NCBI GenBank assembly: GCA_004144175.1
Contig: SEFT01000012.1
Coordinates: 62,001-126,000, forward strand
Reading direction: 5' to 3'
From: Sphingobacteriales bacterium
Lineage (GTDB): Bacteria; Bacteroidota; Bacteroidia; Chitinophagales; Chitinophagaceae
Length of the DNA: 64,000 nt
The translations under genes and the position numbers were made by a program. This document shows, in pieces, positions 1 through 64,000 of the stretch (the stretch's first letter is position 1; each line of letters starts with the position of its first letter). Under the pieces are notes generated by a model. The model saw nothing but the letters and a program-made list of their open reading frames with translations. It was not told where the DNA came from and searched no databases.

Positions 1-349
1 TGGTATTTACCAGGTGCTGTATGTATTTGTTAGAAGCGTTGATCTCGTCTACCAGTTTCGAGATATTAACGCCACCTTGTGTAGATGATGTAAGACATTT
101 ATCCAGCGCAGCCTGTAGCGATGACAGGTTATTGCGCTCAGCCGCCAGTTGTTCTTCCAGTCCGCGCATGCGGGTTTGGGTAGAAGTCAGGTTGGTCTGA
201 CATTCCTGGTTAGATGCAGTCACCTGGTTTAGCTTCAATTGCGTAGCTGTATGCTGGCTTTGCAGGTCTTTGTATTTCTTTTGACTAACGCATCCGCCTG
301 CCAGTAGAGAGCCAGAGAGGATAGCGATGGATAAAACAGATAATCTCAT
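1..349 (-). CDS. Lipoprotein with coiled coil, probably OmpA family (5' part only)
   Basis: The reading frame runs from an ATG at 349 leftward off the window edge, so only about 116 N-terminal residues are visible. The protein begins with a lipoprotein signal peptide ending in L-A-G-G-C (Cys20), followed by S-Q-K-K-Y-K-D-L and a hydrophilic heptad-like stretch rich in Gln, Leu and Asn that should form a coiled coil. In Bacteroidota this layout usually precedes a C-terminal OmpA/MotB peptidoglycan-binding domain, which would lie outside the window; that part is inference. It would be anchored to a membrane by its lipid and reach into the periplasm. Confidence 0.7.
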   Translation of the reverse strand, partial: MRLSVLSIAILSGSLLAGGCVSQKKYKDLQSQHTATQLKLNQVTASNQECQTNLTSTQTRMRGLEEQLAAERNNLSSLQAALDKCLTSSTQGGVNISKLVDEINASNKYIQHLVNT

Positions 350-470
350 GTTTTGGTCTATTTGCGGGCTAAAGTAGTTTTTTCATTTAGAATATTACAA
401 CCTGATTTGAAACATTATAAAATCGTTAAGAAATAATGTTTTTGATAATCAATAGAATATCGTTTTCGGT

Positions 471-881
471 TTATTTCAAAATTGATCTCTGCTCAATTCT
501 TCTGTGCAGGTCTTGTACAAACGGCAAATAGTCGATAAAAGTATCCGGCTTTACTACATAGTCGATAGCGCCCGCCGCCAGGCACTTGTCAATGATGGAG
601 CGTGTGGACGATGTAGAGGTAATGATGACAGGTATGTGCTTGTATTCCGGATTCGACGTTACTTCTTCAATGATATCCATTCCGTTCTTACCCGGCATAT
701 TCAGGTCCGAAAGGATGATGTCGGGCAGGTTGTTCTTATGTTCTTCTAGATAGTTGAGCAGAACATCTCCGTTATCAACTTGCGCTACAATATCAAAAAG
801 CCCTGATGATTCAAACCCCTCCCGCATAAACATTTGCTCATCCTCATCATTTTCCACCAGTATGATCCTGTATCTATTCAT
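471..881 (-). CDS. Single-domain CheY-like response regulator
   Basis: The 136-residue protein is a bare receiver domain with no output domain. The acidic pocket is N-D-E-D (residues 11-14), the phosphoacceptor is Asp59 in L-S-D-L-N-M-P-G, the switch Thr/Ser cluster is near 88-91 and the conserved Lys-Pro is at 111-112. It lies 13 nt downstream of the PAS histidine kinase on the same strand, so the two probably form an operon and a phosphorelay pair. Receivers of this type (Rcp1-like, following phytochrome or PAS kinases) act by protein contact rather than DNA binding. The output partner cannot be seen here. Confidence 0.9.
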   Translation of the reverse strand: MNRYRIILVENDEDEQMFMREGFESSGLFDIVAQVDNGDVLLNYLEEHKNNLPDIILSDLNMPGKNGMDIIEEVTSNPEYKHIPVIITSTSSTRSIIDKCLAAGAIDYVVKPDTFIDYLPFVQDLHRRIEQRSILK

Positions 882-894
882 GTGTGCCGCTCTC

Positions 895-2820
895 TTAATT
901 TTCGTTTAGCGTAAAATAAAAAGTAGTCCCTTTACCCTTCTCTGACTCCGGCCATATTTTCCCTTTATGCCTGTCTACTATCTTTTTGCAAATAGCCAGC
1001 CCTATACCGGTGCCAGGGTAGGTCTTCTCCGTGTTCAACCGCCTGAATATCTCAAACACTTTATGCAAGTCCTCTCGGGCTATGCCTATGCCATTGTCGG
1101 ATATGGCAAACTTAACATGATTATCTTCTTTATGCGCTGTTATTTTTATATAGGGTTCTGTATCGCTGGTAAACTTTAGTGCATTGCCCAGCAGGTTTTG
1201 TATCAGTTGCCCCAGTTGCACTTTATCTCCCGGCACGGTTTCCAGGTCGTTCTCTATCAGTATTTTCGCACCGCTCGACTCTATGGAAGACCGGAGGTTT
1301 TGCATAGCCTGGCTTATCAGCATGTTTACATTTACGTCCTCTGTTATCAACTCGTCTTTGCCCAGCTGCGAGTAGTGCAGCAAATTCTGTATCAGCTCGC
1401 GCATGCGGTTGGCAGCGCCTATCGATTTGCCTATATATACTTTCAGGTCTTTGTTCTGCTCCGCATCCAGTTTCATGTCTATTAGTAGCAGGAAACTCTT
1501 TATGGTCCTGATAGGCTCCTGCAGGTCGTGCGACACGATGGAGGTGAACTGCTCCATCTCGCGGTTGGTATACGATAGTTCCTCGTTTGTTATTTTTAAT
1601 TCATCGGCCAGCCTGCGGTAGCGGTCGTGGCTTTGCTTCAGTGCGCGTTCGTTCTCTTTGCGCTCTGTCAGGTCCTTAGTTACCTTAGAGAAGCCGATGA
1701 GCACACCACTTGTATTGTATACGGCGGTAATTACCACATTTGCCCAAAAGCGCGTGCCATCCTTGCGCAGTCGCCATCCTTCCTCTTCATACTTGCCTTC
1801 TGCTATAGCTACCTTCAGCTCATGCGCGGGCTTGCCATTCATGATGTCTTCTTCAGGGTAGAAGATAGAAAAATATTTACCGATGACTTCATCGGCAGTA
1901 TATCCTTTAATGCGTTTGGCACCTTCATTCCAACTCGCTATTCGCCCTTTCTCGTCCAGTATAAAGATGCCATAGTCGGTCACCTGCTCTACCAGCGACC
2001 TGTAGCGCTCTTCGCTCTGGCGCAGGCGCTCGTCGTTTTCCTTACGTTCGGTGAGGTCGCGCACTACTTTCGAGAAACCTATGTGTCTATTCTGTTCGTT
2101 GAATAATGCAGTAATAATGACGCTTGCCCAGTATATAGATCCGTTCTTCTTTACCCGCCATCCTTCTTCTTCATATTTGCCGGTTTCAATGGCTATTCGT
2201 AGTTCGCGTTCGGGTTTGCCGTCGCCGAGGTCTTCGGTGGTGTAGAAGGTAGAGAAGTGTTTGCCAATGATCTCGGTAGAAGTATATCCCGAGTTGCGTT
2301 TTGCACCATCATTCCAGGTTAATACGTGACCTGTACAGTCCAGCATAAAAATGGAGTAGTCCCGTATAGTCTCTACCATCAGCCGGTAGTGTTCTTCACT
2401 TTGTCGCAGGCTTGTTTCCGTTTGTTTCCTTGCAGAAGTATCCCGCAGTAAGCAGCTGTACCCGCTATGCTGATGTTCATTGTCGTGAATAGCTGCAATC
2501 GTCAGCTCTCCCCAAAACAAATCTCCATTTTTCTTCGATTTCCATCCTTCTGATATAAACTTGCCTTTCTTCCTGGCTTGTTCTAGTTCATACTCCGCCT
2601 TTATTAAATCTTCCTTAGCCTCGTAAAGTATAGACAAAGGTTTATTGATCATCTCCTGCTGCGTATAGCCTGCTATTTCGGTAACGGCTGGGTTGGCATA
2701 TCCCACAAATCCGTCCTTATCCAGCATGATCACTGCATCTCTGATACTATCGAGTAGTAAATTTCCGCTATCTGTCATCGTTAAGCCTTCCATGTCATTT
2801 CCGTTTATAAAGTTAAACAA
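895..2820 (-). CDS. Soluble multi-PAS sensor histidine kinase
   Basis: The 641-residue protein has three PAS/PAC units (roughly 20-140, 143-265 and 268-390). The second and third are clearly internal duplicates sharing K-Y-E-E-E-G-W-R and F-S-K-V motifs. A coiled coil follows, then a HisKA domain with the phosphorylated His431 in S-H-D-L-Q-E-P, and a HATPase domain with the N box near 542, D-N-G-I-G-I near 575 and G-T-G-I-G-L near 603. No transmembrane segment is visible, so it should be cytosolic and sense an internal redox, light or ligand signal through PAS. It lies upstream of the receiver gene at 471-881, its likely partner. Starts at Met10 or Met15 are also possible. Confidence 0.92.
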   Translation of the reverse strand: MFNFINGNDMEGLTMTDSGNLLLDSIRDAVIMLDKDGFVGYANPAVTEIAGYTQQEMINKPLSILYEAKEDLIKAEYELEQARKKGKFISEGWKSKKNGDLFWGELTIAAIHDNEHQHSGYSCLLRDTSARKQTETSLRQSEEHYRLMVETIRDYSIFMLDCTGHVLTWNDGAKRNSGYTSTEIIGKHFSTFYTTEDLGDGKPERELRIAIETGKYEEEGWRVKKNGSIYWASVIITALFNEQNRHIGFSKVVRDLTERKENDERLRQSEERYRSLVEQVTDYGIFILDEKGRIASWNEGAKRIKGYTADEVIGKYFSIFYPEEDIMNGKPAHELKVAIAEGKYEEEGWRLRKDGTRFWANVVITAVYNTSGVLIGFSKVTKDLTERKENERALKQSHDRYRRLADELKITNEELSYTNREMEQFTSIVSHDLQEPIRTIKSFLLLIDMKLDAEQNKDLKVYIGKSIGAANRMRELIQNLLHYSQLGKDELITEDVNVNMLISQAMQNLRSSIESSGAKILIENDLETVPGDKVQLGQLIQNLLGNALKFTSDTEPYIKITAHKEDNHVKFAISDNGIGIAREDLHKVFEIFRRLNTEKTYPGTGIGLAICKKIVDRHKGKIWPESEKGKGTTFYFTLNEN

Positions 2821-3024
2821 TAAAGGGCGGTATTACCAAGTTCAAATATGGGCATGGTAAGGCTCTCGGGCGTTTTGAAAGTTACACTTTTTTAAAAAGG
2901 ATATATAGTTTGTTATAACTCTCTATCATTGAATTAATTAAATCTTATGGGGCCATCTCAGGCTTTTTTCGGCTACCGCTCTAACTGACATCCCTTTTTA
3001 ATAATTACTCCTATATTGGCGGCC

Positions 3025-3519
3025 ATGATCGAAATTATCCATGCAGGCATCGATGATATAGCCGTTATTCGAAGGCTGGCAGAAGAGATATGGTTCCCTA
3101 CTTACCTGCCTATATTACCCGAAGGGCAGGCTGACTACATGTTCGGTAAGTTCTATACAATTGAAGCCTTGCGGGAGCAGATGCAACAGGATGGACATTC
3201 ATTTCTATTGGCTTATGACGAAGGTGTTCCAGCGGGCTTTGCGTCCTACTCTCTTATTGCAACCGATATTGTTAAGCTCCATAAGTTGTATGTGTTGCCT
3301 TCCACACAAGGGCGTGGAATTGGGGCAGCATTATTGGATCAGGTAAGTGATGAGGCACGCAAACTGAGCGCTACGAAGCTCATATTATACGTTAACAAGT
3401 ACAACCACTCCGCACAAAAGTTTTATGAGCGAAAAGGGTTACGCATATTCAAATCTGAAATAATAGAAATAGGGCAAGAATTTGTAATGGATGACTATGT
3501 TTTAGAACTGAATTTATAG
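3025..3519 (+). CDS. GNAT-family N-acetyltransferase
   Basis: This is a 164-residue acetyl-CoA-dependent acyltransferase. The acetyl-CoA-binding motif A is visible as L-P-S-T-Q-G-R-G-I-G-A-A-L-L, followed by the family's L-Y-V-N-K-Y-N-H-S-A-Q-K-F-Y segment in motif B. The substrate cannot be told; the architecture resembles small-molecule or ribosomal-protein acetyltransferases. I chose the ATG at 3025; an in-frame TTG nine bases upstream is a less likely alternative. It is divergent from the histidine kinase operon and stands alone. Confidence 0.85.
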   Translation: MIEIIHAGIDDIAVIRRLAEEIWFPTYLPILPEGQADYMFGKFYTIEALREQMQQDGHSFLLAYDEGVPAGFASYSLIATDIVKLHKLYVLPSTQGRGIGAALLDQVSDEARKLSATKLILYVNKYNHSAQKFYERKGLRIFKSEIIEIGQEFVMDDYVLELNL

Positions 3520-3607
3520 TTTAAGCCTTATGATTTTTTTAACTAAAGGCAGGTGTGCTATGGCATGCTTTTGCTTAATATTCAATCAGTTAAAAACGAC
3601 AAAAGTT

Positions 3608-3841
3608 ATGGAACTGAACAAAAACAGAACGGGACAGAATCCGATGGAAGAAAAGACAGGCGTACCTGGTCAAGGACAACAGCACAGTCAACGCGAAGGT
3701 TTTAACGAGCAAGAGTACCAGAAAGGCCTTGAGCCAGAACTGGGTGAAGTAGGCTTCGAAGAAGATGACATTAGCATTGATGAGTCAGAAGACACACAGT
3801 GGGAACAGCCAAACCGCAAAGGTGGCGCACCACAGGAGTAG
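3608..3841 (+). CDS. Small acidic hydrophilic protein
   Basis: The predicted 77-residue protein starts at the ATG at 3608, after an A-rich leader. The frame is open further upstream, but that part has a cysteine-rich composition unlike the rest. It is strongly acidic, rich in Glu, Gln and Gly, with no membrane segment or cysteine. It has a low-complexity, probably disordered look and matches no family I can name. A strong palindromic terminator follows the stop codon by about 27 nt, which supports this being a real, transcribed gene. Confidence 0.6.
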   Translation: MELNKNRTGQNPMEEKTGVPGQGQQHSQREGFNEQEYQKGLEPELGEVGFEEDDISIDESEDTQWEQPNRKGGAPQE

Positions 3842-3868
3842 AAAAAAGTTATTGACTCGATCTACGGC

Positions 3869-3916
3869 TATAAAAAGAATAAGCCCTGCGATATCGCAGG
3901 GCTTATTCTTTTTATA
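3869..3916. terminator. Perfect 48-nt palindrome, bidirectional terminator
   Basis: Two 24-nt arms (3869-3892 and 3893-3916) are exact reverse complements with no mismatch. The GC core is AGCCCTGCG, and A-tracts and T-tracts at the outer ends provide a U-run on either strand. It sits between convergent genes ending at 3841 (+) and 3927 (-), so it can terminate both. Confidence 0.9.
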
Positions 3917-3926
3917 ATATTAGATA

Positions 3927-4322
3927 CTAAAGTTCGTCTTCTTTGACTTGTTCCAGGACATCATACAGTACGGTCGATCCCATATGATTAGCCAAGTCGC
4001 CACCTGTTTCATATTTATACTGATAGTAAAGGCTGGTTTCCAGCGCCCAACTATGGTGTACCAGCATCGTCAGGTCTTGATTACCCTGCATCGTATGTAC
4101 TGGTAATTCAGTAACATATCCCTCAATAGGTGCGAAGCAGAGTGATACAAGGATGGTAGCATCTGAATTGCCACCTTCTAGCTCTTCGCGCATTTTTTCT
4201 GCATCGTCTATTGCCGCACGGCGCGCAAATAACGGCTCTGATGATCTGAACACCCTGGAGTAAGTTGTAGACACATTGTCATTGTGTCTCTCCACCTTTA
4301 CGACTTTGTAATATAGTTCCAT
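3927..4322 (-). CDS. Conserved hypothetical cytosolic protein
   Basis: This is a 131-residue soluble protein with no signal peptide or membrane segment. It starts with a beta-strand-like M-E-L-Y-Y-K-V-V-K-V and contains mixed alpha/beta stretches with many aromatic residues. I do not recognise the family. It is convergent with the small acidic protein gene across the palindromic terminator and divergent from the gene starting near 4429. A CATCTTTG box on its own strand just upstream resembles a -7 promoter element with one mismatch. Confidence 0.65.
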   Translation of the reverse strand: MELYYKVVKVERHNDNVSTTYSRVFRSSEPLFARRAAIDDAEKMREELEGGNSDATILVSLCFAPIEGYVTELPVHTMQGNQDLTMLVHHSWALETSLYYQYKYETGGDLANHMGSTVLYDVLEQVKEDEL

Positions 4323-4428
4323 GAAAAGATTGATCTGGTAGACAAAGATGCGAAATCTTTACAACGTCGGCACAATCTGTCTTTTAAATTTATCCGGATT
4401 GTTCTTAACTTTCCACAAACCCCACATA

Positions 4429-4893
4429 ATGAACTATAAACAAATATTGCTCGCTATTGCTACGATGCTATTTATAGCCATATTCTTCCATACTGACCCT
4501 TACGAGCAATGGTATAATGAGCGTGTGAAAAATTTTGGTTTAGCCATCAGCGATGAGGTGGCGCAGCTCGATTACGAAACCCGTAAAGAAGCCCGGTGGG
4601 GTGCACCATACCTTGTATACAAGACAATATGGAACAAGAATAATGGCGCATACCGCGATATGTTGATAATGGTGCCACAGGGCAAATATGACAAACGTTT
4701 CGGCGCAGGCTACGTAACGCCTGAGCCCATCACTGCATACTATTTTACAGGCCAGCGAACGGTATACCATCACCGCGAGGGTGCCCGTAAGGCTGAAGCC
4801 GTCATGCTATACGATAGCAGTTCTTTTTATCTGGCTCCGGTTACTGATACATCCATTATTTCACAAGCTATCGCCGTATATACCAAATCCTAA
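4429..4893 (+). CDS. Membrane-anchored hypothetical protein
   Basis: The protein has 154 residues if started at the ATG at 4429. That gives a clean N-terminal anchor (N-Y-K-Q-I-L-L-A-I-A-T-M-L-F-I-A-I) and then a soluble domain. The frame is open back to 4348, but the upstream residues look unrelated. After the anchor comes a mixed domain rich in Tyr and charged residues, probably outside the cytoplasm. It precedes the polytopic membrane protein by 12 nt and is likely co-transcribed with it. No family recognised. Confidence 0.65.
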   Translation: MNYKQILLAIATMLFIAIFFHTDPYEQWYNERVKNFGLAISDEVAQLDYETRKEARWGAPYLVYKTIWNKNNGAYRDMLIMVPQGKYDKRFGAGYVTPEPITAYYFTGQRTVYHHREGARKAEAVMLYDSSSFYLAPVTDTSIISQAIAVYTKS

Positions 4894-4905
4894 GTTTTTA
4901 TCGCT

Positions 4906-6369
4906 ATGAATTTTTCAGGACTTTTTTTGCTTGGGCTGGCGCACTTTCTTGCTGGCAGAGGTATTATCAGTATGTTTCGCGTTAAAGAAAAACTATTGAT
5001 TACCATATGTATGTCCCTTATTGTCGGTACAGTATGTTTTTGCGCACTGCCCACCATATTGGAGGTATGTCATATTCCTATTACCAAGGCATCGGTCGCT
5101 GGTATCATTGCCGTTTTTGTTGCTGCTTCTTTTGGAACACAGGCCCATCGGCTAAACTATTCAATCTTTAAAAAGGTTCCGCCCTTCCGGCTTCGATTGT
5201 ACGAGATCATTTTCATTTGTCTCTTTATCGGGCTTATGATACCCAGTGTATGGCGTTGCTTTTACTATCCGCCTGCCGCACGCGATATACTATCAGGTCC
5301 CGAGCCATTAGCCGAATACACAGTGCGAGAGCACAAGATGATCAACTCCGTATTCAGCCTGGACCTTTGGGGGACAAATAACCAGCACAAGCCTCCGTTT
5401 ATATGGGGACTCCAGGTGATATACAAGCTCTTCGTTCATCAGTTTGGGCAGCTGTGGCTTAGCATATTAGTGCTTAGCTTCCTTACCTGGCTATACTGCG
5501 TACTGCGCGATAAGATACATCCATTGTTCGTAGGTGGTATTATGCTATACTTTATTGCTATGCCAGATCCGTATGGCTATACTTATATCATCTTATATGA
5601 CTATAGCAATATGATTCTCTTTGCACTGGCTGTATATTATCTTGTGCGGCACCTGATGAGTAAGGAGATGAACTTGTTCTACTTTTCAGCATTCCTGTTT
5701 GGGCTTGCAACGCTTATACGATCCGAGACTTTAATATTTGCCGGAATGTTCTATCCGTTGTTGCTACTGGTAATGATAAAGGATAAAGTGCCGATGCCGA
5801 AAATGGCATGGAGAGCCGGTATATTTATTCTGCCATCATTTTTCTTTTACTATGCATGGATAGGTATTTTTCTGAAGTATTACATGCCCGGAGGCTTTGA
5901 ATTGGATAACCAGGTTACAACCGATTGGGCTAATGTCGCACCGTTGTTTACGCGCATGAAAGAGATAATAACAGTATTGCTTTTTAGTAAGAATACGAAC
6001 TTTCTATATGGACACATACACTTTGTTTTTTTAGTCGTTTTTGTGGCTGATTGTGTCATCTACAGAAGATTCGATAAGGTGCGTCTTTTCTTTCTTTATG
6101 CAATTGCAGTTGTGTACATAGGGCTGCCTGTTATGGGCTACATCACTCCGCTTTTCGACCTTGTGAACACTACCAAGCGGGGTATGTACAAGATATTCCC
6201 TATTATGGTTTTCTACATGGCAAATAGTCCGCTGCTACTGAAGTGGTCGGGGGCATTGCGTTCGTACGAACAGCCTGCGACTAAAGATGTCGTAAAGCCG
6301 CAGCCGGTGGCCGCGGTTAATCATCCATCCATCAAAAACAAAAAAACAGGTAGGGCCACAAGACGGTAG
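4906..6369 (+). CDS. Polytopic membrane protein, probable GT-C glycosyltransferase
   Basis: The 487-residue protein has around eleven hydrophobic segments. An extracytoplasmic loop near residues 120-160 carries acidic residues and then H-K-P-P-F-I-W-G-L. This resembles the ArnT/PMT-like signature in which an acidic catalytic loop is followed by K-P-P, so a polyprenyl-phosphate-sugar-dependent glycosyltransferase (GT39/ArnT superfamily) is the best guess. The acceptor is unknown. The C-terminus is a basic, probably cytoplasmic tail. It follows the anchored protein gene closely. A polymer flippase or ligase is an alternative. Confidence 0.6.
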   Translation: MNFSGLFLLGLAHFLAGRGIISMFRVKEKLLITICMSLIVGTVCFCALPTILEVCHIPITKASVAGIIAVFVAASFGTQAHRLNYSIFKKVPPFRLRLYEIIFICLFIGLMIPSVWRCFYYPPAARDILSGPEPLAEYTVREHKMINSVFSLDLWGTNNQHKPPFIWGLQVIYKLFVHQFGQLWLSILVLSFLTWLYCVLRDKIHPLFVGGIMLYFIAMPDPYGYTYIILYDYSNMILFALAVYYLVRHLMSKEMNLFYFSAFLFGLATLIRSETLIFAGMFYPLLLLVMIKDKVPMPKMAWRAGIFILPSFFFYYAWIGIFLKYYMPGGFELDNQVTTDWANVAPLFTRMKEIITVLLFSKNTNFLYGHIHFVFLVVFVADCVIYRRFDKVRLFFLYAIAVVYIGLPVMGYITPLFDLVNTTKRGMYKIFPIMVFYMANSPLLLKWSGALRSYEQPATKDVVKPQPVAAVNHPSIKNKKTGRATRR

Positions 6370-6428
6370 CAAATGGAGTTTTTTACGTAAATCAACACAG
6401 CTATCTGCCGGTTTACTATTTTAGGCAT

Positions 6429-7349
6429 ATGAATAATATCCCCATGTCAGCCGACGAGGCAATGTATTCGCTATGGCAAAGCTCAGGAAAAGCCATTGTC
6501 GCAGCGCCGGATGAGTGGCACTGGCAAGTATACCATCTGTCCCTATACGGACGGGGGATGGAAGAGGCATTAGATATGCTCTACAATCGTCGTCCTGATT
6601 ATAAAGATTTTCAGGACTGGCTGGGTGAAACTGAGCCGATGACCGATGATGTTCTTTTTCCCGGTGATGTACTTAGTGAAGAAGATCTGCAAAGTTGGCA
6701 TCGTGATGGATATATAGTTGTAAATAATGCAGTGCCTGAAGACGATTGCATTGCTGCAAGATCAGCTATATGGCAGTTTTTGGATGCAGATGTTAATGAT
6801 GCAAATAGTTGGTATAAGCCCAGCAATGGAAAGAAGGGTATGATGCTTAGTTTCTTCCGGCATCCGGCACTAGATGCTGTAAGGAGGAATGCAAAGGTGA
6901 GACGGATATATGAACAACTGTATGGGACAAGAGAAATATACCTGCTGATAGATAAAGTAAGTTTCAATCCGCCTGAGATTAATGGATATAAATTTACAGG
7001 TAGTCCTCTTCATTGGGATGTAAGCTTGCAACCGCCGGTTCCTTATGTGCTGCAGGGCTTTGTCTACCTGAATGACGTATCTGTTACCGATGGTGCTTTT
7101 CATTGTGTACCCGGATTTCACTATCGGTTGGAGGAATGGCTGAATGCCTTACCTGCCGGGGTAGATGCGAGGACCGAGGCAATAGGTACACTAAAGGCAA
7201 CCCCTATAACCGGAAATACAGGCGATCTGGTCATATGGCAACAAGCATTGCCCCACTGCGCAACACCCAATACGGGGACTGTACCAAGACTGGTACAATA
7301 TGTTGCTTACAAACCGGTACAGCCCGTAATACACCAACAATGGAAATAG
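6429..7349 (+). CDS. Phytanoyl-CoA dioxygenase (PhyH) family oxygenase
   Basis: The 306-residue protein has the Fe(II)/2-oxoglutarate triad: His195 and Asp197 in L-H-W-D, the distal His276 in L-P-H-C, and Arg287 in position to bind 2-oxoglutarate. The stretch G-F-V-Y-L-N-D-V and the following D-G-A-F are typical of PhyH proteins, in which the strand after the H-x-D motif carries the metal site. Such enzymes hydroxylate small molecules or secondary metabolites. The substrate cannot be inferred from the neighbours, which are envelope proteins. An N-terminal extension of about 75 residues precedes the catalytic fold. Confidence 0.85.
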   Translation: MNNIPMSADEAMYSLWQSSGKAIVAAPDEWHWQVYHLSLYGRGMEEALDMLYNRRPDYKDFQDWLGETEPMTDDVLFPGDVLSEEDLQSWHRDGYIVVNNAVPEDDCIAARSAIWQFLDADVNDANSWYKPSNGKKGMMLSFFRHPALDAVRRNAKVRRIYEQLYGTREIYLLIDKVSFNPPEINGYKFTGSPLHWDVSLQPPVPYVLQGFVYLNDVSVTDGAFHCVPGFHYRLEEWLNALPAGVDARTEAIGTLKATPITGNTGDLVIWQQALPHCATPNTGTVPRLVQYVAYKPVQPVIHQQWK

Positions 7350-7439
7350 ACTTCTTCAATCAGAAGTGTAATTATTATAAAAGTTGCCAATAAACCACAG
7401 CCTTAAAATATCCTTAACGTTTTAAAAAAGTATTTAACG

Positions 7440-7447
7440 TAATTTTG
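7440..7447 (+). promoter_or_regulatory. Bacteroidota -7 promoter box
   Basis: TAATTTTG matches the TAnnTTTG -7 consensus. Transcription would begin near 7453, which favours the ATG at 7475 over the in-frame TTG at 7445 for the next gene. No convincing -33 TTTG was found upstream. Confidence 0.5.
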
Positions 7448-7474
7448 CGCCAGATTGCGAACTATAATGAGATA

Positions 7475-7864
7475 ATGAGTACTAGAAATACAACATATAG
7501 CCTTCCTGACCGTAATTGGATGGCTGTGCTCGTTGTATTAGGATTCATCATATCATCATTCTTTTTGCCTTCCCGTGGGCTTACCCCCATTGTCTATAAC
7601 GGTTCTTATGATGTTGTGCAGTTCTCACACGACAGTGGTTCGGGTGTCGATGTCCTTATCAAAGAAGGTAAGACCTCGCGCAACATCCACCTGCCTGTAA
7701 GGGGCAAGGCCAAGATAAAAGGGTTTTATAAGCAGTATTTTTCTACGGCTTCGGTACAGTTTACCGTATTCCGCCGCTATATAGTTCCTTTAGTTACCTC
7801 TTCTGTTTCAGAAGTTTCTAAGCCGGATTATTATAATTTCCTCTTCCGGCTTACGCCTTTCTAA
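7475..7864 (+). CDS. Small membrane-anchored hypothetical protein
   Basis: The 129-residue protein starts at the ATG at 7475, downstream of a TAATTTTG promoter box. A single hydrophobic segment (about residues 15-32) follows a short basic cytoplasmic tail. The remainder is a beta-rich soluble region with many Val, Ser and Gly, likely periplasmic. No known family. It lies directly upstream of the efflux pump genes, with a 110-nt gap, and shares no clear functional link with them. Confidence 0.6.
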   Translation: MSTRNTTYSLPDRNWMAVLVVLGFIISSFFLPSRGLTPIVYNGSYDVVQFSHDSGSGVDVLIKEGKTSRNIHLPVRGKAKIKGFYKQYFSTASVQFTVFRRYIVPLVTSSVSEVSKPDYYNFLFRLTPF

Positions 7865-7974
7865 TTAGCCAGTGTCCATACACTTTTATACACTTCTTTG
7901 CCTTCCGCAGAGGAGTAGTTCTGCTTTTATCTCAATTATCATTCATCTCCCCCCTTAAAAACCCGCTTGTAGAC

Positions 7975-9105
7975 ATGGGTAAACTGGCATTTATATATGT
8001 GCCGCTGGCCGGACTATTATTTTCGTCTTGTGCTGCGGATAAAGAAACTAAAACGAAAAAGGCTGAAAAGATCCCGATTGTAAAGGTTGTAGAGCAAGAC
8101 ATAACGCTTGATAAGGTATATGTGTCCGACATCCAGGCTATTCAGAATGTAGAGATACGCAGCCGTATCTCCGGCTTCCTCGAGAAGATACATGTGGACG
8201 AAGGCCAGTATGTGCGCAAAGGCCAGATACTATTTAGCCTAAGCGATGAAGAACACAAAGCTGAAGTAGCCAAAGCCGCTGCCGCAGTCAACAGTGCATT
8301 GGCGGACGCCAAAACCACCGAACTGGAAGTGGAAAAGGTGAAAATGCTGGTAGATAAAAGAATAGTATCGGGTACCGAGTTGGAGGTAGCCAAGGCAAAA
8401 TTGCGCGCTACCCGCGCCAAGGTCGAGGAGGCCCGGGCTACGCTTACCCACGCACAGGCCCGGCTGTCCTACACAACCATCCGCGCCCCATACGAAGGCG
8501 TGGTTGACCGCATACCGCTGAAGGTGGGCAGCCTGATGGAAGAGGGTACGCTGCTTACCAGCGTTTCCGATATCAGTTCGGTTTACGCCTATTTCAACCT
8601 GTCGGAAAACGAATACCTGGAATACCTGCGCGCCAAATCGAAGAACGGGGATGCGGGAGAAACGGTCGTTAACCTGATACTGGCCGATGGCAAAGCCTAC
8701 GGCAGCGCCGGAAAGGTAGAAACAGTGGTGAGCGAGTTCGATGAAAATACAGGCTCCATCGCCTTCCGCGCAAGGTTCCCCAACCCGCAACTGATGCTGA
8801 AGCATGGCGCTACCGGCAAGGTAAAGCTGACCCGCGACGTGGAGGATGCATTGATGCTGCCGCAAAAAGCAGTATTTGAGATACAGGATAAGAACTACGT
8901 ATATGTAGTAGACCGTTCCAACAAGGCGCGTATGCGCAACTTCATACCCAAGACGAGGGTTGGCCAGTACTATGTAGTAGAGTCGGGGCTGGACGAAGGC
9001 GACAAAGTGGTATATGAAGGCATACAGAATATACGCGATGGCATGGAGATAACTCCGCGCATAGTGCATATGGATAGCCTCAGCACGAAACAACATATTC
9101 TGTAA
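7975..9105 (+). CDS. RND efflux periplasmic adaptor lipoprotein (AcrA/MexA type)
   Basis: This 376-residue adaptor joins the RND permease to the outer-membrane channel. A lipoprotein signal ends at Cys19 (L-F-S-S-C). The lipoyl halves flank an alpha-helical hairpin of about residues 95-160 rich in Ala, Glu and Lys, with S-R-I-S-G-F-L-E-K and D-E-G-Q-Y-V-R-K-G-Q as the first lipoyl motif and R-A-P-Y-E-G-V-V as the second. A beta-barrel and membrane-proximal domain follow. It is the first gene of a four-gene pump operon, 66 nt before the permease. Confidence 0.95.
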   Translation: MGKLAFIYVPLAGLLFSSCAADKETKTKKAEKIPIVKVVEQDITLDKVYVSDIQAIQNVEIRSRISGFLEKIHVDEGQYVRKGQILFSLSDEEHKAEVAKAAAAVNSALADAKTTELEVEKVKMLVDKRIVSGTELEVAKAKLRATRAKVEEARATLTHAQARLSYTTIRAPYEGVVDRIPLKVGSLMEEGTLLTSVSDISSVYAYFNLSENEYLEYLRAKSKNGDAGETVVNLILADGKAYGSAGKVETVVSEFDENTGSIAFRARFPNPQLMLKHGATGKVKLTRDVEDALMLPQKAVFEIQDKNYVYVVDRSNKARMRNFIPKTRVGQYYVVESGLDEGDKVVYEGIQNIRDGMEITPRIVHMDSLSTKQHIL

Positions 9106-9171
9106 CCGGTAAAAAAGTAAACCCTGCGCCGATACGTCGGCCGGGCAGGCTTTTGCCTAAAATTATTACTC

Positions 9172-12100
9172 ATGTTCGATAGGTTTATAAAACGGCCGGT
9201 GTTATCGTTGGTGATCTCACTGGTTATTATACTGCTTGGGGTGCTGGCGCTATTCGACCTACCCGTCACGCAGTTCCCCGATATTGTGCCGCCGTCCGTT
9301 ATCGTGACGGCCAACTACACTGGTGCCAATGCCGAGGTATGTACTAAAGCAGTAGCCACGCCGCTGGAGCGCGCCATCAATGGTGTGCCCGGTATGACGT
9401 ATATGTCAACCGTTACCAGCAACAACGGTATGACCATCATCCAGGTCTATTTTAAAGTAGGTGTAGATCCGGATATTGCCGCAGTTAACGTACAGAACCG
9501 CGTGACTACGGTGCTGGATGAATTACCAGAAGAGGTGATAAAAGCGGGTGTTACTACCGAGAAAGAAGTGAACAGTATGCTGATGTACCTGAACGTAATC
9601 AGTACCGACACTACTGCCGATGAGATGTTCATCTACAACTTTGCCGACATCAATGTGCTGAAGGAACTGAAGCGTATAGATGGCGTAGGCTTTGTAGAGA
9701 TCATGGGTGCACGCGACTATGCCATGCGCGTATGGCTGCAACCCGACCGGATGCACGCCTACAACATATCTACCGAAGAGGTGATAGAAAGCATCAGGGC
9801 GCAGAATGTAGAGGCAGCGCCGGGCAAGACGGGTGAAAGCTCGGGCAAGATGAATCAGCCGCTCCAGTATGTGCTGCGCTATACGGGTAAATTCACAAAG
9901 CCGGAGCAATACTCTGATATAGTGTTGCGTGCTAATAACGACGGATCGGTACTGCGGCTGAAAGATATAGCCGAAGTAGAATTTGCGTCGCTTGACTATG
10001 ATATGACCTCGATGACTGATGGCCGCCCGTCGGCATCTATTATGATTAAACAGCGTCCTGGGTCTAACGCGAAGGATGTGATCAACAGCATTAAGACGCG
10101 CATGGCCGAGCTGAAGGAAACATCCTTCCCTCCCGGCATGACCTACAACATCAGCTACGATGTATCGCGCTTCCTCGATGCCTCTATCTCCGAGGTACTC
10201 AAGACGCTTGTGGAAGCATTCCTGTTAGTGTTTGTAGTAGTGTTTCTCTTCCTGCAAGATTTCAGGTCAACGCTTATTCCTGCGCTTGCCGTGCCGGTAG
10301 CGCTTATAGGTACGTTGTTCTGTATGCAGATGCTTGGCTTCTCCATCAACCTGCTTACACTTTTTGCGCTGGTGCTGGCTATCGGTATCGTGGTCGACAA
10401 TGCCATTGTAGTAGTAGAAGCCGTACATACCAAAATGACGGAGGAGCACATGCCGCCGATGCAAGCCACCCTATCAGCTATGAAGGAGATCAGCAGCGCG
10501 ATCATTGCCATCACGCTGGTAATGTCGGCGGTATTCGTGCCGGTAGCATTTATGGAAGGGCCGGTAGGTGTGTTCTATCGTCAGTTCTCGCTGACGCTTG
10601 CATTTGCCATCGTTATATCCGGTATTAATGCCGTAACGCTCACACCCGCACTTTGCGCACTGATGCTCCGCCATCACGACCCAAACAAGCCGCAGAAAGG
10701 CTTGTTCGGCCGCTTCTTTGGCAAGTTCAATAAAGGGTACGATAAACTATCGGGCAGGTACGCAGGCCTTATTGGCCGCATTGCCGGTCGCAGGGTGGTT
10801 ACTATGGGGTTGTTGCTTGTGTTCTTCGCAGCTACCTGGGGCTTCAATGCTATATTGCCATCGGGCTTTATCCCTACTGAAGATCAGGGGATGATCTATG
10901 TGAACGTAACCGCACCACCCGGCGCTACGCTGGAGCGTACCGAGGAGGTGTTGAACGGCATACAAAAGGCCACAGCCAGCATCGAGTCGATTGAGTCTAT
11001 CTCCACCCTGGCAGGCTTCAGCCTGATGAGTGATGTGGCAGGTGCATCTTACGGTATGGGTATGATAAACCTGAAGCCATGGGATGAAAGAAAAGAATCG
11101 CTCGAAGAGATCATTAAAGCCCTCGAAGAACGCTCTAAGGGTGTGACGGATGCGAGTATACAATTTTTTCCGCCGCCTACGGTGCCGGGCTTTGGTAATG
11201 CCAGCGGGTTTGAACTGAGGCTGCTTGATAAGACAGGCTCTGATGATCTGCAGAAGACCGCAGCCGCTACCAAGGACTTTGTAAAAGCGCTGGATGAATC
11301 GGATGCTATTACAAATGCGTTTACCGGTTTCGATGCCAACTTCCCTCAGTACCTGATACATGTAGACCAGGAGATGGCTGCCAAGAAAGGTGTCACCATC
11401 GACAAAGCGCTGACCACATTGCAAACACTGCTGGGCAGTTACTACACCACCAACTTTATCCGCTTCGGGCAAATGTATAAAGTAATGTTGCAGGCAGGGC
11501 CACAGTTTCGAAGCAAGCCCGAAGATGTGCTGAACCTGTTTGTGAAGAACGATAAAGGCGAGATGGTTCCTTATTCCAGCTTCATACGGATGGAGCGTGT
11601 ATATGGCCCCGAGCAGGTGACGAGGTACAATATGTACACATCGGCCATGATAAATGGCGAATCGGCTGCGGGCTTTAGCAGTGGAGATGCCATTGTAGAA
11701 GTAGAACGCATAGCTAACGAAAAGCTGCCGAAGGGCTATGGCATAGAATGGTCAGGGATGACGCGCGAACAGATACTATCGGGCAATCAGGCTATTGTTA
11801 TCTTCCTTATCTGCCTGGTGTTCGTGTACCTGCTATTGGCTGCACAGTACGAAAGCTTCCTGCTGCCACTGCCGGTAATACTATCGCTGCCTACCGGGAT
11901 ATTCGGCTCCTTCCTGTTCCTGAAGCTGGCGGGCCTTGAAAACAATATCTATGCACAGGTAGCGCTGGTCATGCTCATTGGCCTCTTAGGTAAGAATGCC
12001 ATATTGGTAGTTGAATTTGCCATACAGAGAAGAAACGAAGGCGCTACCGTACTACAATCGGCAGTAGAAGGAGCCGTATCGCGTCTGCGACCCATCCTGA

Positions 12101-12384
12101 TGACATCCTTTGCCTTTATTGCTGGTCTTATACCACTTTGTATAGCGACAGGTGCCGGCGCTATGGGCAATCGGTCGATAGGTACGGCGGCAGCAGGCGG
12201 TATGCTCACGGGTACACTGTTTGGCGTGATACTGGTGCCTGGCCTCTATGTATTATTTGCAAGCATAGGCGATAAAAAACCAAGAAAAAAAGGAAACGGA
12301 ACACATGGCCACCACCCGCCAGCTGCGCATACAAGCGCCGCAGATGGAGGTTCATCAAATTTAATTCTTGTACAAAAACAATAA
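9172..12384 (+). CDS. RND multidrug efflux permease (HAE1/AcrB type)
   Basis: The 1070-residue inner-membrane drug:proton antiporter has the usual 12 membrane segments and two large periplasmic loops. Family signatures include N-terminal F-I-K-R-P-V, T-N-x-x-x-N-G-M-T in the porter domain and G-A-G-A-M-G-N-R-S-I-G-T near the end. In the proton relay, the pair equivalent to E. coli AcrB Asp407/Asp408 is Asp409/Asn410 here, so the second acid is replaced. The TM10 lysine is kept (Lys941 in G-K-N-A). It is operonic with the adaptor, a zinc-ribbon protein and the outer-membrane factor. The C-terminal tail is Gly, His and Ser rich. Confidence 0.96.
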   Translation: MFDRFIKRPVLSLVISLVIILLGVLALFDLPVTQFPDIVPPSVIVTANYTGANAEVCTKAVATPLERAINGVPGMTYMSTVTSNNGMTIIQVYFKVGVDPDIAAVNVQNRVTTVLDELPEEVIKAGVTTEKEVNSMLMYLNVISTDTTADEMFIYNFADINVLKELKRIDGVGFVEIMGARDYAMRVWLQPDRMHAYNISTEEVIESIRAQNVEAAPGKTGESSGKMNQPLQYVLRYTGKFTKPEQYSDIVLRANNDGSVLRLKDIAEVEFASLDYDMTSMTDGRPSASIMIKQRPGSNAKDVINSIKTRMAELKETSFPPGMTYNISYDVSRFLDASISEVLKTLVEAFLLVFVVVFLFLQDFRSTLIPALAVPVALIGTLFCMQMLGFSINLLTLFALVLAIGIVVDNAIVVVEAVHTKMTEEHMPPMQATLSAMKEISSAIIAITLVMSAVFVPVAFMEGPVGVFYRQFSLTLAFAIVISGINAVTLTPALCALMLRHHDPNKPQKGLFGRFFGKFNKGYDKLSGRYAGLIGRIAGRRVVTMGLLLVFFAATWGFNAILPSGFIPTEDQGMIYVNVTAPPGATLERTEEVLNGIQKATASIESIESISTLAGFSLMSDVAGASYGMGMINLKPWDERKESLEEIIKALEERSKGVTDASIQFFPPPTVPGFGNASGFELRLLDKTGSDDLQKTAAATKDFVKALDESDAITNAFTGFDANFPQYLIHVDQEMAAKKGVTIDKALTTLQTLLGSYYTTNFIRFGQMYKVMLQAGPQFRSKPEDVLNLFVKNDKGEMVPYSSFIRMERVYGPEQVTRYNMYTSAMINGESAAGFSSGDAIVEVERIANEKLPKGYGIEWSGMTREQILSGNQAIVIFLICLVFVYLLLAAQYESFLLPLPVILSLPTGIFGSFLFLKLAGLENNIYAQVALVMLIGLLGKNAILVVEFAIQRRNEGATVLQSAVEGAVSRLRPILMTSFAFIAGLIPLCIATGAGAMGNRSIGTAAAGGMLTGTLFGVILVPGLYVLFASIGDKKPRKKGNGTHGHHPPAAHTSAADGGSSNLILVQKQ

Positions 12385-12392
12385 CTGAAGAT

Positions 12393-12665
12393 ATGAAGTG
12401 TCCGCATTGCAACGAAACGCTGATGATGTCAGAACGATTCAATATAGAGATAGACTACTGCCCCAGGTGCCGCGGTATATGGCTGGATAAAGGAGAGCTG
12501 GAAAAGATGCTGGACTTTGCAGAGCATAAGTACGCAGCAGCCAAAGTGGAGCCGCAAAGGGATTATCTGGATAACGAGTACGAACTGCGTAAACGGAATG
12601 AAAAGTTCTATGGCAAGCAGCATAAGAAAAGAGGGTTCCTGGGAGACTTGTTTGACTTTGACTAA
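12393..12665 (+). CDS. TFIIB-type zinc-ribbon small protein
   Basis: The 90-residue protein has a zf-TFIIB-like ribbon at its N-terminus: C-P-H-C at residues 3-6 and C-P-R-C near 24-27, followed by R-G-I-W-L-D-K-G-E-L-E-K, the hallmark of this bacterial family. The C-terminal half is charged and ends in F-L-G-D-L-F-D-F-D. The biochemical role is not established. It lies 8 nt after the permease stop and 12 nt before the outer-membrane factor gene, so it is firmly inside the pump operon. Confidence 0.88.
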   Translation: MKCPHCNETLMMSERFNIEIDYCPRCRGIWLDKGELEKMLDFAEHKYAAAKVEPQRDYLDNEYELRKRNEKFYGKQHKKRGFLGDLFDFD

Positions 12666-12677
12666 GCACAACAAAAC

Positions 12678-14132
12678 ATGAACATTATAACATTAGATAA
12701 AAGCAAACGATACCTTGGGCTGCTGGCTGTAGTGGCATTTTTGGCAACGGGATGCAGTAGTATGCGTATCGTGTCGATGCCGCCGGATATGCAGGTGCCG
12801 ACCGACTTTGCAAGCAACCACACCGTGCATGGCGATAATACGGTGAGCAAATCGCGAGTGTTTGCCGATCCCTTCCTGGTGCAGTTGGTAGATATAGCAG
12901 TAAAGCAAAACCAAGACGTGCAAATAGCTATGCAGCGGATAGAAGCTGCACGCTCGTTCTTCAAGATGAGGAAGGGCGCTATGCTGCCATCGGTAGAAGC
13001 AGCGGCAAGTGCATCTGCACAGCGGTATGGAGACTATACCATGGAGGGTGTAGGAAACTTCGACACCAACCTGTCGGGTAACATAAGCGAAGATCAAAAG
13101 ATAGCGCTGCCGATCGTCCCATACTACTACCTCGGGCTGCGAAGCAGTTGGGAGATAGACCTGTGGGGTAAGCTGCGCAATCAGAAGCATGCTGCCTATA
13201 TGCGCCTGCTGGGTGCCGAGCAAGGCCGCAATCTGGTTGTGACCTCGCTTGTGGCCGAAGTGGCATCGCGCTACTACGACCTGGTAGCGCTGGATGAGGA
13301 GCTAGGCATACTGCAAAAAAACATGTCGCTGCAGGACAGTGCTGTGCGCGTAGCCGAAGTGCAAAAAGAGGCCGGCAGGGCTAATGAGCTGGGCGTGCAA
13401 CAATTCAGGGCGCAACTGCTGCGCACAAGGAGCCTGCTGCTACAAACCGAGCAGGATATAGTAAGAACAGAAAATGAGCTGAACTATTTATTGGGCAGGT
13501 TCCCGCAACCGGTGCCGAGGACGAAAAGTTTCATGGATCAGCCGCTGCCTGCAACTATGGTAGCAGGTTTGCCGCAGGATATCATGAACCGCCGCCCCGA
13601 TGTAGTGCAGGCCGAGCTGGAGCTGAAAGCTACACAGGCAGATGTTGCAGCAGCGAAAGCAGCTTTCCTGCCTTCGCTAACGTTAGCGCCTTTCTTTGGT
13701 TACAATGCGTTTAATAGCGCATTGTTATTCAACCCGGGCTCACTGGCCTACGGCGTGATAGGCGGACTGGCTGCACCATTACTCAACAGGAGTGCAACTA
13801 AAGGAAACCTGACACGCTCCGAAGCGGAAAAGATGGAAGCATACTACCGGTATAACCGTACAGTAATCAATGCGTTTCAGGAAGTGCAAACTACACTCAC
13901 CAATATGCAGAACCTGAGACGCATCTATGACCTGAACCAGCAAGAAACACAAGTTCTGTCTGATGCTATTGGTACATCCAATGAACTCTTCAAAGTAGGC
14001 TATGCAAATTATTTGGATGTGATAACTGCGCAGCGAAATGCGCTGGAGGCTGAGATAAACCAGGTAGAAACCAAGAAAAGCCTGTACATTTCCCTGATAA
14101 CACTTTACCGCTCCTCGGGAGGAGGCTGGTAG
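12678..14132 (+). CDS. RND outer-membrane factor lipoprotein (TolC/NodT type)
   Basis: This 484-residue trimeric exit duct belongs to the NodT/OprM branch. It has a lipoprotein signal ending F-L-A-T-G-C-S-S and two internally related TolC helical repeats (about 60-260 and 280-480). The conserved signatures include R-R-P-D-V in the second repeat start and S-W-E-I-D-L-W-G-K-L-R near residue 155. It completes the tripartite pump with the adaptor and permease upstream. The next gene (DedA) is 43 nt further on and may or may not share the transcript. Confidence 0.95.
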   Translation: MNIITLDKSKRYLGLLAVVAFLATGCSSMRIVSMPPDMQVPTDFASNHTVHGDNTVSKSRVFADPFLVQLVDIAVKQNQDVQIAMQRIEAARSFFKMRKGAMLPSVEAAASASAQRYGDYTMEGVGNFDTNLSGNISEDQKIALPIVPYYYLGLRSSWEIDLWGKLRNQKHAAYMRLLGAEQGRNLVVTSLVAEVASRYYDLVALDEELGILQKNMSLQDSAVRVAEVQKEAGRANELGVQQFRAQLLRTRSLLLQTEQDIVRTENELNYLLGRFPQPVPRTKSFMDQPLPATMVAGLPQDIMNRRPDVVQAELELKATQADVAAAKAAFLPSLTLAPFFGYNAFNSALLFNPGSLAYGVIGGLAAPLLNRSATKGNLTRSEAEKMEAYYRYNRTVINAFQEVQTTLTNMQNLRRIYDLNQQETQVLSDAIGTSNELFKVGYANYLDVITAQRNALEAEINQVETKKSLYISLITLYRSSGGGW

Positions 14133-14175
14133 AGATAACGGAGCAGAACCAAATAGATGATAGAATAGGTAAATT

Positions 14176-14874
14176 ATGTTAGAACTATTTCACAACCTCA
14201 CGAATCCTGAATGGCTAATGCAGTATGGAGGTTTGTATTTTGTAGCCCTTATTGTTTTTGCCGAAACAGGGCTGTTCATAGGCTTTTTCCTGCCGGGCGA
14301 TACGCTGTTGTTTATTGCCGGTATGATGATAGCCGCTGCGCTGTCACCCTTTGATTCATCGATAGCCAATCTTGCATACTGGGTAGCCCTGATTGCGGCG
14401 GCAGGTATTGTGGGTAACTATGTTGGCTATTGGTTTGGCAGGCGCTCCGGCGATATGCTCTTCCAGCGGAAAGATACCTGGCTGTTCAAAAAGCGACACT
14501 TGTACCAGGCCAAAGAATTTTATGAGAAAAAGGGCGGCGGGGCTATCGTGTTAGCACGCTTCCTGCCTATGGTTCGCACATTTGCGCCCATCATAGCAGG
14601 CGTAGTAAAGATGGACGCTAAGAAATTTTCGTTCTACAATATCGTAGGGTCGTTAGCCTGGGTAGGCAGCATTGTTAGCGCTGGCTACCTGCTGGGTGAA
14701 AATGCATGGGTAAAAGGCAACCTGGAAAAGATAATAATAGGCATAGTCGTAGTAACAACCACACCTGTGTTAGTGAAAATGCTGAAGGGCAGGAAGAAGC
14801 CAACGATGGTAGTACCCCTGCCCGTGACACAGGCAGAGGATACTGAAACAGATCAGCAAACGGAACCAAAGTAA
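14176..14874 (+). CDS. DedA-family membrane protein
   Basis: The 232-residue protein of the SNARE-associated/VTT fold has F-A-E-T-G-L-F-I-G-F-F-L-P-G-D near residue 30, then G-N-Y-V-G-Y-W-F-G-R and R-F-L-P-M-V-R-T-F-A-P near 120-130. The acidic and arginine residues of these motifs are the ones required in characterised DedA proteins, some of which flip undecaprenyl phosphate or phosphatidylethanolamine. Four to five membrane segments are present, and the tail is hydrophilic. It lies downstream of the pump operon. Confidence 0.92.
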   Translation: MLELFHNLTNPEWLMQYGGLYFVALIVFAETGLFIGFFLPGDTLLFIAGMMIAAALSPFDSSIANLAYWVALIAAAGIVGNYVGYWFGRRSGDMLFQRKDTWLFKKRHLYQAKEFYEKKGGGAIVLARFLPMVRTFAPIIAGVVKMDAKKFSFYNIVGSLAWVGSIVSAGYLLGENAWVKGNLEKIIIGIVVVTTTPVLVKMLKGRKKPTMVVPLPVTQAEDTETDQQTEPK

Positions 14875-14891
14875 GTATATAGCAAAATATA

Positions 14892-15263
14892 GTGTTAATC
14901 AGATTCCTCATATCGCTTATTGTCCTCTGGGGGCTTGCGCCCGCCGGCACAGCGCTTGCTGCTGTAATGCCGGCCACGCAGGCCATTGAGACGGTAAAAG
15001 AAGACCGGAAGAAAGAAACACCTGTCTTTGCCTGCAAGCAAAGCGAACCATCTTTATTCCTGAGCCGCAGGGGCGGCGGATCGGGCCCCCTGTGCCAGGC
15101 ACCGGAAGACCAGGATTTCCCATACTTCTACACATCAATAACCGGCAGCAGACTAACTGTACATTGTAGTTGGTCGGCCATTACCACTATGTATGCGCGG
15201 CTGCTGTCGGTTTTTAATTTCCCTCAACGCATTTCCTTATATCCCCGGCATGTTTACTGGTGA
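14892..15263 (+). CDS. Possible small secreted protein
   Basis: A GTG at 14892 would give a 123-residue protein with a convincing signal peptide (hydrophobic core then A-L-A-A) followed by a short charged region. The second half has an irregular composition, rich in Arg, Ser and aromatic residues, and does not look like a folded family domain. It begins 17 nt after the DedA stop. The signal peptide argues for a gene, while the odd C-terminal half could mean a frameshift or a chance open frame. Confidence 0.4.
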   Translation: MLIRFLISLIVLWGLAPAGTALAAVMPATQAIETVKEDRKKETPVFACKQSEPSLFLSRRGGGSGPLCQAPEDQDFPYFYTSITGSRLTVHCSWSAITTMYARLLSVFNFPQRISLYPRHVYW

Positions 15264-15327
15264 ATGATGCATGGCCTTGCAGGCATACGCAGCATCATTA
15301 TTTATTTAACCGATAAAAACCATAAAC

Positions 15328-15837
15328 ATGGACGGAACATTATTGATCGCATTGGCGATAGTTGGCTTTATTGCCCTGATAGTAGCAGCAGTTACCATTA
15401 AATCTCAAAAGCAAGCCGCAAAGCGCAAGTCGGATATGCTGGACGTATTCAACCGCATAGTAGCCGAAGAGCAATTGACCATAAGCCAGAAGGAAATGCT
15501 AAAGCATAGAATATTCGGCATCGACGAACTGAAGATGGTGCTGATAGTAGTACAAAGCAACGAGGATGTACATTACGACATCATACAGCTGTCTTTGCTT
15601 ACCGGTTGTCATTTAAAGCATGGTGGAACGAAGATCACAGAAAGGAGCAAAAGCGGCAAGCGCACTTCAGAAGAACATGTGAGTGAGATATTTCTGTCGC
15701 TGACGCTGGAGAATAAAGCCGTAATAGACATACCTGTATACAAAGAACTCTACGATGGCATACTGGAGAAGCAGAATCTCGCGAAATTTGGCGAGAGGTG
15801 GCAGGGTATTATTCGTAAATCTTTGATCAGAGCTTAA
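15328..15837 (+). CDS. Membrane-anchored hypothetical protein, paralogue of the 18076-18561 product
   Basis: The 169-residue protein has one N-terminal membrane helix (about residues 4-24), a short basic linker and a cytosolic domain. The domain aligns by eye with the protein encoded at 18076-18561: both have a strand pair after an F-G/A-F-D-E segment, a shared I-F-L-x-x-x-L core followed by D/H-I-P-V/F-Y, and a shared W-Q-x-x-I-x-R end. It is 12 nt upstream of the KefB-type antiporter on the same strand, so the two are probably co-transcribed. Function unknown; an accessory role at the antiporter is inference from position. Confidence 0.75.
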   Translation: MDGTLLIALAIVGFIALIVAAVTIKSQKQAAKRKSDMLDVFNRIVAEEQLTISQKEMLKHRIFGIDELKMVLIVVQSNEDVHYDIIQLSLLTGCHLKHGGTKITERSKSGKRTSEEHVSEIFLSLTLENKAVIDIPVYKELYDGILEKQNLAKFGERWQGIIRKSLIRA

Positions 15838-15849
15838 ACATTATTACTT

Positions 15850-18075
15850 ATGGTTCATTTACCCGCGTTAATAACAGACCTGGGGCTTATCCTTTGTGCC
15901 GCATCGGTAGTGCTCATCCTGTTCAAGAAGCTAAAACAGCCGCTTGTACTGGGGTACATTATTGCCGGCCTTATCGTGAGCCCCAATTTCAAACTATTTC
16001 CAAGCATTGTAGATACGCATAATATAGAAGTGTGGGCAGAGATAGGTGTTATCTTTCTGCTGTTCAGCCTGGGGCTTGAATTTAGTTTTAAAAAGCTGGT
16101 GAAGGTGGGGGGCACGTCTTCCATCACCGCTTTTGTGCAGATCATGTTTATGATCGTGGCCGGTTACTTTACCGGCCGCGCTCTTAACTGGTCGCAGATG
16201 GATAGCATCTTCCTTGGTGCTATGCTTTCCATGTCGTCCACAACCATCATTCTGCGTGCCTTCGATGAGCTGAATGTAAAGAATAAGAAGTTCGCAGGCA
16301 TCGTATTCGGAGCGCTTATCGTGGAGGATCTGGTAGCTATTGTATTGATGGTACTACTTTCAACCATTGCCGTTAGTCAGCAGTTTGCAGGTATGGATAT
16401 GGCGTTCTCCATAGCAAAGTTGGCGTTCTTCCTCATACTATGGTTTGTGGCAGGTATCTTTTTTATCCCAACTGTGCTGAAAAAAGCGCGGCCGCACCTC
16501 AACGATGAAACAATGCTCATCATATCGCTTGGGCTATGTTTCCTGATGGTGATACTGGCCAGCAAGGCAGGTTTCTCACCGGCTCTTGGTGCGTTCATCA
16601 TGGGGTCGATACTGGCCGAGACCACACAGGGTGAACGTATAGAGCATCTGATAAAACCTGTGAAGGAATTGTTCGGCGCCATCTTCTTTGTATCGGTAGG
16701 TATTCTTATCAACCTGCAAACATTGCAGGACTATGCGCTGCCTATTCTCGTCATTACTTTAGTAACGGTCATTGGTAAGACCTTCAGCACATCGCTGGGT
16801 GCATTGATATCGGGACAGCCTTTAACGCAGTCGGTGCAGGCTGGTATGAGCCTGGCACAGATAGGCGAGTTCTCGTTCATCATAGCATCGCTGGGTATAT
16901 CGCTGAATGTGACCAGCGGGTTCCTTTATCCGGTCATTGTTGCGGTATCGGGTGTTACTACATTTACTACGCCTTACCTTATCAAGGCATCTACACCGGC
17001 CCACAACTGGCTACAGCAAAAGCTGCCGATAAGGCTCACCAATAGCATAGAACGATACAGCTCTGATGTGATGGCCATAAAAACTGCCAGCGACTGGAAT
17101 GTGATACTGAAGAGCTATCTCTTTCAGCTCATCATCTTCTCAGTAATAGCTATCGGCGCATTGCTGGTGCTCAACAATTATGTATTCCCATCAGTAATGA
17201 ACTCGGCCTATTGGGTGCGTATAGGCACGGTGCTGGCTTCACTGCTGGTAATGTCGCCATTTATATGGGCCATTGCCATAAAGAAGATACAGCCCGAAGC
17301 CACTGCACGCCTGTGGTCTGCACGAAAGTACAAAGGGCCTTTGCTGATGCTCCAGGTCATCCGGTTGTTTGCTGCGTTATTCATAGTGGTAGCCGTAGTT
17401 AGCGGGCTGCTATCTTCATACCTGGCGGTGGCGATGCTGATACTTGTGGCTGTGATCGTGGTCGCGTTTCACAGGAAGATGGAGTCGGTATATGATCGTA
17501 TCGAATCACGGTTCATTTCCAACTTCAATGAGAAAGAAAACCAGGCCGAGCAGGACAGCCGAAAACACCTGGTGCCCTGGGATGCGCATATTTCTAGTTT
17601 CACCATCAGTCCGGAGTATGTTGGTATTGGTAAGCCACTATTAGAGTTACAGTTGAGAGAAACGCTCGGCGTTAACATCGTACTGATAGAGCGCGGCACT
17701 AAAGTGGTAAATCTGCCGGATCGCTACGAACAACTGTACCCCAATGATGAGGTATATGTAATAGGTACAGACGACCAGTTAGAGTCTTTCCGGAAATATC
17801 TGGATGAAAAGACGGTGGCTACCCAGCAGCAGCAAAGCAAACAGGATATATCGCTGGAGCTCCTGGAGGTGAAAGACACCTCTGACTTTGCCGGAAAGTC
17901 GATTAAGGAGTCGGCTATCAGGGAGCGTACCAAGGGGCTCATAGTAGGGCTGGAGCGTGCAGGCGAGCGTATACTGAACCCCGACTCGAATGTAGTGTTA
18001 CAGCCATTCGACCTGCTATGGGTGGTAGGTAATAAAAAGCGGATCAGCATACTGGCGGGGTTGGGGCATGTATAG
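15850..18075 (+). CDS. CPA2-family cation:proton antiporter (KefB-like) with RCK_C domains
   Basis: The 741-residue protein has a Na+/H+-exchanger-type membrane domain of about 12 segments (residues 1-380), containing the family's G-L-E-F-S-F and G-A-x-I-V-E-D-L-V-A-I motifs. A second hydrophobic block (about 410-560) follows, then two cytosolic TrkA-C (RCK_C) regulatory domains (about 585-665 and 670-741). No RCK_N/Rossmann domain is present, unlike E. coli KefB/KefC. It likely exchanges K+ or Na+ for protons under ligand control. Its gene ends at 18075, directly abutting the stop of the convergent paralogue gene. Confidence 0.92.
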   Translation: MVHLPALITDLGLILCAASVVLILFKKLKQPLVLGYIIAGLIVSPNFKLFPSIVDTHNIEVWAEIGVIFLLFSLGLEFSFKKLVKVGGTSSITAFVQIMFMIVAGYFTGRALNWSQMDSIFLGAMLSMSSTTIILRAFDELNVKNKKFAGIVFGALIVEDLVAIVLMVLLSTIAVSQQFAGMDMAFSIAKLAFFLILWFVAGIFFIPTVLKKARPHLNDETMLIISLGLCFLMVILASKAGFSPALGAFIMGSILAETTQGERIEHLIKPVKELFGAIFFVSVGILINLQTLQDYALPILVITLVTVIGKTFSTSLGALISGQPLTQSVQAGMSLAQIGEFSFIIASLGISLNVTSGFLYPVIVAVSGVTTFTTPYLIKASTPAHNWLQQKLPIRLTNSIERYSSDVMAIKTASDWNVILKSYLFQLIIFSVIAIGALLVLNNYVFPSVMNSAYWVRIGTVLASLLVMSPFIWAIAIKKIQPEATARLWSARKYKGPLLMLQVIRLFAALFIVVAVVSGLLSSYLAVAMLILVAVIVVAFHRKMESVYDRIESRFISNFNEKENQAEQDSRKHLVPWDAHISSFTISPEYVGIGKPLLELQLRETLGVNIVLIERGTKVVNLPDRYEQLYPNDEVYVIGTDDQLESFRKYLDEKTVATQQQQSKQDISLELLEVKDTSDFAGKSIKESAIRERTKGLIVGLERAGERILNPDSNVVLQPFDLLWVVGNKKRISILAGLGHV

Positions 18076-18561
18076 TTACATATTGCAGTGGCGCTGTATC
18101 ATCCGTTGCCAGTGCCACGCCTTTTGGAAGAGTGTCTTCATCTCCGAAAGCCGGTCATGGTGGCCGTCGTAAAAAGGAATGTGGAACCGGCCTTTGGGCG
18201 TTGATAGCTGTATCTCGAGGAAGATCTGCTCGATGTATTCTTTGGCCTCCTTATGAAATGGAATACACGGCTGGGTTACATTATTTTTCTGCACGATCTT
18301 GCAATGATGCAGGTAGTTAAGGTTGATGAGTTCTGTTTCTATATGGCCTGATTCCATTTTTACAAAGAGCAGCAGTAGTTGCTCTTTGTCGAATGCCAGG
18401 CCCCAATGACGGCGTATGAGGGCAGTTGTCCTGCCCATGCCATATTCACTGCTACGGGCTTTCAGCTCCTGCGCTATTAGTTTGTGCCTTATAGCATATT
18501 CAATAGCACTGCCCCTAAAAACAAGGAATATGATTGCAAGTATAGCTGATGCTGTTACCAT
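18076..18561 (-). CDS. Membrane-anchored hypothetical protein, paralogue of the 15328-15837 product
   Basis: The 161-residue protein has an N-terminal membrane helix (about residues 3-18) and a cytosolic domain distantly related to the protein encoded on the other side of the antiporter gene. Shared features are the hydrophobic strand pair near residues 60-80, an I-F-L-E-I-x-L segment followed by H-I-P-F-Y, and a W-Q-R-M-I-Q-R C-terminus. It is convergent with the antiporter, and the two stop codons are adjacent without a gap. No family name known to me. Confidence 0.75.
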   Translation of the reverse strand: MVTASAILAIIFLVFRGSAIEYAIRHKLIAQELKARSSEYGMGRTTALIRRHWGLAFDKEQLLLLFVKMESGHIETELINLNYLHHCKIVQKNNVTQPCIPFHKEAKEYIEQIFLEIQLSTPKGRFHIPFYDGHHDRLSEMKTLFQKAWHWQRMIQRHCNM

Positions 18562-18580
18562 GATATGCAGAGATAATTAT

Positions 18581-18608
18581 AAGAGCTACCCCGCCAAGGG
18601 TAGCTCTT
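18581..18608 (-). terminator. Hairpin terminator after the GreA/B-like gene
   Basis: Arms AAGAGCTACCC and GGGTAGCTCTT (18581-18591 and 18598-18608) pair perfectly around a 6-nt loop. It lies between the stop of the GreA/B-like gene (18631) and the start of the next minus-strand gene (18561). The U-tract on the minus strand is weak (TTATAATTAT), so termination may be partial. Confidence 0.65.
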
Positions 18609-18630
18609 TGTTATTACTAAGGTTTCCTTC

Positions 18631-19014
18631 CTATTTGTTGGACACATCGAGTATGCGAAAGCGTTTGAGGCCCGCAGGTACTTTCCATTTTACCTCCTCT
18701 CCTTTCCTGAACCCGATGAGCGCAGCACCCATAGGGGTAAGTACCGAAATTTTATTGAGCTTCATATCAGCATTGCCAGGCATTACAATGACAAATTCAA
18801 ATACCTTTTGCGTATCCTGATCCAGTACCGAAACCCTGGAGTTGAGCTTGATGGCATGGAGCGGAAAGGCCTCTTTCTTTACGATGACGGCACGCTTCAA
18901 TTCATGCGCGAGTGACATCTCGTCGTTACTGTCAGGCAGCATCCCTACATAGGGCTTTAGCAGATTGTAGTCTTCTTCGGTCATAATTACCGGATTCAAT
19001 TCCTGTACTTTCAT
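18631..19014 (-). CDS. GreA/GreB-like elongation factor domain protein (Rnk-like)
   Basis: This 127-residue protein has a short N-terminal helical part and the C-terminal FKBP-like GreA/GreB domain, seen in I-S-V-L-T-P-M-G-A-A-L-I-G and the preceding V-S-V-L-D segment. It lacks the full N-terminal coiled coil of GreA, so it may bind RNA polymerase without cleaving the transcript, as Rnk does. The gene is the second of an operon, 12 nt downstream of the glutamate-synthase-like gene, and is followed by a hairpin terminator. Confidence 0.85.
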   Translation of the reverse strand: MKVQELNPVIMTEEDYNLLKPYVGMLPDSNDEMSLAHELKRAVIVKKEAFPLHAIKLNSRVSVLDQDTQKVFEFVIVMPGNADMKLNKISVLTPMGAALIGFRKGEEVKWKVPAGLKRFRILDVSNK

Positions 19015-19026
19015 AACGCTTTGTTT

Positions 19027-20598
19027 TTAGTTTAACATAGAGGCCTTGAGCCAGTTGTCCCTAAGCCTGTCGTCAATGTGAGTGAAATATATTTCCTGAA
19101 AACTCCTGGTACGTAGTGTATCTACTTTGCGGAAAAAACGGGAAGCCTGCACATCCTTCAGCGACCTAAAACCACAGGCCTCCATCATTTCAACCACGGC
19201 ATGTATGGTGTTCTCGTGGAAGCTGGCTACGCGTGCCCGTTTATCTGTTAGGCTCAATCCTTTATATAGCGATCGGTTTTGCGTGGCAATACCTACGGGG
19301 CACTCGCCGCTATCGCATTTCAGCGCCTGTATGCAACCCATCGATAGCATCATGCCCCTTGCACTGTAACACAGGTCGGCACCCAAGGCAAGTACCTTCA
19401 ATATATCGAAGGCGGTAATGATGCGCCCAGCCGCTATGATCTTTATTTCCTTTTTCAGGTTGAAGAGCTCCAGCGTTTGGGTTACAAATGCAAGCGCTTC
19501 ATAAAGCGGCATACCTATGCTATCGGTAAACTCCAGCGGGGCTGCGCCGGTACCGCCCTCCGCACCGTCAATGGTTATGAAGTCGGGTACGATACGCGTA
19601 ACGACCATAGCGTTGCAGATGTCTACGAAGTCCTGCTTATCGCCGATGCACATCTTGATGCCCACAGGCTTGCCTTCCGACAGATCTCTGAGGAAGCCGA
19701 CGAATTGCACCAGCTCAACAGGGTTTGAAAACGCCGAGTGGGCAGGCGGCGAGTATACCGTAGTACCGGGCATTACATTGCGGATATTGGCTATCTCAGC
19801 CGTGTTCTTAGCAGCAGGCAGTATGCCTCCGTGTCCTGGCTTCGCGCCTTGCGATAGCTTCAGCTCTATCATCTTTACATCCTGCTGCGCTGCCCTTAGC
19901 TGGAACAGCTCTGGGCAGAACTTACCTTCTGCGTCGCGGGAGCCGAAGTAGCCGGTGCCTATCTGCCATATCAGGTCTCCACCACGCCGGTGGTAGTTGC
20001 TGATGCCGCCCTCGCCGGTATTGTGTGCAAAGCCACCCAGCGCAGCGCCTTCGTTCAGAGCGCTGATGGCTGTTTTGCTGAGCGCTCCGTAGCTCATAGC
20101 ACCTATATTGAGGATGCTGGCCTTATAGGGCTGGCGGCATAGTCTGTTGCCTATCAGCACCCGCAGGTCCTTCTCTGCCACCTGCACTGGGAACATTGCA
20201 TGGGCCACCCACTCATGCCCCGGCAGCTTTGGGTCGTCCTGCATACCAAAGGGCACCGTTTGCCGCTCGTTCTTTGCCCGTTGGTACACAATGGACCGCT
20301 GCCTGCGGTTGAATGGTTTGCCATCCAGGTCGGACTCCCAGAAGTATTGGCGCATCTCAGGCCGTATCGACTCGAACAGGTATCGAAGGTAGCCCAGCAA
20401 CGGATAGTTGCGAAGGATGGTATGCCGATGCTGTTGGGTATTGTATATGGCTAATATGGTCAGGGACAGTGTAAAGGAAAATGCCCATAGCCAGTTGCTA
20501 TCGATCAGGAGCGCGGCAAGCAGCACGGTCACGTTCAGGGCGAAGACGCCTGAAAGTATAATGCTCTTAGCCGAGACCCTGTTAAGATCTCGTGACAT
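19027..20598 (-). CDS. FMN-binding glutamate-synthase-family protein
   Basis: The 523-residue protein matches the central FMN-binding and 3Fe-4S part of glutamate synthase but lacks the glutaminase domain. Visible are N-terminal membrane segments (residues 15-50), M-S-Y-G-A-L-S near 168, G-A-K-P-G-H-G-G near 255, D-G-A-E-G-G-T-G-A-A-P near 340, and a C-terminal cysteine cluster M-G-C...K-C-D...E-C-P-V-G. Family members are ferredoxin-dependent-like oxidoreductases of unclear substrate. It leads an operon with the GreA/B-like gene. Confidence 0.9.
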   Translation of the reverse strand: MSRDLNRVSAKSIILSGVFALNVTVLLAALLIDSNWLWAFSFTLSLTILAIYNTQQHRHTILRNYPLLGYLRYLFESIRPEMRQYFWESDLDGKPFNRRQRSIVYQRAKNERQTVPFGMQDDPKLPGHEWVAHAMFPVQVAEKDLRVLIGNRLCRQPYKASILNIGAMSYGALSKTAISALNEGAALGGFAHNTGEGGISNYHRRGGDLIWQIGTGYFGSRDAEGKFCPELFQLRAAQQDVKMIELKLSQGAKPGHGGILPAAKNTAEIANIRNVMPGTTVYSPPAHSAFSNPVELVQFVGFLRDLSEGKPVGIKMCIGDKQDFVDICNAMVVTRIVPDFITIDGAEGGTGAAPLEFTDSIGMPLYEALAFVTQTLELFNLKKEIKIIAAGRIITAFDILKVLALGADLCYSARGMMLSMGCIQALKCDSGECPVGIATQNRSLYKGLSLTDKRARVASFHENTIHAVVEMMEACGFRSLKDVQASRFFRKVDTLRTRSFQEIYFTHIDDRLRDNWLKASMLN

Positions 20599-20923
20599 GA
20601 TATGAAATTTAATACTGTAGAAAAAGGATATACCGAAGTAAGTCCCCCGGTCCTTAAGAAGTTAGCAGGCCGGGGCTATAGTATTAAAGTCCTTAAAGTT
20701 GGAGAAGTAATATAGCTTGTAGCAAAAGCAGTGGAAATGATTCGGGTGGTCATAATGCACAACAACATCCTGCTCAACTTTGTGCAAGTTGGCTATAGAT
20801 CTGGATGTATGTTGTAACCTTATCATAGCAACTACAAAGTTAGCCATTATTTGTAATCGAGGTGTTAAAGTTCATTGTTTAGTAATGGTTTGACTTGTTG
20901 TGGATTCCTTGTAACTTTTCGGT
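20599..20923. other. Intergenic region between divergent genes
   Basis: I see no convincing gene in this stretch. It holds a GC-rich stem CCCCGG...CCGGGG (20645-20650 with 20670-20675) in the leader of the glutamate-synthase-like operon, and the probable promoter of the VOC gene near 20889-20919. A 61-codon open frame at 20662-20847 (-) has a composition rich in His and Phe and no support. Confidence 0.6.
20889..20919 (+). promoter_or_regulatory. Candidate promoter of the VOC-family gene
   Basis: TTTG at 20889-20892, a 19-nt spacer and TAACTTTT at 20912-20919 match the Bacteroidota -33/-7 pattern with one mismatch in the last base. Transcription would start at about the ATG at 20924, so the mRNA could be leaderless. 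Confidence 0.4.
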
Positions 20924-21418
20924 ATGGACGAAAGATATATTGTGCCTGCGCAGACACGTATTGGCCATGTACACCTTAAGGTGGCCGACCTCGATAGAGC
21001 ACTCGAATTCTACTGCGGACTACTGGGCTTTGAGGTGACCACGCTATACGGCACTCAGGCTGCCTTTATATCTGCCGGGGGCTATCATCACCATATAGGC
21101 CTTAATACCTGGCACAGCGCAGGTGCCCCGCGTGCTGCACAGGCAGGCGTAGGCTTGTACCATACAGCCATACTTTTTCCTACCAGAAAAGACCTGGCTG
21201 TCATATACGACCGTCTCCGTAAGGCGCACTACCCATTATCCGGTGCGAGCGACCATGGTGTATCGGAAGCGATATACCTTGACGACCCAGATGGCAACGG
21301 CGTAGAGCTATATTGGGATCGCCCCAAAGAACAATGGCCGGCGAAAAACGATGGGTCGTTGGGGATGTATACACGGCCACTTGACATTGAAAGCCTGCTC
21401 GGCGAGCTCCATAAGTAG
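20924..21418 (+). CDS. VOC-family (glyoxalase/extradiol dioxygenase-like) protein
   Basis: This 164-residue protein has two beta-alpha-beta-beta-beta modules of the vicinal oxygen chelate fold. Candidate metal ligands are His17 in G-H-V-H-L-K, the His cluster Y-H-H-H-I-G near residue 60, and Glu in N-G-V-E-L-Y-W near 130. The spacing and G-V-S-E-A-I-Y-L-D-D-P-D-G-N-G motif are like CatE-type proteins. The substrate cannot be told. It stands alone between divergent and convergent neighbours. Confidence 0.85.
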   Translation: MDERYIVPAQTRIGHVHLKVADLDRALEFYCGLLGFEVTTLYGTQAAFISAGGYHHHIGLNTWHSAGAPRAAQAGVGLYHTAILFPTRKDLAVIYDRLRKAHYPLSGASDHGVSEAIYLDDPDGNGVELYWDRPKEQWPAKNDGSLGMYTRPLDIESLLGELHK

Positions 21419-21438
21419 TATGAGCACCCGGAATAACA

Positions 21439-21966
21439 CTACTGGTATACCAACTCACTTTTCTTAAATGTCTTCGCCCACTTATCAACGAAGGCTTTTG
21501 ACAAGGCCTTTTCTTTTATGGCTACTAAATTGGTATAAAGAGACGTGTTGCCCTGTATGATATAGTATAGCTGCGACTCGGGATTAGGGTCATCATTAAA
21601 GCTGGCTGCTTCTATCTTGAAGATGATCCACGGGTGCTTTGCATCGTCGTTGCGTTCTATTATCGTTATTTTAGGTTCGATAGCGCGCTTCTTTGCCTGC
21701 TCAAACATCAGGTTCGTTGCAACATTCATGGGTACATTCTGTACGTTCTTTATCGATATCATAGTGCCGAGTATCGTCCATTTTTCCACTGTTTCGTTGC
21801 CGGGCACTAACTCTATCATGTGCTGCTCCTGCGTCTCCTGGTCCGAGCCTATTTGCCATTTGTATTCATCGGGCCAGTCGATTTTCAATTGCTCACTCTT
21901 TTGTGCAAAGGCAAAGCTTGTAACTGCGGTGAACAGTGCTATTAGCAGGGCAGATCTTAGGTTCAT
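21439..21966 (-). CDS. Secreted hypothetical protein
   Basis: The 175-residue protein has a Sec signal peptide (residues 1-22, ending F-A-F-A-Q) and a mature alpha/beta domain of about 150 residues with no cysteines. It is convergent with the VOC gene and lies directly downstream of the TonB-C protein gene on the same strand, about 60 nt apart, so they may be co-transcribed. No family recognised. Confidence 0.7.
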   Translation of the reverse strand: MNLRSALLIALFTAVTSFAFAQKSEQLKIDWPDEYKWQIGSDQETQEQHMIELVPGNETVEKWTILGTMISIKNVQNVPMNVATNLMFEQAKKRAIEPKITIIERNDDAKHPWIIFKIEAASFNDDPNPESQLYYIIQGNTSLYTNLVAIKEKALSKAFVDKWAKTFKKSELVYQ

Positions 21967-22027
21967 TGTTAGTGTGGTTGTTTGATTAAATAATAGTTTT
22001 GCAGCGTTGGCTTTTTTTTGTCGCTGT

Positions 22028-22687
22028 TTACCTTAGCGCGAAGGAGACCGGTATAGTTATGCAGAGTGGTACGGGCCTCCCATTCTCCATTGCCGGGCTG
22101 CTGAAGCTGGCGCCCCTTATTACCCGCGCAGCCTCTTTGTCAAGCACGGGGTGGGCGCTTTTGTTGATTACGATATTTTCGATAGTCCCTTCGGCGGTGA
22201 TCGTAAACGACATTGTTACCTTACCCTCAATGTTGTTCTCGACAGCCACCGATGGATAACGCAGGTTTTTCGCAATAAGGTCAATGAGGTTTTTTGCCGA
22301 TGTGGCAAACTTTGGTGCCTTATAGCCACGGGCATCATTATCTTCGAAATAGTCGTGTACACGTCTTCCCGTCACATCACAAGACTTTTCTGAGTATACG
22401 AGATCGAATGCGTAGTCTATCGGCTTAGCGCCCTTATATTTCCAAACGCCTGCGGGCTCTTTGCCCTTGTATGTTTCTGTGCTTACTACCTCGTCTTTCC
22501 TTATGTTCTTTACCATGATAGTCGTGGTGCCATCTGGGTTCTGTAGTACGGTCTCACTAAATTTTGCCTCCTCTCTGCTGGTTTGTTTTTCGAGAGACCT
22601 GCTGGTGAAATAGCGCGTGTGGGAGGTCTGGCAAAATGCCGCGGCGGTAATGCATACTGCCATGGCCGTTGATATGAGTTTTAGCAT
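22028..22687 (-). CDS. TonB C-terminal domain protein
   Basis: If translation starts at the ATG at 22687, the 219-residue protein begins with a clean signal peptide (M-L-K-L-I-S-T-A-M-A-V-C-I-T-A-A-A). An upstream ATG at 22732 adds 15 residues that spoil it. The C-terminal 90 residues carry the TonB-C fold: Y-P-x-x-A-V-E-N-N-I-E-G-K-V, then S-F-T-I-T-A-E-G and S-S-P-A-M-E-N-G-R-P-V-P. No N-terminal membrane anchor or proline-rich linker is visible, so it may be a periplasmic energy-transducer relative rather than a classical TonB. Confidence 0.85.
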   Translation of the reverse strand: MLKLISTAMAVCITAAAFCQTSHTRYFTSRSLEKQTSREEAKFSETVLQNPDGTTTIMVKNIRKDEVVSTETYKGKEPAGVWKYKGAKPIDYAFDLVYSEKSCDVTGRRVHDYFEDNDARGYKAPKFATSAKNLIDLIAKNLRYPSVAVENNIEGKVTMSFTITAEGTIENIVINKSAHPVLDKEAARVIRGASFSSPAMENGRPVPLCITIPVSFALR

Positions 22688-22847
22688 AGCTGGCAAATGT
22701 GTATGGATAAATATATGCATTGCCTGTTGCATTTGCTAATGTGCGGCACTAAATAATCTGGCTCTGTTATGTACATTTCCTGAATCTGCACAAATGTCGT
22801 TTTCATTAATGGTTTTGCGTTGGTATAGTGCATATATGATGGCTGCG

Positions 22848-22965
22848 CACGGTGCTGTAATGCTGCTGTAAAGCTGTCGTTAAGCTGCTGTGGTGCTGTC
22901 GCCCTGCTGCTGTGGCGGTGCTGTTGTGGTGGCGCTATGCTGTCGCTGTGCTGCTGCGTGGCTCA
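22848..22965 (-). repeat. C/A-rich low-complexity tail, module A
   Basis: On the minus strand this is a run of irregularly spaced ACAGC and CAGCAGC units with few T residues. It lies about 150-270 nt downstream of the stop codon of the DUF4373-like gene. The same kind of sequence follows the second copy at 33050-33170. It could be a Rho loading site or a slippage-prone array; see the findings. Confidence 0.65.
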
Positions 22966-23051
22966 CGGCTATGCCGTGGGTAGCTTTTTTTGTGGCAACG
23001 AACATTGGTTATGGTGTGTTTTTGTCATGGCCGTATTTGCGGTAAGCACAG

Positions 23052-23077
23052 GCAGACCGCAACCTTTCGGTGCAGTC
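23052..23077. other. Conserved stem-loop, module A
   Basis: GCAGACCG, an 8-nt loop, then CGGTGCAGTC. The arms can pair as GCA/TGC and CCG/CGG with a small bulge. The copy at 33251-33276 has identical arms but a different 8-nt loop, which is what one expects of a structured RNA or protein-binding hairpin. Confidence 0.55.
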
Positions 23078-23113
23078 TTTGCGGAGTGGGGTTGTTGTTC
23101 GTTAGTGTTACCC

Positions 23114-23755
23114 TTATCGTTTGGCGAGTAAATCCCTGATGGCATCAAAGGTGGTGTGGGCCTGCACGCGGAGGTTTGGGTTGGCTTGCAGCCGGTCTAG
23201 TGCGTGGAAAATGGACTTTTCTTTATAGTCGGCACAGAAGGCCATGCTTTGGTGAATGTTGGGCGGGGACAGATGCTTGCTTACATCAGGCGCTCTTTGT
23301 ATGGTCGCCTGCTTTAGCTGGCGGTGCATCTCTACCTCTTTGGTGCTGTAGCCCGCATTTATGCAGTCTTTTGTTTCTTCCTCGTCCGATACCTGTTCGA
23401 CAGGTACTTCACCGGTAGCTGATACATCTGTGGCTTCCGCCTTTTGTTGTTGGTTGCGCCTGGTGTAGCTGAGGGTTGATACCAGGTGGTTATCTTCTAC
23501 CGCCAGCAGTTCGTATATCTCTATCATATCCTGCAGCAGTAGTGCAAATGCATCGGCTGCCATACCTACCTGGCCCGCCAGCCTGCGCATACGTGCCTGG
23601 CTATGCTCTATACGCATACCTTCTTCACGGTGCGTTATTTCCAGTATCATCCAGTAGGTGCCGTAGCCCGCCGGGCCATGGTCGCCTACGAGGGCTGCTA
23701 TCTTTTCATTATGGCGCGTGTCAGTTGAATGGCGGAGGGTCTTTACTCTGGGCAT
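23114..23755 (-). CDS. DUF4373-like (Lin1244/Lin1753 N-terminal) protein, copy A
   Basis: The 213-residue protein starts M-P-R-V-K-T-L-R-H-S. It has the D-x-R-H-N-E-K-I-A-A-L and G-x-x-G-Y-G-T-Y-W-M-I-L-E pattern typical of the DUF4373/Lin1244 N-terminal domain, which is common in phage and mobile-element replication proteins. A low-complexity linker (about 100-125) precedes a C-terminal helical region with A-L-D-R-L-Q-A-N. More than 80 of the first 100 residues are identical by eye to the copy at 33317-33955, while the middle and C-terminal parts diverge. Function unknown; replication or regulation of a mobile unit is inference. Confidence 0.75.
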   Translation of the reverse strand: MPRVKTLRHSTDTRHNEKIAALVGDHGPAGYGTYWMILEITHREEGMRIEHSQARMRRLAGQVGMAADAFALLLQDMIEIYELLAVEDNHLVSTLSYTRRNQQQKAEATDVSATGEVPVEQVSDEEETKDCINAGYSTKEVEMHRQLKQATIQRAPDVSKHLSPPNIHQSMAFCADYKEKSIFHALDRLQANPNLRVQAHTTFDAIRDLLAKR

Positions 23756-23761
23756 GATTCA

Positions 23762-23792
23762 TAGGGTTTATACATGCAAAGATGAGCGATTG
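23762..23792. promoter_or_regulatory. Conserved 31-nt leader, module A
   Basis: This segment just upstream of the DUF4373-like gene is identical to 33962-33992. On the minus strand it contains CATCTTTGC, one base off the TAnnTTTG promoter box, followed by a TATAAA-like stretch close to the ATG. A further conserved block with CACACCCCCTTTGTTT lies at 23812-23827. Confidence 0.5.
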
Positions 23793-23837
23793 ACAAGTGA
23801 TTGTGGCTTTTGCACACCCCCTTTGTTTGCGGGTTTA

Positions 23838-23892
23838 GCCAATCAGGAGATTGGCAGCCAAGCCGACGTCGTCAGAGACTACGCCGAATTGG
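23838..23892. repeat. Tandem-hairpin repeat, copy 1
   Basis: GCCAATC-AGGA-GATTGGC forms a perfect 7-bp hairpin and is followed by a second weak stem around TCAGAGA. A homologous 53-nt element is at 27604-27656. Base changes between the copies keep the first stem paired through a G-U pair. This element is missing from the corresponding place in module B. Confidence 0.55.
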
Positions 23893-23965
23893 AAACACTT
23901 GCGCTAATGATGGAGGCTACTGATAGCCAGGCATATGCACTGGATTTGTTTCTTATATTGAAGGC

Positions 23966-24556
23966 ATGGAGAAAATGATATGGCTGATCTTCATGGCTTT
24001 CATCGCTACCTCATCTGGCTGTGATTATTATGCGCGCAATAAGGTAATTGTGATACAGCCACTGGGTTCATTTCCATCTGGCTTGACGCAACACGTGTAT
24101 AAGCAGCTAAAAAAGATAAACCCAACCACGATCATAAGACAGCCCATAGCGCTACCAGCTGAAGCATATTACGCCCAGCGAAAGCGATACCGGGCCGATT
24201 CGCTCATTAGATATCTGGGACGGCATATTGGATCGGATACGATCGTGATCGGTATTACAGACAAAGATATTAGCACTACTAAAGGCGCTGTAGCCGACTG
24301 GGGTGTAATGGGCCTTGGCTATTGCCCGGGCAGATCATGTGTAGTATCTACCTACCGACTTTCGCAAAAAGACCTGCCAACTCAATTTTACAAAGTAGCT
24401 ATTCATGAACTGGGCCATACACAGGGGTTACCGCATTGTGCAGAAAAGACCTGCTTCATGCGAGATGCAGAGGGTGGTAATCCCTTGAATGAAGAGTACA
24501 GGTTTTGCGCATCGTGCAAGACCTATCTTACGCGGAGGGGATGGAAGTTGAGATAG
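23966..24556 (+). CDS. amzA: Archaemetzincin-type zinc metalloprotease, lipoprotein
   Basis: The 196-residue protein has a lipoprotein signal ending S-S-G-C (Cys19). The catalytic motif is H-E-L-G-H-T-Q-G-L-P-H-C, with zinc ligands His147, His151 and His157 and catalytic Glu148. It continues C-x4-C-F-M (Cys158, Cys163, Met165) and C-A-S-C (Cys181, Cys184). This is the archaemetzincin signature, except that 15 rather than 17 residues separate the Met from the last CxxC pair. Archaemetzincins are otherwise mostly cytosolic, so a lipid-anchored, exported form is notable. The substrate is unknown. Confidence 0.85.
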   Translation: MEKMIWLIFMAFIATSSGCDYYARNKVIVIQPLGSFPSGLTQHVYKQLKKINPTTIIRQPIALPAEAYYAQRKRYRADSLIRYLGRHIGSDTIVIGITDKDISTTKGAVADWGVMGLGYCPGRSCVVSTYRLSQKDLPTQFYKVAIHELGHTQGLPHCAEKTCFMRDAEGGNPLNEEYRFCASCKTYLTRRGWKLR

Positions 24557-24756
24557 GTACGTTTCCTCCAGTTCGGGATGTTCCCAAGGGCATCCGGAAT
24601 ACATGATATAATGCCATTCTACAAATGGGCTTCACTAGCGTTTTTGCCGATGGTAGAAGTTTTAGCTGTATACCCCTGAATACCTATTAGAGAACTGCTT
24701 CATATCGACAATTCGAGATGCCTTGCTGAACATCTCGGACAACGAAGTAGTAGAGT

Positions 24757-25254
24757 TTAATCTGACAATAGCTTTTGTAGGTATACCACGTCCAGGTTAC
24801 GTCCGAATTTATCACCGACTTTTTGAAAAGTAGCGCAGTGATGATAGCCGCTTTTCTCAAACAGGCGTCTACTCGTCATGTTTTCACTACACAGCCCGGC
24901 AATCAGGTTTTGTATATCGTTTCTCTTTGCAAACTCTTCCAGGTGCCGTACCGCAATATGGCCTATCCCTTTTCCTGTATAATCAGAATGCAGGTAGATA
25001 TTGATCTCAGCCGTATGACGATAAGCTTCCTGTTTTTTCCATTGCGATACTGCACAATAGCCAATGACCTTATTGGCAGTAACGATGGAAAAGGATTGAT
25101 AATGAGGCTGGGTAAAAAAGACCTTCTCGGCCATATCCGATGCTTGCAACGGTTCCTTATGAAACGTCACGGTCGTATTAAGTATATAGTAATTAAGTAT
25201 GTCGGCAAGCAGTGGGAGATCTTCAGTCTCAACTTCTTTAAAGGTGCAATCCAT
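24757..25254 (-). CDS. arsN1: GNAT acetyltransferase of the ArsN1/phosphinothricin type
   Basis: The 165-residue protein starts at the ATG at 25254; the frame is open upstream to 25332, but that runs through the arsR promoter. It resembles phosphinothricin acetyltransferases: Y-Y-I-L-N-T-T-V-T-F near the start, S-x-Y-T-G-K-G-I-G in motif A, and E-N-M-T-S-R-R-L-F-E-K-S-G-Y in motif B. ArsN1 relatives in arsenic loci detoxify arsenic-containing phosphinothricin analogues such as arsinothricin. It is divergent from arsR with a 65-nt gap holding the ArsR operator, which supports the assignment. The exact substrate is not shown by the sequence. Confidence 0.75.
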   Translation of the reverse strand: MDCTFKEVETEDLPLLADILNYYILNTTVTFHKEPLQASDMAEKVFFTQPHYQSFSIVTANKVIGYCAVSQWKKQEAYRHTAEINIYLHSDYTGKGIGHIAVRHLEEFAKRNDIQNLIAGLCSENMTSRRLFEKSGYHHCATFQKVGDKFGRNLDVVYLQKLLSD

Positions 25255-25282
25255 GCTCAAATGTAATGCCCGGAAAAAAATA

Positions 25283-25313
25283 TTTGACAAATTTGAAATC
25301 AATCGTAATATTG
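25283..25313 (+). promoter_or_regulatory. arsR promoter
   Basis: TTTG at 25283-25286, a 19-nt spacer and TAATATTG at 25306-25313 fit the Bacteroidota -33/-7 pattern with one mismatch. The -7 box lies inside the operator palindrome, so ArsR binding would block it directly. Transcription would start almost at the ATG at 25320. Confidence 0.55.
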
Positions 25314-25321
25314 CGATTGAT
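25298..25321. promoter_or_regulatory. ArsR operator 1
   Basis: A 24-nt inverted repeat, ATCAATCG..CGATTGAT with an A/T-rich centre, is perfect except at one central pair. It overlaps the arsR -7 box and start codon and lies between arsR and the divergent GNAT gene, so it could control both. A close match occurs upstream of arsM. Confidence 0.75.
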
Positions 25322-25649
25322 GGGAACGACAAAGACAGACTTATTTACTAAAGAGCAAAACGAGATCGCCTTGATGATGAAAGCAATCGCGCATCCGGCC
25401 CGTATTGCCATCTTGCAGGAATTGCTAAAGATCAATGCCTGCGTTTGCGGTGATCTGGTGAATGAGCTAGGCTTGGCCCAGGCTACTATATCGCAACACT
25501 TGAAAGAACTGAAGAGTGTAGGCCTGATACAAGGTACCATTGAAGGCACAAGCGTTTGCTACTGCATTGATCCGGTTGTCTGGAATGAGTATCGACAAGT
25601 CTTTACTGACTTTTTCATGGTGATGGATAATACTAATAAGTGCTGTTAA
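25320..25649 (+). CDS. arsR: ArsR-family arsenic-responsive repressor
   Basis: The 109-residue winged-helix repressor starts at the ATG at 25320. An in-frame ATG at 25266 would place the operator inside the coding region and is rejected. The metal-binding element C-V-C-G-D-L lies at the start of the recognition-helix region, followed by A-T-I-S-Q-H-L-K-E-L-K, the DNA-contacting helix. As(III) binding to the cysteine pair should release the repressor. The C-terminal K-C-C may add a thiol ligand. Its operator overlaps its own promoter and a second copy lies before arsM. Confidence 0.92.
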   Translation: MGTTKTDLFTKEQNEIALMMKAIAHPARIAILQELLKINACVCGDLVNELGLAQATISQHLKELKSVGLIQGTIEGTSVCYCIDPVVWNEYRQVFTDFFMVMDNTNKCC

Positions 25650-25662
25650 AAAATTTGCCCAA

Positions 25663-25680
25663 ATCAATCGCAATATTGCA
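25663..25680. promoter_or_regulatory. ArsR operator 2 (upstream of arsM)
   Basis: ATCAATCGCAATATTGCA repeats the left half and centre of operator 1. The right half is degenerate (AATAAAG in place of GATTGAT). It lies 22 nt before the arsM ATG at 25702, in the arsR-arsM gap, and suggests that ArsR also binds inside the operon. Confidence 0.65.
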
Positions 25681-25701
25681 ATAAAGAGAAAATTGACAAT
25701 C

Positions 25702-26541
25702 ATGCAAACAGACCAAGAATTAAAAGAACTGGTACGCCAGAAGTACAGCGAAATCGCTTTACAGGACAAAGACACTAATGCTGCCTCTTGCTGTGGCGCG
25801 AATAGCTGTTGCTCAACAGAAGTCTACAACATTATGAGCGAGGACTATACAAAGCTGGAGGGCTATAATCCTGATGCCGACTTAGGTTTGGGTTGTGGTT
25901 TGCCTACAGAGTTTGCCCGGATCAAGCCGGGGGACATAGTGATTGACCTGGGCAGCGGAGCAGGCAATGACTGTTTTATTGCCCGGTCGCAGACCGGAGA
26001 GACCGGCAAAGTCATTGGCATTGACTTCACCGAGGCAATGATTGCCAAAGCCAGAACAAATGCCGAAAAGCTGGGCTATCACAATGTTGAGTTTCGCCAG
26101 GGCGATATTGAACAGATGCCGGTAGGCGCGGGATTAGCGGATGTGGTGGTAAGCAACTGCGTCTTAAACCTGGTTCCCAACAAACGTAATGTGGTAAGCG
26201 AGATTTTCAGAGTGTTGAAAACCAACGGGCATTTCTCTATCTCCGATATTGTGCTGATCGGCAAGTTGCCGGAGAACCTGCAAAATGCCGCCGAAATGTA
26301 CGCCGGCTGCGTAAGCGGCGCTATCCAGAAAGACGAGTATTTGCAGATTATCCGGGAAGCAGGCTTTGAGCATATTACCATACAAAAGGAAAAGGCAATC
26401 TTCATTCCTGATGATATTCTGAGCCAGTACATGAACAGCGAAGAAATTGCCGCCTACAGGGCAAGCGACACGGGCATTTACAGTATTACCGTTTACGGCA
26501 GGAAACCGAATTGTTGCACACCCGGTAGCGGTTGCTGCTAA
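25702..26541 (+). CDS. arsM: Arsenite S-adenosylmethionine methyltransferase
   Basis: The 279-residue enzyme methylates As(III), giving less toxic or volatile methylarsenicals. I start it at the ATG at 25702. The SAM motif is D-L-G-S-G-A-G-N-D (82-90). Three conserved catalytic cysteines are in place: Cys65 (G-L-G-C-G-L), Cys153 (S-N-C-V-L-N-L) and Cys203 (A-G-C-V-S-G). Extra cysteine pairs lie near the N-terminus (C-C-G-A-N-S-C-C) and the end (N-C-C-T-P-G-S-G-C-C). It is the second gene of the ars operon. Confidence 0.93.
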   Translation: MQTDQELKELVRQKYSEIALQDKDTNAASCCGANSCCSTEVYNIMSEDYTKLEGYNPDADLGLGCGLPTEFARIKPGDIVIDLGSGAGNDCFIARSQTGETGKVIGIDFTEAMIAKARTNAEKLGYHNVEFRQGDIEQMPVGAGLADVVVSNCVLNLVPNKRNVVSEIFRVLKTNGHFSISDIVLIGKLPENLQNAAEMYAGCVSGAIQKDEYLQIIREAGFEHITIQKEKAIFIPDDILSQYMNSEEIAAYRASDTGIYSITVYGRKPNCCTPGSGCC

Positions 26542-26552
26542 ATACCAAATGG

Positions 26553-26714
26553 ATGAAACAGAATATAACTGCATACTTAGGGCGGCATAAACGCTTCGGT
26601 ATAATCCTCCTAGGCATTATTTGCCTGAACATGATCTATGGCTTTGATCCGCGCTTTACCATTATCAACCTGCTATGGATAGGCATTAGCATCATCAAAA
26701 TTGACAAGCTATGA
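26553..26714 (+). CDS. Small membrane protein in the ars operon
   Basis: The 53-residue protein from the ATG at 26553 has a basic N-terminus and two hydrophobic stretches (about 16-30 and 34-48), ending I-S-I-I-K-I-D-K-L. Its stop overlaps the arsC start by 4 nt (ATGA), a sign of translational coupling that supports it as a real gene. Its function is not known. It might help membrane handling of arsenic, as no arsenite efflux permease is present in the window; that is a guess. Confidence 0.6.
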   Translation: MKQNITAYLGRHKRFGIILLGIICLNMIYGFDPRFTIINLLWIGISIIKIDKL

Positions 26715-27103
26715 GAAAGTTGCTTTTTGTTTGCATCGAAAACAGCAACCGCAGCCAGATGGCGCAAGCCTTTGCCATTATATATGGCAAAGGCAATATT
26801 CAAGCATATAGCGCAGGTTCCAAGCCAAGCGGCAAGATAAATCCCAAAGCTATCGTTGCCATGCAGGAACTTAGCTACGACTTGTCCGCCCACACTAGCA
26901 AGAGCATTGATGAGGTGAAAATGGAGGCGCCTTTCGATGCGGTTGTGACCATGGGCTGTGGTGACGCTTGCCCATGGATGCCGGCTAAACAACATATAGA
27001 CTGGCAAATTCCCGACCCGCGCGACATGGCACCCGAACAATTCAACGAGGTGCGCGATATGATAGGTGGTTTGGTAAAAAGACTCATCGAGCAGCACCCC
27101 TGA
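26711..27103 (+). CDS. arsC: Thioredoxin-coupled arsenate reductase (LMW-PTP type)
   Basis: The 130-residue enzyme reduces As(V) to As(III). The low-molecular-weight phosphatase loop is C-I-E-N-S-N-R (Cys8, Arg14). The redox cascade cysteines Cys83 and Cys87 lie in G-C-G-D-A-C-P, and the general-acid loop P-D-P-R-D follows. It is the last gene of the arsR-arsM-orf-arsC operon and begins within the end of the small membrane protein gene. The As(III) it makes would then be a substrate for ArsM. Confidence 0.93.
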   Translation: MRKLLFVCIENSNRSQMAQAFAIIYGKGNIQAYSAGSKPSGKINPKAIVAMQELSYDLSAHTSKSIDEVKMEAPFDAVVTMGCGDACPWMPAKQHIDWQIPDPRDMAPEQFNEVRDMIGGLVKRLIEQHP

Positions 27104-27304
27104 ACTTCAGTTCCAACCGCTTGCGCGCAGGCTTCCTCCTTTTTCTTGTGACGGAGGTTGCCTTCCGATTTTCCGGGGACAGCAATATACACTCGTAGGG
27201 CGTCTTTTGAGATACAGCATGGTAATGACTGCCAGGGTCGAGATGCTCTGGCAGCCTTACCTCACCCCCACACAACTACCGTCTATAAGTATTAATGATC
27301 TTGT

Positions 27305-27350
27305 GATAGTAATACTATCCTGATTTGCTATTCATGACAGTATTACTATC
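27305..27350 (+). terminator. Possible terminator made of two palindromes
   Basis: GATAGTAATACTATC and GACAGTATTACTATC pair with each other over 15 bp with one mismatch around a 16-nt loop, and TTTTTG follows. Each arm is also nearly self-complementary, so this could instead be a pair of operator sites. It lies about 200 nt after arsC. Confidence 0.4.
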
Positions 27351-27603
27351 TTTTTGAAATAGTTTGTTGCTTGTTTGCACTGTAAGCGTGATAAAAAATG
27401 GAAAAGTCCGGTATAGATCGTATCGACTGACCTCCATTTTGTCCTTCTTCAAGGCGATTCGTTCCTTTTACAAAGCGGAATATGTTTGCCGATAGTATTG
27501 CATTCTTCTCCTATTCTTGTCAGGGATATAAAGTTTAATAAATCGAATGGCCGTCTTGCACTGGTTTACATCCCACGTTATTGTCGCTAGCTGCTAATGG
27601 CTC

Positions 27604-27656
27604 GCTAATCCGAAGATTGGCAACCAAGCCGCCATAGTCAGAGGCTATGCCTAATG
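27604..27656. repeat. Tandem-hairpin repeat, copy 2
   Basis: Homologous to 23838-23892. GCTAATC-CGAA-GATTGGC forms the first stem with one G-U pair, and a second stem CATAG...CTATG follows. It stands alone without a DUF4373-like gene, so the element can occur independently of the module. Confidence 0.55.
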
Positions 27657-27661
27657 GGGGG

Positions 27662-28501
27662 TTAGATAATGAGGCAAACAAATCCTACTACTACTGTGGA
27701 ATCAGTTTTCAGGACAGAGGACGGTTTTGCCGCGTCCAGGATTTTTCCTCGTGGGGAGACTTTAAATATATTTCCCTGGTAGTCGTCGATAACCAGGTTT
27801 TTGCTAACGATCAGTTGCGTTATTATAGCAAAATTGTTATTAGCTCTACGCACGGTGTCGTAGGCTGCAAGCGTAAATTTTAGCCAGGGGCGGTTAATGT
27901 TTAGCGCTACTATGTCTGCAGAAAAATTGTAAGACGGACATTGGAAATTGGTTCGCCTTTTAGCAGATCTGATTTTGCTGATATTTTGTCGTTGTGCAGC
28001 AATATGGCTCCACGTTTCTGGTATAGGCCAGGGATTCACAGTTGCTACACAAAACTGTTCTCCGTATCGCGGATTGGTCAATTCGTGAATGTCTATTATT
28101 GCGGCATCTTCAATAAGGTTTGCCCGCACAACCCGTTCAACAAGGCCCCCGTTTGCAAGGAATGCCGTTGTAGTGGTGCTGAATTGAGATTTTGGTATAG
28201 CAATATTTACCAGCTTTGAAAATAAGTAAGCTTTATCGAGTTCTGTCGGTGATTCAAACACAGTGCCGTAGGCAACGAACGACAGCGTGTTGAAATCAAA
28301 TGGTATACCCGGGCATGTTGTAATCAGAAAACTACTTCCGGCCTTCATGCCCGGGTGATACTCAGGTATTTTTAAAGCCTCCCCGATCTCCTGCCTGACA
28401 ATTCCGTGAAACCGTACACCTCCGGTATTGCCGGATGTATATACAGGCCTCTGGCAGGATGATACAACAAGGAAAGCTAAAAATATTAATACCTTATTCA
28501 T
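27662..28501 (-). CDS. Lipoprotein of unknown function
   Basis: The 279-residue protein has a lipoprotein signal ending V-V-S-S-C (Cys16), then a mixed domain with V-R-F-H-G-I-V and several D/N-rich loops. The C-terminus is hydrophobic and ends V-G-F-V-C-L-I-I. It is the last gene of the minus-strand stretch after the 482-residue protein, 39 nt downstream of it, so both are probably co-transcribed. No family recognised. Confidence 0.6.
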   Translation of the reverse strand: MNKVLIFLAFLVVSSCQRPVYTSGNTGGVRFHGIVRQEIGEALKIPEYHPGMKAGSSFLITTCPGIPFDFNTLSFVAYGTVFESPTELDKAYLFSKLVNIAIPKSQFSTTTTAFLANGGLVERVVRANLIEDAAIIDIHELTNPRYGEQFCVATVNPWPIPETWSHIAAQRQNISKIRSAKRRTNFQCPSYNFSADIVALNINRPWLKFTLAAYDTVRRANNNFAIITQLIVSKNLVIDDYQGNIFKVSPRGKILDAAKPSSVLKTDSTVVVGFVCLII

Positions 28502-28540
28502 TTGATACAGCTATTGCCTATAGTTCGCAACCGCTTTTGT

Positions 28541-29989
28541 TTAAACCCAGATATCGCCTGGTTTTTCTGTTGGATTCGGTGTGAGTGGCAGCTTATAACA
28601 TAGGAACGCAATGATCTGGTATCCCTTTATCGTTACAGTATTGCCATCAATGGTAACGTTTTTGCTTTTCTCAGTCGATTCGGTCGTTGTCTTTCCGCCA
28701 ATAGAGAACGGCCCCCAACCCACGCTTACATCTGTATTGGTCTTTAGATAGTTTTCTGATACGTGGTCTGAAAATGCTTTAGAAGTAATCTTCACATCTT
28801 TTATCCATATGGCTGTTGTTGGATAGGCAGGTAGAGGGCCAACGCCTTTGCCGTCGGATACGGTACCTAAAGTAGACTGAGGCCCGAGTTTCCACCCCTG
28901 ACTCAAAATAAACTCAGGAGAGAACCAGTTGCGCATGATAGGCGTCTGTGTTATGGAAAAGGAAATTTTCAAGTCGCTGGTATCTTTGTTTTCCACCGTG
29001 GTTTTATTATTTACCTCAGTTCCGGCTTTCACTTTCCAGAATCCCCAGCCAAGGTTAAGACTTGGGTCGGTATCTACTTTCTTTACACTGCTAAAGGTTT
29101 TGGTTTCAGAATTACTAAACGTGACTTTTGTCCAGCCTTCTGCTTCTTCAGATGCAAAGCTTGTAGGTATAACTCCTGTAAAGTAAAAATCTATATTGCG
29201 CTCGGCATCTGTCAGCCTGTTTGTAGCGGGATCCATGCGCGCCTGCATTTCTGCCTTGATGATTGTCGCATTTTTCTCCTGTATCTGCTTAATATATGTG
29301 CGGGCTCCTTCTACCTCGTTTTTATATCCTTCCGCGGCCCATTCTTCCAGCTTGGTCTGTACACGCTTTTTATAGGTAGCGCCATTTCGCTGAAACTCCA
29401 TATATGCAGCTTTTTCTTCCTTGGTTGCTTCGGCAGGATTGTACAACGCTGCTTCTACCATCAGCTTGTTGAATTCCATTGCAGCGTCTTCATAGGCCTT
29501 CTTGCTCTTTTCATAGGCCTTCACTTTTGCACTGACCATGTATTTTTTCACCATCACGCTGTCATCGTCCTCGTCAGGCACTTCTACTTCCTTACCCAAA
29601 ACAGCACGATTTTTATCCAGTGTTTTTTGCTCGCTTTCGGTAAGTTCCTTGTTGCGTACCTGCGACTCGTCGAGAATTTTTTTATACACATCCCAAAGCA
29701 TACTGCCATTGGCGGCGCGGAAACGCTGCATTACATTTTGTTCGGGTATAATATTGGCGAGTTGGGCAAAGTCGGCAGCTTGTTTCAAAAGCTCCGGATC
29801 GCTGGTGCCTTTGCCAAGAAATTTCAGGTCTTTTGCCTGTACAGGTAAGCCGGGCGTGCACCATGCCAGGTAGTTGGCGTTAGCCTCTGATTTTCCTTCT
29901 TTGGACGAGTCGCTGTCCTGGACAACACCGGTTACAATGCCGGAAATTTTTGTGAGTAGTGCCTGTAAAGCGTCTTTACTGTTTGACAT
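28541..29989 (-). CDS. Large soluble protein of unknown family
   Basis: The 482-residue protein has no signal peptide or membrane segment. The N-terminal half (to about residue 270) is helical and charged, with Lys/Glu-rich segments that should form coiled coils. The C-terminal half is rich in beta-strand and Gly/Trp/Lys: it holds repeated K-T-T and T-E-S-T-E-K stretches, W-F-S-P-E-F-I-L-S-Q-G-W-K-L-G near 360, and a final hydrophobic strand I-I-A-F-L-C-Y-K-L. The layout resembles structural or pore-like proteins, but I cannot assign a family. It precedes the lipoprotein gene by 39 nt. Confidence 0.6.
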   Translation of the reverse strand: MSNSKDALQALLTKISGIVTGVVQDSDSSKEGKSEANANYLAWCTPGLPVQAKDLKFLGKGTSDPELLKQAADFAQLANIIPEQNVMQRFRAANGSMLWDVYKKILDESQVRNKELTESEQKTLDKNRAVLGKEVEVPDEDDDSVMVKKYMVSAKVKAYEKSKKAYEDAAMEFNKLMVEAALYNPAEATKEEKAAYMEFQRNGATYKKRVQTKLEEWAAEGYKNEVEGARTYIKQIQEKNATIIKAEMQARMDPATNRLTDAERNIDFYFTGVIPTSFASEEAEGWTKVTFSNSETKTFSSVKKVDTDPSLNLGWGFWKVKAGTEVNNKTTVENKDTSDLKISFSITQTPIMRNWFSPEFILSQGWKLGPQSTLGTVSDGKGVGPLPAYPTTAIWIKDVKITSKAFSDHVSENYLKTNTDVSVGWGPFSIGGKTTTESTEKSKNVTIDGNTVTIKGYQIIAFLCYKLPLTPNPTEKPGDIWV

Positions 29990-30256
29990 GAAGATTGATT
30001 TTAGAAGTTAAAATTTTGGCAGGCCTGACCAGGTGCGCATATACCTGTTCCAGATCTGTTTTTTTACATTTTCGATACTCAACTGCGTCGAGTAGATACT
30101 GCAAAACAACTTATTGTATCGTGTAATAGACAGAGCGAAACTTCGTGATTGCCAAAACAGGCATTTACATGGTTGAGCGCAGGTAAAAATACCTGCCAAT
30201 CAGTAACGGCAGATGTTTGGGGGCAGTAAAAGAGTGGTGTATAGGTATAGATGCTG

Positions 30257-30952
30257 TTAAATACCCGGAGTTTTTTTTGGAAACCCTATTTCATACAGGT
30301 CGTTTGCTATGGCAAACACAACCAGCCCGGCCGTATTCCTCGAGTCGGTTTTGGCAAGCAGATTATTACGGTGGCCATCTACAGTACGCGGACTAATATA
30401 GAGCTTCTCGGCTATCTCGGTTGTGGTGTACTCCATGCAGATCAACTTTAATATTTCGACCTCTCTTTCGGAAATATCTACCGGCATGTTATTGATGGTA
30501 CGAATAGAACTATTCTTGCTTTTGTGCCTGTAGCCTTCGCGCATGGCCCGTACAGTGCTTTCATTGAAATAAAAGTTGGTTTTGTTTACGGTTCTTATTG
30601 ACAGTACTACTTCCTCAATATCACTATTCTTTTCCAGATAGCCTGCCACGCCCAGAGCTACCATTTTGCTTATGAATCTGTATTGATTGTAAACGGTGAG
30701 TATGATGATTTTAATAGCCGGATATGAGTTTTGCAGTAATTCAGTCACCTCCATGCCGTTCAGGCTGGGCAGGTTCATGTCCAGCAATACAACATCGGGC
30801 AGATCTTCCTGTTCCGATAGCCATTTCATGAATGATGCTCCATCTTCGTGTTCAGACATTACCTCTATATCCGGCTCTCGTTCCAGCATAGCTCTTATGC
30901 CTTTCCTGAAGAGCTTTTGATCTTCCACTAAAGCAATCCTTATTGTTGTCAT
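30257..30952 (-). CDS. NarL/LuxR-family response regulator
   Basis: The 231-residue DNA-binding regulator has a receiver with phosphoacceptor Asp58 in L-L-D-M-N-L-P-S and a C-terminal LuxR helix-turn-helix (about 165-225) with Y-T-T-T-E-I-A-E-K-L-Y-I-S-P-R-T-V-D-G-H. It follows the cognate histidine kinase gene by 6 nt on the same strand. Targets are unknown; the neighbouring genes at 28541-29989 and 27662-28501 are possible ones. Confidence 0.9.
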   Translation of the reverse strand: MTTIRIALVEDQKLFRKGIRAMLEREPDIEVMSEHEDGASFMKWLSEQEDLPDVVLLDMNLPSLNGMEVTELLQNSYPAIKIIILTVYNQYRFISKMVALGVAGYLEKNSDIEEVVLSIRTVNKTNFYFNESTVRAMREGYRHKSKNSSIRTINNMPVDISEREVEILKLICMEYTTTEIAEKLYISPRTVDGHRNNLLAKTDSRNTAGLVVFAIANDLYEIGFPKKTPGI

Positions 30953-30958
30953 AGTCCT

Positions 30959-31723
30959 TTATGTTTCCTTATAGCAAATATGAATACTGCAACCTTTGTT
31001 GATGCCGCTTTGGATATCGCAGGATGCATTTATTACCTGAAGTCTGCTTTTGATATTGTACAAGCCCATTCCGCGGCCCGCCACCCGGGTGTCAAACCCT
31101 TTACCGTTATCTGTGTAAATAATATGCAGCTCATCTTTTGCCTGTTGCATAGAGACCGTAATTAAAGTCGCATCGGCATGCTTCAGGGTATTGTTCAATA
31201 GCTCTTGTATTACCCTGTATAAAGATAAAGCAACATCATTATGCAGACGCTTTGGCATATCTTCTGCTTTGTTGCTATATATGATCTCGACGCCAGATAA
31301 ATGTGCAATATTTTCACATAGCTCTTCAAGTGCATCTGCGAGGCCGAACAGCTCTATGCCCGGCGGCAGCAGCTGATGAGAAATATCCCTTACGCGTGAA
31401 ATGATGCCGTCAATATCTGCCTTTATATCCTTATCTGTATTGGGGATGACCCTTTGTATATGCAACCGAAGGCTGGAAAGCATACTGCCTATTTCATCAT
31501 GCAGGTCGCGGCCAATGCGCTTACGCTCTTCATCCTGGGTATGTACTGATGCTGCTAATAGTGCTTTTTGGTGGTCCATTTCCAGAAGCTGCAGACTTTC
31601 CTTTTGCTTATAGAATTGCCACCGGTACCTGATATAAAAGAACACAATGGCAGTACCCAAAAGAAAGGTTCCTGCCATGCCCAGTATCACCATCACATAT
31701 ATATCAAACTGTTCGTTTTGCAT
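30959..31723 (-). CDS. Membrane sensor histidine kinase (NarX/HisKA_3 type)
   Basis: The kinase has one N-terminal membrane segment (from about residue 14 to 35 of the longer form), a short linker and a HisKA_3 domain with phosphorylated His at 75 (81 if translation starts at 31741) in G-R-D-L-H-D-E-I-G. The HATPase domain has E-L-L-N-N-T-L-K-H-A, D-N-G-K-G-F-D and G-R-G-M-G-L-Y-N-I. I prefer the ATG at 31723, which overlaps the 7TM gene by 20 nt. Its partner is the NarL-type regulator 6 nt downstream. Confidence 0.9.
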   Translation of the reverse strand: MQNEQFDIYVMVILGMAGTFLLGTAIVFFYIRYRWQFYKQKESLQLLEMDHQKALLAASVHTQDEERKRIGRDLHDEIGSMLSSLRLHIQRVIPNTDKDIKADIDGIISRVRDISHQLLPPGIELFGLADALEELCENIAHLSGVEIIYSNKAEDMPKRLHNDVALSLYRVIQELLNNTLKHADATLITVSMQQAKDELHIIYTDNGKGFDTRVAGRGMGLYNIKSRLQVINASCDIQSGINKGCSIHICYKET

Positions 31724-32339
31724 AGTAGAATCCGACTGCAAATAAGATGTACATCAATAGCACCATGGATGCATGGATATTCCAGATAATTGTATTTAGC
31801 GATACATTAGCCAATATATAGTTGCCGCATATAAACAGGAACAGGGAACCGGAAAAGTAAAGCAATAGTCCGGCGTTTATCCAGGTCACTGTTAGCTTCT
31901 GTGGAATAGCATGCTGGTCGTCGAGCGCTTCTTTAAAATAGATGATAGCATAGACCATGATCAGTATTGCCTCTGCCGATCTTGAATAACTATTGTACTC
32001 TGATATAGGCTGCCAAAGCAGCATATTAGTAAGACAGAATACTGTGAAAACGACAGCTATTATAGGTAGTATCAAATGTAATCTTCGGAAAAACAATTGT
32101 CGGAAAAATATAGATAACAGGGAGAATTCTAAAATTGTATACACGTGAAAGACAGGCATGTTGTTGATGCCTTGTGTAGCCAGCGTTTTCACTATGACAT
32201 TGGTAAGGACGCCCAATAACAGATACCCGATAAACCATTTTAGCGCTACGGGCAGGTACTTGTACCTCCGCAGCGCTATGGTTAAAGGCAATAAAATTCC
32301 CAGGGGTACTATCACGCCCATATATAAGTGTAAATACAT
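31704..32339 (-). CDS. Seven-transmembrane hypothetical protein upstream of the kinase
   Basis: The 211-residue protein is almost entirely hydrophobic helices, about seven, with short charged loops. Its gene's end overlaps the histidine kinase start, which indicates one transcript and coupled translation. Proteins of this layout preceding NarX-like kinases may act as the sensory or signal-input subunit; that role is inference from position. Confidence 0.75.
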   Translation of the reverse strand: MYLHLYMGVIVPLGILLPLTIALRRYKYLPVALKWFIGYLLLGVLTNVIVKTLATQGINNMPVFHVYTILEFSLLSIFFRQLFFRRLHLILPIIAVVFTVFCLTNMLLWQPISEYNSYSRSAEAILIMVYAIIYFKEALDDQHAIPQKLTVTWINAGLLLYFSGSLFLFICGNYILANVSLNTIIWNIHASMVLLMYILFAVGFYYAKRTV

Positions 32340-32345
32340 GCAGCT

Positions 32346-32765
32346 TTATTCTTCTGCTTTTGCGGGTTCCTGGGGTCCATACAGAACGCTGGCTTTGTCA
32401 CATAATACAGGGCAAGGCTGCGTGAGGTCGAATATATAGGTGCTATCGGGGGCTCCATCGGCTCCATGCAAGATGTCTTTTTCTCCGTCGGGTACAGCCG
32501 TATCCGCTACTATCGGTACTATCATCAGTTTCAGGGAGCCAGGGTTGTCAGGCGCATCGGCTGCAAGGTAGGCCCGCACAGCTACTGCTTCATCAATTGC
32601 GGCAAGGTTTCTGATGTCTTCAATAGGTATACGGAAGCTCCGCAGGATATCCTCAGAACCACTACCCGGAAAAGTGTTTAGAAACAGTTCTCTCCAATTG
32701 GCGCATTTTTGCACGGCATAGTGGATCGGCATGCTTTTGACCTTAAGGCTGCTATTTATTTTCAT
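32346..32765 (-). CDS. Hypothetical protein heading the two-component operon
   Basis: This 139-residue protein is soluble with no signal peptide. It contains a helical N-terminal part and an A/D-rich middle (A-A-D-A-P-D-N-P-G-S). The motif C-P-V-L-C-D-K near residue 119 is a possible thiol pair. A start at Met12 is also possible. It is followed 6 nt later by the 7TM gene, so it likely begins a four-gene signalling operon. Unknown family. Confidence 0.6.
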   Translation of the reverse strand: MKINSSLKVKSMPIHYAVQKCANWRELFLNTFPGSGSEDILRSFRIPIEDIRNLAAIDEAVAVRAYLAADAPDNPGSLKLMIVPIVADTAVPDGEKDILHGADGAPDSTYIFDLTQPCPVLCDKASVLYGPQEPAKAEE

Positions 32766-33049
32766 CTTTTTGGTGTTTGCTACAAAGCAACAAAAAATGT
32801 TTGCTAAATAAGCATAGTAGTTAGCTGTCTGCGTCTGCTGCCCAAGCTGCGCTTACAACTAAGGACTTGCTGAGGTTGATAACCGTAGTTTAATTTTGGA
32901 GCTTTAGTTGAGCCTGCATTCACTTGCGAAAACCGGATCAGAGCCGTGCCTGGATATTGCTTAGATGATTGAAAACAAGCATGTTCTATTGAAAGTGCGT
33001 AAAGTTTTAGTTTCAGTAGTGGTTTTGTTTTGGTTTGATGGCTGTATAA

Positions 33050-33170
33050 TAGCTGTACACGCTGCTGTGATGGTGTCGTAAAGCTGCTGCTATCCTGCTG
33101 TTGTGGTGGCGTTGTGCTGTTGTTGTGCTGGTGTTGTGCTGCTGCAAAGGTGGTGCTATGTTGTTGTGAC
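33050..33170 (-). repeat. C/A-rich low-complexity tail, module B
   Basis: On the minus strand this is a run of ACAACA, CACAAC and CAGCAGC units with almost no G between them. It lies 150-270 nt past the stop of the DUF4373-like gene, as in module A. Confidence 0.65.
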
Positions 33171-33250
33171 TTCGTTAGTTCTGTTTGTTGTAGCATAGCC
33201 TTCGTTTATGGCGTGTCTTAGTAATGGTTTGTTCATCGTAATAAACACAT

Positions 33251-33276
33251 GCAGACCGCGTCCCTCCGGTGCAGTC
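33251..33276. other. Conserved stem-loop, module B
   Basis: The arms GCAGACCG and CGGTGCAGTC are the same as in module A (23052-23077), with a different 8-nt loop. It lies downstream of the gene and before the C/A-rich tail. Confidence 0.55.
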
Positions 33277-33316
33277 GTTGTTGTGTGTGATGTGTGTTGG
33301 CCGGTGGTTGCCTTTG

Positions 33317-33955
33317 TTATTTATCCAACACACGCCTTACGGCATCGTAGACGGTGGTGGTGCGGTTGCGGAGGGTGGCATTGGCTTGTAGTCGGTCAAG
33401 CGCGGTAAATACCGATTGCTCTTTATAATTGTTGTAGATGTAGAGGCTCTGGTCGATGGCTAGCGGACATAGCGAGCGCCATACATCCGGCGCTCTTTGT
33501 TCTACCACCTGCTTCAGCCAGTGGTGGGTCTTTATCTCCCCGTCGTTATACCCGCGCCTTATATATGCTTTTATTTCTTCGTCCTGCGCTATTTGTGCTA
33601 CAGGCACCTCGCCGATAGCCGGGTCTTCATTGGCTTCAGATTTTTGTGGTTTGGCGCGCCGGGTGTAGCTGAGGGTTGATGTAAGATATCCATCTTCCAC
33701 CGCCAGCAGCTCGTATATCTCTATCATGTCATCCAGCAGTTGTGCAAATACATCGGCTGCCATACCTACCTGCCCTGCCAGCCTGCGTATGCGTGCTTTG
33801 CTATGTTCTATGCGCATGTCTTGTTCGCGATGCATTATCTCCAGTATCATCCAGTAGGCGCCGTAGCCCGCAGGGCCATGGTCGCCTACGAGGGCTGCTA
33901 TCTTTTCATTATGGCGCGCGTCGCTTGAGTGGCGAAGGATCTTTGCTCTGGGCAT
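33317..33955 (-). CDS. DUF4373-like (Lin1244/Lin1753 N-terminal) protein, copy B
   Basis: The 212-residue protein closely matches copy A in the first 100 residues (R-H-N-E-K-I-A-A-L, G-Y-G-A-Y-W-M-I-L-E, R-L-A-G-Q-V-G-M-A-A-D). The linker and helical C-terminus are more divergent but keep R-A-P-D-V and A-L-D-R-L-Q-A-N. Neither copy carries a stop or frameshift, so both may be functional. The N-terminal domain resembles phage replication or regulatory proteins; the actual role is unknown. Confidence 0.75.
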   Translation of the reverse strand: MPRAKILRHSSDARHNEKIAALVGDHGPAGYGAYWMILEIMHREQDMRIEHSKARIRRLAGQVGMAADVFAQLLDDMIEIYELLAVEDGYLTSTLSYTRRAKPQKSEANEDPAIGEVPVAQIAQDEEIKAYIRRGYNDGEIKTHHWLKQVVEQRAPDVWRSLCPLAIDQSLYIYNNYKEQSVFTALDRLQANATLRNRTTTVYDAVRRVLDK

Positions 33956-34309
33956 GGCTTCTAGGGTTTATACATGCAAAGATGAGCGATTGGTAGATGG
34001 TGTTGGCTTTTACACACCCCCTTTGTTTAGCGTGTGTAGAAGACTTTTGCAGCAAGCTCGTTTACTACTATTCGGCTTCAACGGCGATAGCACCGTTCAT
34101 CGTTTGGAATGCTATCGAACTAGTTATGCAAGCACAGGTGGAAACACTTGCGCCAATTGAGGCCGGCTGTAATTAGTGTTCCCAACAGGAAAGTTTGTGA
34201 ACTTTTTGCTGAACGATTTAAAAAAAATCTCGACAGTTAAGCCAGTCTGAATTGACTAGGTTGAACCACTAAGCTGCTATGTAATACAGGGAATGCTTTT
34301 TAAGGATTG
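33956..34309. other. Intergenic region between module B and the A+T-rich operon
   Basis: The first 205 nt belong to the right end of module B. The middle includes an inverted repeat GATAGC...GCTATC near 34086-34116. The final 150 nt are A+T-rich and hold no gene or signal I recognise. Confidence 0.55.
33962..33992. promoter_or_regulatory. Conserved 31-nt leader, module B
   Basis: Identical to 23762-23792. It precedes the second DUF4373-like gene at the same distance and carries the same CATCTTTGC box on the minus strand. Confidence 0.5.
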
Positions 34310-35091
34310 TTATTGGTTATAAAAGCGACGAACCTTAGAAGGCACTCGTTCTTCCCAATCTTCTGACTTGATATGGAATGCATGCCATTGCTTTTGGGGA
34401 TTATCACCTTCATAATAGAATTCGACAAAAGTATTGTGACCGGCATCAAAGTTAAACAGTTTCTCTTGACCTCGACGGCTATTGAAGTCAGCAATTGCCG
34501 TGTTTAGAAGTCTCTGTGCCTCTGCTCGATTACAAAGAAGCGCGAAGCGGTGGGCCAATGTCCAACTCCATTTTCACCGTGTTTTGCGGATAGGTTAAAA
34601 TTTCTAGCACCTCCTGCCATAGCTACCCAAGCTAATATATTGTCCAGCGATCCAACTACTTCAACACTATGTCTCTTGAGATCGTCAGGAGCTATTGCGA
34701 CATAAACCGTTTTCGTACCCGAACTAATTGTCTGCGAAATTATAGCTGTTCGATGTGGAGGTTCAATAGCAGAAAAAGCATTATCAGTAATGTGTTCCAA
34801 TGTAGTATTCGCGCCGGCAAAATGCATTTTAAAAACATGGGAGTTTACTCTGGAACCCTTTGCATTCTGCAGCGCGCGATCCAGTAAACTTGCTTTTGAC
34901 GTGCGAAACTCTTTATGTAAATCTTCACAATTCCGGACGAATTCCTTCAATTGTGAAGGTTCATACAGGACAGTTAATTGGTGTTGATACGCGAACTCAG
35001 CTAATCTCACAAGTATGTGCAAATATTGATCTGGGTGTTCCGTATATGCTTCCCAATCTAAATCCAGAATTATATTTAAATTGCGATACAC
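34310..35091 (-). pseudogene. Third gene of the DUF262/AAA operon, split by a frameshift
   Basis: Frame one (35091 to 34504) gives 195 residues and ends in an odd tail (R-F-F-V-I-E-Q-R-H-R-D-F). A second frame on the same strand (34558 to 34310) continues the protein sensibly (A-L-L-C-N-R-A-E-A-Q-R-L-L) for a total near 255 residues. One missing base within about 34535-34560 would rejoin them; a G lost from the TGGCCC run fits. The GTG start at 35091 directly follows the AAA gene's TAG. No family recognised; the C-terminal part is aromatic and charged. It could be a decayed gene or a sequencing error. Confidence 0.6.
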
Positions 35092-36237
35092 CTAAAAGCC
35101 CATTAAAAAATTTCGGTCGATTTGAAACTGGTCAAAAAAACCTGTAGGTGGATAAATTATTTTGCCATCTTCTTCAATCGGCACGGCTTTACATATGGTC
35201 TTATGTTCATCTTGATCTCGTTTAAAATAATAAATACGAGTGCATTCCCGGTCAATCCCTTTCCCTTCTGTTTCGAACTTTTTACACTGAACCAGAATAC
35301 CATTTATTATATGATCGCTGTGAGTTTCCAAAATTATCTGAACACCAGCTTGACTAGCCAAACAGATTAATTCGGTGAGTTTTGCTTGCCCAGTCGGATG
35401 AAGGTGGGCTTCTGGATTCTCGATAAAAAGCAATGTGCCTGGTTGGGCAGAGAGAATAGCCACGATAATAGGCATTACATATGTCACTCCGAAGCCAACA
35501 TTCTCGGCCTTGATGTCATCTGTTTTTCCACGGTTAGTGCCAGTTTGAAATTGGTACCTAAGTTCATAACCGAGATTGCCATAGTCTTGAATGACAATAT
35601 CAATACCTTCACTAATTTCTGCCTCCCATGCCGTTGTTTGACTAAGCAAATCTGACGAAAGGGTTAGAGGACTTCTTAATTCTGGTATTACGTCTAAATC
35701 TCGTTTTGAACTAAGGAAATGTACAAAATGTTCTGCGCGGCCCGCAATCACTGAAATTTGGTTATAAACTTCAACGACAACATCGTCTTTTGGGTAGGAT
35801 GGCTGCGGCCCCATTCTACCTGCACTGATAAATTGGCAGGATTTTCCGAACAGACTTTGTTGACTTAATTGAGCGCGGTCATATAGGTGGTTTGCTGCGG
35901 GGGCTTGGTACATAACTGTTTTAGTTAAGTCAGCATCTCCTGATGAAAACGAAAACATGAACTCTTGGTGGTCTATGTTCAAACGGAATGTGATTTCATT
36001 TTTATCACTAAATTGATACAGCGCATCCTTTCCCGTACCGACATTTACAGGGTTAGATTTAAAGTCAAGGTATGCAAATTGATCATTTACGAAAAACGAC
36101 TCCCTTAACAATAGTAGTGCATGAATAACTGACGATTTTCCTACTCCGTTGGTTCCGCATAGCACGTTCAGATTGGATAAAGAAACTTCGGTTTTTCTGT
36201 GAGACTTGAAATTTTCAAGTGTTATACCTGTTACCAT
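35092..36237 (-). CDS. AAA-family ATPase with DUF3696-like C-terminus
   Basis: The 381-residue protein has an ABC/SMC-like ATPase layout. Walker A is G-T-N-G-V-G-K-S-S (28-36), Walker B is L-L-F-I-E-N-P-E-A-H-L-H-P, and the H-loop region is L-E-T-H-S-D-H-I-I-N-G. The C-terminus (P-P-T-G-F-F-D-Q-F) matches DUF3696 proteins. Such ATPases are often found in anti-phage or toxin-antitoxin-like pairs. Its ATG overlaps the end of the DUF262 gene by 7 nt, so it is the second gene of the operon and, unlike its neighbours, is intact. Confidence 0.85.
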   Translation of the reverse strand: MVTGITLENFKSHRKTEVSLSNLNVLCGTNGVGKSSVIHALLLLRESFFVNDQFAYLDFKSNPVNVGTGKDALYQFSDKNEITFRLNIDHQEFMFSFSSGDADLTKTVMYQAPAANHLYDRAQLSQQSLFGKSCQFISAGRMGPQPSYPKDDVVVEVYNQISVIAGRAEHFVHFLSSKRDLDVIPELRSPLTLSSDLLSQTTAWEAEISEGIDIVIQDYGNLGYELRYQFQTGTNRGKTDDIKAENVGFGVTYVMPIIVAILSAQPGTLLFIENPEAHLHPTGQAKLTELICLASQAGVQIILETHSDHIINGILVQCKKFETEGKGIDRECTRIYYFKRDQDEHKTICKAVPIEEDGKIIYPPTGFFDQFQIDRNFLMGF

Positions 36238-37381
36238 ATTGCGTTAGTTACCAAATTGTGAATCTTCTCATATCGGTATTTCACTCTCTCTTTTGCAGCC
36301 GTTCCTGTAGTAATGGATTGCGAAAAGCCATGCTGATGGTGAAGTGCTACAAACGCATTTATAAAATCTTCTTTGTGTTGCTTAAGAATATCTCGCTCAA
36401 AATCGTTCAACTTGGCGAAAATAACACTCAAAACCTCGAAAAGCGACTTATTGATTGGCTTGCGACGTCCGTCAGACGTTCGAACTTTTCTAAAAGCATC
36501 TCTCCCGAATATTTCAATTGCTAACAGCATTGATTCATTAAAGGCATATTTAATTTCTGCCTGCCGAACAATATTATCTGGGATTGCTTTTGTACCTAGA
36601 GTCATAAACGTATCCATATCAGGCTCGTACTGTTCATGTCCTATTAGATAAAACGAAATAAAACGGGTAACGAAATCTAAATCTTGTTGCCTTTTAGTTG
36701 GTACAGAATAATTTGTTGCAGATTGAAAGTCACTCCCTTCAACAGAGTCGGGCGCAACGAGACTTTCCAAAAAATCAATACGAAATCCCTGAAATAATGC
36801 TGTTCGTATTTCTTGAGGCTCCAACTCAATACCCCCCTGGTTAATTCGGCTGAAAATATTGTATTTAACCTGATCAGGTGTTCCTTTACCTATTAAGTTA
36901 ATCGTAACCTGATTTGTCGATATGCGACGTTGAATATCTCTAGGTAGTTCTGCCCACGTTTTATTGTTAAACTCAGTTCTGAATTCCAAGTCAATGAGTT
37001 TGAACGGCTCTGCATGTTTACCAATAGTCGCTTTTTCAGTTCCCCCTAATATAAAATGTTCCAATGTGCTCACCCTCTGTAATCCATCAATTACCCGCCA
37101 CTTTTTATCTTCTCCTTCATCAAAATAAAAAACTGGGGTCGGAAGGTTAAGCATCAGAGACTCAATAAATCTGCTTTTTTCTTTTGATCCCACAGATTGG
37201 GCAATCGTTGATATTTCGGTACAAGAATTTCATTGTACTCAAGCATATCTGCCAACTGCCCAATTGTTCGAGGCGTGATGTTAATGTTGATTTCGTTTGG
37301 GTTGAAGGGAACTTCGTTGTGGACCAGATCGTTGCCTTCTTCGGCTTCAATATCATTTATTTCAGTATTGTTAATGTCCAT
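36231..37381 (-). pseudogene. DUF262-domain protein, split by a frameshift
   Basis: The N-terminal 75 residues (37381 to 37154) end just after Y-Q-R-L-P-N-L-W-D-Q-K-K-K, where the frame breaks. The rest (37193 to 36231) continues with S-R-F-I-E-S-L-M-L-N-L-P. A single missing A in a six-A run (about 37175-37180) separates the two frames; restoring it gives one ORF of about 380 residues. DUF262 (ParB/Srx-fold, GmrSD-like) hallmarks are D-G-L-Q-R-V-S-T-L and F-S-R-I-N-Q-G-G-I-E-L-E-P-Q-E-I-R. It leads a three-gene operon with the AAA ATPase. The break could be real decay or a homopolymer sequencing error. Confidence 0.75.
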
Positions 37382-37511
37382 ACAAAATCCTAATCATAAT
37401 TTATGCTATAAATAATAACATTATTAAAATCCAAGCTACTTAAAGTTTTTCGCATGCTAAAATCATTCTGTAAGAAGGATCAAAAAATGTAATCCCCATG
37501 TTGTATCAAAT

Positions 37512-37552
37512 AAAAAAGCAGTTATGAACCTTGGTTCGTAACTGCCTTTTTT
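37512..37552 (-). terminator. Terminator of the tRNA-Leu gene
   Basis: Arms 37512-37529 and 37534-37552 (AAAAAAGCAGTTATGAAC against GTTCGTAACTGCCTTTTTT) form a long stem ending in T-runs on the minus strand. It lies just 3' of the tRNA and 130 nt before the DUF262 gene. Confidence 0.85.
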
Positions 37553-37555
37553 AAG

Positions 37556-37639
37556 TGCCCAGAACAGGAATCGAACCTGCACTCCCTTGCGAAAACCAGA
37601 TTTTGAGTCTAGCGCGTCTACCAATTCCGCCATCTGGGC
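37556..37639 (-). tRNA. tRNA-Leu (anticodon CAA)
   Basis: The minus-strand sequence begins GCCCAGATGGCGGAATTGG and ends TCTGGGCA. The 7-bp acceptor stem pairs perfectly (GCCCAGA/TCTGGGC). The anticodon loop is CTCAAAA with anticodon CAA, the extra arm is long as expected for tRNA-Leu, and the T arm has GGTTCGATTCC. The CCA end is not encoded. Length is about 84 nt. The A+T-rich defence-like operon lies on its 3' side. Confidence 0.95.
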
Positions 37640-37660
37640 CTAAGCACATCCGCCCTGCTT

Positions 37661-38197
37661 TTATGCATTGCGGGATGCAAATGTATCCATTCTTTCCTGA
37701 ATCCGCAACAGGTATTTTTTGCGGAAGTAGTAGTCTTTTATTTGTAATAGCAGCTCATTGCTTTGGTCGCCATTGTCAAACCTGTCGAGCAGGGGAGCAA
37801 TAGCGTCCTGCCATTCCTGTAGCTGTGTTTGCAGCATGGTTTGCGCCTGTTGTTGCAGGCCGGTATTGGCAGGTTCCATTTCGTAATCGCTCAGGGTTTC
37901 GTTCAGGTCCATCATTTCCATCAGGAAGGCAGGGGGCAGGTTATACTTTTCTTCCTCTTCCAGCACGCCATGCAGCTTCAGTATATAGGCCATCAGCGCA
38001 TCGGCACTGTTCAGCGTTTTATATGCATCATTGTTCATGGCCGACATACGGAGGGCTTCGGCGCGGGTGGCGTCATCGGCCATCGTAAAGCGGTCGGGGT
38101 GGTAGCGGCGGCTCAGTTCATAGAACTTTGTCTTCACTGCTGCGGCATCAGGGCTAAAGCGCACCGGCTGCTCGTATAGATCGAAGTAATTGGTCAT
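37661..38197 (-). CDS. hscB: Fe-S cluster co-chaperone HscB
   Basis: The 178-residue J-domain co-chaperone has the H-P-D motif at residues 33-35 (R-R-Y-H-P-D-R-F) and a C-terminal three-helix domain rich in Glu and Gln that binds the scaffold IscU. It would stimulate HscA ATPase during iron-sulfur cluster assembly; hscA itself is not in the window. Its gene is divergent from the saccharopine dehydrogenase-like gene. Confidence 0.88.
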   Translation of the reverse strand: MTNYFDLYEQPVRFSPDAAAVKTKFYELSRRYHPDRFTMADDATRAEALRMSAMNNDAYKTLNSADALMAYILKLHGVLEEEEKYNLPPAFLMEMMDLNETLSDYEMEPANTGLQQQAQTMLQTQLQEWQDAIAPLLDRFDNGDQSNELLLQIKDYYFRKKYLLRIQERMDTFASRNA

Positions 38198-38200
38198 TAG

Positions 38201-38230
38201 TTGTGGTCGGTATAGTATACCTTATCTTTG
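38201..38230 (+). promoter_or_regulatory. Promoter of the saccharopine dehydrogenase-like gene
   Basis: TTG at 38201-38203, a 19-nt spacer and TATCTTTG at 38223-38230 match the Bacteroidota consensus. The start would be near 38237, which fixes translation at the ATG at 38251 rather than the in-frame codon at 38203. Confidence 0.75.
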
Positions 38231-38250
38231 CGGTCACAAAAGTAGTTAAG

Positions 38251-39456
38251 ATGCTTCGTATAGGACTCGTCAGAGAAAGAAAAACACCGCCGGATACACG
38301 CGTGCCACTTACCCCTAAGCAATGTGTAGAGGTAATAGAGCAATACCCCGATATAAAGATCGTGGTAGAGCCATCGCCCGACCGCGCCTTCCCAGACAGT
38401 GCCTACACCGAAGCCGGCATACCCTTACAGGAAGACCTGAGCGATTGCGATGTGCTGCTGGGGGTAAAAGAGGTGCCAGCCGATAAGCTGATACCCAACA
38501 AGACCTACTTCTTCTTTAGCCATACCAAAAAGAAGCAGCCGTATAACAAGAAACTGATGCAGGCGCTCATAAAAAACGGCATCCGCATGATAGATTACGA
38601 ATGCCTCACTCATGCCGATGAGCAGCGCATACTGGGCTTCGGGCTGTATGCGGGTATCGTGGGTGCGCACAATGGCCTGATGACTTACGGCAAGAAGTTC
38701 GGTGCGTTCGACCTGCCTGCTGCGCATAGTGTAGGCACGTACCAGGAGCTGCTGGACATCTATGCAAAGACCAAAATGCCGAATATAAAGATAGCTATGA
38801 CGGGCAGCGGTAAAGTCGCTGCTGGTATACTGGAGGTAATGACCCACCTGGACATCGAACCGGTAGAACCCGAAGACTACCTGACGCATCAATACGAGTA
38901 CCCGGTATACACGCACCTGAAGGGTAGCTCGCTATACTCGCGGAAGGACAATGGCGAGTTTCACCGTGATGACTTCCATGCGCATCCGGAGAATTATAAG
39001 TGTGTATTCTCGCGCTTTGTGCCGCAGACCGATATATTGATGAACGGTATCTACTGGGATAGAAAGATAGCCCGCCTGTTCGAGAAGCAGGATGTGCAGC
39101 GCAAGGACTGGCGCATCAGTGTGATATCGGACATCACCTGCGATATAGATGGCTCTGTGCCGATCAACGTGGGCGCATCCACAATTGCTGATCCTGTGTA
39201 TGGTATTGATAGAAATACGCTGGATAAAGCACAGCCCTTCCGGAATACGAAGGATGTGATAGATGTAATGGCCGTAGACAACCTGCCGAATGAGCTACCT
39301 GCTGATGCCAGCCAGTACTTTGGTGCGCACTTTGCTAAGTTTGTACTGCCCGAGCTGCTGAATGGCGATAGCGATATCATTAAGCGCGCTACCATTTGCG
39401 AGAACGGAAGGCTTACTAAATATTACGAGTACCTGAGCGACTATGCTTACGAATAG
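38251..39456 (+). CDS. Saccharopine dehydrogenase (lysine-forming)-like NAD(P)-dependent enzyme
   Basis: The 401-residue protein belongs to the alanine dehydrogenase/PNT superfamily. It has an N-terminal domain beginning L-R-I-G-L-V-R-E-R-K-T-P-P-D-T-R-V-P-L-T, a nucleotide-binding loop T-G-S-G-K-V-A-A-G near 190 and a C-terminal I-S-D-I-T-C-D-I-D-G-S near 300. These fit the Bacteroidota LYS1-type family (L-lysine-forming), as against alanine dehydrogenase, but the exact substrate is inferred. The start is set by the promoter 21 nt upstream. Confidence 0.8.
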   Translation: MLRIGLVRERKTPPDTRVPLTPKQCVEVIEQYPDIKIVVEPSPDRAFPDSAYTEAGIPLQEDLSDCDVLLGVKEVPADKLIPNKTYFFFSHTKKKQPYNKKLMQALIKNGIRMIDYECLTHADEQRILGFGLYAGIVGAHNGLMTYGKKFGAFDLPAAHSVGTYQELLDIYAKTKMPNIKIAMTGSGKVAAGILEVMTHLDIEPVEPEDYLTHQYEYPVYTHLKGSSLYSRKDNGEFHRDDFHAHPENYKCVFSRFVPQTDILMNGIYWDRKIARLFEKQDVQRKDWRISVISDITCDIDGSVPINVGASTIADPVYGIDRNTLDKAQPFRNTKDVIDVMAVDNLPNELPADASQYFGAHFAKFVLPELLNGDSDIIKRATICENGRLTKYYEYLSDYAYE

Positions 39457-39459
39457 TCG

Positions 39460-40380
39460 TTAGCTCTGCAGTAGTTGCCTTACGGCGCTGTTGATATCGG
39501 GGTAGTCGAACTGGAAGCCCGTGGTGGAGCTCATTTTGTCGGCACTTACGGTGCAGCTCTTCAGTACTTCGGTGCTCATTTCGCCCAGCATCAGTTTTAG
39601 GGCTGCTGCGGGTACAGGTGCCGGTATGGCCAGCCCGCCTTTCTCCTGGGCTATGGTATCCATCAGTTTTTTATTGGTCACCGGGTTGGGGGCTACAGCA
39701 TTGTATATGCCATTGATATCTTCATGACGTATGCAGTGGTATATGAAGCGTACCAGGTCTTCTATGTGTATCCAGCTAATGACCTGCTTGCCGCTGCCCA
39801 GTACGGGCTTCACGCCGAACTTTACCGGCTTGTAAAACTCTTTGAAAGCGCCGGCTTCTCTGCCCAGCACTATGCCAAAGCGCAAGATAGTAGTACGTAC
39901 AAAATCGGCAGCTTGTATGGCTTCGTGCTCCCATTTTTTACAAGTATCGCCCAGGAAGTCGTCTGCATGGCGGTCGCTCTCATGGAAGGGTGCGCGGTTG
40001 TTGTCGGCACCGTAGTAGCCTATGGCCGATGCAGAGATGAAGGTCTTGCAGTTGGGGGCATGTTCGCGCAACTTATCTACCAGGAAGGCAGTAGTTTCTA
40101 CACGACTTTTAACAATTTCTTCTTTACGCTTCTTGGTCCAGCGCTTTTCAGCGATGCCGGCACCTGCCAGATGTACCATAGCATCTACGCGCTGTATGCA
40201 GGTGAGGTCGCATTTGTTTTCGCGGGGGCTCCAGTAGCAGTAGGTGATACCGTCCTTGCTCTGGTCTTTCTTCTCGGGGTTTCGGGTAAATATAACTACC
40301 TGGTTGCCAGCATCGCGCAGCAGCCGGGTTACGTGGTGCCCTACAAATCCTGTTCCCCCTGTTATGCCTATCGTCCTCAT
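39460..40380 (-). CDS. TIGR01777-family NAD-dependent epimerase (YfcH/SDR39U1-like)
   Basis: The 306-residue extended SDR begins I-T-G-G-T-G-F-V-G-H-H-V (NAD-binding motif) and contains H-L-A-G-A-G-I near 70, S-A-S-A-I-G-Y-Y-G (catalytic Tyr) near 118-126, and D-F-L-G near 140. Its C-terminal extension (about 240-306) is the family's DUF1731 domain. The substrate is not known. It is convergent with the saccharopine dehydrogenase-like gene with only 3 nt between the stops. Confidence 0.9.
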   Translation of the reverse strand: MRTIGITGGTGFVGHHVTRLLRDAGNQVVIFTRNPEKKDQSKDGITYCYWSPRENKCDLTCIQRVDAMVHLAGAGIAEKRWTKKRKEEIVKSRVETTAFLVDKLREHAPNCKTFISASAIGYYGADNNRAPFHESDRHADDFLGDTCKKWEHEAIQAADFVRTTILRFGIVLGREAGAFKEFYKPVKFGVKPVLGSGKQVISWIHIEDLVRFIYHCIRHEDINGIYNAVAPNPVTNKKLMDTIAQEKGGLAIPAPVPAAALKLMLGEMSTEVLKSCTVSADKMSSTTGFQFDYPDINSAVRQLLQS

Positions 40381-40616
40381 CTATACCTGTTTATGTTATA
40401 ACCAAATTCCGCTGTTAAAGTTGGCGCAAACAGTACTAAAAAACTATACCTGTTTGCAGTGTTGTTTGTGCAAACTGTTTTCGTAATGCGAGTGATTTAC
40501 AGCAATAAATTTAAAGCTATGTAAAAAGAAAAAATAATTTTAATTTCAATACAATAAAGGTTGACTAGTGCCGTTTGTTTTATAATTCACTTATTGTTTA
40601 CCAATCGTTACAAAAC

Positions 40617-40811
40617 ATGAATAAAACTTTACGCAAAAAACTTATCGTATCTAAAGAACAAATACCTGCGCGAATGGAGAAAGAGAACAGCAGCGAGCAG
40701 CTCATGGAGCTGATGCAGGACATGAAGGGTGTATGGAGAGAAGCCGCAACAGACCTGTTGCAGCCACGCCCCGAAGCAGTAGCCCAGTTGCTAAAGAAAG
40801 TGCTACACTAA
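40617..40811 (+). CDS. Small hypothetical protein
   Basis: From the ATG at 40617 the protein is 64 residues, begins M-N-K-T-L-R-K-K-L-I-V and is charged and helical with many Gln and Glu residues. No membrane segment or cysteine is present. Its 3' end overlaps the end of the convergent metallophosphoesterase gene by 9 nt. A short gene of this type is plausible but unproven. Confidence 0.4.
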   Translation: MNKTLRKKLIVSKEQIPARMEKENSSEQLMELMQDMKGVWREAATDLLQPRPEAVAQLLKKVLH

Positions 40812-42050
40812 TTCGATCACTGTTATTTCGGGTAGTATGCCCAGGCGGCCGGGATAACCCAGGAAGCCAAAGCCCCTGTTCACATACAGGTATTGGTTTT
40901 CCTCTTTGGTAAGGCCTGCCCAGTTGCGGTACACATACTGCACCGGGCTCCACTTAAAGCCGGGTATCTCTATGCCAAACTGCATGCCGTGTGTATGGCC
41001 TGCAAAGGCGATGTCGATGTCTTTGTATTCGGTACGTACCTGTGCATCCCAGTGCGATGGATCGTGCGACAGCAACATCTTGAACGGCACGTTCTGTTCG
41101 GGTAATCCTGCGTAGGCTTTGCGCATATCGCCGTATTTAGGGAAGCCCGCTTTGGCGCCCCAGTTCTCAATGCCTATAACGGCTATCTTGTCGTTGCCGC
41201 GGTTCAGTATCACGTGCTCATTCATTAGCAGGCGCCAGCCCATGGCAGCATGTGTCTTCTTCAGCCATTCCAGGTTGGCTACTTTGGCTTGTGCCGATGG
41301 CCATTCTACATAGTCGCCATAGTCGTGGTTACCGAGGGTAGAGTAAACACCCATTGGTGCCCGTAGCTGCGAGAATATATCGGTGTATGGTTGTATCTCA
41401 TCAGCCTTATTATTTACCAGGTCGCCGGTGAAGAAGATCATATCGGGGCGCTCGGCCATTATCTTGTCTATGCCGCGCTGCACCGCCTTGTGGCTATCGA
41501 AGCTGCCCGAGTGGACATCGGATATCTGTACTATTTTGAGCCCGCGGAAGGACGCAGGCAGATTATCGAATTTGATTTTTACCCTGCGTACCTGGTATTT
41601 ATAACGGTTGGTGATGCCATAGATGAAGCTAAGCAGTGTAGCCCCGCCCAGCGCCATAGCCAGGTGTGTAATGAATACCGAGCGCGGAATGCCGTTGCCT
41701 GTGGTGGTAGCTGGAACCTGCTGCTTTGTTTGAAAGAATCCCGCTATCCATACAATCAGCCTGCGTATCTCGTCGCTCAGCATCACGGGCACCACTACTA
41801 TCTTGCTCACCATATAGCCGATGACAAACGCCACGTAAATATTGCGGGCCATGTGCGGCATCTCTGCCCAGTTGATCTTACGTAGGAATATAAAGCTGGT
41901 CCAGGCAACGAGCGATACCAGAAAGTGAAATACGATGATAGACACACGCGCCGCGGGCGGCATATGGCGCACGGCCAGGCGTATCACGATAAAGCTATAA
42001 TATTCGCCCAGGATGAGCAGTATAAGCGGGATAATAAACCGGGCTGGCAT
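40803..42050 (-). CDS. Membrane-anchored metallophosphoesterase
   Basis: The 415-residue protein has about five N-terminal membrane segments (to residue 165) and a calcineurin-like phosphoesterase domain: Q-I-S-D-V-H-S, T-G-D-L-V-N, G-N-H-D-Y-G, S-H-D-P and A-G-H-T-H-G with the metal-binding His and Asp residues. The YkuE/LpxG-like architecture suggests a membrane phospholipid or lipid A precursor as substrate, unproven. It precedes the FMN reductase gene on the transcript; the two are 18 nt apart. Confidence 0.9.
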   Translation of the reverse strand: MPARFIIPLILLILGEYYSFIVIRLAVRHMPPAARVSIIVFHFLVSLVAWTSFIFLRKINWAEMPHMARNIYVAFVIGYMVSKIVVVPVMLSDEIRRLIVWIAGFFQTKQQVPATTTGNGIPRSVFITHLAMALGGATLLSFIYGITNRYKYQVRRVKIKFDNLPASFRGLKIVQISDVHSGSFDSHKAVQRGIDKIMAERPDMIFFTGDLVNNKADEIQPYTDIFSQLRAPMGVYSTLGNHDYGDYVEWPSAQAKVANLEWLKKTHAAMGWRLLMNEHVILNRGNDKIAVIGIENWGAKAGFPKYGDMRKAYAGLPEQNVPFKMLLSHDPSHWDAQVRTEYKDIDIAFAGHTHGMQFGIEIPGFKWSPVQYVYRNWAGLTKEENQYLYVNRGFGFLGYPGRLGILPEITVIELV

Positions 42051-42068
42051 CTGTTGGTATGGTGCTGA

Positions 42069-42569
42069 TTAAAATTTCAGAAATTCTTCTATCTGTTGGA
42101 TGATCACTAGCTCTGTAGCGGGCTTCAGTATGTCGCCTGCTTCGTTTATCTCGTCGTTTATACGGCTGATGGGCACTTTGTTGTACAGTACGTTCACGCG
42201 CAGGTAGTGCAGTATGTTGGTCATATGCTCCATGCCGCGCAGGTTGCCCGCACGTCCGTCGGCTACGCCTACCAGCATAGCTTTCTTATACCACCAGCAT
42301 TTCTTGATATCGCTGTTGTCAAGCATTAGCTTGAGTATGCCGGGGAAGCTGCCATTGTACTCGGGCATTACGAATACGAACTTTTCGGACGGTATCAGCA
42401 GGCGTTCTTCGGTAGCAATCAGCTCAGCGCTGCGGTCCCAAACGTTGAGGTCTTCCAGCGTAAGCAGTTGTACATCATCTGCCCGTTGAGACATCATGTT
42501 GTAGTACAGCTTTGCCACTTTCAGCGTCATGCTGTCCTTTCGGTTCGTTCCGGATATGATCGTGATCAT
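42069..42569 (-). CDS. NADPH-dependent FMN reductase
   Basis: The 166-residue flavodoxin-like oxidoreductase has G-T-N-R-K-D-S (phosphate loop), P-E-Y-N-G-S-F-P-G near 88 and the conserved D-G-R-A-G-N-L-R-G segment near 118. It lies upstream of the metallophosphoesterase gene on the minus strand. A CAAAGGTA box on the plus strand at 42598-42605 (TACCTTTG in reverse) could be its promoter. Confidence 0.9.
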   Translation of the reverse strand: MITIISGTNRKDSMTLKVAKLYYNMMSQRADDVQLLTLEDLNVWDRSAELIATEERLLIPSEKFVFVMPEYNGSFPGILKLMLDNSDIKKCWWYKKAMLVGVADGRAGNLRGMEHMTNILHYLRVNVLYNKVPISRINDEINEAGDILKPATELVIIQQIEEFLKF

Positions 42570-42862
42570 CTATCTAATGGGTATCAAAAATAAGGGACAA
42601 AGGTATATGGTTTAGCGGTGGGTGGAGATAACCATGGTTGAACCACATATTTGCATTGCTGATATGGAAGAATGGAACATTTAAGGGCATGAAATGTTTG
42701 TTTGCCAGAAGCATTAGAAGCATTTCAATAACATCAGAAATTGTAACATATTAAGGGTATGGTGTTATTTTCCACATTCCTTTTTATTAAATAGGGAAAG
42801 TCGTTTTATCGCGTTAATTTTGTAAGAATACTGTAGATAGTAATAAAAAAGCTAATCCATTC

Positions 42863-43543
42863 ATGAAGTTTACTTTTTATGGTCATTCCTGTTTTGCGAT
42901 AGAAGTAGCAGGAAAGAAGCTGTTATTTGACCCATTCATCACCGGCAACGAACTGGCAAAAGACATCGATGTGAATACCATCGAGGCTGATTATATACTG
43001 GTTTCGCATGGCCATAGCGACCATGTGGGCGACCTGGTAAGCATTGCCAAACGTACCGGCGCTACCGTCATAGGCGCGTACGAAGTAGTGGCATGGGCGC
43101 AAAAGCAGGGCTGCGAGAAAGGCCATGGAATGAACTTCGGCCCGTTCAATTTTGAATTTGGCGAGCTACGGTATGTAGTAGCGCATCACAGCAGTGGCTT
43201 GCCCGATGGCAGCTACGGCGGCAACCCGGGTGGCTTTGTACTGAAGACAGCAGAAGGCAACTTCTACTTTGCCGGCGATACCTGCCTGACCCTGGACATG
43301 CAGCTGATACCTAAGTACTTTGCAAAGCTCGACTTTGCGCTGCTGCCCATCGGCGGAAACTTTACGATGAATGTAGACGATGCGGTGATCGCTTCGCAAT
43401 TTATCGAGTGCAAAAAGATCGTTGGTGTACACTTCGATACATTTGGGTACATCAAAATAGACCACCAGCAGGCTAAGGACAAGTTCAAAGCTGCCGGTGC
43501 CGAGCTGATACTGCCTGAGATAGGCCAAACAATAGAACTATAA
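42863..43543 (+). CDS. Metal-dependent hydrolase (UPF0173, metallo-beta-lactamase fold)
   Basis: The 226-residue protein has the metal-binding H-G-H-S-D-H near residue 50 and D-T-C near 140, with the N-terminal K-F-T-F-Y-G-H-S-C-F of the UPF0173 family. The substrate is uncharacterised. A TAATTTTG -7 box is at 42815-42822, about 40 nt before the start, without a clear -33. It sits 61 nt upstream of parA on the same strand. Confidence 0.9.
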   Translation: MKFTFYGHSCFAIEVAGKKLLFDPFITGNELAKDIDVNTIEADYILVSHGHSDHVGDLVSIAKRTGATVIGAYEVVAWAQKQGCEKGHGMNFGPFNFEFGELRYVVAHHSSGLPDGSYGGNPGGFVLKTAEGNFYFAGDTCLTLDMQLIPKYFAKLDFALLPIGGNFTMNVDDAVIASQFIECKKIVGVHFDTFGYIKIDHQQAKDKFKAAGAELILPEIGQTIEL

Positions 43544-43604
43544 AGCGCTGCCTGAAAAGCAGCCGTACGATAAACTATAACTGAGGACGGATAACAACGA
43601 GGAA

Positions 43605-44429
43605 ATGGCTAAAGTAATAGCGATAGCAAACCAGAAAGGCGGGGTAGGAAAGACGACAACAGCAATAAACCTTGCTGCCAGCCTGGCTGTGCTCGAATAT
43701 AAAACACTGCTGATAGACGGCGACCCGCAGGCGAACAGCACTACGGGTAATGGCTTCGACCTGAAGAATATACAGCTGAGCCTGTACGACTGCATGGTGA
43801 ACGACACGCCTATATCGCAGGTGATACTGGAGACCGAAACGCCGAACCTGTACCTGGTGCCATCGCACCTGGACCTGGTAGGTGCTGAGATAGAGCTGAT
43901 ACACCACCCAAACAGGGAGTATGTACTGCGCAAGGCGCTGGAGCAGCAAAAGAATGAGTACGATTTTATCATCATCGACTGTTCGCCTTCTCTGGGTCTC
44001 ATCACTGTAAATGCATTAACTGCTGCGGACAGTGTAGCGATACCGGTACAGTGCGAATACTTTGCCCTGGAAGGCCTTGGTAAGCTCCTGAACACGATCA
44101 AGATCGTGCAGACGAGGATCAATGCTGACCTGCAGATAGAAGGTATCCTGATGACCATGTACGATGGCCGCCTCCGCCTGTCGAACCAGGTGGTAGAGGA
44201 GATCAAGAACCACTTTGGCGAGCTGGTGTTCAACACCATCATCCACCGCAACACCAAGCTGGGTGAGGCACCAAGCTTTGGCCGTCCCGCGCTGATGTAC
44301 GATGCGGACAGCACAGGTGCAATCAATTACCTGAACCTGGCCAAGGAAATACTGCAGAAGAACAACCTGACCAAAATAAAGAACGAGGATAAAATACTGG
44401 AAACTGACGATCATGTCTCAGAACAATAA
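43605..44429 (+). CDS. parA: Chromosome partitioning ATPase ParA
   Basis: The 274-residue ParA/Soj-type ATPase has the deviant Walker A K-G-G-V-G-K-T-T near residue 10, the switch D-G-D-P-Q-A-N-S-T and I-D-C-S-P-S-L-G near 125. It forms dynamic gradients on the nucleoid and with ParB segregates the origin. Its end overlaps the parB start by 17 nt. A parS consensus was not found in the window by eye. Confidence 0.95.
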   Translation: MAKVIAIANQKGGVGKTTTAINLAASLAVLEYKTLLIDGDPQANSTTGNGFDLKNIQLSLYDCMVNDTPISQVILETETPNLYLVPSHLDLVGAEIELIHHPNREYVLRKALEQQKNEYDFIIIDCSPSLGLITVNALTAADSVAIPVQCEYFALEGLGKLLNTIKIVQTRINADLQIEGILMTMYDGRLRLSNQVVEEIKNHFGELVFNTIIHRNTKLGEAPSFGRPALMYDADSTGAINYLNLAKEILQKNNLTKIKNEDKILETDDHVSEQ

Positions 44430-45330
44430 TAAGAAACAGGCTCTGGGAAAGGGAATTCGTGCCCTGCTCAATACAATAGATGAAGAGGTAAGCACTACCG
44501 AGAAGAGTGTGCCCAGCGTATCGGGCAATAATGCAGGCAGTATCATGCGCATACCGGTCGACCAGATAGTGGTGAACCCTAAGCAACCCCGCTACGACTT
44601 TGACGAGCAGGCATTGCAGGAGCTGTCTGAAAGTATAAAACTGCACGACATCATACAGCCGGTAACGGTGGTAAAGGTGGGTGCTACACAATACCAGCTG
44701 ATATCGGGAGAACGCCGCTGGCGCGCTTCTAAAATGGCCGGGCTGAAAGATATACCTGCCTATATACGCACTGCCGACGACCAGCAGATGCTGGAAATGG
44801 CACTGCTGGAAAACCTGCAGCGCGAGAACCTGAATGCGATAGAAGTAGCCCTGAGCTACAAGCGCCTGATGGACGAATGCGACATGACACAGGAACAAGT
44901 GGCCGAGCGCATGAAGAAAGAGCGCAGCACGGTAACCAACTACCTGCGCCTGCTAAAGCTGCCGCCTGATGTACAGAAAGCCGTACGCGATGGTCAGCTG
45001 AGCATGGGCCACGCGCGCGCCATCATAGGTCTGGAGCAGGTAGATCAGCAACTGTATGCTTACCGCGAAGCTATAGAGAAAGGCTTGTCGGTAAGGCAGA
45101 TAGAGCAATTGGTAAAGAACATGACGGATGGCGAAAAGTCATCTGCACCTGCTACAGCATCGGCGGCTGCAAAACTGCCTCCGGCGTACAAACGTATTGA
45201 AGATAATATGGCTTCGCATTTTAGCACCAAAGTGAAGCTGGATAGAAAGAAGAATGGTAAGGGTACTATCGTAATGGAGTTTTACAGCGATGAGGACCTG
45301 GAAAGGATCATGGAGAAAATGCATCTCTGA
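44413..45330 (+). CDS. parB: Chromosome partitioning protein ParB
   Basis: The 305-residue protein has a ParB nuclease-like CTPase domain with S-G-E-R-R-W-R-A near residue 98, then a helix-turn-helix region including Q-V-A-E-R-M-K-K-E-R-S-T-V near 165, and a C-terminal dimerisation region. It binds parS and forms a clamp. The gene overlaps the parA end. A repeat-rich non-coding segment follows. Confidence 0.95.
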   Translation: MSQNNNKKQALGKGIRALLNTIDEEVSTTEKSVPSVSGNNAGSIMRIPVDQIVVNPKQPRYDFDEQALQELSESIKLHDIIQPVTVVKVGATQYQLISGERRWRASKMAGLKDIPAYIRTADDQQMLEMALLENLQRENLNAIEVALSYKRLMDECDMTQEQVAERMKKERSTVTNYLRLLKLPPDVQKAVRDGQLSMGHARAIIGLEQVDQQLYAYREAIEKGLSVRQIEQLVKNMTDGEKSSAPATASAAAKLPPAYKRIEDNMASHFSTKVKLDRKKNGKGTIVMEFYSDEDLERIMEKMHL

Positions 45331-45333
45331 TTT

Positions 45334-45540
45334 AAGTCAAAAGTCAAAACTGAAAAGCTAAAAGTAGTTAAGTCGAAAGTCAAAACGGAGAAGCTAAAAC
45401 TGGTGATGTGTGGATGGGAGTGTTAGTGATAGTTTTAAAGCTTTTGAGTTTTGACTTTCTCTTTTAAATCAAGCCCAAGTTTTGGCTTTTGCATGGTAGC
45501 GTGCCATCACTTTTTGGTTTTGACTTTTAACCTTTGACTT
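45334..45540. repeat. AAGTCAAAAGTCAAAA-type repeat block after parB
   Basis: Two direct copies (45334-45363 and 45370-45399) share about 26 of 30 bases, and inverted relatives lie at 45431-45458 and 45516-45540 with TTTTGACTTT. The arms can form long imperfect hairpins. The block fills the gap between parB and the next gene and could terminate parB transcription. Repeats of this AAGTCAAAA type are, from general knowledge, common between Bacteroidota genes. Confidence 0.75.
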
Positions 45541-45552
45541 CTCTACTATAAC

Positions 45553-46032
45553 ATGGATCTAAGCAATTGGGAAAAACGTTCTAAAGAACAGCAGAAGGCT
45601 TATAAGCGGATGCTGGAGAAGGGCAATAAGAATAAGATTCTGAAAGCCCTGCCCGATCTGCATGAAGAAGCGTTTGAACAGGTAGATTGCCTGAGCTGTG
45701 CCAACTGCTGTAAGAACTATTCGCCCCGTTTTAAGAACCCTGATATCAAACGCATAGCCAAACGCCTGGGCATGAAGGAAGGCGACCTGGTTGCGCGATA
45801 CCTGAAGCTGGATAGCGATAATGATTATGTGCTACAGCAGTCCCCCTGTCCCTTTTTAGCTGCCGATAATACATGTGATATATACGAAGACCGCCCCAGC
45901 GATTGCCGCCGCTATCCATATACCGATGAAGATGTAGTAATAAAGCGCGTACCGCTAACACTGAAGAATGCTACTGTTTGCCCGGCTACGTTTATAGTGT
46001 TAGAGAAGTTGCTGGAGTTGGAGGGGGGATAG
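45553..46032 (+). CDS. YkgJ-family cysteine-cluster protein
   Basis: The 159-residue protein has cysteines arranged as C-x-x-C-x-x-C-C (around C-L-S-C-A-N-C-C), C-P-F-L and C-D-I-Y-x7-C-R-R-Y-P, typical of the YkgJ (Fe-S/Zn-binding) family of unknown function. No signal peptide. It stands alone after the repeat block downstream of parB. Confidence 0.85.
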   Translation: MDLSNWEKRSKEQQKAYKRMLEKGNKNKILKALPDLHEEAFEQVDCLSCANCCKNYSPRFKNPDIKRIAKRLGMKEGDLVARYLKLDSDNDYVLQQSPCPFLAADNTCDIYEDRPSDCRRYPYTDEDVVIKRVPLTLKNATVCPATFIVLEKLLELEGG

Positions 46033-46073
46033 TCTCTTAACTTTTTGCCCTGTGAAACCGTTGAATGAGATAT

Positions 46074-46751
46074 CTAAAATATAAATCCTACTCTAAAACC
46101 TGCCGGTAAATTTATAGTGTTAGTAATGCCGTCGTTGACACTGTAGTAGCGAAATTCGCGATCTATCTGATAGGCCGTTGGGTCTATCTTACCAGAGGTT
46201 TGAATGTTTCTGTGTTTGAAGCCGACGCCGGTATAACATTCTAAGACGAAAAAGCTGATATGTACTTGAACACCAATCTTGAAATTGCAGGAGTAGGATT
46301 TTTTGAACACGTCAAAATCGTCCCAATAAATATATCGTGCTGAGTTTTCGTACCTGCTGCTTTCTGTACTCTGTACATTCAGGTGCGATAGCTCTATGCC
46401 TGTAAACAGCCGCTCATACTGAGGTGCACCAAATATCTTAGACCTGCTTGATTGAAAAAAGTACTTCTGCTCAAAGCTCCAGCGGTGACCCTGATAGTTA
46501 GTGAAGGTAGCCATGTCCAGGAACTCATGCATGAACGCTACGCCAACATAGCTCGACCACTTACCATATGCACGTTCGTAGCCAACATCCACACCGGGGT
46601 TCACGGGGTCTATCATCCTGATGGGCATTAGCTTTATTTGGTTCATGCCAAAGCCGGCGTCATTTTGAGCCGTAGCCAACTGTGCTAAAAAACAAAGAAC
46701 GGCTGTTAGTATGCATAGTCGATGTAGTATAGCGTATTTACGTGGTAGCAT
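46074..46751 (-). CDS. Outer-membrane-type beta-barrel protein
   Basis: Started at the ATG at 46751 the protein has 225 residues and a clean signal peptide ending L-A-Q-L-A-T-A-Q. An upstream start at 46832 adds 27 residues that look out of place. The mature protein has alternating hydrophobic strands and ends in G-F-R-V-G-F-I-F, an aromatic-terminal strand as in outer-membrane barrels. The exact family is not certain; DUF3575-like barrels are close. Confidence 0.7.
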   Translation of the reverse strand: MLPRKYAILHRLCILTAVLCFLAQLATAQNDAGFGMNQIKLMPIRMIDPVNPGVDVGYERAYGKWSSYVGVAFMHEFLDMATFTNYQGHRWSFEQKYFFQSSRSKIFGAPQYERLFTGIELSHLNVQSTESSRYENSARYIYWDDFDVFKKSYSCNFKIGVQVHISFFVLECYTGVGFKHRNIQTSGKIDPTAYQIDREFRYYSVNDGITNTINLPAGFRVGFIF

Positions 46752-46961
46752 AATCCAAGATAACATAATTGAATCAGGAAAAAGAACAGCAGCGCCCGCT
46801 TCCGCAACGGCAGCGGTTTTCAAGGTTGGCACGGTAGTTTTTATACACAGTATGCGAGCGATTGTGATAGTGATGAAGTGAAAGAGAAAGTGAGATTGGT
46901 GATTGTGATAGAAAGGTTTATGTGAGATTGGAAGAACGTGTGATGATTGAATTCATGATCG

Positions 46962-46994
46962 AAAAAAAGGACTGCAGCTATTGCAGTCCTTTTT
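46962..46994 (-). terminator. Terminator of the gene at 47015-47413
   Basis: GGACTGCA and TGCAGTCC (46969-46976 and 46982-46989) form a perfect 8-bp stem bounded by A7 and T5 runs, a strong terminator on either strand. It lies 21 nt after the stop of the minus-strand gene at 47015. Confidence 0.85.
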
Positions 46995-47014
46995 CGGTTT
47001 ATGTTGAGTGCTCT

Positions 47015-47413
47015 TTATCTTTTTACAATTACCAGCCTTATAAACAGTAGTGACAGCACAAGTGTAACCGGCGTAAAAACCAGCATCTCAAAACTATTTG
47101 TGGAAAGCAGATTACCGATGGTGTTCATTGCAAATAACCCTGCTAGTAGCCAGAGTATTATGCGTATTACTGTTCTATTGACCGGCAATTGCAGATAGCC
47201 TGCATGTACGGCTACTATTGCTATCATAAAGATATTGATGAGGATGGACATAGTCTCGAACTTGACCATCTGCTCTTTAGTTTGCAGCCTGCCGCCCCAT
47301 ACTATGTTGTATGGAATAACGCCTGTCAGCACAAGTATATGAAAGATGATGACCAGCGACAAGATGGTAATGATGGTATGTATAGCAAGCCGTTCGGAAA
47401 TGAGATTTTTCAT
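47015..47413 (-). CDS. Small integral membrane hypothetical protein
   Basis: The 132-residue protein has about four membrane helices and short charged loops. No family recognised. A TATCTTTG -7 box on its strand (47422-47429 as CAAAGATA on plus) lies 9 nt before the start codon, so the message may be nearly leaderless. It is followed by a strong terminator and stands alone. Confidence 0.65.
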   Translation of the reverse strand: MKNLISERLAIHTIITILSLVIIFHILVLTGVIPYNIVWGGRLQTKEQMVKFETMSILINIFMIAIVAVHAGYLQLPVNRTVIRIILWLLAGLFAMNTIGNLLSTNSFEMLVFTPVTLVLSLLFIRLVIVKR

Positions 47414-47421
47414 CGGTGCTG

Positions 47422-47429
47422 CAAAGATA
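47422..47429 (-). promoter_or_regulatory. Bacteroidota -7 promoter box for the gene at 47015-47413
   Basis: TATCTTTG on the minus strand, an exact -7 consensus. A clear -33 element at the usual 19-nt spacing was not found. Confidence 0.5.
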
Positions 47430-47512
47430 ACTTGCCACAGGCGATTATATAGAACAAGAAAGCCACCCTTTGTGAGAGCGGCCTTCGAGAAGTTGTGAAA
47501 GGAATTTCTTGT

Positions 47513-48460
47513 TTATCTCAATACGCGTACACCCTCCGAAGGGTTAAATGTACGCTTCAATGAATCTAATACCCGTGTAGTATCTGCTGCCATAGCCGAT
47601 ACCGGCATCACTACATGGTAGCTGCCATTGCCTGCCGGCACCATCGATACTTTATTGCCATAGCTATTGAGCTGTGTGGTACGCTTGGCCGCTTTAGCGC
47701 TGTCGGTATAGGTTTTCAGTACCACGCTGAATTGCAACATACTACCGTTTTGTTGTATAGTGCCGGTAGCTGTGGCATCAGGTGCGGTAGCCAATGTGTC
47801 CGCTAGCTGCATAGTAGTATCGGCTGTCACAGGCACTTGCTGCACCTGTTGTACGGTATCTATTGGTTCCGGTTCGGCAGGTTCAGCGGGCTTTGGCTGC
47901 ATATAGTTCATACCGAAGATGATAGCAGCTATCACCAGTATCGCAAGTACGATAACAATAATGATCTTACCCCAATTGATGCTGCCACTCTTGGCCTCAT
48001 CATCGGGCTGATAATTGTATGTTGTACTACTCACAGTAGAAGTCTCCTTAGGTGTAACCGTGCTGCGCGTAGCACTCTTAATTACCGGTACGCTTGGCGG
48101 CGTGTACTGCATGTGCGGATCGGTAACGAATGCGATCTTACCATTGTGCTCTACAAACTTGCCAACTGCAGGTATGATCACATCTTTACCCTCAGCAAGG
48201 GCAGCTCTCGACTGCGTGCTGAAATCGCGCAGTGCGTTAGATGCTTTCGAGATGCTGATCTGCTCGGCAGTGGCAATGAAGTTAGCCAGGTTATCGTCGA
48301 TAGAACCGGCAGAAGAAACTACTACTTCGTATGTAGGCGCCTGTAAAGCCTGTCCGTCATAAGAAGCACTCTTCTTACGCAGCTCCAGGTTGCCCAGTCC
48401 GTGTATGTAACAGAAATTGTTCTTCAGCAGGAAAAGCCCTATATATTTCGCAACGTCCAT
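47513..48460 (-). CDS. HU (CCDC81-like)/SPOR-domain envelope protein
   Basis: The 315-residue protein has an N-terminal HU-CCDC81-like domain (about 1-115, with L-L-K-N-N-F-C-Y-I-H-G-L-G and G-K-D-V-I-I-P-A-V-G), one membrane helix near 180-200, a Pro/Glu/Thr-rich linker and a C-terminal SPOR-like domain ending G-V-R-V-L-R. This combination is typical of Bacteroidota and is thought to link peptidoglycan with DNA or other proteins. It is the last gene of a five-gene minus-strand block with the barrel, TPR and receptor genes. Confidence 0.85.
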   Translation of the reverse strand: MDVAKYIGLFLLKNNFCYIHGLGNLELRKKSASYDGQALQAPTYEVVVSSAGSIDDNLANFIATAEQISISKASNALRDFSTQSRAALAEGKDVIIPAVGKFVEHNGKIAFVTDPHMQYTPPSVPVIKSATRSTVTPKETSTVSSTTYNYQPDDEAKSGSINWGKIIIVIVLAILVIAAIIFGMNYMQPKPAEPAEPEPIDTVQQVQQVPVTADTTMQLADTLATAPDATATGTIQQNGSMLQFSVVLKTYTDSAKAAKRTTQLNSYGNKVSMVPAGNGSYHVVMPVSAMAADTTRVLDSLKRTFNPSEGVRVLR

Positions 48461-48528
48461 CGTTAATGATCGGTGAATTCGGTCTGTAAGTTAAACAATA
48501 GGTTGAAATATCAATAAACGTCTTTGTT

Positions 48529-50292
48529 TTAAAATTTGACACGTACGCCGCCAAAGATATTGAAGCCAAAGGTTTCGTACATATACCAGCGCTGGTACCT
48601 GTTGTTGAGCAGGTTGTTTACCTGCGCAAATGCACCTATGCGGTCGGTGATCTCATACTCTGCAGATCCGCCAAGGTCCAGTATGGGGTTTAGTTTCTCT
48701 GTTACATCACCACGTTTCAGTGCATATAGCTGATCCATGAACAGCAGGTAACCCGTTACCGTCAGCTTTTTCAGCGGTTTTACCATTACATCACCGGTCA
48801 TCCTGATAGCAGGCTCATGCCATACGCGGCGGTACGTTTTGCCTACGAAGTTGACGAAGGCGGGACTGAGGCCTACAGAGAAAGTGTTGGCAATTTGATA
48901 ACGCGCAGTTCCTTCCAGCACTATCGCATTTACCCTCGGGTCGTAGGCTACTACAAACTGTTTGGCATCACCAAACGTATCGTTGATGAATAAAGGCAGA
49001 TTGCGGTATTGTTTCCAGGCCAGCCTGGCATCCAGCGCTATATGGCTACCGACATTGGTACGGCCTGAAACGTACATTTCGTTGGTACGTGTCTGGCGTA
49101 TTTCATAGTCATTGCGCATGAATGGATTGCGGGTGCTCAGTTGTTCGTAGGTATTCTGCCTGAGGTCCGAACGGTAACCGGCTGTGAAGTTTATCTGTGT
49201 ATTCTCGATATTGAAGTTAGCCCAAATGTCGGGTAGCAGGTAGGCCATGCCCCTGCCAAACGTAGGGTAAAGGCCTGCATAACCTACAATACCACGATTG
49301 CGAAACTTAACGCCCGGCGTGAGCTGGAGTATATTGTTGTTCTGGCTGATGTTGGCTGTGGGCTGCGCGTATTTTGCAAACAGGATGTTGAGGCTCATTT
49401 GCAGCGTGGTAGCCGTATCGAGATCATAAGACACGGGCATCTTCAGGTCGATGGCTGTTTCCGTAGCATCATAGCGGTCTTTGTATAATGAGAAAGCCAG
49501 TGATGGATTATAGTTAATGCCCATAAAACCTTCACCTTCATTCTTTGTACTTACGCCAAGGTTGATATCGGTAAAACTTTGCCTGATATTTTCGCTAGGG
49601 AAATGCAAAAGACCATGGTCGTAGCCATAATAATGATAACGGCTGCTGCTTACGTCTACAAAACCGCTATGCGCCATGCCGTCTCTGTGCAGTGTACCAT
49701 TGGCAGTAAGACCCGTGCGCGAAGCCCGCTGCTCATAGATATGCCCACGACGCGAGTTGTGTTGCAGGTTAATAGCTGTTTCATAATCCTCACCGCGGAA
49801 TCTTCCGATGCCCGCATCTATCAGGAGTGTCGACAGATTGCCGCCGCCTACTTTCAGGTAATCGGAGTAGGGCAGTACTACAGAGTCTTTACCCAGCGCC
49901 AGCGGGCGTAGCGGGAAGGAGTTGTAGCTGTACAACAGCGTCTGCTGTGGCACCTGGTAGGTAAACTCAGGGCGCGATGTATCGGCAGGCGGCATCGATG
50001 GGCTGATGACCGGCTTGTACACTTTGCGCAGCTCGGGCTTGTACGATTGCAGCACTTCTATTGTAGCGCCTTTTACCGTATCGGGTGTTATGGTTTTTGC
50101 AGCAGCTTTTGGCTCCGCATTTTTATTTTTTTGTGCTTGTTGCTCTGCTTTCTTTTCTTTGGCCGACTTACGGGTGTTTTTCTTTGTCTCCGTCTTTGCC
50201 TTTGGCTTCTTTGCAGCCTTTCTGCGCTGTGCCGAAGCATCCTGCGAGAGTGCTGCCAATAGTACCAATATCAATATGCTTTTAAAACGCAT
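48529..50292 (-). CDS. TonB-dependent-receptor-like outer-membrane barrel
   Basis: The 587-residue protein has a signal peptide ending S-Q-D-A-S-A-Q, then a Lys/Ala-rich basic linker (about 22-75) and a long beta-barrel with the final strand G-G-V-R-V-K-F. No plug domain like that of a typical receptor is visible; the barrel fold resembles such receptors without the N-terminal plug. It is operonic with the TPR gene 12 nt upstream. Confidence 0.8.
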   Translation of the reverse strand: MRFKSILILVLLAALSQDASAQRRKAAKKPKAKTETKKNTRKSAKEKKAEQQAQKNKNAEPKAAAKTITPDTVKGATIEVLQSYKPELRKVYKPVISPSMPPADTSRPEFTYQVPQQTLLYSYNSFPLRPLALGKDSVVLPYSDYLKVGGGNLSTLLIDAGIGRFRGEDYETAINLQHNSRRGHIYEQRASRTGLTANGTLHRDGMAHSGFVDVSSSRYHYYGYDHGLLHFPSENIRQSFTDINLGVSTKNEGEGFMGINYNPSLAFSLYKDRYDATETAIDLKMPVSYDLDTATTLQMSLNILFAKYAQPTANISQNNNILQLTPGVKFRNRGIVGYAGLYPTFGRGMAYLLPDIWANFNIENTQINFTAGYRSDLRQNTYEQLSTRNPFMRNDYEIRQTRTNEMYVSGRTNVGSHIALDARLAWKQYRNLPLFINDTFGDAKQFVVAYDPRVNAIVLEGTARYQIANTFSVGLSPAFVNFVGKTYRRVWHEPAIRMTGDVMVKPLKKLTVTGYLLFMDQLYALKRGDVTEKLNPILDLGGSAEYEITDRIGAFAQVNNLLNNRYQRWYMYETFGFNIFGGVRVKF

Positions 50293-50304
50293 GTTGCTCC
50301 TTTC

Positions 50305-53300
50305 TTAATCTGATAATTTGCTTTGTTTTTTCTCCAGGGCTTTTGCCTCTTCCAGCTTCTTAGTTGCTTCTTCCTTCAGTGCCGGTATCTTGGCATTCTG
50401 TACGATGCTCTGCAATGTTGCTACGGCATTGAAATAGTCGTTCTGCTTTACCAATATGTCTGACAGCAGGATGTAAGACTTCACCACCCAATAGTCGTTA
50501 TCGCCCGAAAGGCGGATGCTGTTGCTGGCGGCGTCTTCGGCTTCTTTCAGCTTGCCTTGTGCCAGGTATATAGCGGCTACCTGGTAGCGTGCCTCAGCAG
50601 CCAGTGCCGACTTGCGCGAGCCAACCAGTTGTTTGTACACTGCCAGTGCTTCATCGGGCTTATTAGCTTCCTGCAAGCCCCTGGCCTTGTATAGCTGCGC
50701 TTCCTGCTTCATGCTCTCGTTCACGCCGGGTATGGTCATCAGCGTATCGGCATACCTGCCGGCCAGCTCTTTCTGGTTCAGGTTGTAGTTGCTCTGCATC
50801 AGGCCATAGTAAGCCTGTTGCAGCGATTCCTGGTCCATAGCGGTGCTGCGCAGCGTTTGATAATATTCTGCTGCACCTTTATAGTCTTTCAGTGCATAAG
50901 CTATGTACGATGCCCTGCGTGCGCTGTTCTCGGTATAGTCGCTCCATGGCCTGTTCAGTACCGCCTTGAAGTGATTGAGCGCATCGCTATACTCCTTCAA
51001 TTGGTAGTGGCTTTCTGCTTTATAGTAGTTTGCCTTAGTGGTAAACAGACCGGTAGGGTATTGCACCATGTACTCCTGGAAGGCTGATTTTGCCTGCGCG
51101 TACTTACCTGCTGCAAACTGTGCCTCGCCTGCGGCGTAGTAAGCCGAGTCGATAGTTGGGTCGCCCGCAGCCAGTAGGTTGTTGTCCTTTACCAGCTTGG
51201 CGTATGCACCCGGTTCGTTGCGCTCTATATAAATGCTCTTGAGTGCATCCAATGCTGCCTGGCGCTCTTCGGACGATGGATAACGAATAACTACCTGGCG
51301 GTAGGCATCGATCGCATCTTCTTCTTTATTGAGCTGGTCGTAGGCGAAAGCTGTACGTAACCATGCCTTCGGCGCTACGGAGTTTTTGCCGTTGCCGTTC
51401 AGTATTGGCTCAAGGGTAGTAATGGCTTTCTGATATTGGTTCGTCTCTATCTGCATCACTGCCATTTCATAACGTGCATCGTCGGCATAGGCCGAACCGC
51501 CCCTGTCAGAAAGTGTTTGCAGTAATGTACTCTTCTCGGCATTGCGGCCCAGCATACCGAGTATAGTGGCCTTCTGGAAGCGTGCATAGTCTGCATCTGC
51601 ACCATCGGCTACGATTACTTTGTCGTAAAGCGCCAGTGCAGTATTGAAGCCCTTCAGCATGAACACGGCATCGGCCTCGCGCAAGGTGGCTGTAAGTGCC
51701 GACTGTTGACCGGCATCAGGCGCCTGCTGTGCGCGTATAAAGTATGTTTGTGCCGATGGATACTCCTTTTGCTCCAGCGATGCATAGCCCATCATCATGT
51801 AGGCATCATGCGTAGTGGCAGCGGGGCTAAGCCAGGTAAGTTTCCTTTTGTTGTCAGCTCCCTTGTCGAGGAACTGCTGTGCATGATATAGCGCATCCGC
51901 ATAGCGCAGCGACTGGTAAGCTATCTCTCCCTTCCAGAAGTGTGCTGCCGCTTCGTAGGTAGCGTCTTGCGGCTTCTGTAGGCTTAGGCTCAGCATACTA
52001 TCGGCCATCGATAGCTTGCCGTTCTCCATGTGCTGCAAGCCATATCCATAGGTCACCTTTTGGAACACATCCCAATACAGCTTATCGCGGTTGGCTACCT
52101 CTTGCAGCAGGTTGTATGCCTCCGGGTAGTTGTTCGACTTGATAAGGATATCAGATAATAAAGTATTGGACTCATCACGATAAACAGATGCAGGGTAGTC
52201 TTTTTGCAATGTGCGTATCTGCGCCATGGCCTCGTCGTTGAACCCGAGCTCGTAGTTCAGCCTTGCAGCCAGCATCAGCGATGCTTCGCGCTGCGACTGG
52301 TTGAATGGCATATCAGCGCAAAAGCGGAATGCGTTACGCGCGCTTTTCTTGTCGCCGGTTTTCAGGTAGCAGTCGCCCAGCAGGTACATGGCTGTCTGGC
52401 CCAGTGTATCCTGCGTGCTGTTCAGTAGCTTAAATTTTTCTATCGCATTTTGCCACTCGTTTACGCGGTAGTAGGAGTATCCCATTTCATAGAGATCTTC
52501 CTTGCGTATCTGGTCGGCATTGTTGTAGTAGTGTTCAAAGTAAGGCAGCGCCTCGCCATATCGGCGATCTTCAAAAAGTACCTGCGCTGCCAGCAGATGC
52601 AGCTCTTTATCGTAGAACATCTTCTCCTGCCTTTTTATCAGGCGCTGTGCGTCGGCGAGCGCCTGTTTTTTATTGCCCGTGAAGTAGTGTATCTCTGCTA
52701 TGTAGTAAGGTACTATGTTGCGGTACTCGCGCTGCTCCTGTATCTTCTCGAAGCTGCGCATAGCGTCCTGGTACTGCCCCTGGTTGTAGGCCAGCAGGCC
52801 GTAGTAGTAGTTACCCGCTTCATTGTACATACCTGCCAGTTCTTTAATGGCGGCAAACATGGTTTGCGCCTTATCGAACTGCTTATTGTTGAAGTAGGCA
52901 TAGGCCAGCTCGAACTTGGCATCTATGATCTCTTCGTTACTGAGGTTCGCTATACCGGCCAGCTCGTAGTACGGGATGGCAGCCTGCAACTCATTCTTGC
53001 GGAAATAGTATTGCGCCAGGGCATGTGCCGTACGCTGCTTGTATACCGGGTTGGCTGTAGAGGCAATGAAGTTTTTAGCAGAATCGGCAATGCCGGGTGT
53101 GGCCAGCTTCAGGTTTGCCAATGTTATATAATACCGCGCATGTTCTAACGCTGCCTGCGGCGGGCGGGCCACATTGTCGTGGTAGCCATGCAGGTACTGC
53201 TGTGCTGATTGCACGGCTACTGCGTAATGACCATTATTGTATTGTTCCGTTGCTGTTCGCAGCCACTTGTATTCGGGCTGGTCGGGCATGTGCCATTGCG

Positions 53301-53382
53301 CCGGAGCCTTGCTGCCCATCAGTATCGCTACTGACAAACATGCAAGGCTCCGTTTTATGATCCTCTTTCTTTTTTCTGTCAT
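50305..53382 (-). CDS. Large tetratricopeptide-repeat protein
   Basis: The 1025-residue protein has a signal peptide (through about residue 29) and a long helical array of TPR-like units over the rest. Examples are A-L-P-Y-F-E-H-Y-Y-N near 290 and A-I-P-Y-Y-E-L-A near 135. Such proteins act as periplasmic or outer-membrane assembly platforms. It lies between the receptor gene upstream (13 nt) and the barrel gene downstream, so the three likely act together in envelope assembly or uptake. Confidence 0.9.
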   Translation of the reverse strand: MTEKRKRIIKRSLACLSVAILMGSKAPAQWHMPDQPEYKWLRTATEQYNNGHYAVAVQSAQQYLHGYHDNVARPPQAALEHARYYITLANLKLATPGIADSAKNFIASTANPVYKQRTAHALAQYYFRKNELQAAIPYYELAGIANLSNEEIIDAKFELAYAYFNNKQFDKAQTMFAAIKELAGMYNEAGNYYYGLLAYNQGQYQDAMRSFEKIQEQREYRNIVPYYIAEIHYFTGNKKQALADAQRLIKRQEKMFYDKELHLLAAQVLFEDRRYGEALPYFEHYYNNADQIRKEDLYEMGYSYYRVNEWQNAIEKFKLLNSTQDTLGQTAMYLLGDCYLKTGDKKSARNAFRFCADMPFNQSQREASLMLAARLNYELGFNDEAMAQIRTLQKDYPASVYRDESNTLLSDILIKSNNYPEAYNLLQEVANRDKLYWDVFQKVTYGYGLQHMENGKLSMADSMLSLSLQKPQDATYEAAAHFWKGEIAYQSLRYADALYHAQQFLDKGADNKRKLTWLSPAATTHDAYMMMGYASLEQKEYPSAQTYFIRAQQAPDAGQQSALTATLREADAVFMLKGFNTALALYDKVIVADGADADYARFQKATILGMLGRNAEKSTLLQTLSDRGGSAYADDARYEMAVMQIETNQYQKAITTLEPILNGNGKNSVAPKAWLRTAFAYDQLNKEEDAIDAYRQVVIRYPSSEERQAALDALKSIYIERNEPGAYAKLVKDNNLLAAGDPTIDSAYYAAGEAQFAAGKYAQAKSAFQEYMVQYPTGLFTTKANYYKAESHYQLKEYSDALNHFKAVLNRPWSDYTENSARRASYIAYALKDYKGAAEYYQTLRSTAMDQESLQQAYYGLMQSNYNLNQKELAGRYADTLMTIPGVNESMKQEAQLYKARGLQEANKPDEALAVYKQLVGSRKSALAAEARYQVAAIYLAQGKLKEAEDAASNSIRLSGDNDYWVVKSYILLSDILVKQNDYFNAVATLQSIVQNAKIPALKEEATKKLEEAKALEKKQSKLSD

Positions 53383-53395
53383 TCAAAAAATCGCA

Positions 53396-55792
53396 TTAAA
53401 AATTCCATGTAACGTTGATGCTCGGGAAGATAGGTAATTGATATACGCGTGTATTCTCCGTGCGGTCTACGTAGAAAATATTATCTCTGTTGTATATGTT
53501 GCTTACACTAAACGTAGCTTCGATGTTAGATGTTTCTGATAAAGAGAACTTCTTGCGTGCAGACAGGTCCATCCTGTGGTAGTGCGACAGGCGGCCACCG
53601 TTGATGGTAGTAGAGTACAGCAAGCCAATAGATCCGTTCTGTGTAGCAACCGTATTAGTTGTAGCACCCTGTGTAGGGTTGAGCTGCTCGTAGAAGCCCT
53701 GCGTCTGTGTGAATGGGAATGGTGAGCCGTAATTGAAACGGGCCGAAAGTTCCCAGTCCTTATTCTTACCTGCGGTATAAGCAACCAGCATGTTCGAGTT
53801 CATACGGCGGTCGAATGGCGGCGGGAAAGCCTGTGACAGTGTTTTACCTCCCAGTGAGCCATTGTCATTAAGCGTAACGATGTTTTTCTCCAGTACGGTA
53901 GTTGTGTATTCTATTTTTTGGTAAGATACTACACCCCACAGGTACCACCTGTTCTTATTGTATTTGGCTGAGAAATCGACACCATAAGCCTTACCGAAAC
54001 CTGATGTGAAGTTAGGGTCACTGGCCAGGTATTTGATACGGCTCAGTTCTACGTTTTGGTTAAAGTTCTTGTACCACGGTTCCAGGTTCAGTTCTACATC
54101 CTGTATGTCCACCTCTATACCACCAAGCGCATGATACGCACGTTGCAGGTTGCTCGTAGCCATTTTTCCCTTTGTATCGTAGATGCGCTCATCGGGGCTC
54201 AGGATGAAGCCGGTAAAGAAGTTTACGATATCGCGGTCGCTCTTGGTGCTGATGATGTTTTGCGCATACATACCCGTAGCAAATTTCAGACGAACGTTGT
54301 TGCTGATGTTGTACTTAAGACCAAGACGCGGCTCGGGTGAGATATCAGAAGAAGCAGCATAGTACTGTAAGCGGAAACTGGGTTCGAAGACCAGCTTTTC
54401 ACCAAAGTTCTTACGGTACATCAGGTAAAGCGCTCCCAAAGTATTTCTACGATTGAGTTCAGTAGGTGTACCTACTTCAGTAAAGTAAGTGAGAGCAGTG
54501 TGCTGGTCGCTTACCTCGATACCATACTTCAACTGGCTATACTTCGGCAGGAAATAGGTGAACTCAATTCCACTCTCGAAACCGTCGATGCTGCTACTGC
54601 GGGTACGGCCACCACCCGTAGACCCGGCTGAGGGCAGGTAGTTGGGGTCGAATAGACTAATATCATAACGAGAGATTGCGAAACGACCGCTGATAAGAGC
54701 AGAACTGCTACCCGGGGTAACAACGAATGTAGCGCCACCACCACGCGCCTTCCAGCTAAAGTCGCCGCGCGATGAGTCAGTGTTTGGTTTGAATATTTTT
54801 GCTTTATCGTCGAAATTGAAACCAAACAGGTTTAGCTTGCTACCGTTTTCGCCGCTAAATGTGATCTTACCGTACAGGTCGGTAAAGCCATAAGGCAGCC
54901 CGCTTTCGAAAGGCTGGCCGAACGCACCGCCATATATAGATTTAGACGTTTGGTCGAGATAGCTATGCTTTGCTGAAAGCATGAAAGTAATACCAGATCC
55001 GCCTTCTGTTTTTGGCTTTTTCAGCGGGCCTTCGAGCATGGCACGCGCCATGATAGGCGATACAGAAATTTTACCTGCCAGGCGGTTCTTATTACCGTCC
55101 TTCGTACGGATGTCTACGATGGCTGAAGTACGGTTGCCGTACTGGGCATTAAAACCTGCGGAGTAAACGTCCACATTGCGTATCGCATCGGTCTCGAATA
55201 CGGAATACAGACCGATAGAGTGGAATGGATTATAAATGGTAACACCATCGAGCAAGATACCTGTTTGCGTAGGAGAACCACCACGTATATATAGCTGGCC
55301 ACCTTGGTCACCGGTAAATACCACACCCGGTACTACCTGCAGGAACTGGGCCACATCGGGCTCACCACCGGCGCTTGGCAATAGTTTCATTTCTCGCGGT
55401 GTAATGGTAGTAACACCTGCGTTGATCTGAGTTACTTTTTCTGTTTTGCGTGCTGAGATCTCTACGCCTTTCAGCTCGTTTTGACGCGTGCCTACGAACA
55501 GTTTTTTAGTAACGATGTCGCCCGCCTTTATAGTAACGGTTGTTTTTGCAGTATCGTAACCGATGATGGTGGTGAACAGTGTATGCGTTCCCTCAGGCGC
55601 CTGTATAGAGAAGTAACCGTTCACATCGGTCTGCACACCAACCGTGGTGCCTTCCAGTAATACATTGACAAAGATCATAGGTTCGCCCGTAGCGCGCTCG
55701 TACACGAAACCTTTGATGGTACCGGTCTTTTGAGCAAAAGATACGAAGGCAAGGCATAACAGCAGTACAGATAAGCACGTGCGTTTCAGCAT
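53396..55792 (-). CDS. TonB-dependent receptor with carboxypeptidase-regulatory-like domain
   Basis: The 798-residue protein has a signal peptide (1-20), a CarboxypepD_reg-like Ig domain (about 22-105) with I-K-G-F-V-Y-E, a plug domain (about 125-230) with Y-I-R-G-G-S-P-T-Q-T-G-I-L-L-D-G, and a 22-strand-type barrel ending I-N-V-T-W-N-F. It should take up a large ligand across the outer membrane with TonB energy. It is the first gene of the block and has a clear promoter and a 5' hairpin (55826-55865). Confidence 0.92.
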   Translation of the reverse strand: MLKRTCLSVLLLCLAFVSFAQKTGTIKGFVYERATGEPMIFVNVLLEGTTVGVQTDVNGYFSIQAPEGTHTLFTTIIGYDTAKTTVTIKAGDIVTKKLFVGTRQNELKGVEISARKTEKVTQINAGVTTITPREMKLLPSAGGEPDVAQFLQVVPGVVFTGDQGGQLYIRGGSPTQTGILLDGVTIYNPFHSIGLYSVFETDAIRNVDVYSAGFNAQYGNRTSAIVDIRTKDGNKNRLAGKISVSPIMARAMLEGPLKKPKTEGGSGITFMLSAKHSYLDQTSKSIYGGAFGQPFESGLPYGFTDLYGKITFSGENGSKLNLFGFNFDDKAKIFKPNTDSSRGDFSWKARGGGATFVVTPGSSSALISGRFAISRYDISLFDPNYLPSAGSTGGGRTRSSSIDGFESGIEFTYFLPKYSQLKYGIEVSDQHTALTYFTEVGTPTELNRRNTLGALYLMYRKNFGEKLVFEPSFRLQYYAASSDISPEPRLGLKYNISNNVRLKFATGMYAQNIISTKSDRDIVNFFTGFILSPDERIYDTKGKMATSNLQRAYHALGGIEVDIQDVELNLEPWYKNFNQNVELSRIKYLASDPNFTSGFGKAYGVDFSAKYNKNRWYLWGVVSYQKIEYTTTVLEKNIVTLNDNGSLGGKTLSQAFPPPFDRRMNSNMLVAYTAGKNKDWELSARFNYGSPFPFTQTQGFYEQLNPTQGATTNTVATQNGSIGLLYSTTINGGRLSHYHRMDLSARKKFSLSETSNIEATFSVSNIYNRDNIFYVDRTENTRVYQLPIFPSINVTWNF

Positions 55793-55825
55793 ATAGTTTC
55801 AGTCGTTTTTGGAAGGCTTAAAAAA

Positions 55826-55865
55826 TTTCGCACGGTAAAGTACAGCTTAATGTTTTCGTGCGAAA
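55826..55865 (-). other. 5' leader hairpin of the receptor operon
   Basis: TTTCGCACG (55826-55834) and CGTGCGAAA (55857-55865) are exact reverse complements around a 22-nt loop. With the promoter at 55870-55900, the mRNA should start inside or next to the distal arm, so the stem would sit at the 5' end of the transcript. It may protect the mRNA or regulate translation. Confidence 0.6.
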
Positions 55866-55869
55866 GCAG

Positions 55870-55900
55870 CAAAGATAGGAATTACACTATAGTGACCAAA
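55870..55900 (-). promoter_or_regulatory. Promoter of the TonB receptor operon
   Basis: On the minus strand TTTG, exactly 19 nt, then TATCTTTG, a near-ideal Bacteroidota promoter. Start of transcription is expected near 55863, giving a leader of about 70 nt before the ATG at 55792. Confidence 0.8.
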
Positions 55901-55970
55901 AGCGAGTAAACTACGGTTGCTGATATATTTTAATGTGAAATCTTGATGACACTTATACTAAATTGGCAGC

Positions 55971-57476
55971 ATGAAAATATTTTCGGCAGAGCAGATAAAA
56001 GCCTGTGATGCCTATACAATAAGCGAAGCGGGTATATCATCGCTCGACCTGATGGAGCGGGCGGCAGGAAAGTGTGCGGAATGGATCATGATGCATATGC
56101 CCAAGGATGCGGTATTCATCGTATTGTGCGGTACAGGCAATAATGGCGGCGATGGGCTGGCCATTACCCGTATGCTGCATGCACAGGGGTATGCGGTAAA
56201 GGCATTTCTGTTGCAACTGGGTAACGGCATGAGCCTGGATTGCAAATTTAACCTGCAAAGGCTGCAAAAAGCGGGGGAAGACCTGGTGGAGACACTGCAA
56301 CCTGAAGCACTGATAACCGATATACCCGAAAACATTATCATCATAGATGCCATACTAGGCACGGGGGCCAACCGCGAGGCGGAAGGCTGGCTGGCAAGGT
56401 TTATCAGGTATATAAATCAAACACCTAATAAAAAAATAGCCATAGACATACCCAGCGGTATGCCTGCCGATACGGTGCCCCGCGCAGGCGCCGAGCTACT
56501 GCGCGCCGACCATACCCTAAGTTTTCAGTTCTGTAAACAAACCTTTTTGCATCCCGAGACCGGTGCGTATACAGGGCAGGTGGAAATATTGGATATCGGG
56601 TTGAGCACTACTTATGTAGAGGCTACAAGTACGCACCTGTATACCATCGACGAAAAACTGGCGCGGAAACATTACCTGCCCCGTATGCCGTTTACACATA
56701 AGGGTACATTTGGTACGGCCCTGATAGTAGGCGGCAGCTATGGAATGATAGGCGCTGCCGTGCTGGCGGTAAAGGCGGCTGCGCGTGCCGGGGCAGGCAA
56801 GGTAAGGGCCATAGTGCCCGAGGTGGGCTACCATATTATGCAGATATCGGTACCCGAGGCCATGTGTATTACCAGTGGTGAGCGTTTTATAACAGACATT
56901 GCAGGCTGCGGAGAGGCGAATGCCATAGGGATAGGGCCGGGCATGGGTACCAACGACAAAACGGCAAAGGCTTTTGCTACCTTCATCGAAGCGCTGAAAC
57001 AGCCTGTATTGCTGGATGCAGATGCGCTGAACCTGCTGGCTAAACAGCCCGACCTGCTTCATAAACTGCCGCCGCACTGTATCCTTACGCCACATCCTAA
57101 GGAATTTGAGCGCATGTTTGGCAAGACGGCCAATACCCAACGCCGGTTGGAACTGGCCCGCAGCCAGGCAATGCGCTATAACTTCTATATCGTACTGAAG
57201 GACCGGCATACAGCGGTGCTGACACCCGAGGGGGATTGCTACTATAACCTGACAGGAAACGCAGGCCTGGCCACCGGTGGTAGCGGCGACGTGCTGGCGG
57301 GCATTATTACCGGACTGTTGGCGCAGGGCTATACTTCGTTTGCCGCATCTATATTAGGCGTATACCTCCACGGCCTGGCAGGCGACTTTGCTTCATTCGA
57401 GCATTCAAAAGAAGCTATGCTGGCAGGGGATATTACGATACAGTTAGGGAAAGCTTTTAAGACGCTGGAGATATAA
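55971..57476 (+). CDS. nnr: Bifunctional NAD(P)H-hydrate epimerase/dehydratase
   Basis: The 501-residue enzyme repairs damaged NAD(P)H. The N-terminal YjeF_N epimerase domain (1-215) has G-T-G-N-N-G-G-D-G near residue 57. The C-terminal ribokinase-like dehydratase domain (about 225-501) has G-S-G-D-V-L-A-G-I near 437 with the catalytic Asp, and N-A-G-L-A-T-G. It is divergent from the receptor operon. The small membrane protein gene follows in 5 nt. Confidence 0.93.
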   Translation: MKIFSAEQIKACDAYTISEAGISSLDLMERAAGKCAEWIMMHMPKDAVFIVLCGTGNNGGDGLAITRMLHAQGYAVKAFLLQLGNGMSLDCKFNLQRLQKAGEDLVETLQPEALITDIPENIIIIDAILGTGANREAEGWLARFIRYINQTPNKKIAIDIPSGMPADTVPRAGAELLRADHTLSFQFCKQTFLHPETGAYTGQVEILDIGLSTTYVEATSTHLYTIDEKLARKHYLPRMPFTHKGTFGTALIVGGSYGMIGAAVLAVKAAARAGAGKVRAIVPEVGYHIMQISVPEAMCITSGERFITDIAGCGEANAIGIGPGMGTNDKTAKAFATFIEALKQPVLLDADALNLLAKQPDLLHKLPPHCILTPHPKEFERMFGKTANTQRRLELARSQAMRYNFYIVLKDRHTAVLTPEGDCYYNLTGNAGLATGGSGDVLAGIITGLLAQGYTSFAASILGVYLHGLAGDFASFEHSKEAMLAGDITIQLGKAFKTLEI

Positions 57477-57481
57477 ATGCA

Positions 57482-57760
57482 ATGCTCAAACAGGAAAAGA
57501 TAAAGAGACTGTTAGGATATATAAATCCCTTAACGCTGCTGGCGATTGTTTCGCTTGGAGTTGTTATACATGGATTAGTATTTTCAAGAGATCAAGGGAC
57601 GGCTGGGCTTATGGCTTTTTATTTTATACCTCTCGGGACATTGCTGCCACTGCTGTTTAATTTTCTAATAAATTTTGGAACTAAGGATTTAAGGAAACGC
57701 CTATTACTACAATTTGTAATAATAGGCGTGTATCTATTTCTTATAGTGAAAGGTAGATAA
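57482..57760 (+). CDS. Small integral membrane hypothetical protein
   Basis: The 92-residue protein has about three hydrophobic segments and starts with L-K-Q-E-K-I-K. It is 5 nt after the nnr stop and probably co-transcribed. Its 3' end contains a 33-nt inverted repeat (57697-57729). No family known. Confidence 0.6.
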   Translation: MLKQEKIKRLLGYINPLTLLAIVSLGVVIHGLVFSRDQGTAGLMAFYFIPLGTLLPLLFNFLINFGTKDLRKRLLLQFVIIGVYLFLIVKGR

Positions 57761-57770
57761 GAATCGTTCG

Positions 57771-59054
57771 TTACTTAAACTCATAACCAATATCCTTTCT
57801 ATAATACCTGCCTTCATATTCTATGTGCGCCGCATTCTCATAAGAGGTCTTTAATGCATCCTGAATGGTATCTCCGTATGATGTGATGGCGATGACACGT
57901 CCACCACTGGTTACGGTGTTGCCATCCTTTAGTGAGGTGCCTGCATGGAAGGCGATGCTGCTGTTTACTTTATCGAAGCCGGTCATCACCCTGCCCTTGG
58001 GGTAGTTGCCGGGGTAGCCTTCCGATACCAGCATTACGGTGCAGGCTGCGCGTTTATCGTGCTGTACGGTTACTTCGTTTAGCTTGCCTTCGTGCATTTT
58101 TACGATCAGCTCTACCAGGTCATTCTCCAGCCGGGGCATTACTACCTCCGTTTCCGGGTCGCCCATACGGCAGTTATATTCTATTACATAGGGTTCACCT
58201 TTTACGTTAATGAGGCCAAAAAAGATAAAACCCTGGTAGATGATGTTTTCTTGTTTCAAGCCTCTTACGGTGGGTTCTATGATGCGCTCTGTTATCTTTT
58301 GCATAAAAGCATCATCCGCAAATGGTACGGGTGATATGGCGCCCATGCCGCCTGTATTAAGGCCAGTATCGCCTTCGCCGATGCGCTTGTAGTCTTTAGC
58401 CTCTGGCAGACGTACATAGTTAGTGCCGTCTGATAGCGCAAATACGGAAAGCTCTATACCATCGAGGAACTGTTCTACTACCACCTTCTTACTGGCATCG
58501 CCAAATTGGGCTTCCTTTATCATCGTCGTAAAAGCCTCTACTGCTTCGTCAGTGCTTTGTGCTATGATAACACCTTTGCCTGCTGCCAGTCCGTCGGCTT
58601 TTAGTACGATGGGTAGGTCATGTTGTTTTAGGTAGGCAATACCTTCTTCAAAGTTCTCGTCCGTAAACTCCCTGTATGCAGCAGTAGGTATATTATGGCG
58701 CTCCATAAATTTTTTGGAAAAAGCCTTGCTGCCTTCCAGTTGTGCCCCTTCCTGAGACGGGCCTGCAACGATGATGTGTTTCAGCTCCGGATCGTTCTTT
58801 ACAAAATCGTATATACCCGCCACCAGCGAATCTTCACCACCGGGGAAGAGGATGTCGATGCGGTCTTCGAGGCATACCCTTTTGATCTCTTCAAAGTCGG
58901 TAACGGAGAAGGGTAGGTTGGTGCCGTATTGTGCAGTGCCTGCATTGCCGGGGGCAATGAACAGCTCTTTGCACAATTTGCTCTGACGAAGTTTCCATGA
59001 TATGGCGCACTCGCGGCCACCCGAACCCAGTAATAATATATTGTATGACGACAT
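57771..59054 (-). CDS. purD: Phosphoribosylamine-glycine ligase
   Basis: The 427-residue GAR synthetase catalyses step two of purine synthesis. I start it at the ATG at 59054; the upstream in-frame extension does not belong. Features are L-L-L-G-S-G-G-R-E near the start, an ATP-grasp domain with D-G-L-A-A-G-K-G-V near 150, and G-G-M-G-A-I-S-P near 230. It is divergent from the first POT transporter gene. Confidence 0.95.
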   Translation of the reverse strand: MSSYNILLLGSGGRECAISWKLRQSKLCKELFIAPGNAGTAQYGTNLPFSVTDFEEIKRVCLEDRIDILFPGGEDSLVAGIYDFVKNDPELKHIIVAGPSQEGAQLEGSKAFSKKFMERHNIPTAAYREFTDENFEEGIAYLKQHDLPIVLKADGLAAGKGVIIAQSTDEAVEAFTTMIKEAQFGDASKKVVVEQFLDGIELSVFALSDGTNYVRLPEAKDYKRIGEGDTGLNTGGMGAISPVPFADDAFMQKITERIIEPTVRGLKQENIIYQGFIFFGLINVKGEPYVIEYNCRMGDPETEVVMPRLENDLVELIVKMHEGKLNEVTVQHDKRAACTVMLVSEGYPGNYPKGRVMTGFDKVNSSIAFHAGTSLKDGNTVTSGGRVIAITSYGDTIQDALKTSYENAAHIEYEGRYYRKDIGYEFK

Positions 59055-59170
59055 GTAGCAGTTTTTCAAAATGTGGCTGACGCCGAACGCGTTGCCGATA
59101 TTTTGGTTATTTTGAAGCCTCAAAAATATTCAAAGCACCGTTTTTTCTTTAATAAATTTTATACACGCAT

Positions 59171-60826
59171 ATGGATGAGCAAAAGGTGACCACCGCAAAA
59201 AAACACCCTAAGGGCCTGCCGTTCCTGTTCTTTACCGAGATGTGGGAGCGTTTTGGCTACTACCTGATGCTGGGCATTTTTGTACTATATATGATAGATG
59301 TGGACAAAGGCGGCCTTGCCATCAACGATAAAAACGCCGATGATATATTCGGAACTTTTATTGCATTCACCTATCTCACACCGTTCCTCGGCGGTTTCCT
59401 GGCCGATAGGAAACTGGGGTATATACGGGCTGTATATATAGGTGGTACGCTGATGGGGCTGGGGTATATGGCACTTGCCTTGCCGGGGATGTTGAGCTTT
59501 TACACAGCTGTTGCTTTGATTGTAATTGGTAATGGCTTTTTCAAGCCTAGTATCTCAACTCTTTTGGGAAATCTGTATTCGACTCCGGAGTACAAAGACA
59601 AAAAGGACTCGGGCTATAGCTTATTCTATATGGGTATCAATATTGGTGCCTTTACCTGTAATATCATTGCAGCCTTTATGCGCAATAAGTTTAGCTGGCA
59701 GGCGGCATTTTTTACAGCAGGTGTCGGCATGTTCGTAGGGCTTATCGTATTTACAATCGGCCTCAAACATATACGGCATGCCAATGTGCTGAAGCCCGTG
59801 ACAAAGGAAGACATGAGCATTACCAAAGTATTCAGCGTTGTGTTTCTTCCGGCAATAATAGCAGGCGTACTGGGCTGGATGATACCTGGTACTATTTTCG
59901 GCACCGATAGTACCGATGCATTCATTTTTGCTACCATACCTGTTATATTCTTCTATGTATCGCTGCTGCTGCGCGCCAATAGCGATGACAAACGCCCGAT
60001 AGCTGCGCTACTCGCCATATTTGCAGTGAGCATGATGTTCTGGGCCGTGTTTAAGCAAAACGGTACGGCGCTGACCCGCTGGGCTAAATACTATACTGAC
60101 CGCCAGATGCCCGCTGCTATAGAAGGTCCGGCACGCGACCTATACCTGGCAGAAACGGTAAGTAGTAAAACGGACTCTGTTTCGGTATATGACGATCAGT
60201 TCCGCCCGGTGAAGGTGGATGGTGCGGTGCAAAAGGAAATGGGCCGGGATGTTTACTTTAAAAATATACCTGCTGAAAGCGTTCCTGCCGATGGTGGAGA
60301 TGTATATCTGATGAATACGGAACTTTTCCAGTCAGTTAACCCGGGATGGGTAATAGCCCTGACGCCTGTGGTCGTGGGCTTCTTTGCGCTGTTGCGCCGC
60401 AGGGGTAAAGAACCAACCACACCTGCCAAGATCGCATGGGGGCTGCTTATATCTGCATTATCCACACTCATGATGGTGGGGGCTGTATATGCGGGTAGCA
60501 ATGGGGCCATTAAGGTTTCGCCGCTATGGCTGGTGGGTTGTTATGGCGTCATTACCATAGGTGAACTGTTTCTGAGTCCGATGGGGCTTTCGCTGGTATC
60601 GAAACTGAGCCCGCCGAGGCTTACGGCGCTGATGATGGGCGGATTCTTCCTTTCAACATCCATAGGCAATAAACTATCGGGCATACTGGCCAGCCAGTGG
60701 TACAATTACGAGAACAAAGCGCAGTTCTTTCTGTTCAACTGCTTCCTGCTGCTGGTGGCAACGGGGCTGGCCTTTGCTATATTGAAATGGCTGAACCGGA
60801 TCATGAAGGAGAAAAATCTCAGTTAA
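59171..60826 (+). CDS. POT-family peptide transporter 1
   Basis: The 551-residue proton-coupled oligopeptide transporter has F-T-E-M-W-E-R-F-G-Y-Y near residue 22 (the ExxERFxYY motif), F-Y-M-G-I-N-I-G near 155 and about 12 to 14 membrane segments. It has an unusually long extracellular insert (roughly 300-400) between helices 7 and 8 with charged residues. First of three tandem POT genes; a terminator separates it from the second. Confidence 0.93.
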   Translation: MDEQKVTTAKKHPKGLPFLFFTEMWERFGYYLMLGIFVLYMIDVDKGGLAINDKNADDIFGTFIAFTYLTPFLGGFLADRKLGYIRAVYIGGTLMGLGYMALALPGMLSFYTAVALIVIGNGFFKPSISTLLGNLYSTPEYKDKKDSGYSLFYMGINIGAFTCNIIAAFMRNKFSWQAAFFTAGVGMFVGLIVFTIGLKHIRHANVLKPVTKEDMSITKVFSVVFLPAIIAGVLGWMIPGTIFGTDSTDAFIFATIPVIFFYVSLLLRANSDDKRPIAALLAIFAVSMMFWAVFKQNGTALTRWAKYYTDRQMPAAIEGPARDLYLAETVSSKTDSVSVYDDQFRPVKVDGAVQKEMGRDVYFKNIPAESVPADGGDVYLMNTELFQSVNPGWVIALTPVVVGFFALLRRRGKEPTTPAKIAWGLLISALSTLMMVGAVYAGSNGAIKVSPLWLVGCYGVITIGELFLSPMGLSLVSKLSPPRLTALMMGGFFLSTSIGNKLSGILASQWYNYENKAQFFLFNCFLLLVATGLAFAILKWLNRIMKEKNLS

Positions 60827-60839
60827 TGCTTATATATCT

Positions 60840-60866
60840 GAAAATACCGCCGCTGGCGGTATTTTC
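60840..60866 (+). terminator. Terminator after POT transporter 1
   Basis: GAAAATACCGCC and GGCGGTATTTTC pair perfectly around a 3-nt loop (60840-60851 and 60855-60866). It lies 14 nt after the stop of the first POT gene. Confidence 0.85.
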
Positions 60867-60877
60867 GTTTCAACACC

Positions 60878-60907
60878 TTTGCTGGTAGCAGATTTTTACT
60901 ATCTTTC
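60878..60907 (+). promoter_or_regulatory. Promoter of POT transporter 2
   Basis: TTTG at 60878-60881, 18 nt, then TATCTTTC at 60900-60907, one base off the -7 consensus. Start is expected near 60914, 26 nt before the ATG at 60940, so this gene has its own transcript. Confidence 0.7.
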
Positions 60908-60939
60908 GCTATTCAAAAAAATCAATCTGACATCAAATT

Positions 60940-62379
60940 ATGTCGAATAACAATTTGTCGAAGAATGCGGACGAATTAGCAGGCGTCGCCAGCGACCGTC
61001 CTTTTGGCTTAACGGATGATAATTCAAAGAAGGGCCACCCGACAGGGCTGTACCTTTTGTTCTTTACCGAAATGTGGGAGCGCTTCAGTTACTATGGAAT
61101 GCGCGGTATCCTTATCCTGTATTTGACAAAGACATGGCTGGAAGGTGGTCTTGCCATCAGCGAACAAGATGCAGGTTTGATCTACGGTTTCTTTACCGGG
61201 TTCGTTTATTTCACGCCGCTTATCGGTGGCTGGCTGGCCGATACTTACCTGGGCCAGCGCAAGGCGATCACCATCGGCGGTCTTACCATGATGCTGGGGC
61301 AGTTCACGCTCTTTGCGCTCAATACACATACGGGCCTGTATCTCGGTCTGTTCCTTCTTATAATAGGTAATGGTTTCTTCAAGCCAAACATATCTACCCT
61401 TGTAGGTAGGCTGTATGCCGATGGCGACCCGCGTCGCGATTCGGCATTCTCTATTTTCTACATGGGTATCAACCTGGGTGCGTTCTTTGCGCCACTGGCG
61501 GTTGGTTTGTTTTCCGACAACTGGTTTGCAGTAAAAGATGCTGCGGGCAATATTGTAACCTATGGTTACAAATACGGCTTCCTGGTAGCGGGTCTTGGCA
61601 TGCTGCTGGGCCAGATCATCTTTAATATGTTCGCTAAAAAATACCTGGGCACCATTGGCCTGCATGCTGCCAAAACAAACGTTGGAAGCGGTGGCGGACA
61701 TGAAAATGCAGTAAGGCCGGTAACGAAGGAAGACAAGCAGAAGATGACGGTTATCTTCATCCTGACAGCATTTGTTATCTTCTTCTGGGCAGGTTTCGAG
61801 CAGGCAGGTTCTTCGCTGAGCCTCTATACCGATAAATTTATCGATAGGGAAGTAGGCGGATTCCTGATTCCTACTTCATGGTTCCAGTCAGTAAACCCAT
61901 TGTTCATCGTAGCCCTGGCTCCGTTGTTTAGTATGTTCTGGGTGTCTAAAACAGGTATGAAAATATCTACCCCTGTGAAGATGGGTATGGGTATGATACT
62001 GCTGGGTGTGGGTTACTTCTTCATGCTGGGCGCTATTGCCGAGCGTGGCGGCGATGTGCAGGACGAGGCGATCAAAGCCGGTCTGTCATGGCTGATACTC
62101 ACTTACCTGCTGCACACGATTGGTGAACTTTGCCTGTCGCCTGTAGGTCTCTCAGTAGTTACAAAACTGGCGCATCCTAAGTATGCATCGCTGATGATGG
62201 GGGTGTGGATGCTGGCTACATTTATCGCCAACATCGTAGGTGGCTTCCTGGCTTCTTATGTTGCTGAACTAGGTGCTAATGCCATCTTCACCACCATTGC
62301 CGGATTTGTTATTGTACTCGGCCTTATAATGATGGCTTTGGGCAAACCAATATCGAAAATGATGCACGGTGTGAAGTAA
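60940..62379 (+). CDS. POT-family peptide transporter 2
   Basis: The 479-residue peptide:proton symporter has F-T-E-M-W-E-R-F-S-Y-Y-G-M-R-G near residue 43, G-N-G-F-F-K-P-N-I-S-T and F-Y-M-G-I-N-L-G near 165. It lacks the extracellular insert of the first copy. About 12 membrane segments. Its own promoter precedes it and a terminator follows. Confidence 0.94.
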   Translation: MSNNNLSKNADELAGVASDRPFGLTDDNSKKGHPTGLYLLFFTEMWERFSYYGMRGILILYLTKTWLEGGLAISEQDAGLIYGFFTGFVYFTPLIGGWLADTYLGQRKAITIGGLTMMLGQFTLFALNTHTGLYLGLFLLIIGNGFFKPNISTLVGRLYADGDPRRDSAFSIFYMGINLGAFFAPLAVGLFSDNWFAVKDAAGNIVTYGYKYGFLVAGLGMLLGQIIFNMFAKKYLGTIGLHAAKTNVGSGGGHENAVRPVTKEDKQKMTVIFILTAFVIFFWAGFEQAGSSLSLYTDKFIDREVGGFLIPTSWFQSVNPLFIVALAPLFSMFWVSKTGMKISTPVKMGMGMILLGVGYFFMLGAIAERGGDVQDEAIKAGLSWLILTYLLHTIGELCLSPVGLSVVTKLAHPKYASLMMGVWMLATFIANIVGGFLASYVAELGANAIFTTIAGFVIVLGLIMMALGKPISKMMHGVK

Positions 62380-62398
62380 TAACACACCAATAATATTC

Positions 62399-62430
62399 AA
62401 AAGCAGGGCTTTATGTCCTGCTTTTCTTTT
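62399..62430 (+). terminator. Terminator after POT transporter 2
   Basis: AAAAGCAGG and CCTGCTTTT (62399-62407 and 62417-62425) form a 9-bp stem with a T-rich tail. Confidence 0.85.
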
Positions 62431-62477
62431 AAATTGTAACATCAAAAAAACTCACCCGGAAAAACTTAACTAACATA

Positions 62478-64000
62478 TGAGCCAGCGACAAACAGCCGTA
62501 GGCAATAATGAAGGCAATGAAATATTTGCCGGCAACGATGACGGATTAGCTAAGATCCAGAATTTTGAAGGGAAGTATCCCAAGCAACTGTGGGCGCTGT
62601 TCTTCTCCGAAATGTGGGAGCGCTTCTGCTTCTATGGTATGCGCGGTATGCTCACCATCTTTATGGTGGAGAAGCTGTTGCTGAGCGAGAAGGACGCCAA
62701 CCTGCGCTATGGTGCCATACAGGCATTCGTATATGCGTTTACGTTTATCGGTGGCCTGTTTGCCGATAAGGTGCTGGGTTTCCGCAAGTCGCTGGTATGG
62801 GGTGCGCTGCTGATGATCGCCGGTAGCTTTACCGTTGCCGCTGCGCCTGAAAACCTGTTCTATATAGGCACCTGTCTTACCATCGTAGGTACTGGTTTCT
62901 TTAAGCCCAATATCTCTACGATGGTGGGTGCGCTGTACCGGTCTGATGATGCGCGCAGGGATGCCGGGTTTGGATTGTTCTATTCGGGTATCAATATCGG
63001 GGCATTCCTCGGTGGTATATTGATGGTAATGGTGGGTAAATATTACTCCTGGAGTATTGCCTTTTCACTGGCGGGTATCGTGATGATCATCAGTATGATC
63101 ACTTTCATTCTTACGAAAAAGAACCTCGGACCTATCGGGCTATCGCCGCTGGAAAAAGTACCGGAAGGTAAAAGGAAAACCTATGAGATAGCTGTGTATA
63201 TAGGTTCGCTGCTGGTACTACCAATCGTATGGCTGCTGGTGACCAATACTGCGTATACCGATATGTTCATGTACATCATTGGCCCGGTAACGCTTATCTA
63301 CCTGTTCATGGAAATGAGAAAATACAGCAGCGTAGAGCGTAATAAACTGCTTGCTGCGCTGGTGTTTATCATCTTCTCTATCCTGTTCTGGGCATTCTTT
63401 GAGCAGAGCGGTGGTTCGCTTAGCTTGTTTGCCTTGTATAATTTGCATCATAGCTTCTTCGGCATCAACCTGGATCCCAACGTGGTGAATAACTCCGCCA
63501 ACTCAGTATTTGTTATCATCTTCAGCCCGATAGCGGGATTGATATGGGTAGCATTGGCTAAAAAGAAACTGGAGCCGAATACGGTCGTGAAATTCGGATT
63601 GGGCTTTGTGTTCCTGGCGCTGGCATTCTGGGTGTTCTTTTACAGCCGCAATTTTGCCGATGCCAATGGCCTTACATCGCTGGAGATATTTACACTGGCA
63701 TACTTCGTTATCACATTCGGTGAGCTTTGCCTGTCGCCAATCGGCTTGTCTATTATGACCAAACTGGCACCTAAGCCCATGCAGGGCCTCATGATGGGTA
63801 TGTGGTTCCTGGCGAGCGCCTATGGCCAGTATGTGGCCGGACTGCTAGGGGCCGGTATGGCTACCGCAGACGAAAATGCGCCGCTTACTGATAAGCTGAT
63901 CGCATATACGGACGGTTATAAGCAACTGGCTATTTATGCACTTGTGGCAGGACTGGTGTTATTGATCATTTCGCCGCTGGTGCGTAAGTTGATGCATGAG
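62478..64000 (+). CDS. POT-family peptide transporter 3 (3' end beyond the window)
   Basis: The visible 507 residues begin M-S-Q-R-Q-T-A-V-G. They have F-S-E-M-W-E-R-F-C-F-Y-G-M-R-G near residue 42, T-G-F-F-K-P-N-I-S-T and F-Y-S-G-I-N-I-G. The gene runs off the right edge with no stop seen. It is the third tandem member of the family; the aromatic Y-Y of the motif is replaced by C-F-Y. Confidence 0.93.

Follow-up and report, generated by a model that had tools for sequence, protein, structure and literature searches.

A predicted copy of the Menshen anti-phage operon, frameshifted in two genes as sequenced, behind tRNA-Leu in a Sphingobacteriales bacterium

NsnA, NsnB and NsnC are names that we take to denote the components of the anti-phage system Menshen (Millman et al. 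2022). That meaning is borne out by the record of a Vibrio phage (PQ189377, Vibrio phage 10N.286.55.E6_PE002), in which consecutive genes carry the notes 'Menshen__NsnA', 'Menshen__NsnB' and 'Menshen__NsnC_...'. According to a passage of the review PMC10952713, Menshen no longer protects once its DUF262 gene is lost. A 2026 review, PMC12926258, in its passage on Menshen, still lists the mechanism among the unknowns. A second system of similar build is ptuXYZ, which according to PMC11980606 combines a DUF262 protein with a PtuA-like ATPase and a protein of the PIN-like/YoeB kind. The main text of that paper does not mention Menshen, and no other paper using the name ptuXYZ was found in the literature searched.

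The operon and its match to Menshen

The window, meaning the whole stretch of DNA analysed here, is 64,000 nucleotides long. The initial annotation placed a three-gene operon at 34310-37381, adjoining a tRNA-Leu gene, and proposed a three-part defence system made of a DUF262 protein, a DUF3696 ATPase and a third protein of no known family. Re-reading the sequence gave the operon at the same coordinates. The overlap reported at 36231-36237 is present, the end of nsnA lying within the start of nsnB, as is the TAG/GTG junction at 35092, where nsnC starts with GTG immediately after the nsnB stop codon. The operon is indeed more A+T-rich than its flanks, with a GC content of 0.391 (34158-37554) against 0.500 (37640-42569) and 0.440 (28541-32765). 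The GC content of the whole window is 0.471, and GC3 is 0.34 for nsnB compared with 0.61-0.64 for three right-flank genes. ARAGORN detected a single tRNA in the window, tRNA-Leu(CAA), at 37555-37639 on the minus strand; the operon therefore lies on its 3' side, as had been claimed. A terminator-like hairpin and T run follow the tRNA immediately (37512-37552, minus strand, by sequence reading).

All three genes are on the minus strand, and two of them are split. The first consists of two overlapping frames. The N-terminal piece of nsnA (37154-37381) has 75 amino acids and an early stop past the frameshift, and matches the PADLOC NsnA model at 3.3e-13 over model positions 19-86. The C-terminal piece (36231-37193), in a different frame, contains the DUF262 domain with a DGLQR motif and matches NsnA at 1.5e-101 over positions 81-383. 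Pfam confirmed DUF262 (GmrSD_N, 6.7e-17). The second gene, nsnB (35092-36237), is intact and encodes an ABC-type ATPase that matches NsnB at 9.4e-94; DUF3696 was confirmed at its C-terminus (3.1e-7), alongside AAA_15 (1.8e-29) and AAA_21. The third gene is likewise in two frames. The N-terminal piece of nsnC (34504-35091) has 195 amino acids, again with an early stop past the frameshift, and the C-terminal piece (34310-34558), in a different frame, contains a predicted CdiA-toxin-like domain. Since both pieces match PADLOC NsnC models (3.3e-19, positions 1-189, and 1.9e-26, positions 197-269), the third protein does not belong to an unknown family.

The operon is almost certainly a copy of Menshen (nsnA-nsnB-nsnC), judging from these model matches. 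All three proteins match models of that system, and the genes are adjacent and in the same order as in PQ189377, whose NsnB shares 29.1% identity with the window NsnB over 99%. The window copy differs in that two of its three genes are frameshifted, and its defence function is predicted from sequence only. One published statement may speak against the assignment: according to a passage of PMC10952713, one Menshen component has a TOPRIM/OLD nuclease domain, but Pfam finds no TOPRIM match in the window's proteins. The PADLOC match to NsnB spans residues 1-379, and the 345-position model is covered without a TOPRIM domain. The proposal of a three-part defence system at a tRNA integration point thus holds as such, but the system is not new, and with two of three genes frameshifted as sequenced the working of this copy is putative.

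The initial annotation also called for a survey of co-occurrence, and the three families were found together, in order, in other genomes. Using nsnB as the query, 19 loci were obtained from named genomes, with an NsnA-like gene upstream of NsnB in 15/19 and a third open frame downstream in 19/19. At the level of the order, NsnB was found at 1e-60 or better in 16/198 genomes, including the window's own, and in 0/14 named controls. The three genes are in order in 11/16 of the order-level NsnB matches outside the window's own genome. At L010 nsnA is not next door. Four matches have longer NsnB-like genes; three of these lack an adjacent nsnA, and the contig of the fourth (L022) starts too close upstream to tell. 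The NsnA model at 1e-30 identified 45/395 genomes of the phylum, own included, and 1/14 controls. Thirty NsnA loci were fetched, and an NsnB-like gene lies directly downstream in 16 (own included) and is absent there in 14, so DUF262 alone is not specific. The third-gene proteins submitted to PADLOC all match NsnC models (15/15). A survey with one NsnC model found 2/59 genomes, own included; it did not pick up the Menshen of relative G006, which has an NsnC of a different type.

No NsnC relatives were found in viral contigs, and the plasmid search gave no DNA match. The phage set contained 15 records with NsnB-like stretches, one of which covers 80% or more of the query. In PQ189377 the trio identified by the record's notes (L146, 2096-5994) is near a noted phage 186-type integrase and a type II methyltransferase. 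Two other trios (L007 and L009) sit between genes that resemble another defence cluster, judging the open frames by eye. Four loci (L037:5724-8078, L038:5720-8027, L040:5736-8060 and L041:5717-8023) have NsnB-NsnC pairs in which a protein of about 90 amino acids replaces NsnA. One of these small proteins matches Cas2 weakly (1.3e-4, below the Pfam cut-off), and the other three have no match but share 25-28% identity with it. These pairs are possibly an NsnA-less variant of Menshen.

Frameshifts in nsnA and nsnC

In the sequence as it stands, a net loss of one base splits nsnA, and another splits nsnC. Both nsnA pieces match one open frame in 14/19 of the loci found with nsnB, and both nsnC pieces do so in six. 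A codon alignment revealed that the frame continues beyond the window's stop point in 12 homologous nsnA genes. At the nsnA break the window has a run of six A residues, compared with seven, in frame, in L023. At the nsnC break, the codons for '...PTAS' and for 'LLCN...' are separated by one base fewer in the window than in six homologues. Either recent decay or an error of sequencing could have produced these breaks.

On balance we favor the joint claim that the operon is a Menshen copy and has truly decayed in both nsnA and nsnC. An unlikely alternative, though one to be taken seriously, is that both frameshifts are sequencing or assembly errors and that the cell has an intact, working Menshen. 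The nsnA loss sits in an A run, a classic site of error, nsnB has no break, and the pieces of nsnA jointly span model positions 19-383 of 385. Furthermore, nsnB is in two frames in a relative from a metagenome bin (L026), so such splits do occur in assemblies. The nsnC loss, however, is outside any homopolymer. The assembly is also not generally frameshifted, since 5/5 conserved genes of the right flank can be aligned with relatives over almost their entire length and 15/15 DUF4373 matches in the same genome have no internal stop.

There is a far slimmer chance that the split is tolerated or switchable, through coupled translation of the NsnA pieces or through slippage on the A run that restores the frame in some cells. 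The nsnA break has a TGATG, in which the stop codon of the first piece overlaps an ATG of the second, as well as the A run, and the second piece retains the whole DGLQR motif. But the ATG encodes a methionine common to all 12 homologues, so the TGATG needs no special explanation. The A run is just six long, the nsnC break has neither a TGATG nor an A run, and 0/12 aligned homologous nsnA genes are split. A programmed frameshift was dropped from consideration because the homologues are unsplit.

The hscB-tRNA-Leu junction and the DUF4373 element

The gene hscB was found in 13/15 genomes of the genus, including the window's own, and its linkage to the tRNA is conserved: tRNA-Leu(CAA) follows hscB in 12/12 relatives that have it. 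On the right side of the junction, four genes are common to 12/12 relatives and a fifth to 11/12, the stretch from L075 ending before it. Beyond the tRNA, gene content differs among the 12 relatives. Ten proteins from six of the 12 loci were scanned with PADLOC, which recognized defence-type genes in at least six of the 12 relatives (six loci scanned). They are a second Menshen and a type IIG enzyme (G006), DndC and PbeC/DndD-like proteins (G012), a type I specificity subunit (G010), DUF262 proteins (G002 and G004) and a Mokosh-like helicase piece (G008). The junction is a hotspot of the genus, a slot that related bacteria fill with other, often defence, genes. The Menshen operon would have arrived horizontally in this genus-wide hotspot behind hscB-tRNA-Leu(CAA).

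In G003 (L078), the 3' end of the tRNA recurs 4.5 kb beyond tRNA-Leu, on its downstream side, as a 41-base near-perfect repeat, which indicates that integration at this tRNA has occurred in the genus. Of the 12 genomes, G003 and G006, and marginally G013, are the only ones in which repeats of the tRNA beyond it exceed 30 shuffles. In the window, 25/29 bases at 32910-32938 (minus strand) match an inner stretch of tRNA-Leu in the same orientation, with a score of 38, where the highest of 200 block shuffles reached 31. This is probably the relic of an attachment site, to judge from its sequence. No integrase above the cut-off was found between the relic and the tRNA in the six frames scanned with Pfam, frame 32804-33196 being outside the scan; a Phage_int_M match on the DUF4373 protein, at 0.074, is far below the cut-off. 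The relic alone does not set the left limit of the accessory DNA, since 0/14 relatives within the genus have a match to the protein encoded at 28541-29989.

The same tRNA-bounded stretch contains a copy (33010-34157, minus strand) of a dispersed element of about 1.1 kb, whose relation to the operon is putative. A second copy in the window is at 22801-23838. The element carries a DUF4373/Lin1244_N gene that matches a PHROG replication initiation protein (2.5e-7). Its own genome holds 15 matches, and at 1e-15 none of the other 197 genomes in the order has any. At 1e-3, one or two weak DUF4373 matches were found in 11/14 relatives of the genus (23-29% identity, best 1.6e-15), so the domain itself also occurs elsewhere; among the genomes examined, it is amplified in this one only. 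By eye, all 15 copies have the upstream motif AGG(G/A)GGTGT. A repeat array with an 11-base period gave the top lag in 7/10 tails examined and was not seen in two.

The upstream motif of the element, AAAGGGGGTGTGCAAA, has 26 sites at up to 2 mismatches, compared with 0 for the reversed control. Two of them (G000:C77:15391 and 26478, in L107 and L103) precede genes that, by eye, resemble those for a phage head protease and a baseplate protein. The element possibly shares control with a prophage. A 2-kb stretch with GC below 0.39 is found within 5 kb of 6/15 element copies and 0/40 hand-spaced controls (Fisher 1.7e-4), with 4/15 vs 0/40 at a cut-off of 0.38 and 7/15 vs 3/40 at 0.40. The comparison covers L087-L100 and window positions 28636-38636. 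Proteins beside element copies were chosen by eye for PADLOC. Defence-type genes adjoin at least four copies, namely Menshen (window), AriA/AriB (L090), DUF262 plus type II RM (L096) and an OLD/AriA-like ATPase (L100). The single proteins from L093 and L094 had no PADLOC match.

One reading of these observations is that the tRNA-bounded 32.9-37.6 kb is a single mobile unit, a satellite-like module of which this genome has 15 copies, with Menshen as the cargo of this one and possibly PARIS-like, restriction-modification or OLD-like genes as that of others. The features behind it are the replication-initiator-like DUF4373 gene, the upstream motif shared with prophage-like genes and the 11-bp array, which resembles iterons. 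We consider this doubtful. Two results count against it: consistent flanking repeats were not found in the five other DUF4373 loci inspected, and a tRNA is in the fetched stretch of only 2/14 other copies.

NsnC and the proposed mechanism

The C-terminus of NsnC varies from locus to locus. At L008, NsnC ends in a YoeB toxin domain (Pfam, 5.1e-11); the nine other NsnC relatives of the ten submitted gave no Pfam match above the cut-off. An alignment of NsnC shows two invariant histidines. An intact operon with the window's type of NsnC is that of Flavobacterium sp. P3160 (L027). The C-terminal 77 residues of the window NsnC (34310-34543), folded with seven relatives, gave a model with a pLDDT of 84. 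The full-length model is poor (pLDDT 60.9). The best PDB match of the C-terminal model is a CDI complex, 5t87 (Foldseek E 0.14, probability 0.97, TM 0.54). Against the CDI toxin chain 5t87_E the model has a Z of 6.7 and an rmsd of 2.8 over 67 residues, with Z 3.6 for the next row and Z 3.2 for HigB2, values to be read with the caution that a Z below 8 can be a common arrangement. The sequence profile of the domain found nothing useful in the PDB (best E 0.93). A passage of PMC9111745 identifies the 5T87 toxin as CdiA-CT of Cupriavidus taiwanensis. Because of this CdiA-toxin-like predicted fold, NsnC is probably a toxic effector of the polymorphic-toxin kind, which would be controlled by NsnA and NsnB. 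The domain finding may already be part of the work of Li et al. 2025 on domain polymorphism in Menshen.

NsnB resembles AriA, PtuA, GajA and OLD by sequence. The DGLQR motif of NsnA is common to all 12 homologues and resembles the NTP-binding DGQQR motif of DUF262 enzymes, as given in part of PMC10952713. In an intact copy, NsnB, an ATPase of the AriA/PtuA/OLD kind, and NsnA, as a DUF262 NTP-binding switch, would sense infection and then release or activate NsnC. The interchangeable C-terminal domain of NsnC, here CdiA-toxin-like, would poison the infected cell, resulting in suicide and not in a phage-specific attack. We hold this mechanism, with sensing by NsnA/NsnB and NsnC as the effector, tentatively, at slightly less than even confidence.

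A rival on mechanism, which leaves the identity of the operon unchanged, is type IV restriction of the GmrSD kind, in which the DUF262 protein and its partners would cut modified phage DNA. DUF262 is common to GmrSD, BrxU and SspE, as stated in part of PMC10952713, and in a passage of PMC11980606 the ptuXYZ protein with DUF262 is regarded as a putative nuclease. These enzymes and NsnA share the DUF262 domain with a DGxQR-type motif, but the window operon differs from them in having no DUF1524 by Pfam, nor was a DUF1524/HNH partner domain found by Pfam. The best PADLOC matches are to NsnA and not to type IV enzymes, and in one variant (L008) a toxin domain is on the third gene. We consider this reading very improbable. 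As an identity for the operon, GmrSD type IV restriction was dropped because no DUF1524 accompanies DUF262 (Pfam). Septu (PtuAB) was also dropped; the scanned frames have no HNH Pfam match and no PtuB is among the PADLOC matches listed.

The likeness to PARIS (AriA-AriB) is in the AriA-kind ATPase, NsnB matching AriA models and AriA chains (2.2e-4). PARIS consists of an ATPase and a single effector and is not known to include a DUF262 protein. The likeness to ptuXYZ extends to the whole operon, which in the description given in PMC11980606 is, like that of the window, made of a DUF262 protein, a PtuA-like ATPase and a two-domain third protein. The third proteins appear to differ. That of ptuXYZ has a YoeB-related BECR C-terminus, whereas the window NsnC has no YoeB Pfam match and its C-terminal model is CdiA-toxin-like. 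At L008, NsnB and NsnC match Menshen models, the first gene matches the window NsnA pieces, and the build is that of ptuXYZ. Because the YoeB-ended NsnC of this locus has the build described for PtuZ, we infer that ptuXYZ systems are variants of Menshen.

The operon thereby ties together two literatures, those of Menshen and ptuXYZ, and otherwise adds little as a Menshen copy. The amplified DUF4373 element may merit more attention than the operon. The suggestion that NsnC carries swappable polymorphic-toxin domains makes a test of the effector direct. Turnover of this kind, with two of three genes decaying at a hotspot, is what would be expected of costly systems, provided that the breaks are real.
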